Source: Micavibrio sp.
GTDB lineage: Bacteria; Pseudomonadota; Alphaproteobacteria; Micavibrionales; Micavibrionaceae
Length of the DNA stretch: 40,103 bases
Assembly: GCA_028290825.1 (NCBI GenBank)
Contig: JAQGJB010000094.1
Span: 1 to 40,103 of the forward strand
Direction: 5' to 3'
A model generated the notes under the pieces. The model was not told the DNA's origin. It made no database searches and was given only the letters and a program-made list of their open reading frames with translations. Positions 1 to 40,103 of the stretch are shown one piece after another (the first letter of the stretch is position 1; each line of letters opens with the position of its first letter). The translations under genes and the position numbers were made by a program.

Positions 1-644
1 ACGCCTGCAATGCGGGCGCGTTCCGAGGAGATGCCGGTTTCTTTTTCAACGATGGAGGCGAGGGTCAAAGCCTGTTCCGGAGTTTCGAAGGGCAGTCCTT
101 CTTCGCGGGTCGGCCACAATTCCTTGATGGTTTTGGCCATGGCATCCTGCATGTCCCTGATCATCACGGCGCGGTCCTGATCGCGTGTGTAGGAATAGGT
201 CTGGGGCAGCAGCGTGCCGTCTTTTGGCGTATCGGTGATGGTGCCTTTCATCGCATCGGCCTTGTTGACCATCTGGACGATCTGCCAGCTGGTGCGGCCT
301 TCGGGCACGGTGACTTTGCGGTCAACAACATCGCCCTTGGCAATCTTGGCGAGGATGTCTTTCATCTTCATCTGCGGAGCAAGTTCGTATTCACCGGCCT
401 TCAGAGATGAATCACCGCCGAGGCGTGCGGCAATCTTGAAGATCAGGGCGCTGCGGATTGCGCCTTCATTAGCAAGCTGTTCGGCGATGCCGGAGACGCC
501 TTCGCCTTTGGCGATGATGATGTCTTTGGCTTCGGTATAAGGGCCGGGACCCGTCCAGGCATTATAAGCAAAGAAGAAAGCGCCACCGGCCGTTGCTGCC
601 AAAGCGAGGTTGAACAGAACAACGAACCAAATGACAAATTTCAA
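1..644 (-). CDS. mltG: Endolytic murein transglycosylase MltG (partial, N-terminal 214 residues)
   Basis: Membrane-anchored lytic transglycosylase that cleaves nascent peptidoglycan glycan strands and so limits strand length. Reading leftward, a single N-terminal membrane segment (about residues 3-27, FVIWFVVLFN...) is followed by a LysM-like region (IAKGEGVSGIAEQL, KAGEYEL) and the YceG catalytic core. The catalytic glutamate motif ASIVEKET is visible near residue 200. The gene runs off the left edge, so the C-terminus is missing. I chose a TTG start at 642-644 because it sits one base after the fabF stop and begins directly before the hydrophobic anchor; no ATG gives a better N-terminus. 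It is therefore translationally close-coupled to fabF, the usual acpP-fabF-mltG order. Family assignment is firm; the exact start is moderately sure. Confidence 0.9.
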   Translation of the reverse strand, partial: MKFVIWFVVLFNLALAATAGGAFFFAYNAWTGPGPYTEAKDIIIAKGEGVSGIAEQLANEGAIRSALIFKIAARLGGDSSLKAGEYELAPQMKMKDILAKIAKGDVVDRKVTVPEGRTSWQIVQMVNKADAMKGTITDTPKDGTLLPQTYSYTRDQDRAVMIRDMQDAMAKTIKELWPTREEGLPFETPEQALTLASIVEKETGISSERARIAG

Positions 645-645
645 C

Positions 646-1917
646 TCAGACCGACCTGACGATCAGCGACGCATTGGTGCCGCCGAAGCCGAAGGAGTTG
701 GACAGGGCCACATTGACCTTTTTCTCTTTCGCCACTTTTGGCACCAGGTCGATGCCTTTGCATGGCTCGGAAACGTTGTCGAGGTTCAGGGTCGGGGGGA
801 GGACGCCGGTCTGGATGGCCTTGATCGAGTAGATCGCTTCAACCGCACCGGCAGCGCCGAGAAGGTGGCCAATCGCCGATTTGGTGGAGGACATCGATAC
901 TTTATCGAGGCTGTTCGCAAACATACGTTTGATCGCCGTGCATTCGATACCGTCGCCCACAGGGGTCGAGGTGCCGTGAGCGTTGATATAGTCAATGTCT
1001 TCAGGGTTCAGTTTGGCCCATTTCATGGCGGCCTGCATGGCGCGGAAACCGCCATTGCCATCTTCCGCCGGGGCGGTGATGTGGTGGGCGTCGCCGGACA
1101 TGCCGTAGCCGATCACTTCGGCGTAGATTTTGGCACCGCGCGCTTTGGCGTGTTCGTATTCTTCAAGGATAACGATACCGGCACCTTCACCAATGACGAA
1201 ACCGTCGCGTGCCTCATCGAACGGGCGGGAGGCTTCGGACGGGCGGTCATTAAACCCGGTAGAGAGGGCGCGGGCAGCAGCGAAGCTGGCCACACCGAGG
1301 CGGTTGATGGCGGATTCCGCACCCCCCGCAACCATCACATCGGCATCACCGAGCATAATCATGCGGGCAGCATCTCCGATCGCATGTGTGCCGGTGGCGC
1401 AGGCGGTCACGACGGAATGGTTTGGACCCTTGAAGCCGTATTTGATGGAGACCCAGCCGGAGGCTAGGTTGATCAGCATGGCCGGAACAGTGAACGGCGA
1501 GAGGCGGCGCGGGCCTTTATCATGAAGGGTGACGGAGCTCTGATACAGGCTCTCAAGCCCGCCGATACCTGAGCCGATCAGGACGCCGGTGCGCCACTGG
1601 TCTTCATCTTCGGTTGGCATCCAGCCGGAATCTTTAATGGCTTCTTCAGCGGCGGCCATGGCGAAGCCGATGAAGATGTCCATCTTCTTCTGTTCTTTGT
1701 GGTCGACGAACAGATTGATGTTGAATTTTCCGTCAGTCGGGGCTTCATCTTCGGTAAAGGGAACTTCGCCGCCCACTTGCGAGGTGAAGTCGGAGACTTC
1801 GCAATGCGTAATGCGGTTGATGCCGCTTTCGCTGTTGGTAATGCGTTTCCAGTTATGATCAACACCGACGCCGAGGCCGGTGACCATACCCATACCCGTA
1901 ACAACAACACGTTTCAT
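646..1917 (-). CDS. fabF: 3-oxoacyl-ACP synthase II (KAS II)
   Basis: Condensing enzyme of type II fatty acid synthesis; elongates acyl-ACP with malonyl-ACP in the cytoplasm. The 423-residue protein is of normal family length. The catalytic triad is intact: Cys173 in TACATGTHAIG, His314 in NAHGTSTPVGD and His351 in SAIGHLLGAAG, with the KAS Lys in STKSAIGH. The C-terminal SFGFGGTNASL glycine-rich motif is also present. It lies 94 bases downstream of acpP and one base upstream of mltG on the same strand. A hairpin terminator sits between acpP and fabF, so fabF is probably expressed from partial read-through or a promoter inside that gap. KAS II rather than KAS I (FabB) is inferred from the acpP-fabF-mltG context and the overall sequence. 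Confidence 0.97.
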   Translation of the reverse strand: MKRVVVTGMGMVTGLGVGVDHNWKRITNSESGINRITHCEVSDFTSQVGGEVPFTEDEAPTDGKFNINLFVDHKEQKKMDIFIGFAMAAAEEAIKDSGWMPTEDEDQWRTGVLIGSGIGGLESLYQSSVTLHDKGPRRLSPFTVPAMLINLASGWVSIKYGFKGPNHSVVTACATGTHAIGDAARMIMLGDADVMVAGGAESAINRLGVASFAAARALSTGFNDRPSEASRPFDEARDGFVIGEGAGIVILEEYEHAKARGAKIYAEVIGYGMSGDAHHITAPAEDGNGGFRAMQAAMKWAKLNPEDIDYINAHGTSTPVGDGIECTAIKRMFANSLDKVSMSSTKSAIGHLLGAAGAVEAIYSIKAIQTGVLPPTLNLDNVSEPCKGIDLVPKVAKEKKVNVALSNSFGFGGTNASLIVRSV

Positions 1918-1949
1918 GACGCAATCCTCTCGGAATTAAAAAGCAGTAA

Positions 1950-1990
1950 GAAAAGAAAAAACGCAGCCATGAGGTTATCAGGACTGCGTT
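1950..1990 (-). terminator. Intrinsic terminator between acpP and fabF
   Basis: On the minus strand the arms AACGCAG (1984-1990) and CTGCGTT (1960-1966) form a 7-bp stem with a 17-base loop, followed by a T-rich tract (TTTTTTCTTTT). It begins about 20 bases after the acpP stop. It would end most acpP transcripts while letting some pass into fabF, which fits the much higher cellular demand for ACP. The stem is short and the loop large, so it is likely leaky. Confidence 0.6.
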
Positions 1991-2011
1991 TAATCACAAA
2001 ATCATAGATGC

Positions 2012-2251
2012 CTATTCGGCAGCGTTTGCTTTGATAAAGTTGACAGCATCGCCAACGGTCTGAATTTTTTCAGCAGCGTCGTCAGGGATTTCAACATTGA
2101 ATTCTTCTTCGAAAGCCATAACCAGCTCAACGGTGTCGAGTGAGTCAGCGCCCAGATCATCAATGAAGCTTGCTGCTTCAGTTACTTTGGCTGCGTCCAC
2201 ACCGAGGTGGTCTACAACGATTTTTTTCACACGTTCTGCAACGTCGCTCAT
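2012..2251 (-). CDS. acpP: Acyl carrier protein
   Basis: Small acidic carrier of acyl chains in fatty-acid and lipid A synthesis. The 79-residue protein has the canonical phosphopantetheine site [13 protein letters not shown] with the modified Ser37, followed by the acidic helix II/III region ([16 protein letters not shown]). Length and sequence are typical. A short Shine-Dalgarno AGGA lies about 7-8 bases before the ATG. The gene has its own upstream promoter and downstream terminator, so it is probably mostly monocistronic with read-through into fabF-mltG. No oddities. Confidence 0.98.
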
Positions 2252-2307
2252 TGGTCATTCCTATTCTTATTTGGTTAAGCAAACACAGGTATTGTCTCGA
2301 AGTCAGG

Positions 2308-2336
2308 ACCATAATCAGGCCTTAATCTGAAATCAA
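2308..2336 (-). promoter_or_regulatory. Probable sigma-70-type promoter of acpP
   Basis: On the minus strand a -35 TTGATT (2331-2336) and a -10 TATGGT (2308-2313) are separated by exactly 17 bases, about 57 bases upstream of the acpP start. A very similar TTGAAT/17/TATGGT arrangement precedes the orphan gene at 8326, which supports the reading. The rest of the 194-base gap between acpP and the next gene (2337-2445) shows no gene or clear hairpin. Confidence 0.5.
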
Positions 2337-2445
2337 GGAATTTTGTTCTACAATTACATAGTCACTTTATGGGGGATTGGCAGAGGGCGCAAAGCGGGTT
2401 TTTCCAGAAATGCAGGCCCTTTAAATTCCATAATATTTATGAAGA

Positions 2446-3300
2446 TTATTCCTCCCAGATTTTTTCAATCCTTTGCGGGCAAATGGCGAGGCGTGCAAGG
2501 CAGTAGGTCTTTCTGCGACCGTTGAACTGAACGGCTTCGCGCATGCTGTGGCGGTCAGGGTTTATCAGGAGGGGTGAATCACCGCCTTCCATATCCAGAA
2601 CGGAAGCCATGGCATAATAAGGAACGATATCCTCGATCGCTTTGGTAAATCCGCAATCCGATGCCGCCCGGCAGGGTGTGAAGCTGGACCGGACATCATG
2701 TTTTAAAAGATCCGCCGTGGAGGCGCGTTTTTGCGTCCCTTTAAAGACCCAGTAGACACCAAGGAAAGGATCCTGAATTTCCCAGTTGCCGGTCGCTGGA
2801 TTCAAAACCTCGAGATAGGTGTGGCTGTTCAGCGTGGCGATTTCCGGGTAAACGATGATTATGCGGGACCGGATACCGGCCTCTTTCAAAAGGTAATAAA
2901 GACTGGCCGTCCGGGCCGAGCATTCCATGTGCGGTTTGCCCTTGGCCGGGCTTTCGGCATGTCTGACAAGCCTTGAGAGCATCTCCGGCACGTTGGTGGA
3001 ATAACTATCGAATTCCTTATCGATAATATTCACGGAATTCTGGCTGACGAAGCTGCGCAGCCTGTCCGCCTTACCGTAAAAAGTCGTATCCGCAGGGTCC
3101 AGGACAGCGCGGTTGGTTTTCTTCGCGGCCTCGGTCCAGCTTTTAATCTGTTCCGGATTATCACGGGGAAAAATATGGGTCCACCAGGATGTTGCGTCCT
3201 GTGCAGCGGAGGTCGCGGCATGGGCATTAGACATTGTGAACGTCAATGTGACGGCCAGAATAGCGAAAAATGAGGCCAATATATTTCTGTATGGTCGCAT
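2446..3300 (-). CDS. Exported transglutaminase-like domain protein
   Basis: Predicted periplasmic protein of unknown substrate. I start at the ATG at 3298-3300 because a Shine-Dalgarno-like AGGAAACAGC precedes it and it gives a clean signal peptide (hydrophobic residues about 7-23, cleavage after NAHA). A longer reading frame exists upstream but lacks these. The 284-residue product contains a transglutaminase/cysteine-protease-fold triad: Cys127 in HMECSARTASLYYLL, His160 in NSHTYLEV and Asp177 in WEIQDP. The region after residue 180 has three further cysteines and no recognisable domain. Such folds act as peptidases, amidases or cross-linkers; which applies here cannot be told. It is divergent from coaX and upstream of acpP on the same strand, 194 bases apart, so probably transcribed separately. 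Confidence 0.7.
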   Translation of the reverse strand: MRPYRNILASFFAILAVTLTFTMSNAHAATSAAQDATSWWTHIFPRDNPEQIKSWTEAAKKTNRAVLDPADTTFYGKADRLRSFVSQNSVNIIDKEFDSYSTNVPEMLSRLVRHAESPAKGKPHMECSARTASLYYLLKEAGIRSRIIIVYPEIATLNSHTYLEVLNPATGNWEIQDPFLGVYWVFKGTQKRASTADLLKHDVRSSFTPCRAASDCGFTKAIEDIVPYYAMASVLDMEGGDSPLLINPDRHSMREAVQFNGRRKTYCLARLAICPQRIEKIWEE

Positions 3301-3404
3301 TGCTGTTTCCTGGTGCCTAAGTGACTCTGCTTCCTCTTGCATAAGGGTATGGCACAAAGCAGATTTTTAATAGCGCCTTTCCCGAAATAGTTCTAAAAGA
3401 ACGC

Positions 3405-4178
3405 ATGCTTCTTGCTGTCGACGCCGGAAATACGAATATTGTTTTTGCCCTGTTCAATAAGGACAGCGCGGTTCCTGCGCATGTATGGCGAATCCAGACC
3501 AATGCCGGACGGACAGGCGATGAATATGCGGCGTGGCTTGCGCAGTCCTTTGCGCTGCGGGGCATGGACCGTCTCATCGTCACCGACATTATCATCAGTT
3601 CCGTCGTGCCCGATGCAAACTTCAACCTGCGGCGTTTCTGTCAGTCCATGTTTGACCTGACACCGCGCTTTGTCGGCAAGGATAAGCTTGACCATGGCGT
3701 CACCATCGATCTGCCGCGGCCCGAGGAACTGGGGGCGGACCGGATCGTCAATACGGTTGCGGTCCTGAAAGATTATAAAGGCCCGGCAATCGTCATCGAT
3801 TGCGGTACGGCGACGACGTTTGATGTCATCGATGCCAGGGGACATTTTATCGGGGGGGTTATTGCGCCGGGCCCGAACCTTTCCATTACGGCGCTTCATC
3901 TGGCGGCGGCGCAATTGCCGAAAATCGCGATTGCCAAACCGCAATCAGCCATTGGCAATACCACGGTTACGGCGATGCAGTCCGGGGTTTACTGGGGCTA
4001 TGTCGGGCTGATCGAGGGGCTGGTTTCGAAAATCAGCACAGAGCTGGCGGTTAGGCCCCTGGTGCTTGCGACCGGCGGCCTGGCGCCGCTGTTTGCGGAA
4101 GGGACGACTGTGATCAACAAGATCGATCCCGACCTGACGCTGCGCGGGATTTATTATCTGTATCTGCGAAATCTTTAA
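3405..4178 (+). CDS. coaX: Type III pantothenate kinase
   Basis: First committed step of coenzyme A synthesis: ATP-dependent phosphorylation of pantothenate; the type III enzyme is refractory to CoA feedback. The 257-residue protein has the N-terminal ASKHA phosphate loop DAGNTNIVFALF (Asp6), the pantothenate-binding GADRIVN (residues 110-116), the second phosphate motif IDCGTATTFD (from 131) and the FIGGVIAPGP motif. Length is normal. It stands alone on the plus strand between the two halves of the fatty-acid gene cluster. CoA is the precursor of the ACP prosthetic group, so the setting is metabolically coherent. No strong Shine-Dalgarno is visible before the ATG. Confidence 0.96.
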   Translation: MLLAVDAGNTNIVFALFNKDSAVPAHVWRIQTNAGRTGDEYAAWLAQSFALRGMDRLIVTDIIISSVVPDANFNLRRFCQSMFDLTPRFVGKDKLDHGVTIDLPRPEELGADRIVNTVAVLKDYKGPAIVIDCGTATTFDVIDARGHFIGGVIAPGPNLSITALHLAAAQLPKIAIAKPQSAIGNTTVTAMQSGVYWGYVGLIEGLVSKISTELAVRPLVLATGGLAPLFAEGTTVINKIDPDLTLRGIYYLYLRNL

Positions 4179-4203
4179 TATTTTTCGTCATGCGCAGGGG
4201 TTG

Positions 4204-4887
4204 CTAAGCGGCTTCGGCGGCTTTCACCACATCGAGAATTCCCAGCAATGAATCACTGATGTGATGGACGCCTATCTCGCGCATTTTCTGTGCCTGCACG
4301 GCAGGGTCGTGGGCAAGTCCGGTGTAGCCGTAAACGATCATCCCGGCGGCGATCCCTGCGCTTGCGCCGACGATGCTGTCTTCGATAACCAGGGTGCGGG
4401 CAGGATCAGCATTGTTCTGTTTCGCGGCAAACAGGAATAAATCCGGCTTAGGCTTCGGGTTCTGCACCATGGCCGCCACATAAATTTGGTCAGGAAGAAA
4501 GAAGGGCGACAATCCCGCCCCCTCAATCGCGGTGCGGACATTTTCAGATTCGCCGTTGGAGGCAACGCAGATTTTATGGGTCTTGCCGATGTATTCTGCA
4601 ACACGCAGAGCGTCAGGCGCGGGTTTCAGGTAAAGATCGCGGTTACGCGCAATGCGCTCGATATAACGCTGGTTGATGTCGGCGGGCAGGGGCTTACCGG
4701 TTTGTTCTTCGATGATCTTCCAAACCGCAGGCTGGGCCTTGCCGATGAAGGTCGCCATGCCGTAATCCGGCGTATATTGCTCAAGGCCGATTTCAGAGAG
4801 AATTTCGGAGGTTGCGACATTATTCAGCGTTTCGCTGTCCACCAGCGTGCCGTCGCAATCGAAGATAACAAGATCAAACTGACTCAT
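4204..4887 (-). CDS. HAD-superfamily phosphatase (beta-phosphoglucomutase/GPH-like)
   Basis: Cytoplasmic small-molecule phosphatase or phosphomutase, 227 residues. HAD motif I is FDCDGTLVDSE (nucleophile Asp9/acid Asp11), motif II is in ICVASNGESE, motif III is the Lys in NPKPKPDLF, and motif IV is VIEDSIVGASAG. An alpha-helical cap lies between motifs I and II, as in the PGMB/phosphoglycolate phosphatase group. Substrate cannot be read from sequence. It lies 77 bases downstream of fabG but is separated from it by a 10-bp hairpin whose 3' arm contains the GGAG Shine-Dalgarno of this gene. Translation or transcription of this gene may therefore be tuned by that structure. It is convergent with coaX. 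Confidence 0.88.
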   Translation of the reverse strand: MSQFDLVIFDCDGTLVDSETLNNVATSEILSEIGLEQYTPDYGMATFIGKAQPAVWKIIEEQTGKPLPADINQRYIERIARNRDLYLKPAPDALRVAEYIGKTHKICVASNGESENVRTAIEGAGLSPFFLPDQIYVAAMVQNPKPKPDLFLFAAKQNNADPARTLVIEDSIVGASAGIAAGMIVYGYTGLAHDPAVQAQKMREIGVHHISDSLLGILDVVKAAEAA

Positions 4888-4890
4888 ATA

Positions 4891-4925
4891 AAAACTCCAT
4901 CGCCTTTATATAGGGGGCGATGGAG
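4891..4925 (-). terminator. Hairpin after fabG that also overlaps the HAD gene ribosome binding site
   Basis: A perfect 10-bp inverted repeat, CTCCATCGCC (4895-4904) and GGCGATGGAG (4916-4925), with an 11-base loop. Read on the minus strand the stem is followed by TTTTT, making a good intrinsic terminator for the fabD-murI-fabG operon. The last four bases of the 3' arm, GGAG, lie 7 bases before the ATG of the HAD gene and look like its Shine-Dalgarno sequence. The loop reads CCCTATATAAA, so a weak -10 (TATATA) for the HAD gene may also sit inside it. Terminator function is the simplest reading; the regulatory roles are inference. Confidence 0.65.
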
Positions 4926-4964
4926 TAAAAGCAAAATCACGCTTTGTTGCCGGGTGTTACGGCC

Positions 4965-5702
4965 CTAAATCATCGCCATACCGCCATTCACATGAATGGT
5001 CTGGCCGGTGACATAGGCGGATTCATCGCTGGCCAGGTAGACGCAGGCGGCGGCAATATCCTCCGGTGTGCCCATGCGGGCCATCGGGATTGAGCTGTTG
5101 ATGCTGGCTTTCTGGTCGTCAGTCAGGACATCAGTCATCGGTGTGGCGATGAATCCGGGGGCGATACAGTTGATGGTGACGTTGCGGGAGGCAATCTCCA
5201 TCGCCATCGCTTTGCTCCAGCCGACAAGCCCGGCCTTGCTCGCCACGTAGTTGCACTGGCCTGGATTGCCGGTTGTGCCCACGACTGAGGAAATATTAAT
5301 GACGCGGCCCCAGCGGGCCTTCATCATACCGCGCTGGCAGGCCTGCGCGAGGAGGAAGGTTGCGGTCAGGTTGACGCGGATCACCTCGTCCCATTCTTCC
5401 GCCTTCATGCGCAGGGACAGGTTGTCTTTGGTCAGGCCCGCATTGTTGACGAGGATGTTGATTGACCCCATCGCTTCGGTGGCGGCTTTAACGAGTGTGT
5501 CGATCTGCGCAATATCGCCGAGATCGGCAGGCAGGACATGAACGCGTTCGCCAAGCTCGGCGGCAAGCTCTTTCAGTTTCGCCTCGTTACGGCCAGAGAT
5601 GCCGACAGTTGCGCCTTGCGCATGAAGGGCTTTTGCAATCGCGCCGCCGATACCGCCTGTGGCGCCGGTGACGAGGGCGGTTTTTCCGGTCAGGTTGAAC
5701 AT
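4965..5702 (-). CDS. fabG: 3-oxoacyl-ACP reductase
   Basis: NADPH-dependent first reduction step of fatty-acid elongation. The 245-residue short-chain dehydrogenase has the cofactor motif TGATGGIGG (residues 13-20), the NNAG motif (86-89) and the catalytic Ser139 (NISSVVG), Tyr152 and Lys156 (YVASK). The C-terminus GMAMI is typical of FabG. It is 13 bases downstream of murI on the same strand and ends before a strong hairpin, so it closes the fabD-murI-fabG operon. Confidence 0.97.
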   Translation of the reverse strand: MFNLTGKTALVTGATGGIGGAIAKALHAQGATVGISGRNEAKLKELAAELGERVHVLPADLGDIAQIDTLVKAATEAMGSINILVNNAGLTKDNLSLRMKAEEWDEVIRVNLTATFLLAQACQRGMMKARWGRVINISSVVGTTGNPGQCNYVASKAGLVGWSKAMAMEIASRNVTINCIAPGFIATPMTDVLTDDQKASINSSIPMARMGTPEDIAAACVYLASDESAYVTGQTIHVNGGMAMI

Positions 5703-5715
5703 GGTTTTAGTCCTT

Positions 5716-6582
5716 TCAGATGGCTTTGGAGAGGGATGGGTTTTGTATTTCGAAATTCATCAGGTCAATCTGTTCAACCGTGCCCTGCAAGGCGGTGTGG
5801 CCGAGAAAGCGCTCCACCATCGGGGCAAAACGGTCGACTGAATCGGTGGCGAAGAACAGGGGCGTTTTCGCCGAGGATTTATCCGTGCGGACCCGGAAGT
5901 TTTTCAGGATGTAACGCGCGGCGGCTTCGCCACTGTCGATCAATGTCACGCCGTCACCGGCAATCCGCGCAATGACCTCGCGCAGGAGAGGAAAGTGGGT
6001 GCAGCCCAGGATCACGGTATCGGGGCGCATCGTCGTGGTAAAATAAGACCGGATGTAGCGGCCAACCACGTTCTCCGCAACCTCGCCGTCGACCCAGCCC
6101 TCTTCCGCCAGGGCGACAAGGATTTGTGTTGGAATGCTGGATATTTCAAGCGCAGGGTTGATTGCATGCAGGGCGGCGGGATAGGCGGCGGAGCGCACGG
6201 TCGATTGCGTCGCCATCAGCAGGATGGAATTGTTTTTTGTGGCTGCCGCCGCTGCCGCTGCTGCCGGGGCGACCATTTCGATCACAGGGATTGGCGCAAC
6301 AAATTCGGCAATCGCCTTCGCGCCGTGGACGGAGGCGGTGTTACAGGCGATGACGATCATCTTGACGTTTTTCGACAGCAGGATGCGCGCCAGATCCATC
6401 GAATAGCCGCGCACCGTGTCGGCGCTTTTGGTGCCGTAGGGAACGCGGGCGGTGTCGCCAAGGTAAACGAAGCTCTCCCCAGGCATCAGCGCCATCAGCG
6501 ATTTCAGCACCGTCAGTCCGCCGACGCCGGAGTCGAATACTCCGATCGGGCGGGGGTCGAGGGCGAAGTCGGCAGGGTTCAT
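5716..6582 (-). CDS. murI: Glutamate racemase
   Basis: Makes D-glutamate for peptidoglycan stem peptides. The 288-residue protein shows the two family cysteines that act as acid/base pair: Cys80 in VIACNTASV and Cys194 in ILGCTHFPLL. It also has the N-terminal GVFDSGVGGLTVL and YLGDTARVPYGTKS motifs. A run of alanines (about 106-114) makes the linker between the lobes slightly longer than usual. Its ATG overlaps the fabD stop (ATGA), and fabG follows 13 bases later. It is therefore embedded inside a fatty-acid operon, which is not its usual place and would tie D-Glu supply to membrane lipid synthesis. Confidence 0.96.
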   Translation of the reverse strand: MNPADFALDPRPIGVFDSGVGGLTVLKSLMALMPGESFVYLGDTARVPYGTKSADTVRGYSMDLARILLSKNVKMIVIACNTASVHGAKAIAEFVAPIPVIEMVAPAAAAAAAATKNNSILLMATQSTVRSAAYPAALHAINPALEISSIPTQILVALAEEGWVDGEVAENVVGRYIRSYFTTTMRPDTVILGCTHFPLLREVIARIAGDGVTLIDSGEAAARYILKNFRVRTDKSSAKTPLFFATDSVDRFAPMVERFLGHTALQGTVEQIDLMNFEIQNPSLSKAI

Positions 6583-7523
6583 TTCAATTTCTCAAGCAGC
6601 TCATCAATCTGCGCCGCTGTCCCGACGGAGGATGTGGCAACATCGGATTCGATGCGCTTGACCAGACCCGCGAGAACTTTACCCGCGCCGATCTCGATCA
6701 TTTCGGTGACGCCCTGTTCCTTCATCCAGGTGACGGATTCGCGCCAGCGGACGACGCCGGTGACCTGTTTGACCAGAAGATCGCGAATCTGCGCCGGATC
6801 GGTCACGGCGGAGGCAGTAACGTTGGCGACAACCGGAATAACCGGGGCTTTGATGTCGATTGCAGCAAGGGCTTCAGCCATCACATCGGCGGCGGGCTGC
6901 ATCAGGCTGCAATGGAAGGGTGCAGAGACGGGGAGAAGGAGGGCGCGTTTGGCGCCTTTTTCCGTAGCAAGCGCCATGGCGGCCTCGACAGCGGCCCTGT
7001 GGCCGGAGATGACGACCTGTCCGGGGGAATTGTCATTGGCGGCGGAGACGATTTCCGCAGCGGAGGCCGTAGCGGCAATGGCCTTCACATCTTCAAAATC
7101 GAGGCCGAGAATTGCGGCCATAGCCCCGATGCCAACAGGAACGGCCTTCTGCATTGACTGGCCGCGCAGTTTCAAAAGTTTTGCGGTGGTCGCAATGTCG
7201 AACGAACCGGCGGCGGTCAGGGCGGCGTATTCTCCGAGGGAATGACCGGCAACGAAGGCTGCACTTTTGCTCAGGTCAAGATTGCCCTGCTTCTCCAGGA
7301 CGCGCATGACGGCCATTGATACTGCCATCAAAGCGGGCTGGGTGTTTTCGGTCAGGTTAAGGTCGCTGTCCGGCCCTTCGAACACAATCTTCGCGAGTTT
7401 CTGGTCCAGCGCGTCATCGACTTCCTCGAACACATGGCGGGCTTCCGGGAAAGCCTCGGCGAGGTCTTTGCCCATACCGGGTGTTTGTGATCCCTGTCCG
7501 GGAAATATAAAAGCGCGGGTCAT
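6579..7523 (-). CDS. fabD: Malonyl-CoA:ACP transacylase
   Basis: Loads malonyl groups onto ACP for fatty-acid synthesis. The 314-residue protein has the N-terminal FPGQGSQTPGMG motif, the nucleophile Ser95 in AGHSLGEYAAL, and the catalytic His203 in SAPFHCSLM. Length is normal. It overlaps murI by the ATGA arrangement and follows the exported-protein gene at 7559-7939 by 35 bases on the same strand, so all three probably share a promoter. Confidence 0.97.
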   Translation of the reverse strand: MTRAFIFPGQGSQTPGMGKDLAEAFPEARHVFEEVDDALDQKLAKIVFEGPDSDLNLTENTQPALMAVSMAVMRVLEKQGNLDLSKSAAFVAGHSLGEYAALTAAGSFDIATTAKLLKLRGQSMQKAVPVGIGAMAAILGLDFEDVKAIAATASAAEIVSAANDNSPGQVVISGHRAAVEAAMALATEKGAKRALLLPVSAPFHCSLMQPAADVMAEALAAIDIKAPVIPVVANVTASAVTDPAQIRDLLVKQVTGVVRWRESVTWMKEQGVTEMIEIGAGKVLAGLVKRIESDVATSSVGTAAQIDELLEKLK

Positions 7524-7558
7524 GGTGAGTTCCTGTTTGAGTTGAAGCCGGGCCTTCC

Positions 7559-7939
7559 CTAATCGTTCGCCAGAACGGCAAAGGCCTTTATTTTGGAATC
7601 GGGCGTGCTGATGCCCGCTGCGGCCGCTTCCTTGGCCAGATCGACCGGCATGCGGTAGCTTTTGGGCTTCGGCGTTTCACCTGGCTTGCAGGGAGAGGCA
7701 TGCAAAGTGAAGGTCATCACCAACGTATTGCCCTCGGCAGAGGGTTCGCTTGTCAGGACCAGATGTTTGCCGCAAATCCCTTTGGCCAGGATATTGACGG
7801 CAGGGGTTTTGGGGAGCCTGTAATTAATACTGGTAACTGCGATTTCCTGGGGCACGGGTTCTGTCCTTGGTTTGGAGCTGGCGGCGAGAGTGAAAGGCAA
7901 GGCGGCTAAAAGGGCCAGAGCTGGCTTAAATGTTTTCAT
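7559..7939 (-). CDS. Small exported protein of unknown function
   Basis: I do not recognise this 126-residue protein. It starts at the ATG at 7937-7939, where an AGG lies about 8 bases upstream and where the product begins with a clear signal peptide (KTFKPALALLAALPFTLAA). No lipobox cysteine follows, so it is probably soluble in the periplasm. The mature part has only two cysteines (GICGKH and SPCKPGE), placed so that they could form one disulfide, and a predicted beta-rich body. It is the first gene of the unit leading into fabD-murI-fabG. Confidence 0.65.
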   Translation of the reverse strand: MKTFKPALALLAALPFTLAASSKPRTEPVPQEIAVTSINYRLPKTPAVNILAKGICGKHLVLTSEPSAEGNTLVMTFTLHASPCKPGETPKPKSYRMPVDLAKEAAAAGISTPDSKIKAFAVLAND

Positions 7940-7969
7940 GAAATGACCTGCTTTTAGAAGTGAAAGGGT

Positions 7970-7998
7970 TTTGTAACGGCGATAAGGGGTAAAATCAA
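7970..7998 (-). promoter_or_regulatory. Candidate promoter of the fabD operon
   Basis: On the minus strand TTGATT (7993-7998), a 17-base spacer and TACAAA (7970-7975) lie 31 bases upstream of the exported-protein ATG. The -35 matches that of the acpP promoter candidate exactly; the -10 is weak (four of six consensus positions). Confidence 0.35.
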
Positions 7999-8203
7999 TC
8001 CTTCGGGACGGATTCAGCCGATTACCCGGTATGGGAAGGCAGGTAAAGCAGCGCGGCAAAATAAGCCGTATGCGGGAAGGGAATCATTTTGGGGATATCT
8101 TTGTTAGTTCTTGTGCGTATCGTTTCGGAACAATAATTTTGTTTATTATTTATCAATACTTTAGGGTGCATACTATATACTTATGAAAACTATGATCTGA
8201 AGT
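7999..8203. other. Intergenic region, AT-rich in its right half
   Basis: No gene could be supported here. From about 8090 the sequence becomes strongly AT-rich (runs such as TTTGTTTATTATTTATC and TACTATATAC). This would suit regulator binding or UP-type promoter elements for the orphan gene to the right. No palindrome long enough to name an operator was found. Confidence 0.4.
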
Positions 8204-8232
8204 TTGAATTTTCGTAAGTTTTGTGGTATGGT
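8204..8232 (+). promoter_or_regulatory. Probable promoter of the 85-aa orphan gene
   Basis: TTGAAT (8204-8209), a 17-base spacer and TATGGT (8227-8232) form a sigma-70-like promoter with the same -10 as the acpP candidate. Predicted transcription start is near 8239, leaving a leader of roughly 85 bases before the ATG at 8326. The leader contains a small CCCGG/TTT/CCGGG hairpin around 8270-8282. Confidence 0.5.
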
Positions 8233-8325
8233 GCTTGCACATACAAACAATGAAAATTCGGCCCCACCGCCCGGTTTCCGGGTTAAACGAGGGTCATAAT
8301 GGCTTGAGCAAAGGAACGAACACTT

Positions 8326-8583
8326 ATGAACTGCTTGATTGTTTCAGATCAAATTCGCGTACAGATGGATAATAGAGACATGGCCGTTTCGGCCGACGAA
8401 GTTACCGGGCGTGGTATGCCCACCCCGGGCGCCAGCGCGCTTCAAAGACCCGACATGAACCGCATGCGCCTTGCCGCCATGCTCCGCCGTTCCGGCACCC
8501 GCAGCAATATCGACGGTGCGCGCCTGACCTGGAATGTCATGCTCAACCGCTGTGTCGCCGAGTGTGCAAACAGCAACGGTTAA
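8326..8583 (+). CDS. Orphan 85-residue basic protein
   Basis: I do not recognise this protein. It begins at an ATG preceded by AAAGGA about 10 bases upstream. The N-terminal 13 residues are hydrophobic-mixed; from residue 40 onward it is rich in Arg and Met (MNRMRLAAMLRRSG) and ends with two cysteines in NRCVAECANSNG. Codon use in the second half is GC-rich at third positions like the neighbours, which supports real coding. It has its own promoter and a strong terminator, so it is monocistronic, with no partner gene to suggest a function. A nucleic-acid-binding or small regulatory role is possible but unsupported. The transcript could also act as an sRNA. Confidence 0.6.
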   Translation: MNCLIVSDQIRVQMDNRDMAVSADEVTGRGMPTPGASALQRPDMNRMRLAAMLRRSGTRSNIDGARLTWNVMLNRCVAECANSNG

Positions 8584-8614
8584 GATTTAAACGACCACCC
8601 GGGCAAATGATTTG

Positions 8615-8645
8615 AAAAGGGGCAGATTTCTGCCCCTTTTTGTTT
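8615..8645 (+). terminator. Strong intrinsic terminator after the orphan gene
   Basis: AAAAGGGGCAG (8615-8625) pairs perfectly with CTGCCCCTTTT (8630-8640) around a 4-base loop and runs into a T-rich tract. The 11-bp GC-cored stem is among the best terminators in the window and isolates the orphan from the ribosomal operon. Confidence 0.85.
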
Positions 8646-8665
8646 ATTTATGAATCTCTTTTTCC

Positions 8666-8693
8666 TTGCGTCCTGTGGAAAACCCGCTATATT
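8666..8693 (+). promoter_or_regulatory. Probable promoter of the rpsF-rpsR-rplI operon
   Basis: TTGCGT (8666-8671), a 16-base spacer and TATATT (8688-8693) in the context CGCTATATTCC. It lies about 90 bases upstream of the rpsF start and just after the preceding terminator, as expected for a ribosomal protein operon promoter. Confidence 0.55.
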
Positions 8694-8716
8694 CCGCCCG
8701 TTCCATAAAAAGAACC

Positions 8717-8784
8717 TCGCCGGCGGCATGGTGTCGTCGGCTTCGTGTCTGAGTTTCAGACACTTAACCATGAGGAGACTATCA
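8717..8784 (+). promoter_or_regulatory. Structured rpsF leader, candidate S6:S18 autoregulatory site
   Basis: Seen: a GC-rich potential stem GCCGGC...GTCGGC (about 8719-8741), then a perfect 8-bp hairpin GTGTCTGA/GTT/TCAGACAC at 8745-8763. The hairpin ends just before the Shine-Dalgarno GAGGAG at 8772-8777. Known: many bacterial rpsF operons carry a leader RNA bound by the S6:S18 complex that represses translation. Inference: this leader is the equivalent. I cannot verify the conserved bulged CCG motif by eye. Confidence 0.4.
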
Positions 8785-9153
8785 ATGCCTTACTACGAAA
8801 CCGTGTTCATCGCACGGCAGGACCTGAGCCCTGCTCAGGTTGAGGACCTCACCAAGCTGTTCACAGGATTCATCACCGCCGGTGAAGGTAAAATCCTGAA
8901 GACCGAAAGCTGGGGCCTCCGCCAACTCGCTTACCGCATCAACAAAAACCGCAAAGGTCACTACGTCCTGATCGAATCCGAAACCGCACCCGCGGCTCTG
9001 ATCGAAATGGAGCGTAACATCCGCCTGAACGAAGACGTTCTGCGCTACATGACCCTGCGTCTGGACGAACCAACCAAAGGCCCGTCGGCCATTCTTGGTG
9101 GCGACCGCTCCAATGACAACGATACCGCAACCACAGAGAAGGATGCAGCATAA
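8785..9153 (+). CDS. rpsF: Small ribosomal subunit protein bS6
   Basis: Platform protein of the 30S subunit that binds 16S rRNA together with bS18. The start at the ATG 8785 follows a strong GAGGAG, and the product begins [13 protein letters not shown], the typical bS6 N-terminus; the longer in-frame extension upstream is not coding. The 122-residue protein contains the family core [20 protein letters not shown] and ends in a short acidic tail. Its TAA overlaps the rpsR ATG by one base (TAATG), which suggests coupled translation. Confidence 0.97.
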
Positions 9154-9506
9154 TGCCTATGGATAGAACAACAGTCCGCGCTCCGCGCGAAGACCGTGAA
9201 GGTGGAGCCCGCGAGGGTGGTGAAGGCCGTGAAGGCGGAGCAGCCGCAGGCGGCCGCCGTCCTTTCTTCCGTCGTCGTAAATCATGCCCGTTCAGCGGTC
9301 CGCATGCTCCGAAAATCGACTGGAAAGATACCCGACTCCTGGGTCGTTACATTTCCGAGCGCGGCAAGATCATGCCAAGCCGTATCACTGCTGTCTGCCA
9401 AAAGAAGCAGCGTGTACTTTCAACAGCTATTAAAAGAGCGCGTTACATGGCCGTCCTGCCTTACGTTCGTCAGGACACCGCCGATTTCCGCTCCTCAGAC
9501 AGATAA
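9153..9506 (+). CDS. rpsR: Small ribosomal subunit protein bS18 with N-terminal extension
   Basis: Partner of bS6 on the 30S platform. The conserved bS18 core begins near residue 35 ([12 protein letters not shown]) and continues with [19 protein letters not shown] and [20 protein letters not shown]-like sequence (AVLPYV here). The protein is 117 residues against about 75 in E. coli. The extra 30 or so residues are a Gly/Glu/Arg-rich low-complexity arm ([15 protein letters not shown]). No internal start could give the standard length, so the extension is real. It lies between rpsF (1-base overlap) and rplI (13 bases downstream). Confidence 0.95.
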
Positions 9507-9519
9507 GGAATAGAGAATC

Positions 9520-10269
9520 ATGGCGAATATGGAAGTTATCCTTCTGGAGCGCGTTGAGAGCCTCGGTGCCATGGGCGAAACCGTCCGTGTAAAACCGGGT
9601 TATGCCCGCAACTATCTCCTGCCGCAGAAAAAAGCCCTGCGCGCAACCAACGAAAACAAAGCTTTCTACGAAGCACAACGTGCCGAACTGGAAAAGGCAA
9701 ACGCCGCGAAACGTGGCGAGGCCGAGAAACTGGCTGCGAAATTGAAAGATTTCAAAGCTGTTGTCGTCCGTAACGCCGCCGAAGGTGGTCAACTGTACGG
9801 TTCTGTCACCACACGTGACATCGCCGAAGCCGTGACCGCACAAGCCAAGCTGGAAGTACACCGCACAATGGTGATGCTGAACGCGGGCCTGAAAACCATC
9901 GGCCTGTTCCCTGTGACTCTGATGCTGCACCCTGAAGTAAAGGTTGATGTGATCGTTAACATCGCCCGTACCGAAGAAGAAGCTAAGACCCAGGCGAAAA
10001 CCGGTAAGGCATTGATCGCTGAAGACGACCGCGCCGTTGAAGCCCGTGAAAAGGCCGAAGCCGCAGCCGCAAAAGCGAAAGCCGCAATGATGGACGAAGA
10101 AGGCCAGGCCGTTGAAAAAGGCAAAGCCGACGACGCTGAAGCCGAAGCTGCTGACCTCGCCGCACGCGGTGAGAAATCAGAAGCGCGCAAAGCCAAGAAA
10201 GCGAAAAAAGCTCCAGCCGAAGGCGAAGCCGCCGAAGCTGAAGACGCCGAAGGCAACAGCGAAGAATAA
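9520..10269 (+). CDS. rplI: Large ribosomal subunit protein bL9 with long C-terminal tail
   Basis: bL9 binds 23S rRNA at the base of the L1 stalk and helps maintain reading frame. The N-terminal domain is canonical (EVILLERVESLGAMGETVRVKPGYARNYLLP spans residues 4-34), followed by the connecting helix and the C-terminal domain (LYGSVTTRDIAEAV, HPEVKVDVIVNI). The protein is 249 residues against 149 in E. coli. About 95 extra residues form a highly charged Ala/Lys/Glu repeat-like tail. A strong Shine-Dalgarno (AAGGAATAGAG) precedes the start. It is the last gene of the operon before a strong terminator. Confidence 0.96.
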   Translation: MANMEVILLERVESLGAMGETVRVKPGYARNYLLPQKKALRATNENKAFYEAQRAELEKANAAKRGEAEKLAAKLKDFKAVVVRNAAEGGQLYGSVTTRDIAEAVTAQAKLEVHRTMVMLNAGLKTIGLFPVTLMLHPEVKVDVIVNIARTEEEAKTQAKTGKALIAEDDRAVEAREKAEAAAAKAKAAMMDEEGQAVEKGKADDAEAEAADLAARGEKSEARKAKKAKKAPAEGEAAEAEDAEGNSEE

Positions 10270-10285
10270 GAATTTTTCTTTTCAG

Positions 10286-10316
10286 AAAAAGCCCCGCAGG
10301 ATCGCGGGGCTTTTTT
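10286..10316 (+). terminator. Intrinsic terminator of the rpsF-rpsR-rplI operon
   Basis: AAAAAGCCCCGC (10286-10297) and GCGGGGCTTTTT (10304-10315) form a 12-bp stem with a 6-base loop ending in a run of six T. It begins 17 bases after the rplI stop. Confidence 0.92.
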
Positions 10317-10421
10317 ATTGCCCTTATTGTGGCGCGTAAGACTTTATTCCATCCCCGCTATTAACATAGGGGGTGCGGATGAAATATGGCGCGGGGTTTT
10401 GAACCTTGTTATGGTCCTGAC

Positions 10422-11912
10422 ATGACACAGACATCAGCACAAAAAACCGTTACCGGCGAATCCCCTCTTCAGGCGATGGAGCGCCCCTACCGCGTCCTGC
10501 CGCATAACCTTGAGGCGGAGCAGGGTCTGCTCGGTGCGTTGCTGGTCGATAACCGCGCGATGGAGAAGATCGATTTCCTGAAGCCGGTTCATTTCTTCAT
10601 GCCGGCGCACCAGCGGATTTTTGAAGCGCTGCAAAAAATGATCGACCGGGGCCAGACGGCATCACCGGTGACCATGAAGGCTTACTTTGAAACGGACAGC
10701 GATCTTGCGGGTGTCGGCGGTTCGGCATACCTGGCCGATCTGGCATCAAGCGTGGTCAGCATCATCAACGCCGAAGATTACGCGCGCAGTCTTGCTGATC
10801 TTCACATGCGCCGCGAACTGATTGCTGTGGGTGAGGAAGTTGTAAACAGCGCCTTCGAACTCAACCTCGACAAAGATGCCGGTGCAACGCTTGAGCTGGC
10901 GGAGAACCGTCTCTTCGTTCTCGCGGAAAAGGGCGAGAATAAAAGCGGTTTCGTGACCTTGCGCCAGTCGGTCATGAAGGCGCTGGAGATTGCGGATAAG
11001 GCTTATAAAAGTGACGGGCATGTCACCGGCGTTACAACCGGCCTGCGCGACCTCGATGAAAAACTGGGCGGCCTTCATAAATCAGATCTTCTCATTCTTG
11101 CCGGGCGTCCATCGATGGGGAAGACGGCGCTGGCCACCAACATCGCGTATCAGGCGGCGGCGCGTTATGCCGAAACCGGGGGCAAGGAAGGCGGCATTGT
11201 CGGCTTCTTCTCTCTCGAGATGTCATCGGACCAGCTGGCGACCCGTATCCTTGCTGACCAGTCGAGCATTTCCGGCGATGCCATCCGTAAGGGTAATGTC
11301 ACGGCGGAGGAATTTGGCCGCTTTGCCGCCGCGTCACAAAAACTCTCGCAGGTGCCGCTATATATCGACGATACACCGGCGCTCTCCATCGGCGCGGTGC
11401 GCAGCCGTGCGCGACGCCTTAAGCGCCAGCATGGTCTTGACCTGCTTATCATCGATTACCTCCAGCTTTTGCAGGGTTCAGGCTCGCGTCAGTCTGCTGA
11501 AAACCGCGTGCTTGAGGTATCCGAAATCACCCGGGGACTGAAAGCCATTGCCAAGGAGCTTGAAATTCCGGTCATGGCGCTGTCGCAGCTTTCGCGTCAG
11601 GTTGAAAACCGCGACGATAAACGTCCACAGCTTTCCGATCTTCGCGAATCCGGTTCGATCGAGCAGGATTCCGACGTCGTCATGTTCGTATACCGTGAAG
11701 AATATTACGAAGCGCGTAAGATCCCTAATATCGAAGACGCAACCAAATATGCCGAATGGCAGGACAAGATGAGCCGTATCGCCAATGTCGCCGAAGTCAT
11801 CGTCGGCAAGCAGCGTCACGGTCCGATCGGTATCGTTCCGCTGTTCTTCGACGGTCAATATACGCGCTTCAAGGATCTGGACCGCGTCTATCAGACGTCG
11901 TTCTCCGAATAA
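10422..11912 (+). CDS. dnaB: Replicative DNA helicase
   Basis: Hexameric 5'-3' helicase of the replication fork. The N-terminal primase-interacting domain begins at RVLPHNLEAEQGLLGALLVDN. The RecA-like domain has Walker A GRPSMGKTA (about residues 228-236), the Walker B region LLIIDYLQLL, and the C-terminal SDLRESGSIEQDSDVV and VGKQRHGPIG motifs. From the ATG at 10422 the protein is 496 residues, normal for DnaB. An in-frame ATG at 10386 would add 12 residues and has GGA six bases upstream, so the start is uncertain. The stop overlaps the alr ATG (TAATG). No intein is visible. Confidence 0.96.
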   Translation: MTQTSAQKTVTGESPLQAMERPYRVLPHNLEAEQGLLGALLVDNRAMEKIDFLKPVHFFMPAHQRIFEALQKMIDRGQTASPVTMKAYFETDSDLAGVGGSAYLADLASSVVSIINAEDYARSLADLHMRRELIAVGEEVVNSAFELNLDKDAGATLELAENRLFVLAEKGENKSGFVTLRQSVMKALEIADKAYKSDGHVTGVTTGLRDLDEKLGGLHKSDLLILAGRPSMGKTALATNIAYQAAARYAETGGKEGGIVGFFSLEMSSDQLATRILADQSSISGDAIRKGNVTAEEFGRFAAASQKLSQVPLYIDDTPALSIGAVRSRARRLKRQHGLDLLIIDYLQLLQGSGSRQSAENRVLEVSEITRGLKAIAKELEIPVMALSQLSRQVENRDDKRPQLSDLRESGSIEQDSDVVMFVYREEYYEARKIPNIEDATKYAEWQDKMSRIANVAEVIVGKQRHGPIGIVPLFFDGQYTRFKDLDRVYQTSFSE

Positions 11913-12988
11913 TGATTACGGCGGCTGCCCTCCTCGATATCAATCTCGATGCCGTCGCGGATAATATTCGCCTGCTGCAATCGCGCGCGCCGAAAGCCGC
12001 TATGGCGGGTGTCGTCAAGGCTAATGCCTATGGCACAGGCATGGAGCAGGTCGCCAAGGTTCACCGCAGTCTTGGAACAAACACATTCTTTGTTGCGACC
12101 CTCGATGAGGGGATTGCGCTTCGGAAAGTCCTGGGTGTGGGACCGGAGATCGGCATTCTTGGTGGCCTGTTCCATGGCGCGGAGGGCGAATATCCTGCCC
12201 ACGATCTGATGCCGGTGCTCAATTGCCTTGGTGATGTTGAGCGCTGGACCGAGGGGCGTCCGGCCATTCTGCATATCGATACCGGGATGCGCCGCCTCGG
12301 TCTTGATACCAAAGAGACTGAGCGACTAAAAAAAGATCCTTCCCTTGTCGCCAATCTAAATACCGCGATTGTGATGAGTCACTTTGCCTGCGCCGACGAA
12401 CCGGGCCATCCTCTGACGCCGGAACAATTTGCGAAGTTCAACGACATTCTGGCCTTGTTCCCAAAAGCACGAAAATCGCTCAGCAATTCGGCGGGAATTT
12501 TCGTTTCAGCGGATTATCATTTTGACCTGGTCCGCCCCGGCATGGCCGTTTACGGCCTGAACCCGACCTCCGGCGAGCCTAACCCGATGAAGCCGGTGGT
12601 GCAGATCAAGACCCGAATCCTGCAAATCCGTGACGCGCTGGACGGTGAAACCGTTGGCTATGCGGCCTCCCATACTGCCAAAGGGGTGCGGCGGATTGCT
12701 ACCGTGGCTCTCGGTTATGCCGATGGTTTCCTACGAAGCTTGAGCAACCGGGGCAAAATGTTCTGGCGGGGTCAGGAAGTGCCTATTGTCGGACGGGTAT
12801 CGATGGATCTTGTGACTTTGGATGTGACCGAGGTTCAGGGCCAGCCGGTTGCCGGGGACTGGGTCGAGGTTCTGGGTGCGGGGCAGGACGCCGATACGCT
12901 GGCCGCCGCCGCCGGGACCATCGGTTATGAAATCCTGACCGATCTGGGCAACCGTTACGCACGGAGCTATAGCGGAAAATCCCTTTGA
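11912..12988 (+). CDS. alr: Alanine racemase
   Basis: PLP enzyme producing D-alanine for peptidoglycan. The 358-residue protein has the PLP Lys36 in VVKANAYGTG and the second catalytic Tyr269 in LGYADGF, plus HIDTGMRRLG and VGRVSMDLVTLDV. I take the ATG that overlaps the dnaB TAA, because upstream sequence in this frame lies inside dnaB and does not resemble a racemase. It follows the common dnaB-alr gene order and probably shares the dnaB transcript. Confidence 0.95.
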   Translation: MITAAALLDINLDAVADNIRLLQSRAPKAAMAGVVKANAYGTGMEQVAKVHRSLGTNTFFVATLDEGIALRKVLGVGPEIGILGGLFHGAEGEYPAHDLMPVLNCLGDVERWTEGRPAILHIDTGMRRLGLDTKETERLKKDPSLVANLNTAIVMSHFACADEPGHPLTPEQFAKFNDILALFPKARKSLSNSAGIFVSADYHFDLVRPGMAVYGLNPTSGEPNPMKPVVQIKTRILQIRDALDGETVGYAASHTAKGVRRIATVALGYADGFLRSLSNRGKMFWRGQEVPIVGRVSMDLVTLDVTEVQGQPVAGDWVEVLGAGQDADTLAAAAGTIGYEILTDLGNRYARSYSGKSL

Positions 12989-13019
12989 TCCCCGCCTGTT
13001 TCGCGGTAGATTTTCGGTC

Positions 13020-13847
13020 ATGAGCATAAGCCGCCAGCAGATGATGTCGCAAAGTATTCCGTTCCTGAAATTCCTGACCGAAACATGTCAGGCGGTAGGC
13101 GCGACAATTCTCGCATTGTTCCAGTCCTGCGGACGCCTGGCGTTATTCCTGGTGCAGGCAGTGATTAACGTTTTCACGCCGCCCTATTTTCCGCGCCTGA
13201 TCCAGCGGCAGTTTGTCGATATCGGTTATTATTCCCTTCCGGTTGTCGGCATGACGACGCTTTTTACCGGGATGGTGCTGGCGCTGCAAAGCTATACAGG
13301 CTTCTCTCGCTTCAATGCGGAATCCGCCGTGGCGGGTGTTGTGGTTCTGTCCATGACCCGTGAACTGGCCCCGGTGCTGGCGGGCTTAATGGTTGCGGGT
13401 CGGGTCGGCGCGGCGATTGCCGCCGAGATTGGCACGATGCGCGTGACCGAACAGATCGACGCGATGAGCACGCTGTCCGTGAACCCGTTCAAATACCTGA
13501 TCGCGCCGCGCATTCTGGCCGGTACGGTGATGCTGCCTATCCTCGTTCTGATCGGTGATCTGATCGGCGTGTTCGGCGGTTATATGATCTCGATCTACAA
13601 ACTGAATTTCAGTGCGGGGAATTACCTGCACCAGACCTGGGACGTTGTGCAATCGATTGATGTCACCTCAGGCCTCGTTAAGGCAGCGGTGTTTGGACTG
13701 ATCGTTACGGCGATGGGTTGCTATCACGGCTTTAACTCTGGTCGTGGGGCGCAGGGTGTCGGCGCGGCGACGACCAACGCGGTTGTCTCGGCCTCGATCC
13801 TGATTTTGATTTTCAATTATATCCTGACACAGGTGTTTTTCTCATGA
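13020..13847 (+). CDS. mlaE: Mla-type phospholipid ABC transporter permease MlaE
   Basis: Inner-membrane permease of the system that moves phospholipids between inner and outer membrane. The 275-residue protein has about five hydrophobic segments and the MlaE/YrbE signature MRVTEQIDAMSTLSVNPFKY (residues 140-159), preceded by GRVGAAIAAEIGT. Its stop overlaps the mlaF start (ATGA). It begins 31 bases after alr. The substrate-binding partner MlaD is not adjacent. Confidence 0.93.
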   Translation: MSISRQQMMSQSIPFLKFLTETCQAVGATILALFQSCGRLALFLVQAVINVFTPPYFPRLIQRQFVDIGYYSLPVVGMTTLFTGMVLALQSYTGFSRFNAESAVAGVVVLSMTRELAPVLAGLMVAGRVGAAIAAEIGTMRVTEQIDAMSTLSVNPFKYLIAPRILAGTVMLPILVLIGDLIGVFGGYMISIYKLNFSAGNYLHQTWDVVQSIDVTSGLVKAAVFGLIVTAMGCYHGFNSGRGAQGVGAATTNAVVSASILILIFNYILTQVFFS

Positions 13848-14617
13848 GCACCCCAGTGACCAAGTTGCAACTCTCCGGCGTCCATAAATCTTTCGGCGAC
13901 AAACATGTGCTGAACGGCATCGACCTCATCATCCCGACGGGTAAATCCATGGTGGTGATTGGCGGTTCCGGCACGGGCAAATCCGTCATGCTGAAATGCG
14001 TCCTTAATCTGTTGCAGGCCGATTCCGGCTCCATCCTTGTCGACGGTCAGGAAACTGTCGGCATCGACGCCAAGGGTCGCAATGCCATGATGAAGAAATT
14101 CGGCATGCTGTTTCAGGGGGCTGCGTTATTCGACTCCCTGCGCGTGTGGGAAAACGTTGCGTTTGGCCTTGTGCACGGGCGCGGCATGCACCGGGATCAG
14201 GCTTATCCAATTGCGGTTGAGAAACTGCGTTCCGTTGGCCTTGATGAGCCGGTGGCCCAGCTTTATCCGTCCGAGCTGTCGGGGGGGATGCAGAAACGCG
14301 TCGGCCTTGCCCGCGCGATTGCCGCCAACCCGGAAATTATTTTCTTCGACGAACCGACCACGGGCCTCGACCCGATCATGGCGGATGTCATCAACGACCT
14401 GATTATCAAGAGCACCAAGGAACTTGGCGCCACGGCCCTGTCCATCACCCATGATATGGCCAGCGCGCGCAAGATCGCCGATTATGTTGCCATGATCTAT
14501 CAGGGAAAAATTATCTGGTCCGGGCCTGTCGATGATCTCGATCACACCGGCAATGAATATGTCGACCAGTTCATCAATGGCCGCGCCGATGGGCCGATTA
14601 CAACGATTGCCGCCTAA
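13844..14617 (+). CDS. mlaF: Mla-type phospholipid ABC transporter ATPase MlaF
   Basis: ATP-binding subunit partnered with the overlapping permease gene. The 257-residue protein shows Walker A IGGSGTGKSVML (residues 39-50), the Q-loop in MLFQGAALFDSL, the signature LSGGMQKRVGLARAI (145-159), Walker B IIFFDEPTTGLDP and the H-loop SITHDMA. Gene pairing with mlaE makes the Mla assignment solid. The stop codon overlaps tail-to-tail with the gene on the other strand. Confidence 0.94.
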   Translation: MSTPVTKLQLSGVHKSFGDKHVLNGIDLIIPTGKSMVVIGGSGTGKSVMLKCVLNLLQADSGSILVDGQETVGIDAKGRNAMMKKFGMLFQGAALFDSLRVWENVAFGLVHGRGMHRDQAYPIAVEKLRSVGLDEPVAQLYPSELSGGMQKRVGLARAIAANPEIIFFDEPTTGLDPIMADVINDLIIKSTKELGATALSITHDMASARKIADYVAMIYQGKIIWSGPVDDLDHTGNEYVDQFINGRADGPITTIAA

Positions 14618-15297
14618 GGCAGTAAGGTCATGCGCATCGCGGGCGGCAAATCCCTGTCGGAAATCGGCGCATACAGTTCGGTGTAGCTCCCCGGAAAACG
14701 AAAATCCCACCATTCGGCAGGCAGAGGCAGTAACGGCCGGTTAAGGTCTTTTGCTGCCGCAACCATGAAATCTTCCAAAATCTGGCGATTGGCTTCCGCT
14801 TCGTCGGAAATGCCTGCAAAGTTTCGTGCCGCTGGGTTTACCGCGGGGTCGGGCGTCAGGTAATCGAACTGCGTCCCCATGTTGAGAAGTTGCCCGTCCC
14901 GGGTTTCAAGCACAATATCGATCGCCATGGCGCGGGGGTGGCCACCTTTGCCCGGAGGTGAGAAGAGGCGCGGTTCCTGCAGCCAGTGCGGATTGGCGCG
15001 GACGATGGGTGTCTGGACGATTTTCTCCTGTGCCTCCGTTGTGCGCAGGCCGTCTTTCAGAACAAAAACGAAGCCGCGTTGTTCAAAGCAGCGTTTTGCC
15101 GCAAGGGCGACGATTTCGGCAAAATCCTTATGCAGCCAGAGCCGCGCGCCCGGACGATAGATCGCTTCCCCGAACATGTTTTCAGGATGCGCGGCCTGGG
15201 CATAGACGATATCGATGCGCAACGGCGTGGTGGTTGCCAGTGTATCCATGGCAACAAGGTCGGAAGGGGGGATTGTTATCGGTGTCTGGCTCATCAA
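14614..15297 (-). CDS. VanX/DdpX-like D-Ala-D-Ala dipeptidase (M15D family)
   Basis: Probable zinc peptidase acting on D-Ala-D-Ala or related peptidoglycan dipeptides. The 227-residue protein keeps the VanX spacing of key residues: substrate Arg85 (DGLRTTEAQ), zinc ligands His120 and Asp127 in GGHPRAMAIDIVL, and the catalytic Glu195 in AEWWDF. The usual EWWH motif here reads EWWD, so the third zinc ligand would be Asp198 instead of His. There is no signal peptide, so it is likely cytoplasmic like VanX. It is convergent with mlaF and divergent from the PBP1a gene. No vanA or vanH homologue is nearby, so recycling of D-Ala-D-Ala is more likely than glycopeptide resistance. Confidence 0.8.
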   Translation of the reverse strand: MMSQTPITIPPSDLVAMDTLATTTPLRIDIVYAQAAHPENMFGEAIYRPGARLWLHKDFAEIVALAAKRCFEQRGFVFVLKDGLRTTEAQEKIVQTPIVRANPHWLQEPRLFSPPGKGGHPRAMAIDIVLETRDGQLLNMGTQFDYLTPDPAVNPAARNFAGISDEAEANRQILEDFMVAAAKDLNRPLLPLPAEWWDFRFPGSYTELYAPISDRDLPPAMRMTLLP

Positions 15298-15338
15298 GCC
15301 TTTATCCTGCCTGATTCCTGTGGCATAAAAAAGACCTG

Positions 15339-17831
15339 ATGCGGTGGTTGTATTTCACATTTCTGGCGCTTTTTTCGATGGGTATGCTGGCCCTTATGGG
15401 TGGCATGGCTCTGGCCATCTATTCGATCAATTATTTCGGCCAGGATCTGCCCGATTACGCGCAGCTGCGCAATTACGATCCGCCGGTGATTACCCGCATT
15501 TATGCCGGTGACGGAAGGCTGATGGAAGAATATGCACAGGAGAAACGCATCTTCGTGCCGATCGATTCCATCCCTGATCTTGTCAAGAACGCCTATATCT
15601 CCGCCGAAGACAAAAATTTCTTTACCCATACCGGTGTCGACTGGTTCGCCGTGGCCAATGCCGCCGTCCAGAATTTCATGCATCCGAACCGTGCGCCGAA
15701 GGGTGCATCGACGATCACCCAGCAGGTCGCGAAAAATTTCGTCATTGGCAACGAACGGTCTTTGCGCCGCAAAATCCGCGAGGCGATCATTGCCTATCGT
15801 ATGGAACGCGCGATGGGCAAGGATAAGATCCTCGAAATTTACCTCAATGGAATATTCCTGGGCCAGCGTTCCTATGGTGTTGCGGCCGCGGCGCAGACCT
15901 ATTTCAACAAATCTCTCGAAGACCTTTCCATCGAGGAAGCGGCTTACCTCGCCATCCTTCCCAAGGCGCCAAGCAATTATCACCCGGTGCGCGACCATGA
16001 TGCGGCGCTTATCCGCCGCAACTGGGTGATCGGGGAAATGCTCGATAACAAATATATTTCCGAGGCGGAGGCCGAAATTGCCCGTGCCAAGCCGTTGCGG
16101 ATGACGCGCCGTACTGATACGCAGGTTGTGGACGCTCCTTATTTCGCCGAGGAAGTGCGGAAGGAACTGGCCGGTCGCTGGGGTGAGGATGCACTTTATA
16201 AAGGCGGTCTCGCGGTGCGTACAAGTGCCGACCCGCAATTACAATATTATGCGCTGCGCGCCTTGCGTGACGGGCTGATGGCGTTTGATCGCCGCAAGGG
16301 TTGGCGCGGTGTGGTTACGCATATTGATGGCGGGGCTGGCTGGTCACAAAAACTGACGGACCAACCGCGCATCGGCGCAATGCCGGATGAGTGGGAATTC
16401 GCCATGGCGCTCGATTCCAAAAACCTCACCCTCCGCGACGGGAAAAAAATAAAGCTCGGTGATGATGATGTAAAATGGACTGCGTCCTCTCTCTTGAAAA
16501 CGGGCGACATCGTGATGGTTGAGCTGAAGGACAAGGCGTATGTCCTTCACCAGATTCCGAAAGTGAACGGCGCGCTTGTGGCGATGGACCCGCATACGGG
16601 CCGCGTTCTCGCCATGCAGGGGGGTTGGAACTATCATGAAAGTTCCTTCAACCGCGCCACGCAGGCCAAGCGTCAGCCGGGTTCGGCATTCAAGCCGTTT
16701 ATTTATCTCGATGCCTTGGATCACGGCTTCACCCCCGGTACACTCGTCACCGACCAACCTGTTGTGCTGGATCAAGGACCGGGCCTGCCGAAATGGCGTC
16801 CGACCAACTATCATAACGATTATCTCGGTCCCACGCCGATCCGGATCGGGGTGGAGAAATCACGCAACCTGATGACCGTGCGTCTGGCGGCGCATCTTGG
16901 CATGGATTCGGTGATCGAATATGCCCGGAAGTTCGGTATTGTCGATGACATGCCGCATTATCTGTCTGCGGCGCTCGGGTCCAGCGAAACGACGGTTCTG
17001 CGGATGACGACGGCTTATGCGCAACTGGTCAATGGCGGCAAAAAAATTACCCCGACCCTGATCGACCGGATTCAGGATCGCCGGGGTAAAACGATTTTCT
17101 CGCACGACACACGGATCTGTGCGACCTGCGGTCCTCTCCTGCAATGGGAGGCACAGGCCGTTCCGGATATTCCGGATAACCGTCCGCAGCTTGATGATCC
17201 ACTCTCCGTTTACCAGATGGTTTCCATTCTGGAGGGGGTGGTACAGCGCGGGACTGCGGCGAAGCTCAAGGCTATGAACCGTCCGCTGGCCGGTAAGACG
17301 GGCACCACCAATGATTCACGCGATACGTGGTTCGTCGGCTTCTCTCCCGATCTTGTTGTCGGTGTCTATGTCGGCTATGACGACCCGAAACCGCTCGGCG
17401 CCAAGGAAACAGGTGCGTCGGTTGCCGTGCCCGTGTTTGAGGATTTCATGAAAGACGCCCTGAAAGATGCGCCGATCATTCCATTCCGTATTCCGCCCGG
17501 CATCCGCCAGGTGCAGATCAATGCCGAAACCGGGGCCCGCGCGCGGCCCGGCGACAAGCGCGTAATCTGGGAGGCGTATAAGCCGGGAACCGAACCAACG
17601 GATAAAAGCTTTATCCTCAGTGATGGCGGAATCGTTCCCGTTGGCGGTTTCCAACGCGCCACCGCCCTGCCGGAAGATGGCACGGATACCGAAGTTGAAA
17701 ACAATGACAGCGTCGGCGCACCTTCCAATGCGGCCGAAACCACTATGCCCGACCCTTACTCCTACGGTCCCGCCATGCCACCGCCACCGCCTGCAGCCTC
17801 TGATATGACCGGCACGGGGGGGCTGTATTAA
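15339..17831 (+). CDS. mrcA: Bifunctional penicillin-binding protein 1A
   Basis: Class A PBP that polymerises glycan strands and cross-links stem peptides. The 830-residue protein has an N-terminal membrane anchor (residues 5-30), then a GT51 glycosyltransferase domain with catalytic Glu90 in ISAEDKNFF and KGASTITQQVAKN (121-133). A PBP1a-type OB-like insert follows. The transpeptidase domain has Ser449 and Lys452 in PGSAFKPF, SRN at 508-510 and KTGT at 653-656. The C-terminus is proline-rich low complexity. It is the first gene of a plus-strand pair; its TAA overlaps the yqgE ATG. Confidence 0.95.
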   Translation: MRWLYFTFLALFSMGMLALMGGMALAIYSINYFGQDLPDYAQLRNYDPPVITRIYAGDGRLMEEYAQEKRIFVPIDSIPDLVKNAYISAEDKNFFTHTGVDWFAVANAAVQNFMHPNRAPKGASTITQQVAKNFVIGNERSLRRKIREAIIAYRMERAMGKDKILEIYLNGIFLGQRSYGVAAAAQTYFNKSLEDLSIEEAAYLAILPKAPSNYHPVRDHDAALIRRNWVIGEMLDNKYISEAEAEIARAKPLRMTRRTDTQVVDAPYFAEEVRKELAGRWGEDALYKGGLAVRTSADPQLQYYALRALRDGLMAFDRRKGWRGVVTHIDGGAGWSQKLTDQPRIGAMPDEWEFAMALDSKNLTLRDGKKIKLGDDDVKWTASSLLKTGDIVMVELKDKAYVLHQIPKVNGALVAMDPHTGRVLAMQGGWNYHESSFNRATQAKRQPGSAFKPFIYLDALDHGFTPGTLVTDQPVVLDQGPGLPKWRPTNYHNDYLGPTPIRIGVEKSRNLMTVRLAAHLGMDSVIEYARKFGIVDDMPHYLSAALGSSETTVLRMTTAYAQLVNGGKKITPTLIDRIQDRRGKTIFSHDTRICATCGPLLQWEAQAVPDIPDNRPQLDDPLSVYQMVSILEGVVQRGTAAKLKAMNRPLAGKTGTTNDSRDTWFVGFSPDLVVGVYVGYDDPKPLGAKETGASVAVPVFEDFMKDALKDAPIIPFRIPPGIRQVQINAETGARARPGDKRVIWEAYKPGTEPTDKSFILSDGGIVPVGGFQRATALPEDGTDTEVENNDSVGAPSNAAETTMPDPYSYGPAMPPPPPAASDMTGTGGLY

Positions 17832-18397
17832 TGGAATCCTTTGCGGGAAAGCTTCTTCTGGCCATGCCCAATATGGATGACCCGCGTTTTCACCGGGCGG
17901 TTATCCTGATTTGTGCGCATGATGAAAACGGGGCTATGGGACTTGTGATAAATCATGCGCTGCCGGGCCTCAGCTTCGCCAGCATGCTTGATCAGCTGAA
18001 TATACCGCATGTCGAGGTCAAGCCGGAGGCGCTCTCCAATATTGCCGTTTATGGTGGGGGTCCTGTCGAAAACGCGCGCGGGTTTATTCTGCACAGCCGC
18101 GATTTTGGGTTATACGACACCATCAATATTACTGATGAAGTCGGCGTGACCGGAACGGTTGACGGGTTGCGCGCCGTTGCCGCAGGCGAAGGACCGAAGA
18201 AAATGATATTCGTCCTGGGTTATTCCGGCTGGACGGCGGGGCAGCTGGAGAAAGAAATTCAGGACAATGTATGGCTGGTGGCGGAGCTGGACCAGAACCT
18301 GCTGTTTTCCACGCCGGTGGAGGATAAATGGGCGTTTGGCATCAAAACGCTCGGCGTCGATCTGGCCATGCTGTCCGGCGACGCGGGACGGGCCTAG
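17831..18397 (+). CDS. yqgE: YqgE/AlgH family protein (UPF0301)
   Basis: Cytoplasmic protein of uncertain role. Family markers are AGKLLLAMPNMDDPRFHRAV near the N-terminus, GAMGLVINH, YGGGPV and the Gly/Trp motif LGYSGWTAGQLEKEI. The 188-residue length is normal. It overlaps the PBP1a gene by one base (TAATG) and shares a CTAG stop overlap with the convergent acetyltransferase gene. Confidence 0.92.
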   Translation: MESFAGKLLLAMPNMDDPRFHRAVILICAHDENGAMGLVINHALPGLSFASMLDQLNIPHVEVKPEALSNIAVYGGGPVENARGFILHSRDFGLYDTINITDEVGVTGTVDGLRAVAAGEGPKKMIFVLGYSGWTAGQLEKEIQDNVWLVAELDQNLLFSTPVEDKWAFGIKTLGVDLAMLSGDAGRA

Positions 18398-19014
18398 GCG
18401 CTGATATTCAGGGATTTCTGGAACTGGTCTTCGGTCAGGCCGAACAGGATGTGGTCCTGCCATTCGCCGTTAATTTGCAAATATGATTTGGCGTAGCCCT
18501 CTTCCTCGAACCCGAAGCGGCGCAGTAATTTAATGCTGCGGCCGTTATGCGGCAGGGTTCCCGCGTTGAAGCGGTGGAATTTCAAAGTATTGAAACCGTA
18601 AATCAGGGTCAGGCGCATGGCTTCACCCATGTAACCCTGCCCCTGATGCTCCTCGCCCAGCCAATAGCCAAGGGTGCAGAACTGTGCTGCGCCGCGAACG
18701 ATATTATTGATGTTCATGCCACCAAGAACTGTCTGATCCTCGCTGCGGAAGATCAGGAAAGAACAGGACAGGCCGGCTTTCCAGTCGCGGGATTGCCGTT
18801 CAATGCGGCGAAGGAAAAGATCACGCGTCAGGCTGTCTTCATGCCATTCTGGTTCGAACGGGGTCAGATGCTGTTTGCTGCGTTCACGCAGGGCGGCCCA
18901 GGCGGGAAAATCGACGGGGTCCGGCGGACGCATCAGGATGCGCGGCCCGTTCAGCCGCACAGCCGGAAATTCAATGCGCTGCTTAAGAGGCCAGACGCTT
19001 GGCGATTTTATCAT
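18394..19014 (-). CDS. GNAT acetyltransferase, RimJ/RimL type
   Basis: Predicted protein N-terminal or small-molecule acetyltransferase, 206 residues. The RimJ-like features are RILMRPPDPVDFPAW, GGMNINNIVRGAAQFCTLGYWLG, the acetyl-CoA loop in EEHQGQGYMGEAM and the C-terminal FNAGTLPHNGRSIKLLRRFGFEEEG. The proposed start lies 32 bases inside the end of the upstream M16 protease gene. A later in-frame ATG at residue 28 would avoid the overlap but would cut into the first beta strand. Target unknown; ribosomal protein acetylation is possible by family. Confidence 0.85.
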   Translation of the reverse strand: MIKSPSVWPLKQRIEFPAVRLNGPRILMRPPDPVDFPAWAALRERSKQHLTPFEPEWHEDSLTRDLFLRRIERQSRDWKAGLSCSFLIFRSEDQTVLGGMNINNIVRGAAQFCTLGYWLGEEHQGQGYMGEAMRLTLIYGFNTLKFHRFNAGTLPHNGRSIKLLRRFGFEEEGYAKSYLQINGEWQDHILFGLTEDQFQKSLNISA

Positions 19015-20245
19015 AAGAATCCAGTTGTTTTAGGGGGCCAAGCGCGGCAATGGTCGGGGCCGAGCTGAAAATATCGGCGGCCAGAGACTGGATTGAGGCG
19101 ATATTCACGCCGTCGATTTCCTGGAGCAGTTTTTCAACATCCAGCGTTTCCTTGAAATTGATCAGGTGCTTGGCCTGTTGCCCCGCGCGGGTCATCATCG
19201 ATTCCCTGGCCATCAGAAGGTTAGAGCGCATCTGGGTTTTGGCGCGGGCCAGTTCATTGTCCTTCACCGGGCTTTGCACGACTTTGTGAATTTCATCAAC
19301 CAGAACCGGCATCAGTTCCTGCAGGCGGTCGGGGCCGGTTCCCGCATATAGCACAAACTGGCCGTCATCGGCATAGGATGAATGGAAACTGAAGACGGAA
19401 TAAACCAGGCCGCGCTTTTCACGCACTTCCTGAAAGAGGCGCGAGGACATGCCGCCGCCAAGGATAGTGGACAGCGCAATCGCATCAAAATAACGCGGAT
19501 CGTGACGGGAGATGGAACGGAAGCCGAGAACGACATGGGCCTGTTCCAGGTCTTTCTCAAGCCTGTGGTCGCCGCCAATATAACTTGCTGACGGCTGATG
19601 AATGTCCTGATTTTCCGGTAGGTTCTGGAACTGCGCCCTGGCCATTTTGACCAGATCGTCATGACGGATGTTCCCGGCTGCTGAAATCACCAGGCGCGAA
19701 GGGGTGTAGAACGTGCGGACATAGCTGGTCAGGGAATCGCGCGTCATGCCGGAGATGATGTCCGGCGTGCCGAGGATCGGTGCGCCGAGGGCCTGCTTCG
19801 GGTAGGCTGTTTCCTGATAATGGTCAAAGACGAGATCGTCCGGCGTATCGTTGCTCATGCCGATTTCCTGCAGGATAACCTTGCGTTCGCGTTCCACCTC
19901 GTCATCCGGCAGGGTCGAATTCTGGATCAGGTCTGCCAGGACCTCAAGCGCGAGGCCCGCATGTTCTTTTAAAACGTGAATGTGATAGGCGGTGATTTCG
20001 CGGCTGGTATAGGCATTGATCGATCCGCCCACATCCTCAATCTCTTCAGAAATGCGCCCGGCATCGCGGGTTTTTGTGCCCTTGAACATCATATGCTCGA
20101 CCATGTGGGCGACGCCGTTGACCGCCATGTCCTCGTCCCGGGTGCCGACACCCGCCCAGATGCCGATGGCGACGGAATCCACTGTGTTGACAGTATCGGT
20201 GACGACGCGCAGGCCGTTTTCCAGGGTGGTCACTTGAATGGTCAT
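18983..20245 (-). CDS. M16 family zinc peptidase (mitochondrial-processing-peptidase-like)
   Basis: 420-residue peptidase of the pitrilysin family. The inverted zinc motif HMVEH (residues 47-51) and the distal ligand Glu127 (ILQEIGM) are present, so it should be the catalytic rather than the inactive subunit type. The C-terminal glycine-rich region (LGGGMSSRLFQEVREKRGLVYSV) is also intact. No signal peptide is seen. Its ATG overlaps the thrC stop (ATGA), the common alphaproteobacterial thrC-M16 arrangement, and the acetyltransferase gene follows with overlap. Confidence 0.94.
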   Translation of the reverse strand: MTIQVTTLENGLRVVTDTVNTVDSVAIGIWAGVGTRDEDMAVNGVAHMVEHMMFKGTKTRDAGRISEEIEDVGGSINAYTSREITAYHIHVLKEHAGLALEVLADLIQNSTLPDDEVERERKVILQEIGMSNDTPDDLVFDHYQETAYPKQALGAPILGTPDIISGMTRDSLTSYVRTFYTPSRLVISAAGNIRHDDLVKMARAQFQNLPENQDIHQPSASYIGGDHRLEKDLEQAHVVLGFRSISRHDPRYFDAIALSTILGGGMSSRLFQEVREKRGLVYSVFSFHSSYADDGQFVLYAGTGPDRLQELMPVLVDEIHKVVQSPVKDNELARAKTQMRSNLLMARESMMTRAGQQAKHLINFKETLDVEKLLQEIDGVNIASIQSLAADIFSSAPTIAALGPLKQLDSYDKIAKRLAS

Positions 20246-21645
20246 TTGGGCAACTCGCTACGGATGAATGTCGTTACTTTATTTAGGTCGTTGGGCAGAA
20301 CCGTGAAGTGTTCGGTTTTATCCATCAGGCCCGCCAGATGCAGCGGCAATTGCGGACGTATGCCGGTGGCCTGCTCCACCGCGTCCGGGAATTTGGCCGG
20401 GTGGGCGCAGGCAAGAACAACGCTCGGGATCGTCGGATCTTCCTGGGTCCTCATTGCGGCGTGAAGGCCGACGGCGGTGTGCGGATCTATCAGGATGCCA
20501 GTGGCCTCATAGCATTCGCGCATCATGGTGATTGTTTCCGGATCGCTGCAACGGTCGGCGGAAAATTCGCGGTTGGCTTCTTTCAGCTTTTCCTGGGAAA
20601 TGCCGAATGCCTTGTGGGCGCGGAACTCGTTCATAAGGGTGTTGACCGAACCCTGCTCCCGGCGCAGCAGGTCGAAGAGGTAGCGTTCAAAATTGCTCGA
20701 TACCTGAATGTCCATGCTGGGGGAGATTGAGGGCATAACCTTGTCGGGTTTCATTTCGCCGGTTTCGAAGAACCGGGTTAAAATGTCGTTACGGTTAGTG
20801 GCCAGAGTCAGTTTCTGGATCGGCAGGCCCATGCGGCGGGCGACAAAGGCGGAATAGACATTGCCGAAATTACCCGTCGGTACCGTGAAGTTAACCGGAC
20901 GGTGCGGCGCACCAAGGGCGAGGGCGGCTGTGAAATAATAAACCGACTGCGCCATGATGCGCGCCCAGTTAATCGAATTGACGGCGGAGAGATGAAGATC
21001 CTGCGATAGTTTCTGGTCGAGCAGCATGGCCTTCACCAAAGCCTGGCAATCGTCAAAATTCCCCTCGATGGCTATGTTGTGAATATTCGGGGCATCCACC
21101 GTGGTCATCTGACGGCGCTGCACATCGGACGTTCTGTCTTTTGGATGGAGGATGAAGGTGTTGATATTTTTACAACCCTTGCAGGCCTCGATCGCGGCGG
21201 ACCCTGTATCACCGGAGGTTGCGCCGACGATGGTCAGTTTTTGCTTCTTTTGTTCAAGGATATGATCGAACAGGCGGCCGATAAACTGCAGGGCGTAATC
21301 CTTGAATGACAATGTCGGACCGTGATACAGCTCCAGAATCCAGGCGCTCGGCCCGATCTGGGTGAGCGGGGCCACAGCGGTGTGGTTAAAGGAATCGCCG
21401 TCATAGGTGTCGACCAGTATCTGTTGCAGGGTCGAGGCACTGATCATCCCGCCAAGAAACGGGTTCATAATCGTTCCGGCGACGAGTGTATAGGGGGCAC
21501 CGGCCAGATGTTCCTGCATCGCCCTGTCGATCTCGGGCCAGGTGTCGGGGACGTAAAGCCCCCCGTCGGGTGCAAGCCCCGCCAGCATGACGTCAAGAAA
21601 GGATTTAGGGTCGCCGGGACCGCGCGTGGAAACATAGCGAATCAT
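20242..21645 (-). CDS. thrC: Threonine synthase
   Basis: PLP enzyme converting O-phosphohomoserine to threonine. The 467-residue protein begins MIRYVSTRG, characteristic of the long (fungal/proteobacterial) type. It has the PLP lysine in HGPTLSFKDYALQ (Lys115), the phosphate loop GATSGDTGSAA and FTVPTGNFGNV. It is 32 bases downstream of the acyltransferase gene and overlaps the M16 gene, so it probably forms one operon with both. Confidence 0.96.
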   Translation of the reverse strand: MIRYVSTRGPGDPKSFLDVMLAGLAPDGGLYVPDTWPEIDRAMQEHLAGAPYTLVAGTIMNPFLGGMISASTLQQILVDTYDGDSFNHTAVAPLTQIGPSAWILELYHGPTLSFKDYALQFIGRLFDHILEQKKQKLTIVGATSGDTGSAAIEACKGCKNINTFILHPKDRTSDVQRRQMTTVDAPNIHNIAIEGNFDDCQALVKAMLLDQKLSQDLHLSAVNSINWARIMAQSVYYFTAALALGAPHRPVNFTVPTGNFGNVYSAFVARRMGLPIQKLTLATNRNDILTRFFETGEMKPDKVMPSISPSMDIQVSSNFERYLFDLLRREQGSVNTLMNEFRAHKAFGISQEKLKEANREFSADRCSDPETITMMRECYEATGILIDPHTAVGLHAAMRTQEDPTIPSVVLACAHPAKFPDAVEQATGIRPQLPLHLAGLMDKTEHFTVLPNDLNKVTTFIRSELPK

Positions 21646-21677
21646 GGATCTATTTCACCACAATCCGCACCCCCTTG

Positions 21678-22562
21678 TCATCTGTGGTTATTGGTGTCCA
21701 GACGGTCGAAAATCATGTCCATGCAGCGCTGGTCGAAAATTTCGTCCTGCCATGCGTTCTGTTCCAGCGCATTGGCTTTCAGGTGCAGGCGCCCCCGGTC
21801 GGAAACCACTTCCCAGCAGGGCGTGTTCTGCAGGATCATGTTATCGAGGGCATGTTTGATGTTGAAAATCGCCGGTTGCTGCGGCCCGCCCATGTCGATG
21901 CGCGCACCAAGGACGCGATAGGACAGGCCGATGCGTTGCAATGCATATAATTGCTCGGTATCCAGGATGCAGACACAATCGGTCAGACCCCTGTCCAGCG
22001 CGCCTTCGAAGGCGCCGCTGAGCAGGCCCAGCGGCGCAAACGGAATGACGCGGCGATATTGGATGGCGGTTTTCTGATCGATCCTGACGTCATGGTCCTG
22101 GTCGAAATAGGCGGGCAGGATGCGGCCGTCGCCGGGGCGTTTCCTGAAATCCCGTGCCATGCACAGCCGGGAGAGTTCACAGAATTTTACTACTTTTTCC
22201 TCCATATGAAGGAGGGGATGGTCGCAGATAAACTGGATTGGAAAGCTATGCAGCGGTTTGTCATCCCGCGGCATTACGACACGGATTGTACCTGCCACGG
22301 CGTCCGTTCCCTTGTGATAAAGCAGATAATGCTGCGACCGCTCATCATAAGAATCCTGCTCCATGGTTTCGGCATCGCTGGATGCGGCGTTGATATCCAT
22401 GCCGTTTTCGCTGCAATACACTTCATAACGAATGCGGTAGACGATTTCGCGCAGAGCATTGGAATCCGCACGGATCGTGCGGAATGATTTGTGATAGTCG
22501 TTATAAAATGATTTCGACTGCATGCTTTCAAGACATGCGTTTAAAAAATCCTGTGTCGACAT
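21678..22562 (-). CDS. Autoinducer-synthase-like acyltransferase (PEP-CTERM/exosortase-associated or FeeM type)
   Basis: 294-residue GNAT-fold protein resembling N-acyl homoserine lactone synthases and the N-acyl amino acid synthase / exosortase-associated acyltransferase group. Markers are YRIRYEVYCSENG (42-54), where LuxI-like proteins have their conserved Arg, AGTIRVVMPRD (90-100), and CELSRLCMARDF (128-139), which corresponds to the ESRF/E-x-SR motif. I start at the ATG 22560-22562, which has AGAGGTG upstream; a GTG three codons earlier is possible. Known family members join a fatty acyl group from ACP or CoA to an amino-acid-like acceptor; the product here is unknown. It leads the thrC-M16-GNAT unit. 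No exosortase gene or LuxR-type receptor is visible in the window. Confidence 0.75.
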   Translation of the reverse strand: MSTQDFLNACLESMQSKSFYNDYHKSFRTIRADSNALREIVYRIRYEVYCSENGMDINAASSDAETMEQDSYDERSQHYLLYHKGTDAVAGTIRVVMPRDDKPLHSFPIQFICDHPLLHMEEKVVKFCELSRLCMARDFRKRPGDGRILPAYFDQDHDVRIDQKTAIQYRRVIPFAPLGLLSGAFEGALDRGLTDCVCILDTEQLYALQRIGLSYRVLGARIDMGGPQQPAIFNIKHALDNMILQNTPCWEVVSDRGRLHLKANALEQNAWQDEIFDQRCMDMIFDRLDTNNHR

Positions 22563-22723
22563 GCGGCACACCTCTGTTCGCCGGATAGGTCCGGCAATTC
22601 ATATGGGGCTTAATATTTCTTAATCAATTATATGTTTTTCAGTTTGATTATTAATTAATTATGCCAGTGAGTTGTATCGAATCTCATTCAAATTGTTTAT
22701 AACAAGCGGGCAGGAGAGTTGCG

Positions 22724-23899
22724 TTGAATCATTACAATGTCATGATCGTCGGTGCCGGTGCGGCCGGATTAATGTGTGCGGCACAGGCGCTTAAGCGTGG
22801 CCGTACGGTTCTGGTGGCGGATCATGCCAAAAAGATCGGCGAGAAAATTCGCATTTCGGGCGGCGGGAGGTGCAATTTTACTAACCTTAATAGCAGCCCG
22901 CTTCAGTTCCTTTCCCAAAACGAACATTTCTGCAAATCAGCGTTAAAGCAGTACACCCAGTATGATTTTATCGCTCTCGTCGACCGTCACGGGATCAAAT
23001 GGCATGAAAAGACGCTGGGACAATTATTCTGCGACGATTCTGCGCAACAGATCATTACCATGCTGCGCCATGAATGCGACGGAGCAAAAATCCAGACCGA
23101 AACAGAAATCCTCGGCATCGAAAAGACCGAAACCGGATTTCATGTCCGGACAACCCGCGGCGATGCCGATTGCGATTCTCTTGTGATCGCAACCGGCGGT
23201 CCGTCAATTCCAAAAATCGGGGCGAGCGGTTTCGGCTATAAAGTGGCCGCGCAATTTGGTTTGAGCGTGATTGAGCCGCGCGCAGGCCTGGTGCCGCTGA
23301 CCTTCGGTGCCGATCTGCTGGAAATGACGAAAAACCTGTCGGGTGTTGCCGTCGATCCTGCCGTGGTGCAGGCGAACGGCGCATCGTTCCGGGAGGCATT
23401 GCTGTTCACGCACCGGGGCCTCAGCGGTCCGGCGATTCTTCAGATCTCCTCTTATGTTCTGCCGGGTCAGAATATTACCGTGAATCTTGCGCCCGATGTT
23501 GATGCGCTTTCCTTCCTGAAGGACGCCCGTATCAGCGCGCCCAGGAAAATCCTGCATAACATCCTTTCTGACATTCTCCCCGCGCGGCTTGCGGAAATGA
23601 TTGCGACTTATTCCGGCTTCGATATCGTGATGGCCGATCTGTCCGACAAAAAACTCCAGATTGTCGCCGCAATGATCAATGCCTGGACCATCCGGCCCCA
23701 GGGTAATGAGGGTTATCGCACGGCGGAGGTAGCACTCGGCGGCGTCGACACCAACGAACTTTCCTCAAAAACCTTCGAAGCGCGCAAAATGCCGGGGCTT
23801 TATTTCATCGGTGAGGTTGTGGATGTGACGGGCTGGCTTGGGGGCTATAATTTTCAGTGGGCCTGGTCTTCGGGCTGGTGCTGCGGTCAGGCATGCTAG
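22724..23899 (+). CDS. BaiN/RdsA (HI0933) family flavoprotein
   Basis: Predicted FAD-dependent NAD(P)/FAD oxidoreductase of uncertain substrate, 391 residues. The N-terminal Rossmann motif VGAGAAGLMCAAQAL (residues 10-24) is followed by the family signature IGEKIRISGGGRCNFTNLN. The C-terminus has YFIGEVVDVTGWLGGYNFQWAWSSG (written continuously at about 362-386), which is diagnostic. It is divergent from the acyltransferase gene across a 161-base AT-rich gap that shows no further gene, and its stop overlaps the convergent metallopeptidase gene (CTAG). Confidence 0.93.
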   Translation: MNHYNVMIVGAGAAGLMCAAQALKRGRTVLVADHAKKIGEKIRISGGGRCNFTNLNSSPLQFLSQNEHFCKSALKQYTQYDFIALVDRHGIKWHEKTLGQLFCDDSAQQIITMLRHECDGAKIQTETEILGIEKTETGFHVRTTRGDADCDSLVIATGGPSIPKIGASGFGYKVAAQFGLSVIEPRAGLVPLTFGADLLEMTKNLSGVAVDPAVVQANGASFREALLFTHRGLSGPAILQISSYVLPGQNITVNLAPDVDALSFLKDARISAPRKILHNILSDILPARLAEMIATYSGFDIVMADLSDKKLQIVAAMINAWTIRPQGNEGYRTAEVALGGVDTNELSSKTFEARKMPGLYFIGEVVDVTGWLGGYNFQWAWSSGWCCGQAC

Positions 23900-24688
23900 G
23901 GGCCAGGTTTCAGGTTCAGGCAAAGGCGGCTTTTCGACTGGTCTAGGATTGAGGGATCGCAGGCTTTTGCTTTTATCAAAATTTGCAAAGTCTGGCTGAA
24001 ATCCTCCTGTATATTCAGACTTAAGCTTTCAAAAGAATCAGGAAAGTAGCGGCCAGAGGAAGCTTCAAATCCAGTTTGCCCCAACAGATTGAAATCACGC
24101 GGGCTATTGCGGCGAATTTTTTGCGCCATGAATAAAATTTTTGCGGCAGCCTCAAAACCACGAAAGGCTTTGTTGAATGGTCCTATGTACAGGTCCGGAT
24201 CTTCCGCGATCAGATCTGCATAGACAATAAACATCGTATACCGCAACGAGCGGATTTCATCCTGATCGATGTCGCGCCTTTTCCTTTGTTCCATATAGGC
24301 AATATTGTAGGAATGAGCGTCGCTTTCAGCTAATAATTTTTCTGCCATCAGCCAATCCAAGACGGGATGATTTTTTAATCAGGCCGTTTTTATCCTGCCA
24401 GGCGTGGCGTATTTCATGCACCAGCACTGATGAAAACTCCACCAAATCGGCGCTACCAGGGATGTCCTGTGCATTAACATAAAGTGATATGCTTTTATTA
24501 AAAGCGTTATAGGCCGCAAACCTTTTTTGCGCGACCGAGGTGTTATAGGTGATGAACTTGATTTTTGAATGCTGATTCTCCAGAAAATCGACTGCCTCGC
24601 GACCCAGCGGGACCGCGCTGGCGGTATCAAACAACCGTTTCAGGGTTGCCTGCTCATGCTCTTTTCTAAAACGCCAGGACTGAAACAT
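23896..24688 (-). pseudogene. Putative HExxH metallopeptidase, split by a frameshift
   Basis: Two adjoining minus-strand frames together read as one protein of about 263 residues. The first frame (24688 down to 24326) carries the zinc motif VHEIRHAWQDKNGL (HEIRH at residues 91-95). The second (down to 23896) carries AEKLLAESDAHSYNIAYMEQ, which looks like the downstream acidic helix with the third ligand (ESDA). The change of frame falls at or just after a run of six A on the minus strand (24371-24376). With five A the reading continues as GLIKNHPVLDWLMAEKLL. Family resemblance is to small DUF-type putative metallopeptidases (DUF6782-like); this is from memory and not certain. It could be a real inactivating mutation, a slippage-dependent gene, or a homopolymer error. 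The gene is more AT-rich than its neighbours. Confidence 0.6.
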
Positions 24689-24877
24689 TCTTTATTCTTA
24701 AGAGTGCCTGATTAAAACGTCAATAAAACCGGTGTTAAGCGGCCTCTATTGTATTTTCATATTGCATATTTCTGTAAATAATGACATAACGATCATATTC
24801 ATGCCCTATTTTCGGAACGATTCGACCACATATTCCGTTTATAAATGAAGGCATACCCATTCACAGGAAGAGTTTTG
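24689..24877. other. AT-rich intergenic region between divergent genes
   Basis: No gene is supported. Several AT-rich hexamers could be -10 elements (for example TATAAA at 24838-24843) but none has a convincing -35 partner. No strong hairpin is visible. Confidence 0.4.
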
Positions 24878-25216
24878 ATGATCCCGATTATCAAACCAGT
24901 CGCCAAGGATAGTTTCCCGTTCCGCCGCATGTTGCGCAGCGAACGCCCGGCGTCGACCCTGTTCACCACCATCGCGGGCCATACCAACGAAAACGACCTG
25001 CTGGCGCTTCAGTACAGTAATATGCTGCTGAGCGTGGAAGACATCAATGTTCTGACCCAGGCGCAGGAAGAAACACAACAACTGGCCCAGGCGGCCTATG
25101 CCGCTCTTCCCCCGGCGGATGAAGACCAGATCAGTTTCTACTTCATTGAAAAGAAACAGGCTGGCCCGGAAACGCCGGTACAGCCTGTTGGATCGCTTCT
25201 GAACGAAGAACTTTAA
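24878..25216 (+). CDS. Orphan 112-residue acidic protein
   Basis: I do not recognise this protein. The ATG at 24878 is preceded by AGGAAGAG at a good distance, so I prefer it over an ATG 33 bases upstream in the same frame. The product has a mixed N-terminal part (PIIKPVAKDSFPFRRMLRSE), then a long predicted helix rich in Gln/Glu (NVLTQAQEETQQLAQAAYAAL). It ends in an acidic proline-containing tail (PETPVQPVGSLLNEEL). No signal peptide or membrane segment. Its stop directly abuts the stop of the His-rich gene on the opposite strand, leaving no intergenic base. Confidence 0.6.
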   Translation: MIPIIKPVAKDSFPFRRMLRSERPASTLFTTIAGHTNENDLLALQYSNMLLSVEDINVLTQAQEETQQLAQAAYAALPPADEDQISFYFIEKKQAGPETPVQPVGSLLNEEL

Positions 25217-25492
25217 TCAGTGATTGCAGTCGGGGCCGTGAACATGGGCTTCCGCTTCTTCATCTTCATCATGTCCATGATTGCATCCCGGCCCGTGAAC
25301 ATGGCTATGAGAATGCCCGTGGTCGTGTGAATGGTCGTGGCCGTGATTGCAGTTCGGGCCGTGAACATGGCCTTCGCCGCCATGGTTGTTGAACAGGCCG
25401 TAATTCTGCCCGGCTGTCCCCATCATACCATTTTGGGGCATCGTGCTCGATCCCATCAGCCCGCGTTTAATCCAGTCGAATTTCTTGGTCAT
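25217..25492 (-). CDS. His-rich metal-binding protein with HVHGPxCNH repeats
   Basis: 91-residue cytoplasmic protein. The N-terminal 36 residues are unremarkable ([12 protein letters not shown]...). The remainder is a metal-binding tail with three copies of HVHGP(N/G/D)CNH, starting at about residues 42, 64 and 83. They are joined by [14 protein letters not shown] and by an acidic DEDEEAEA stretch. Each repeat offers three His and one Cys. By analogy, His-rich tails in metallochaperones (HypB, SlyD) store or deliver nickel or zinc; which metal applies here is not readable. A Shine-Dalgarno AAGGA lies 7 bases before the ATG. No metal transporter or nickel enzyme lies nearby. Confidence 0.75.
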
Positions 25493-25549
25493 GTCTGATC
25501 CTTATACCTGCCGGGGTTCGTTGATCCGGGTTTTATAGCCTAAAAACCT

Positions 25550-26125
25550 TTAATTGTGGAGGTTTTTCTCAATCCGCCGGTCGGGGACCAGCCACAGGGC
25601 CGCCACACAGAAATAGGCCGCAAACCCCAGCCAGGGGTGAACGAAGGCGAGCCCCATCCCCAGCGCATACAGCATCACCGAAATCCTGCCCTTGAAATCC
25701 GGGCCGATCGCGTGGAGAAGCTCCGGGTTCTGCTGCGGGCAGCGTATCAGGGCATGCACCAGAATGTAATACGCCACCGCCGCCATCAGCAGGATAAAGC
25801 CATACAGGATGACCGGGTACAGGGCAAAATGGTTTTCCGCCATCCATCCCGTCGCAAAGGGCAACAGGGAGAGCCAGAACAGCAGATGCAGGTTGGCCCA
25901 GAGCGCAGGCCCGTCAACCCGGTGTACCGCATGAAACATGTGATGGTGATTGTTCCAGTAAATGCCGGTGTAGAGAAAGCTCAGCACGTAGGAGATAAAA
26001 ACAGGGATCAGCTCCCGCAGGTCGCTGAAGGCGATGCCGTGCGGCACCTTCAGTTCCAGAACCATAATCGTGATAATCACGGCGATAACGCCGTCGCTGA
26101 AGGCCTCTAGACGGTTCTTTTCCAT
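25550..26125 (-). CDS. TMEM175/DUF1211 family membrane protein (potassium channel-like)
   Basis: 191-residue integral membrane protein. The diagnostic first helix reads RLEAFSDGVIAVIITIMVLEL (about residues 5-25), matching the RxxxFSDGVxAI signature of bacterial TMEM175 channels. Six hydrophobic segments follow, including YWNNHHHMFHAV after the second. Bacterial members form tetrameric K+-selective pores. A Shine-Dalgarno AGGGAG precedes the ATG. It has the same orientation as the His-rich gene, 57 bases upstream of it, so the two may be co-transcribed. Confidence 0.88.
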   Translation of the reverse strand: MEKNRLEAFSDGVIAVIITIMVLELKVPHGIAFSDLRELIPVFISYVLSFLYTGIYWNNHHHMFHAVHRVDGPALWANLHLLFWLSLLPFATGWMAENHFALYPVILYGFILLMAAVAYYILVHALIRCPQQNPELLHAIGPDFKGRISVMLYALGMGLAFVHPWLGFAAYFCVAALWLVPDRRIEKNLHN

Positions 26126-26265
26126 GCTTACTCCCTGTTTCCTGGGGAGATTATCGCATTATCAAAATAAAAGGGAACAGATAACCGCGCTCAACCGTTC
26201 GTTGGCTGACAGAAACGTTCAACTGGATGTTTCGCCACGACATTGCATGTAAAGGAGCAAACATC

Positions 26266-26511
26266 ATGCGTAACAACGTAATCCTGGCCATTATGGCCGT
26301 GACCGCCATCGGTCTTTCCGCCTGTAAGGAAAAATCGACCACCACCGCAACCGATGCAAACGGCACGACGACACAATCGACGGTCAGCAGAGATCTGGAT
26401 CAACACGGCGATGGCCGCGTGACCGGCACAGTCGAAACCCAAACCACTGTTGATCCGCCAGGCATGATGAACAAGACAACAACCGAAGAAACCAAAACTG
26501 AAGTAAAGTAA
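26266..26511 (+). CDS. Small lipoprotein
   Basis: 81-residue predicted lipoprotein. The ATG at 26266 has AAAGGAG upstream, and the product starts with a short hydrophobic stretch ending in the lipobox GLSAC (Cys20). The mature part is Thr-rich (TTTATDANGTTTQST) with a DxDxHGDG-like acidic stretch (RDLDQHGDGRVTG) and no domain I recognise. It stands alone with its own terminator, an arrangement often seen for abundant small envelope proteins. Confidence 0.75.
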   Translation: MRNNVILAIMAVTAIGLSACKEKSTTTATDANGTTTQSTVSRDLDQHGDGRVTGTVETQTTVDPPGMMNKTTTEETKTEVK

Positions 26512-26539
26512 GGGATCGGTTGCCACCGGCGACGAACAG

Positions 26540-26570
26540 AAAGGGCCTGTCTGCGGATGGGCCCTTTTCT
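26540..26570 (+). terminator. Intrinsic terminator after the small lipoprotein gene
   Basis: AAAGGGCC (26540-26547) pairs with GGCCCTTT (26560-26567) around a 12-base loop, followed by a T-rich tail. It begins 28 bases after the lipoprotein stop. Confidence 0.7.
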
Positions 26571-26643
26571 TATCGAGTTTGCTTTTACTTCATTCCTCTC
26601 TACTTCAGTAACCGGTTCAATTTATGATTAAGGATTATTTGTC

Positions 26644-27213
26644 ATGCGCCTTCCCTTGCTCTCCCCCAAAGGCCTCTCTGACGACCAGAAGCCGCTTTAT
26701 AATGATATGAAGGCCGGGATTGAGGGTCATTTTAAGGGCTTTCGCACCATTGACGAGAGTGGTGAGCTGATGGGGCCATGGAACCCGATGCTGCATTATC
26801 CGCAATTTGGCGGACCGGTATGGGATCTGATCAAGGCGATTTCCTTCAGTCCGACGCTGCCCAAACCTGTGCGCGAAATCGCCATTCTGGTGACTGGTGC
26901 GCGGTATCACGCTGCGTATGAACTTTATGCGCATGTCCGGGTCGCCGATCTCGTCGGCCTCAGTGATGAGAAAATTGCCACGATTTCCGCCGGGCAAAGG
27001 CCACAGGACTTAAGTGAAGATGAAAGCGTCGCCTATGACGTCGCTGCCGCTTTGAACAGCGGCGGAACACTCCCAGAACCGACCTATAAAGCTGCGATTG
27101 ACGCCTTCGGTGAAGACGGGGCGGCGGAACTGGTTTATCTGGTGGGTGTCTATGCGGCTGTCTCGGTTATCCTCAACGGGTTTGATGTGCCGGTGCCGGA
27201 ACCGGCGGGCTAA
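26644..27213 (+). CDS. Carboxymuconolactone decarboxylase (CMD) family protein
   Basis: 189-residue helical protein of the AhpD/CMD superfamily. The core motif is REIAILVTGARYHAAYELYAH (residues 77-97) followed by RVADLVGLSDEKIATI. The redox ECxxC pair of AhpD-type peroxidase partners is absent (YHAAYE here), so this is closer to the cysteine-less CMD branch that keeps the histidine (His97). Physiological substrate unknown. AAGGA lies about 10 bases before the ATG. Confidence 0.85.
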   Translation: MRLPLLSPKGLSDDQKPLYNDMKAGIEGHFKGFRTIDESGELMGPWNPMLHYPQFGGPVWDLIKAISFSPTLPKPVREIAILVTGARYHAAYELYAHVRVADLVGLSDEKIATISAGQRPQDLSEDESVAYDVAAALNSGGTLPEPTYKAAIDAFGEDGAAELVYLVGVYAAVSVILNGFDVPVPEPAG

Positions 27214-27256
27214 GACGGGCCTTTTTTATTAAGCGGCGTGGGCGTAGAATACAAAA

Positions 27257-27682
27257 ATGACACGCTCTCTTCTCGCCGACTATACCGAAGCCTTTGAAAC
27301 CCTGGCCCGTGCCGGGGCCGCTGCCTACCGTACGCAATACGGGGTTCTGCCCGATCTCTCGCATGTTGCGTTCAAGTTCAGCAGCCCGACGCTCTACGAC
27401 GAATATGCATCACAGGCCGTCCCTCTCGGAAAAGTGATCCGGAAGCAATTTAATGGACGTGAGATTACGTGGTGTCAGTTGAACACGCCAATGCAGGCGG
27501 GGAAATTGAAACTCGAATGGCTGGAAATTATTCACCCGGGGAAAGACCCGCATCACCTGAGTGGTGTGGCGTCACTCGGTTATCATGTGCCGGGGCTGGC
27601 GGATGTGGTGAAGATTGAGTCCTCAAACCCGGAGATTATTTTCCGGTATCAGGGGAAGAGTGCTGCTGAACTGGTTATCTAA
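27257..27682 (+). CDS. YecM-like (VOC-fold) protein, tentative
   Basis: 141-residue cytoplasmic protein, 43 bases downstream of the CMD-family gene on the same strand. The arrangement LSHVAFKFSSPTLYDEYA, then FNGREITWCQLNTPM and LEWLEIIHPGKDP, resembles the YecM group. In that group a His-containing first strand, an NGR-I...L..P motif and an ELP-YP-like strand form a metal-binding vicinal-oxygen-chelate fold. His37 and Glu88 or Glu91 are the obvious ligand candidates. The assignment rests on remembered family patterns and could be wrong; otherwise this is a conserved hypothetical. Confidence 0.5.
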   Translation: MTRSLLADYTEAFETLARAGAAAYRTQYGVLPDLSHVAFKFSSPTLYDEYASQAVPLGKVIRKQFNGREITWCQLNTPMQAGKLKLEWLEIIHPGKDPHHLSGVASLGYHVPGLADVVKIESSNPEIIFRYQGKSAAELVI

Positions 27683-27728
27683 TTCGATCTGAGTTGTTAA
27701 AGGGGATTAATAATTGCAGTGATTATTT

Positions 27729-28754
27729 TTATCCGTTATAGGCGTAAATGATTTTTCTTGAGGCCGGAATAATGATGATAATGCCTATGCGGCCATAGGC
27801 GTAGTAATTTTTAGGATGAACAATTGCGCTATTAGCTATTTTTAGAAACTGTGAATCTATGCTGATACCGAATCCATAAGCATTCAAGTAGTTTTCTATT
27901 GATGGCGTCTTTTTTGAATAATTTTCCTCCCCGTCTTTCATTGACATGTAATCAACCCAATTTCTTGTTACATCTATAGGGGTTTCATGCCACGTTTCGT
28001 AATGACCCCTCCATTCATGTCCATCACGAGCATTTGAATATAGGTTCTGTAAGTAAGAAATTCCTTCTGTTTCAATTTTTTTTGCAATTTTTTCGGGTAA
28101 TTCATAAACAATAAAGCCAGTTTCATTGCCGCCCGGACCAAAGCCCCAAGAATCTTCATTTCTGTATATAATTTTATAGACGCCAAACTCATTCGGAATA
28201 AAAGATAGACGGAATTTATATTCCCAGAGTTTAAATCCTCCAATAATAGTGACGATAATAATTATCAGTGGAGTAAGCATAAGAAGTGTTTTTTTTCTGA
28301 CCTCCTTCTCATAGGTTACATCTTTCGCGTGCCACACTTTATTACGACATAATAAATACATTAAAACCCCCGTAATCGACCCGGCAATTGCGCCTAGTGG
28401 AATACAGTTTTGAAGATTGATCATATGGGCTAACGCCCAGCCATAACAAGCGGAGCAAATAGCCCCACAGATAATCCAAATGGCAGGATTTTTTTTATAA
28501 CGGTCAAAGATGTAAAAACTAGAAGGGCAACCAAATAGTAATATACCCGGCAAAAATAGAAGGTATCCAGCTGTTAAGACCATAAACAGAATGAGCAGGT
28601 CATTTTGATGGCCAATCATTCGATAATGATCGCGAATATACAATCCTGCTATCAGCAATAAGCATGACAAATAAGATGATAAAATCAGTCTTAAAGTCAG
28701 GCCAATTTTACCAATCGTTTTTGGATTTGATACTGGTATTTGTTCTATTCCCAC
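27729..28754 (-). CDS. AT-rich orphan membrane protein
   Basis: 341-residue protein with no family I recognise. The N-terminal half has five or so hydrophobic helices (about residues 20-40, 52-75, 92-112, 117-135 and 154-174). The C-terminal half is a soluble domain with many aromatics ([30 protein letters not shown]) and ends in a hydrophobic strand ([19 protein letters not shown]). The best start is a GTG that overlaps the last 10 bases of guaA. The gene is plainly more AT-rich than anything around it, with AT-ending codons, which suggests recent acquisition or relaxed composition. No transposase or repeat flanks it. Confidence 0.6.
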
Positions 28755-30352
28755 TCAATCGTCCCGGGCGGTTTCGAGGTGATGTCGTAGACCACGCGAC
28801 CAATACCGCGCACTTCGTTGATAATCCGCGTTGCAACACGTCCCAGAAATTCATGGCTGAATGGATAAGTATCGGCGGTCATGCCATCGGTTGAGGTGAC
28901 GGCGCGGAGGGCACAGACGCTGTCGTAGCTTCTGGCATCACCCATGACGCCGACGCTCTGGACGGGGAGGAGGACGGCGAAGGCTTGCCAGATGGCGTCA
29001 TAGAGGCCGGCGTTGCGAATTTCCTCGAGGTAGATTTGGTCGGCGTGGCGGAGGATTTTGAGTTTGTCTGCCGTGATTGCACCCGGAATGCGGATGGCGA
29101 GGCCGGGGCCGGGGAAGGGGTGGCGTTTGACGAAGTCGGGGTGCAGGCCAAGCTCGATGCCGAGGGCGCGGACTTCGTCTTTGAACAGTTCGCGTAAAGG
29201 TTCGATCAGTTTTAAATTCATGCGGTCGGGCAGGCCGCCGACATTGTGGTGGGATTTGATGGTGACGCTGGGGCCGCCAGTGAAGGAGACGGATTCGATG
29301 ACGTCGGGGTAGAGGGTGCCTTGCGCCAGGAACTCGACGCTCTTGCTGTCGCCGCTGACACGGCCCGCGACTTCTTCGAACACTTCGATGAATAATGCGC
29401 CGATGGCTTTGCGTTTTATTTCGGGGTCGGTGACGCCTGTCAGGGCGCCGAGGAAGAGTTCGCTCGCGTCTTCGTGGATCAGGGGAATGTTGTAATGTTC
29501 GCGGAAAAGCTCGACGACCTGGTCGCTTTCGCCGGTGCGCATCAGGCCGGTATCGACATAGATGCAGGTGAGCTGGTCGCCGATGGCTTCGTGCAGCAGA
29601 ACGGCGGTGACGGAGGAGTCGACGCCGCCGGAGAGGCCGCAGATGACCTTGGCGCTGCCGACCTGTTTGCGGATTTTGGCGATGGCTTCGTCCTTGAACG
29701 CGGCCATGGTCCAGTCGCCGTGGCAGCCGCAGATGTCGCGCGTGAAGTTTTTGAGGAGGGCAGCACCGTGCGGGGTGTGCACGACTTCCGGGTGGAACTG
29801 CACGCCGAAGAATTTGCGTTCGTCATTGGCGATGAAAGCGAAGGGTGCGCCTTCCGACGTGCCGACGACGCGGAAGCCTTCGGGCAGTTGCGTGACGCGG
29901 TCGCCGTGGCTCATCCACACTTGCTCATGTGCGCCGGTGTTCCACAGGCCTTCGGTGATCGGGCTTTTTTCCTGAATGTCGACATAGGCTCGGCCGAATT
30001 CGCGGGAGTGGCCGGATTCAACCTTGCCGCCGAGTTGCTCCACCATGGTCTGCTGGCCGTAGCAGATGCCGAAGACCGGGACATTCATTTCGAAAACGGA
30101 TTGCGGGGCGCGGGGGGATTCAAATTCGGTAACGCTGGCCGGGCCGCCGGAAAGAATGATGCCTTTCGGGTTATAGGCCTTGATGCGTTCGTCGCTGGCG
30201 GCGTTGAAGGGCCAGATTTCGCAGTAGGTGCCGCTTTCACGGACGCGGCGGGCGATCAGCTGCGTGACCTGCGAGCCGAAATCGAGGATCAGGATGCGGT
30301 CATGCCGGGCCAGTGTGGAAATAGCTTGAGAGCCGGGGGAAGATGCCTGCAT
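28745..30352 (-). CDS. guaA: GMP synthase (glutamine-hydrolysing)
   Basis: Converts XMP to GMP using glutamine and ATP. The N-terminal class I glutaminase has Cys97 in [10 protein letters not shown] and His187/Glu189 in [11 protein letters not shown]. The ATP-pyrophosphatase loop is [12 protein letters not shown] (SGGVDSS at 241-247). The C-terminal dimerisation domain ends [12 protein letters not shown], typical of GuaA. The 535 residues include a short N-terminal extension of about 15 residues. It is divergent from gpt, with which it forms a functional purine pair. Confidence 0.97.
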
Positions 30353-30387
30353 AAATGACCTGCTTTCAGAAAATTTATAATCGGCAA

Positions 30388-30416
30388 TTTATAGCATTGT
30401 TTGCGGGCTTTGACAG
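30388..30416 (-). promoter_or_regulatory. Candidate guaA promoter
   Basis: On the minus strand CTGTCA (30411-30416), a 17-base spacer and TATAAA (30388-30393) lie 36 bases upstream of the guaA start. The remaining part of the 127-base guaA-gpt gap carries an AT-rich patch (AATATTATAAAG at 30446-30456) that may serve gpt. No purine riboswitch-like three-way junction is recognisable. Confidence 0.45.
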
Positions 30417-30479
30417 CCGAGAAAGACCTTCCCGCAGGTTGAAAAATATTATAAAGCTGGAAGGGAAAGGGCGGCCGGC

Positions 30480-30971
30480 ATGAGCGATTATAAAAACGAG
30501 AAATATGTCACCTGGGACGATATTCAGGGCCAGTGCCGCGATCTCGCCCGCCGTCTTCTGGAGATGAACTGCCCGCACCTTAAAATTCTTGCTATTACAC
30601 GTGGCGGTTTGTTCCCGGCCGGTATTTTGGCGCGCGAGCTGGATATCCGTGAGGTCGAGAGCGTCTGCATCGATACCTATCAGATGCAGGAGCGTGGCGA
30701 GCCGGTGATGCTGAAGCCTCCAGCCCCGGAATTTTGTGACGGTGTGATTGTTGTTGATGATCTAGCCGATACCGGTGCGACGCTGCAGATGCTGCGCCGT
30801 CATTTGAAGAATGCGCTGATCGTTACCGTTTATACCAAGCCGCAGGGCGAAGACCTCGTCGATCTTTATCATGAGAAGGTGGCGCAGGATACGTGGGTCC
30901 GGTTCCCGTGGGATACGGATCACGGACGCGCCTATGTGAAACCGCTGGCGCTTGAAGAAGATTTGAAATGA
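30480..30971 (+). CDS. gpt: Xanthine-guanine phosphoribosyltransferase
   Basis: Salvages xanthine and guanine to XMP and GMP with PRPP. The 163-residue protein aligns by eye with E. coli Gpt: KYVTWDDIQGQCRDLARRL, ITRGGLFPAGILARELDIR, the PRPP loop VIVVDDLADTGAT (residues 90-102), the flexible-loop Tyr region CIDTYQ and QDTWVRFPWD. The end overlaps the deaminase gene (ATGA), so the two are translationally coupled. Confidence 0.93.
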   Translation: MSDYKNEKYVTWDDIQGQCRDLARRLLEMNCPHLKILAITRGGLFPAGILARELDIREVESVCIDTYQMQERGEPVMLKPPAPEFCDGVIVVDDLADTGATLQMLRRHLKNALIVTVYTKPQGEDLVDLYHEKVAQDTWVRFPWDTDHGRAYVKPLALEEDLK

Positions 30972-31942
30972 CCGTACTCGATCTTGCAATCCTGCCTAAA
31001 CTGCTTGATGCCTGCGATGCGAAGGCGGTCGAGAATGTGCGTGCCGATCGTGGCGGGCCGTTTGCGGCGTCGATCCATGTTCATAACATGCTGACCGGCG
31101 ATCTGCAGACGATTGTGGAGCCTGTCGGGAACGCCGTGATCGAAACGGGGCTTGCCAGTGCACACGCGGAAGACCGCGCGGTGCAGCCGGAGAATACGGC
31201 GAAGCTGCGCGCGGCGGTGGCGGCGATTGGGTTAGAGAATGCGCATATCTATGTGATTTCAAGCGCGGAGAGTTGCCCGGCTTGTCATGCCAAGCTGGAA
31301 ATTCTGGCGCGGCAGCTGGTGCATGAGAAATTGATCCTGCCGCAGCATTTTACGGTCGTGTTCGGTGCCAGCTATGAAGACAGCAAGGCCGTGGCCGGGT
31401 TTGACGATGATAAATACCATCATGATTTCCAGGTCAAGCCCGGGACAGGCCTGATCAGGCAGAGCTTTGCGAAGTTCCTTGACCTGCCGGAAACGCTACG
31501 CACCCGTATCAACGATGCAACAGGCCCTGCGGCGTGGATCATGACCAAGGACCGCGTTCTGGTCGGGGTTGGCGATGCGCCGGAGGTGAATGTCATTCAT
31601 GTGGCATCAAGGGTCCAGCAGCGCGTACGGATTGAAAGCCCGTGGAATTTGCGCCGGGCGACGCTTTATACGTTTACGCACGAGATCGGGCCGATGGCTT
31701 ATGCGGAATGCCAGTGGGCGAATATTTCGGAGTGGGTCAGTGTCGAACATGAATCGGCACAGATTTTTGCAACACGTGAGGCCCCGGATATCGGCAATAG
31801 CACGTTGTTCAAAATTATCGGCACACGTCCCTATACCAATCCGGACAGTGCCATGATCATCCATCACCTGATCCCGTTTGCAAATCTGGGGCAGCATGAA
31901 TGGGCCGCGAAAGCGGATAAAAAGCAATATAACGGGGCTTAG
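30968..31942 (+). CDS. Two-domain cytidine-deaminase-fold protein (probable purine/nucleobase deaminase)
   Basis: 324-residue protein. Domain 1 (about 20-125) has a complete zinc deaminase site: His66-Ala-Glu68 in SAHAEDRAVQ and Cys103/Cys106 in AESCPACHAKL. Domain 2 (about 185-265) keeps the fold pattern but not the chemistry. LYTFTHEIGPMAYAECQWANI aligns by eye with the EPCPMCxxAixWA motif, yet both zinc cysteines are replaced (Gly241 and Ala244). The arrangement is an active plus a degenerate copy, as in E. coli-type cytidine deaminase, though the motifs are closer to the guanine/tRNA-adenosine group. Overlap with gpt and proximity to guaA suggest a substrate such as guanine (giving xanthine for Gpt). 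That is inference. Confidence 0.7.
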   Translation: MTVLDLAILPKLLDACDAKAVENVRADRGGPFAASIHVHNMLTGDLQTIVEPVGNAVIETGLASAHAEDRAVQPENTAKLRAAVAAIGLENAHIYVISSAESCPACHAKLEILARQLVHEKLILPQHFTVVFGASYEDSKAVAGFDDDKYHHDFQVKPGTGLIRQSFAKFLDLPETLRTRINDATGPAAWIMTKDRVLVGVGDAPEVNVIHVASRVQQRVRIESPWNLRRATLYTFTHEIGPMAYAECQWANISEWVSVEHESAQIFATREAPDIGNSTLFKIIGTRPYTNPDSAMIIHHLIPFANLGQHEWAAKADKKQYNGA

Positions 31943-31945
31943 GTC

Positions 31946-33301
31946 CTAGTCTTCCTGATCGGCGAAGGGATTGATTTCGCCTTCAACTGTTGGGTCGGCA
32001 GCACGTTGCAGGACCGCAGCAAAGAAACCATCCGTATTGTTCCGCAGCGGCGAGAGGCGCATATAAGGCGCACCAAGGTCCGCACCGGGAAGGATCTCAC
32101 TGACTGGCACAACCGAATAGTTCGGATGGTTCTTCAGGAATTTTTCGACCTGTTCCTCATTCTCACGCGGGAGAAGGGAGCATGTGGCATAGACCAGACG
32201 TCCGCCCGGTTTCACGACGTTGGCGACGCGGTCGATGATATCGGCCTGGGTTTCGATCAGTTTTTCCAGGCTTGGGCCGAACTGGCGCCAGCGTGTGTCG
32301 GGGTTGCGGCGCCAGGTTCCGGTACCGGAGCATGGAACGTCCAGCAGAACAACATCAAACGTGCCCTTCTGGCGTTTCAGCCATTTGCGGGATTTTTCAT
32401 CTTCCAGCGGGCGGACTTCGATAATGTCGTGGGCGTGGGCGCGGCGGAAGCGTGGACGGGCTTTTTCGAGGCGCGAGGCTTCGATGTCCATCGCGACGAT
32501 GCGGCCTTTTGGTTTTTTGTCGAGCGCCATGGCGTTGACGATGGCGAGGGTTTTGCCACCGGCCCCGGCGCAGTAATCGAGAACCTGAGCGCCCGGTTTG
32601 GCGCCGCACATATAAGCGATCAACTGGGATCCTTCATCCTGAATCTCGATATGGCCTTTGGTAAAGGCCTTGGTGTCGGAGAGATAGGCGCGGGTGCGGG
32701 AACGCAGGCCCCAGGGTGAATAGGGTGTCGGGTCTGTCTCGACATTGTCTTTGGCGAGGGAGGCCATGGCTTCCTCTCGTGTCAGAGCCAGGAAGTTGAC
32801 GCGCAGATCCAGCGGTGCCGGGTCAAGCATCGCGGCCATTTCCGCGACGAATTTATCCTTATAGAGGGCGCGGAGTTCGGTTTCAAATTCCGGCGGGCAT
32901 TCGACCTTGACCGCATCCGGCATCGCGTTGGTGTCGAGAGTTTTGCCCTCCAGCGATTTCGCCAGTTCTGTTTCGGCTTCGCTCAACGGTTCCGGGTTGA
33001 ATTTCTCGCCGTCGAAATGTTCACGCAGTTTATCGAGAGTGAAATTTTCGACCAGCATCAGATGAGCGATCAGGCGCATGCGCGGGGTATCTGCCGCTTC
33101 CAGTTTCTCCAGCCACCACCCCAGACGCGCCTTTGTGCGCACCATGGCATAGACCCGCTCCGCGATATCGGCGCGGTCTTTCGACCCGATATAACGGCGG
33201 TAACGCATGTAATCGCCAACCGTCCCATCCATCGGGATGCGGCTTTCGGCGGTTTTTGTCTGGATTTCAAGGACGGCGTTTAATCGGGCTGCTTGTCTCA
33301 T
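31946..33301 (-). CDS. rsmB: RsmB/NOP2-type 23S/16S rRNA m5C methyltransferase
   Basis: SAM-dependent RNA cytosine-C5 methyltransferase, 451 residues from the ATG at 33299-33301; a longer frame upstream lacks family similarity. The N-terminal NusB-like helical region begins MRQAARLNAVLEI. The SAM motif I is VLDYCAGAGGKTLAI, motif IV is LLDVPCSGTGTWRRNPD (Cys324) and motif VI is VYATCSLLPRENEEQV with the catalytic Cys374. RsmB is the best guess; other m5C methyltransferases of the family cannot be excluded. It is convergent with the deaminase gene, 3 bases apart. Confidence 0.85.
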   Translation of the reverse strand: MRQAARLNAVLEIQTKTAESRIPMDGTVGDYMRYRRYIGSKDRADIAERVYAMVRTKARLGWWLEKLEAADTPRMRLIAHLMLVENFTLDKLREHFDGEKFNPEPLSEAETELAKSLEGKTLDTNAMPDAVKVECPPEFETELRALYKDKFVAEMAAMLDPAPLDLRVNFLALTREEAMASLAKDNVETDPTPYSPWGLRSRTRAYLSDTKAFTKGHIEIQDEGSQLIAYMCGAKPGAQVLDYCAGAGGKTLAIVNAMALDKKPKGRIVAMDIEASRLEKARPRFRRAHAHDIIEVRPLEDEKSRKWLKRQKGTFDVVLLDVPCSGTGTWRRNPDTRWRQFGPSLEKLIETQADIIDRVANVVKPGGRLVYATCSLLPRENEEQVEKFLKNHPNYSVVPVSEILPGADLGAPYMRLSPLRNNTDGFFAAVLQRAADPTVEGEINPFADQED

Positions 33302-33335
33302 GGCGCTTCTTGTAAACGAATGGCTGCAATATCGC

Positions 33336-33374
33336 AACAAAAACCCCCACCTGGCATTGCCGGGCGGGGGTTTT
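33336..33374 (-). terminator. Intrinsic terminator of the Thr/Val-rich protein gene
   Basis: AAAACCCCC (33340-33348) pairs with GGGGGTTTT (33366-33374). On the minus strand the stem is followed by a T-rich tract (TTTTTGTTG), 18 bases after the stop of the gene at 33392-34078. It also separates that gene from the methyltransferase gene. Confidence 0.75.
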
Positions 33375-33391
33375 ACGGGACTGATTAAGAC

Positions 33392-34078
33392 TTATTCTTC
33401 AGGGGCATGGCCGGTAGCAGGGATTGCTGCGGCTGGCGCGCTCGTCGGCACGGCAACAACCGGTGAGGCTGTGGTGGTCACGGTTGTCGATGTCGTGGTT
33501 GCCGGGGTGCCGGTGACGTTGGTGTCACGGATCAGGACGCCGCCGCGCACTTTCAGGACTTTACCGTCCGGCGTGGCAATTTCACCGTCTGGGGCCGGGG
33601 CGGTGGTGCCGTCGGCATTCACGACCAGAGCCTGAATACCACGGACCTGAATGGCGGTGCCGCTTTTCATTGTGTAGCTCTCGACTGTGGCTTCCGGTTC
33701 CGGTGTTGCGTCTTCTTCACCGGTATTGGTGACGGTGCCGACAGGGGAAATTGTTGTCTCGGACGATTTTGTGGTGGTCACGGTGCCGCCCGGCGGAACG
33801 ACGACGGCGCCGGTCGGGGTTGCAACAACGGCAGCGGTCGGGGTGCTGACGGTTGTTGTGGTTGTGCCGGTGACCGGGTTGATGACGCTGGTGGCGGTGG
33901 CCACAGGCGGAACGGCGGAGGGTGTCACAACGGTTTCGGTAGATTTCGTCGTGGTGGCTGTCGGGGTCGACACCGTGGTGCTGGTTTTGGAATGTAGCAC
34001 GGTTTCACCGGCCAGGGCGGCTGTGGAAACGGCCAGGATGGCGCTTACGGCCAAAGTCGCAGGGATCAGTTTGTTCAT
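33392..34078 (-). CDS. Exported Thr/Val-rich low-complexity protein
   Basis: 228 residues with a clean signal peptide (LIPATLAVSAILAVSTAALA). The mature protein is dominated by Thr, Val, Ala and Pro (TTTTTVSTPTAAVVATPTGAVVVPPGG), mucin-like in composition. A short more ordered segment lies at about 130-185 (SGTAIQVRGIQALVVNADG, GEIATPDGKVLKVRGGVLI), where two beta-hairpin-like DG repeats resemble small DUF-type envelope domains. Only a signal peptide and no anchor is seen, so it is periplasmic or surface-associated. It is flanked by its own terminator. Confidence 0.75.
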   Translation of the reverse strand: MNKLIPATLAVSAILAVSTAALAGETVLHSKTSTTVSTPTATTTKSTETVVTPSAVPPVATATSVINPVTGTTTTTVSTPTAAVVATPTGAVVVPPGGTVTTTKSSETTISPVGTVTNTGEEDATPEPEATVESYTMKSGTAIQVRGIQALVVNADGTTAPAPDGEIATPDGKVLKVRGGVLIRDTNVTGTPATTTSTTVTTTASPVVAVPTSAPAAAIPATGHAPEE

Positions 34079-34170
34079 TATCTTGCTCCGGGTTTGTTAT
34101 TCAGGTTTTTTAAATTGCGGTGAACAGGGTGACAGTATTGCGGCAATCTTAAAAGCCCCTGATGGCAAAA

Positions 34171-34710
34171 TCATGTCAGGAGCAGTTTCGACGTATCGCG
34201 CCAGCCATAGCAGACATCGGTCAAAGTACGGCTGCCGATCTCGACCTGTTTCTTGCCGCAACGGTCGCCGCCTAAAGCTTTGTAAAATGCATTTCCGCGC
34301 GTATTCTTTTCCAGAATCCAAAGGCACAGGGATCTGTGCTTCTTTTCCTTCAACCGGGCCGCCGCAAGCGAGAGCAATTGCCGCCCCAGACCCTGCCGCC
34401 AGTAAGCGGGCAGAATGTAAATAGCGAGGATTTCCGCAGTATAGAGCGGACGCACCGGGGACATGCCGGGCGGTGCCGTCATTAATTTATTGAAGGCAAC
34501 AAAGCCTGCGGGTTTGCCGTCCGTGTCTCGGGCGATGTAGGCCTCGGTTCCGGCGGCCAGCCATTCGCGCCATTGCTGCGCCCGTTTGGCTGGGTCGAGG
34601 TCATCAAGAAAGGATTGTTCGACCAGCCCGCCATAACTCGCGCGCCAGCCTTCGACATGGATGTGGCCGAGATCGTTTGCATCATCAGGTGTGGCGAGAT
34701 CGGTTTTCAT
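34171..34710 (-). CDS. GNAT family acetyltransferase
   Basis: 179-residue acetyltransferase. The N-terminal IHVEGWRASYGGLVEQSFLDDL is typical of one large GNAT subgroup. The acetyl-CoA site is ILPAYWRQGLGRQLL (R/QxxGxG), and the C-terminal LWILEKNTRGNAFYKALGG is the usual beta5-alpha4 region. Acceptor substrate unknown. It is upstream of the Thr/Val-rich gene on the same strand but 92 bases away. Confidence 0.88.
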   Translation of the reverse strand: MKTDLATPDDANDLGHIHVEGWRASYGGLVEQSFLDDLDPAKRAQQWREWLAAGTEAYIARDTDGKPAGFVAFNKLMTAPPGMSPVRPLYTAEILAIYILPAYWRQGLGRQLLSLAAARLKEKKHRSLCLWILEKNTRGNAFYKALGGDRCGKKQVEIGSRTLTDVCYGWRDTSKLLLT

Positions 34711-34784
34711 GCTGCAAGGCTACTTGAGTTTGCCGCGCGCGGCAATTACCCTCAAACCTTCAACTTATGGCGAAGGATTTAATG

Positions 34785-34973
34785 ATGAAAGATAATAAAA
34801 CCCTGCTTCTGGTGATTGCCCTGTTGCTGGCCGGAATTTTCGGGGTGATGGTTTACCGGGAAACGCACAAGACCCCAGCTGAAAAAATTCAGGAAGGTTT
34901 AAGCGATGCCGCCAGCGGTGTCGGCGATGCGGTCCAGAAAATGGGCGCGGACATCAAAAGAAACTCCCACTGA
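34785..34973 (+). CDS. Small single-pass membrane protein
   Basis: 62-residue protein with one membrane helix near the N-terminus (KTLLLVIALLLAGIFGVMVY) and an amphipathic C-terminal helix (EGLSDAASGVGDAVQKMGAD). Two adjacent ATG codons (34782 and 34785) follow AAGGA; the second gives the better spacing. Similar small proteins are common in Alphaproteobacteria with unknown role. Confidence 0.65.
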   Translation: MKDNKTLLLVIALLLAGIFGVMVYRETHKTPAEKIQEGLSDAASGVGDAVQKMGADIKRNSH

Positions 34974-34992
34974 ATTCTGTTGTGATAAAAGA

Positions 34993-35020
34993 AAAGCCCG
35001 GAGGCGATCCGGGCTTTTTT
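34993..35020. terminator. Bidirectional intrinsic terminator
   Basis: AAAGCCCGGA (34993-35002) and TCCGGGCTTT (35008-35017) form a 10-bp stem with a 5-base loop. T-runs follow on the plus strand, and on the minus strand the stem is followed by a T-rich stretch (TTTTCTTTT). It lies between the convergent small membrane protein gene and guaB and can serve both. Confidence 0.85.
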
Positions 35021-35037
35021 CTGTTTCCGTCCCTGTC

Positions 35038-36549
<1,512 letters not shown>

Positions 36550-36557
36550 TCATACGC

Positions 36558-36585
36558 ACTATACGCGCCGCAGCAATGATGGCAA
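36558..36585 (-). promoter_or_regulatory. Probable guaB promoter
   Basis: On the minus strand TTGCCA (36580-36585), a 16-base spacer and TATAGT (36558-36563) lie 27 bases upstream of the guaB start, entirely within the rlmE-guaB gap. Confidence 0.55.
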
Positions 36586-36605
36586 GAGGGCTTGGGAAAT
36601 AAAGG

Positions 36606-37313
36606 TTATTCCGTCGGTTCGCGGCGGAATCCTTTGGCCACCACGTATTGTTCCGCGGAACCCTGACGGCTGGCGGGCGGTTTGATGTGCTTGACGGTTT
36701 TGAAATCTTTTTTCATCTGGGCCAGCAATGTGCCCTGCGTTCCGCCCTGGAATACTTTGGCGACGAAGGTGCCGTCCTGTTTCAGAACCTGAATGGCGAA
36801 TTCATAGGCGGCCTCAACCAGATTCATAATGCGGATGTGGTCGGTTTTCTGGTGACCCATCGTGTTCGGGGCCATATCGGTCAGGACAATATCGACAGGT
36901 CCGTCCAGGGCGTTGATCAGGACCTCCGGTGCATCCTCGTCCATGAAATCCATCTGCAGCAAAGTCACGCCGGCAATCGGTTCCATGGGCAGGATATCAA
37001 GGCCGACAACACGCGCCTTGCGCTCCAGCGCCACCTGGCACCAGCCACCAGGTGCAGCGCCGAGATCGAGGACCAGCATGCCCGGTTTGATCAGATTGAG
37101 CTGGTCGTCTATTTCAAGAAGTTTAAATGCTGCGCGAGAGCGATAGCCAAGACGTCCGGCTTCTGCAACATAAGGGTCGTTCAGTTGCCGTTGAAGCCAC
37201 GCGCGCGAGGATGGCTTCATTTCCTTGTCCTTGACGTGCACCATGCGCTGATTACCGCGCGGTGACTTGCGTCCGGAGGATTTTGGCGGATCGGTCGGTT
37301 TTTTCGGCGGCAT
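36606..37313 (-). CDS. rlmE: 23S rRNA 2'-O-ribose U2552 methyltransferase
   Basis: FtsJ-type SAM methyltransferase of the ribosomal A-loop. The K-D-K-E tetrad is complete: Lys64 (RAAFKLLEID), Asp146 (LTDMAPNTMG), Lys186 (VAKVFQGG) and Glu221 (GSAEQYVV). The SAM motif is LDLGAAPGGWCQVAL. The 235 residues include a basic N-terminal extension (KKPTDPPKSSGRKSPRGNQR) likely to bind rRNA. It follows the small membrane protein gene at 37326-37682 by 12 bases and probably shares its transcript. Confidence 0.95.
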   Translation of the reverse strand: MPPKKPTDPPKSSGRKSPRGNQRMVHVKDKEMKPSSRAWLQRQLNDPYVAEAGRLGYRSRAAFKLLEIDDQLNLIKPGMLVLDLGAAPGGWCQVALERKARVVGLDILPMEPIAGVTLLQMDFMDEDAPEVLINALDGPVDIVLTDMAPNTMGHQKTDHIRIMNLVEAAYEFAIQVLKQDGTFVAKVFQGGTQGTLLAQMKKDFKTVKHIKPPASRQGSAEQYVVAKGFRREPTE

Positions 37314-37325
37314 CGTCGTTGGTCC

Positions 37326-37682
37326 TTACACCAGCATCAGCAGCATCGAGCCGCAGAACGCGAAGAGATAAATGGTAATAATCACGGCCAGAAACACCAT
37401 GGCGGAGGTTTTAGGCGAAAGCTTCGCCAAAATCAGGAACAGGCCGGCCAGCACTCCATACACGATCAAGCCGCGTTCATAAAGCCCAAGCCCTGGCATC
37501 AGGCCCATAATTCCGTTCGGATGGCCGATTCCTTCCATCAATTCGATCTGGGTGCGCAAAGTGAGGATACAGGCGATAATGAAGGCCAGCGTCATCAGGC
37601 GCCGTCCGCGCTGGACCATAAACAGGCTGATCGGCAGCCACAGGCAATCAATCCATTGATAGTAAAGGTCGGGGTCGGGCAT
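37326..37682 (-). CDS. Small multi-pass membrane protein of unknown function
   Basis: 118 residues from the ATG at 37680-37682; a TTG 42 bases further upstream would give 132. Three or four hydrophobic segments are visible (LMTLAFIIACILTL, LIVYGVLAGLFLILA, SAMVFLAVIITIYLFAF) and a conserved-looking N-terminus (PDPDLYYQWIDCLWLP). I do not recognise a family. It is immediately upstream of rlmE. Confidence 0.65.
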   Translation of the reverse strand: MPDPDLYYQWIDCLWLPISLFMVQRGRRLMTLAFIIACILTLRTQIELMEGIGHPNGIMGLMPGLGLYERGLIVYGVLAGLFLILAKLSPKTSAMVFLAVIITIYLFAFCGSMLLMLV

Positions 37683-37747
37683 AATACGCTTCTTCGGTCC
37701 GGTACTTTCTGAGCCATTATTCAACCATACTTTTACGGCAATATACT

Positions 37748-39166
37748 ATGATTATGATGAAAAGCCGGGTTTTTTCACTTTTGACCGTGCTTGTCGCCGG
37801 GGCTGCGATTCTGGCCGTGCCGCTTGACGCCTTTGCGCAACGCGATCCCAGCCCGAACATTATCCGGGATACAGAGATTGAAGAATCCATGAAGGAATGG
37901 ACCAGGCCGCTGATTATCGCGGCGGGGCTTGAGCCTTCGGCTGTCAGGTTCATCCTTGTCCAGGATGACGATATCAACGCCTTTGTCGCGGGCGGGCAGA
38001 ATGTCTTTATTTATTCAGGGCTGATCGAGAAAACAAAAAATCCCGGTGAGCTGATCGGCGTCATCGCACACGAACTGGGCCATATCCGAGGCGGTCACCT
38101 CGTACGTCTGCGTGAGGAAATGGAGAATGCGTCGTATGAGGCCATTCTCGGCATGGTTCTGGGCATTGGCGCTGCCGTGGTTACGGGTGATGGCGGCGCG
38201 GCGGCGGCGGGATCCATGGCGGGGCAGACATCAGCGATGAGCGGTTTTCTGGCCTTCAGCCGCGTCCAGGAATCGAGCGCCGACCAGTCCGCGCTTTATG
38301 AATTCGACCACGCGCGGATGAATCCGACCGGATTCCAGAGCTTTATGGAGCAGCTGAAAAGTCAGGAGCTTCTCCCCTCCAGCGAACAATCGAAATATGT
38401 CCGCACCCACCCGCTGACCCGCGACCGGATCGAGGCGATTGAAGGCGGCGTAGCAAAATCACCGTATAAGGATGTGGCGTGGCCCGCCGTCTGGACCGAG
38501 GAACATGCGCGCATCGTCGCCAAACTGACCGGGTTTATAACGCCGGGAAAGGTGGCGTTTCAGTATGACGACCGCGACCGCAGCGTTGCCGCCAATTATG
38601 CCCGCACCATTGCCGCCTACCGCCAGAGCCGGGTCGAAGAATCCCTTGGCATGATCGAGGATTTGCTGAAGGCTGAACCGCAAAATCCTTATTTTCATGA
38701 ATTAAAAGGCCAGATGCTGCTGGATTATGGCAGGGTTCCGCAATCCATCGCCTCGCTGCGCAAGGCAGTCAGCCTGAAAGGCGATGCGCCGCTGATCCGC
38801 GTTCTTTATGCGCAGGCCCTTATTGCAGATTCCCGGAATGGCCAGGACCGGGCCGAATTGAAAGAGGCCATCAGCCAGCTGGACCATATCCAGAGCGACG
38901 AAGGCCGGACTCCAAAGGTGCAGCATCTGCTGGCCATGGCTTATGGATATCAGGGCCTGGAGGCCGAAGCGCAGCTTCACCTCGCGGATGAAGCCGCCCT
39001 GACCGGAAATTATAAGGACGCGCGGCGCCTGGCCGAATCCGCCGCCGGACAACTGAAAAAAGGCAGCCGTTCATGGCTTCGCGCGCAGGATATTTTGTCC
39101 TATATTAATGTCGCTGATAAAAATAAATATAAAGACCAAGATTCCCGCCACCGTCGTACCCAATGA
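37748..39166 (+). CDS. Exported M48 metalloprotease with C-terminal TPR-like region (BepA-like)
   Basis: 472-residue periplasmic protease probably involved in outer-membrane protein quality control. It has a signal peptide (residues 5-30, ending DAFA), a zinc motif HELGH at 108-112 and the third ligand Glu175 in QESSADQSAL. The C-terminal half has helical TPR-like repeats (ETNPYFHELKGQMLLDYGR-like), as in BepA/YfgC. Three clustered ATG codons (37748, 37754, 37757) make the exact start uncertain. Its end overlaps only the non-coding upstream part of the next frame; the DsbA-like gene starts 13 bases later. The pair fits envelope protein maintenance. Confidence 0.9.
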   Translation: MIMMKSRVFSLLTVLVAGAAILAVPLDAFAQRDPSPNIIRDTEIEESMKEWTRPLIIAAGLEPSAVRFILVQDDDINAFVAGGQNVFIYSGLIEKTKNPGELIGVIAHELGHIRGGHLVRLREEMENASYEAILGMVLGIGAAVVTGDGGAAAAGSMAGQTSAMSGFLAFSRVQESSADQSALYEFDHARMNPTGFQSFMEQLKSQELLPSSEQSKYVRTHPLTRDRIEAIEGGVAKSPYKDVAWPAVWTEEHARIVAKLTGFITPGKVAFQYDDRDRSVAANYARTIAAYRQSRVEESLGMIEDLLKAEPQNPYFHELKGQMLLDYGRVPQSIASLRKAVSLKGDAPLIRVLYAQALIADSRNGQDRAELKEAISQLDHIQSDEGRTPKVQHLLAMAYGYQGLEAEAQLHLADEAALTGNYKDARRLAESAAGQLKKGSRSWLRAQDILSYINVADKNKYKDQDSRHRRTQ

Positions 39167-39179
39167 AAGTGAGTTTCCC

Positions 39180-39929
39180 GTGAACCGTAAAATCCTCAGT
39201 GTCGCAATCGCCGCCCTTCTGGTTTCCGTTGCCCCTGTTTCCGCGCATGCCGCCGATGCGCCGGTCTTTACCGAAGCGCAAAAGAAACAGCTCGATACGA
39301 TGTTTCATGACTACATCATGAACAATCCGAAAACCATTATGGACTCGGTCGAAAAATTCCGCACCGAACAACAGGCGAGCGAGGAAAAGAACTTCGATGT
39401 CAAAGTGAAGGAAAAAAGCGACGAACTTTATAAAAAAGCTGCCGATCCTGTCGCTGGTGATAAGACGGGCGATGTCACATTGGTCGAATTCTTCGATTAC
39501 AATTGCGGCTATTGCAAACATGCCTTCAAGGATCTGAAGACATTGATGGAAACCGATAAAAAATTGAGAGTGGTGTTCAAGGATATCCCGATCCTCAGCG
39601 AAACCTCCTTCACCGCCGCACAATATGCACTGGCCGCGAACAAGCAGGGCAAATACTGGGAATTCCACACGGCGATGATGGAGCATAACGGGCCGATCAG
39701 CGAAGAAAGCCTCCAGGCTGTCGGCAAGAGCGTCGGCCTTGATGTTGAAAAACTGAAGAAGGATTCCAAAGATCCGGAGATTCGTGCGCAGATCGAATCG
39801 AACCTCGCTCTATCCCGCGATATCGGAGTCAACGGCACACCGGCCTTCGTCATCAATGACACGGTATTGCGCGGGGCTTACGGTCTGGAAGCCATGCAAA
39901 AGGCCGTTGCTGATTCCCGCAAGAAATAG
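39180..39929 (+). CDS. DsbA-family periplasmic thiol:disulfide oxidoreductase
   Basis: 249 residues with a signal peptide (ILSVAIAALLVSVAPVSAHA). I use the GTG at 39180 because AAGTGAG precedes it and it gives an ideal signal peptide; a longer frame would overlap the M48 gene. The thioredoxin-fold domain has the active site CGYC (Cys109-Cys112) in FFDYNCGYCKHAF and the cis-Pro loop GTPAF (Pro221). A helical N-terminal segment (about 30-85) precedes the fold, as in the Com1/BdbD-like group. It probably makes or isomerises disulfides in exported proteins; a neighbouring DsbA-like gene follows directly. Confidence 0.9.
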   Translation: MNRKILSVAIAALLVSVAPVSAHAADAPVFTEAQKKQLDTMFHDYIMNNPKTIMDSVEKFRTEQQASEEKNFDVKVKEKSDELYKKAADPVAGDKTGDVTLVEFFDYNCGYCKHAFKDLKTLMETDKKLRVVFKDIPILSETSFTAAQYALAANKQGKYWEFHTAMMEHNGPISEESLQAVGKSVGLDVEKLKKDSKDPEIRAQIESNLALSRDIGVNGTPAFVINDTVLRGAYGLEAMQKAVADSRKK

Positions 39930-39943
39930 GGCGCCCTCATCCG

Positions 39944-40103
39944 ATGAGACGTATTCTATACGGTATCGCGGCAATCATGGTTCTGGTGGCAGGCTGGCAA
40001 ATCCGGTCCCTCCAGGAAACCTGGAATTATCTCGAGGATGAATCCGTGGCGCAGTCTTACGGTGCCGCCCCCGATAAAGCCAGGGTCACGATCGTCGCTT
40101 TTG
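39944..40103 (+). CDS. Second DsbA-like protein (partial, N-terminal 53 residues)
   Basis: Begins at an ATG 15 bases after the preceding stop and runs off the right edge. The visible part has a membrane anchor or signal (ILYGIAAIMVLVAGWQI) and then ARVTIVAF, the first strand of a thioredoxin fold where the preceding gene has DVTLVEFFDY. The active site itself lies outside the window, so assignment as a DsbA-like protein is inference from this strand and from the tandem position. Confidence 0.6.
   Translation, partial: MRRILYGIAAIMVLVAGWQIRSLQETWNYLEDESVAQSYGAAPDKARVTIVAF

Follow-up and report, generated by a model that had tools for sequence, protein, structure and literature searches.

A 324-aa protein encoded in the window (the whole stretch of 40,103 nucleotides analysed, from a Micavibrio genome of 2.46 Mb) is best explained as a single-chain guanine deaminase that retains a pseudo-partner and feeds gpt2 and GuaA, a reading to which we give, taken as a whole, a probability of about 0.6. 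Its architecture and ancestry, i.e. two fused domains of the GuaD type, are assigned with high confidence, and zinc ligands are found only in the first of them (Table 1). This protein belongs to a family for which neither Pfam nor NCBIfam has a model, and it probably provides those alphaproteobacteria of the Micavibrio group that have small genomes and lack HGPRT with a route from guanine to GMP.

Table 1. Features of the deaminase locus (positions in the window; residues of the deaminase)
Feature	Residues	Position	Strand	Basis or remark
guaA, GMP synthase, divergent partner		28745..30352	-	Pfam GATase and GMP_synt_C
gpt2, xanthine phosphoribosyltransferase (XPRT) paralogue		30480..30971	+	163 aa; NF006613 172.8 bits, cut-off 138
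Two-domain GuaD-type deaminase, fused live and dead domains		30968..31942	+	ORF, 324 aa
Domain 1, catalytic deaminase domain	1-160	30968..31447	+	hhalign to GuaD
GGPFAA, GuaD/GSDA-type substrate loop	29-34	31052..31069	+	G29, G30, P31, F32 and A34 invariant
N55, equivalent of Asn42 of B. subtilis GuaD	55	31130..31132	+	11 residues ahead of the zinc His in both
H66-A67-E68, zinc His and catalytic Glu	66-68	31163..31171	+	invariant in 20 sequences
E101-S-C103-P-A-C106, zinc cysteines	101-106	31268..31285	+	C103, C106 and S102 invariant
F145-D-D147; D147 equivalent of Asp114 of B. subtilis GuaD	145-147	31400..31408	+	F145 and D147 invariant; register from profile alignment
Domain 2 core, zinc-less pseudo-deaminase	165-295	31460..31852	+	hhalign to GuaD; PDB match of the model of domain 2 alone
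A204-P-E206, decayed HAE of domain 2	204-206	31577..31585	+	alignment to the HAE position
EIGPMA, decayed EPCPMC	239-244	31682..31699	+	G241 and P242 invariant in 20 aligned sequences
W250, equivalent of Trp92 of B. subtilis GuaD	250	31715..31717	+	invariant in domain 2
C-terminal helix and tail (W312, Y321-N-G323), proposed lid on domain 1	307-324	31886..31939	+	W312, Y321 and G323 invariant
guaB, IMP dehydrogenase, near but outside the operon		35038..36531	-	named from translation

Domain 1 keeps all of the catalytic and substrate residues that were tested (N55, H66, E68, C103, C106 and D147), which are the equivalents of Asn42, His53, Glu55, Cys83, Cys86 and Asp114 of B. subtilis GuaD; the equivalent of Tyr156 is Y321, near the end of the protein. 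The HAE and CPAC motifs that an earlier note on this DNA had read in the first half are thus present (residues 66-68 and, as part of ESCPAC, 101-106), and the canonical PCxxC is SCPxC throughout the fused family, with a Ser in place of the Pro. In hhalign comparisons, domain 1 matches GuaD with a probability of 96 (E 1.6e-9) against 0.05 for TadA, and a profile search of the PDB with the first half retrieves guanosine deaminase (2.6e-5) and B. subtilis GuaD (1.7e-3). The GuaD-type C-terminal tail that carries Tyr156 is missing after domain 1 and is found only after domain 2: the alignment of domain 1 to GuaD ends before this tail and that of domain 2 reaches the last residue of GuaD.

Domain 2 matches GuaD with a probability of 98 (E 1.3e-12), against 2 for TadA. 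When it was modelled alone with AlphaFold (pLDDT 82.7), the predicted structure retrieved B. subtilis GuaD at Foldseek ranks 1 and 2 (E 1.2e-3; VIA Z 8.6, rmsd 3.5 over 107 residues), so that a deaminase fold is predicted for this half too, and the main objection foreseen in the earlier note, a second half of some other fold, does not apply. The His and both Cys ligands of zinc have all been lost from it; the reading of an EPCPMC-like motif as EIGPMA, devoid of both cysteines, proposed in the earlier note, agrees with the alignment to B. subtilis GuaD (Gly241 and Ala244 at the cysteine positions), and motifs, homology and predicted structures agree on one live and one dead domain. GuaD is a homodimer of 156-residue subunits with two live sites, whereas here a second live zinc site is absent from the two fused units. 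Column-shuffled controls (60 per domain) scored at most 19, compared with GuaD scores of 52 for domain 1 and 72 for domain 2. No direct homology between the two domains could be detected by hhalign (probability 0.23), and an internal duplication is inferred from the GuaD matches of both. A TadA-type ancestry was ruled out by the TadA probabilities of the two domains given above, although GuaD and TadA do match each other.

The dead half keeps more than a simple tether would need (invariant G241, P242, W250 and E271), and some members even keep the catalytic Glu, which might indicate that domain 2 is mainly regulatory, its old active site binding a purine nucleotide or base and tuning domain 1 or gpt2. 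This seems improbable, as the old HAE position varies among members (APE, TPE, TAI) and the invariant tail can be explained without any ligand. Pairs of a live and a broken deaminase domain are already known. In the two-domain cytidine deaminase of the E. coli type, a single chain carries a zinc domain and, behind it, a degenerate copy without zinc that contributes to completing an active site; this enzyme differs from the present protein in that it belongs to the pyrimidine branch, still dimerizes and arose by an independent fusion. A live deaminase unit is likewise paired with a dead one in ADAT2/ADAT3 and in the two-domain APOBEC3 proteins, but these edit tRNA or DNA, the ADAT pair is made of two chains and the dead unit serves nucleic-acid binding. 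In the literature searched, no paper on a fused GuaD was found, and to that extent an independent case that arose in the GuaD branch from a domain swap is new.

The fused deaminases largely escape existing family models. Searches of Pfam, NCBIfam and, with a single sequence, the PDB gave no true match for the 324-aa protein, and neither fused unit is still recognized by Pfam, unlike GuaD; with PF00383 (dCMP_cyt_deam_1), the window protein had no match at the gathering cut-off, and three of nine homologues matched weakly (best E 0.0012). Twenty-two homologues beyond the window protein were aligned or placed in a tree, and conservation was counted in 20 aligned sequences. Thirty-four alignment columns are invariant among these 20, which include, in domain 1, D17, A20, G29-F32, A34, N55, V57, G61, A65-E68, S98, S99, S102, C103, C106, A114, L117, F128, A143, F145 and D147, and, in domain 2 and the tail, A213, W226, G241, P242, W250, E271, W312, Y321 and G323. 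The family is not due to chance, as shown by these columns and by GuaD scores that lie far over those of the shuffled controls. In domain 1, the zinc ligands and catalytic residues are not only invariant in the 20 aligned members but also present in two further families, including at loci without gpt or guaA; this makes it very improbable that the deaminase has no metabolic activity and serves Gpt or GuaA as a structural partner, as its tight linkage to gpt2 and guaA could otherwise suggest.

The role of the dead half may be sought in its C-terminus. In bacterial GuaD, the two subunits cover each other's active site with their tails, and the PDB title of the B. subtilis enzyme (1wkq, 1tiy) calls it the 'first domain-swapped structure in the cytidine deaminase'. 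According to the 2004 paper on this structure, Asp114 and Tyr156' reportedly serve base recognition. The fused deaminases and GuaD have in common the catalytic set, the GFDD motif and a W-x8-Y tail, in which W312 and Y321 are the equivalents of Trp147 and Tyr156 with the same spacing; the equivalents of the base-binding Asn42 and Asp114 (N55 and D147) are invariant in the 20 sequences. The full-length AlphaFold model, built from 20 sequences, has a mean pLDDT of 92.3 and a pTM of 0.91, with pLDDT values of 94, 96 and 74 for residues 291-300, 301-310 and 311-320. When domain 2 was modelled alone, the pLDDT of the same tail stretch fell to 56-64 (48 at the very end) and the strand 297-300 was lost. 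The best structural match of the full model in the PDB is the plant guanosine deaminase GSDA (7dbf, 7dc9), chain 7dc9_D being aligned over residues 4-322 of the model (Z 15.1, rmsd 2.8, 154 residues); domain 1 and the last helix thus resemble together a single subunit. Alignments to TadA, NE0047 and yeast cytosine deaminase likewise run from about residue 4 to residues 315-324 of the model and end near the C-terminus of the target, and the chain-swapped 1wkq_A aligns to residues 5-166 only. According to the model, the alignment ranges and the pLDDT values, the tail of domain 2 quite probably sits on domain 1, a swap that takes place between subunits in GuaD and is predicted to take place within one chain here. 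Since the tail is placed on domain 1 in the models, the most likely role of the dead half is that of a covalently attached pseudo-subunit supplying the lid. The earlier note had correctly described the dead-domain architecture and had not foreseen this likely reason for it, a swapped C-terminal lid.

The same tail bears on the nature of the substrate. Guanosine deaminase is structurally as close to the fused deaminase as guanine deaminase is, the best profile and structural matches in the PDB are the Arabidopsis guanosine deaminase and the residues conserved here are common to both activities; the protein might therefore deaminate guanosine like GSDA, yielding xanthosine from which a nucleosidase would then free xanthine for gpt2. 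This alternative appears unlikely. In GSDA, a homodimer of live subunits, Tyr185 is the terminal residue, re-caps the active site and employs its free carboxylate (PMC9739398). A C-terminal Tyr is also predicted at the active site of the fused deaminase, but Tyr321 is followed by at least two residues, whereas the corresponding Tyr is terminal in both GuaD and GSDA. Furthermore, the coupled XPRT works on free bases. The substrate of the fused deaminase is probably guanine, as suggested by homology and gene context.

Combined together, these data lead to the following model. Domain 1 would bind zinc through H66, C103 and C106 and would deaminate guanine to xanthine, E68 acting as the general base while N55 and D147 would hold the base. 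Domain 2, a second GuaD unit devoid of zinc ligands, would have been retained as a built-in partner: it would form an interface like that of the dimer and, with its C-terminal helix and tail (W312 to Y321), would cap the active site of domain 1, as Tyr156' does across the subunits of B. subtilis GuaD. Domain 1 would have lost its own tail, for which only the dead site would have had a use. Xanthine would then be converted to XMP by the coupled gpt2 product and XMP to GMP by GuaA. GuaD is a textbook case of a domain-swapped dimer, and the family would record what follows the fusion of such a dimer: all members seen have retained the tail that serves the live site and lack the one for the dead site, which makes the family a clean test case for the persistence of dead enzyme domains.

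The gene context gives this scheme its metabolic side. The ATGA at 30968-30971 holds both the stop of gpt2 and the start of the deaminase gene, so that the two are translationally coupled, and 127 bp separate gpt2 from the divergent guaA; downstream, rsmB is convergent, 3 bp from the deaminase gene. The overlap and the divergent guaA had both been described in the earlier note, whose figure of 3.7 kb for the distance of guaB past the deaminase end has to be corrected to 3.1 kb, where guaB starts. Orthologues of guaB are also found near the deaminase in three other genomes (G001-G003). At the gathering threshold, no Rfam element was detected in 28500-37500, and no promoter or terminator signal at the locus clearly exceeded the shuffled expectation. 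The gpt2 product matches E. coli-type XPRT and belongs by NF006613 to the Gpt/XPRT family (PDB 1a95), from which it differs by its paralogue clade and by an Arg at the position of Glu136. The linked XPRTs form a separate clade (support 100/99), apart from the second XPRT of the same genomes, and this clade occurs with at least three lineages of the deaminase tree. All members of the gpt2 clade have VRFPWD where E. coli Gpt has WIEQPWD, the other XPRT copies carrying mostly His or Tyr at this position. The change of Glu136 to Arg may shift the specificity toward xanthine.

The coupling is conserved without being universal. The XPRT gene neighbours the deaminase gene in the same orientation, upstream in the window and downstream at six other loci, and the ATGA overlap exists in both gene orders (gpt then deaminase in the window, deaminase then gpt in G027 and G082, loci L045 and L046), and guaA is adjacent to the deaminase or at most two genes away at 11 of 23 loci. 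The XPRT found close by at two distant loci (L053, L054) is on the opposite strand and belongs to the other clade. No XPRT exceeds the cut-off in six of the 19 carriers of the order (G011, G029, G035, G078, G085, G108), the only XPRT of two carriers from outside the order is unlinked, and three genomes (G006, G089, G110) have gpt2 but not the deaminase. No HGPRT over cut-off was found in any of the 16 carriers examined and only two of these 16 have xanthine dehydrogenase; where XPRT is present, xanthine therefore has an obvious use. The six carriers without XPRT imply that xanthine salvage cannot be the universal role of the family. The module proposed in the earlier note (guanine to xanthine to XMP to GMP) is thus supported in part: the coupling of XPRT and guaA is conserved and specific enough to favour it, but not in all carriers.

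Activity on another small heterocycle (cytosine, isocytosine, a pterin, damaged guanine or azaguanine), the XPRT link then reflecting general base salvage or detoxification, would fit the retention of the active site in carriers without XPRT and the variability of GuaD-like enzymes, complexes with ammeline, 5-azacytosine and 8-azaguanine being among the PDB matches. The equivalents of Asp114 and Tyr156, the base-recognition pair of GuaD, are invariant and the neighbours are guanine-branch genes, which makes this explanation a rather unlikely one. The route from guanine through xanthine and XMP to GMP is the best reading here, although it would be wasteful if gpt2 takes guanine directly, and its use for XMP salvage in this genome is slightly favoured. 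It is a more tentative proposal that a domain-swapped homodimer turned into a one-chain pseudo-heterodimer, whose dead unit serves only to bear the lid, and that this enzyme and an XPRT that co-evolved with it and is specific for xanthine (Glu136 to Arg) make up a dedicated guanine/xanthine/XMP route.

Profile searches found the fused deaminase in 19 of 142 genomes of the order, all in one family, a scan of genome contigs gave 19 deaminase loci and a class-wide sample added two further families. No match was found in phage and plasmid collections. Weaker profile matches in two other families of the order are ordinary canonical GuaD proteins. Canonical GuaD (E below 1e-40) is absent from all carriers of the order; its copies are mostly in other families, so that this mutual exclusion is not independent of phylogeny. 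The named homologue records come mostly from Micavibrio and other alphaproteobacterial metagenome-assembled genomes (MAGs), and two from Phycisphaerales MAGs (L056, L058), whose long-form deaminases are very near the alphaproteobacterial L055 in the tree, which may reflect transfer or misbinning. In relatives within the same order, two canonical GuaD domains (L040:1117-2016, L041:1030-1929) each have a receiver domain of the response-regulator type fused in front of them (PF00072 42 bits; PF00383 93 bits), and several other GuaD matches there are ORFs of about 300 aa. Some loci carry additional genes. In G093, guaA and the deaminase are separated by genes for a kinase of the PfkB type and for another PF00383 deaminase of a different kind (33 bits, motif HVE; L147:1351-3564), an arrangement that suggests a more extensive cluster for purine salvage; after the deaminase and gpt2 come genes of the MetF and MetE types (L147:5312-8503), and similar ones were seen by eye beside another deaminase (L048:9117-13249). 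In G097, a tandem pair of gpt2-type genes is found behind the deaminase (L060:2709-3778), the second of which has a long branch and scores just under the XPRT cut-off.
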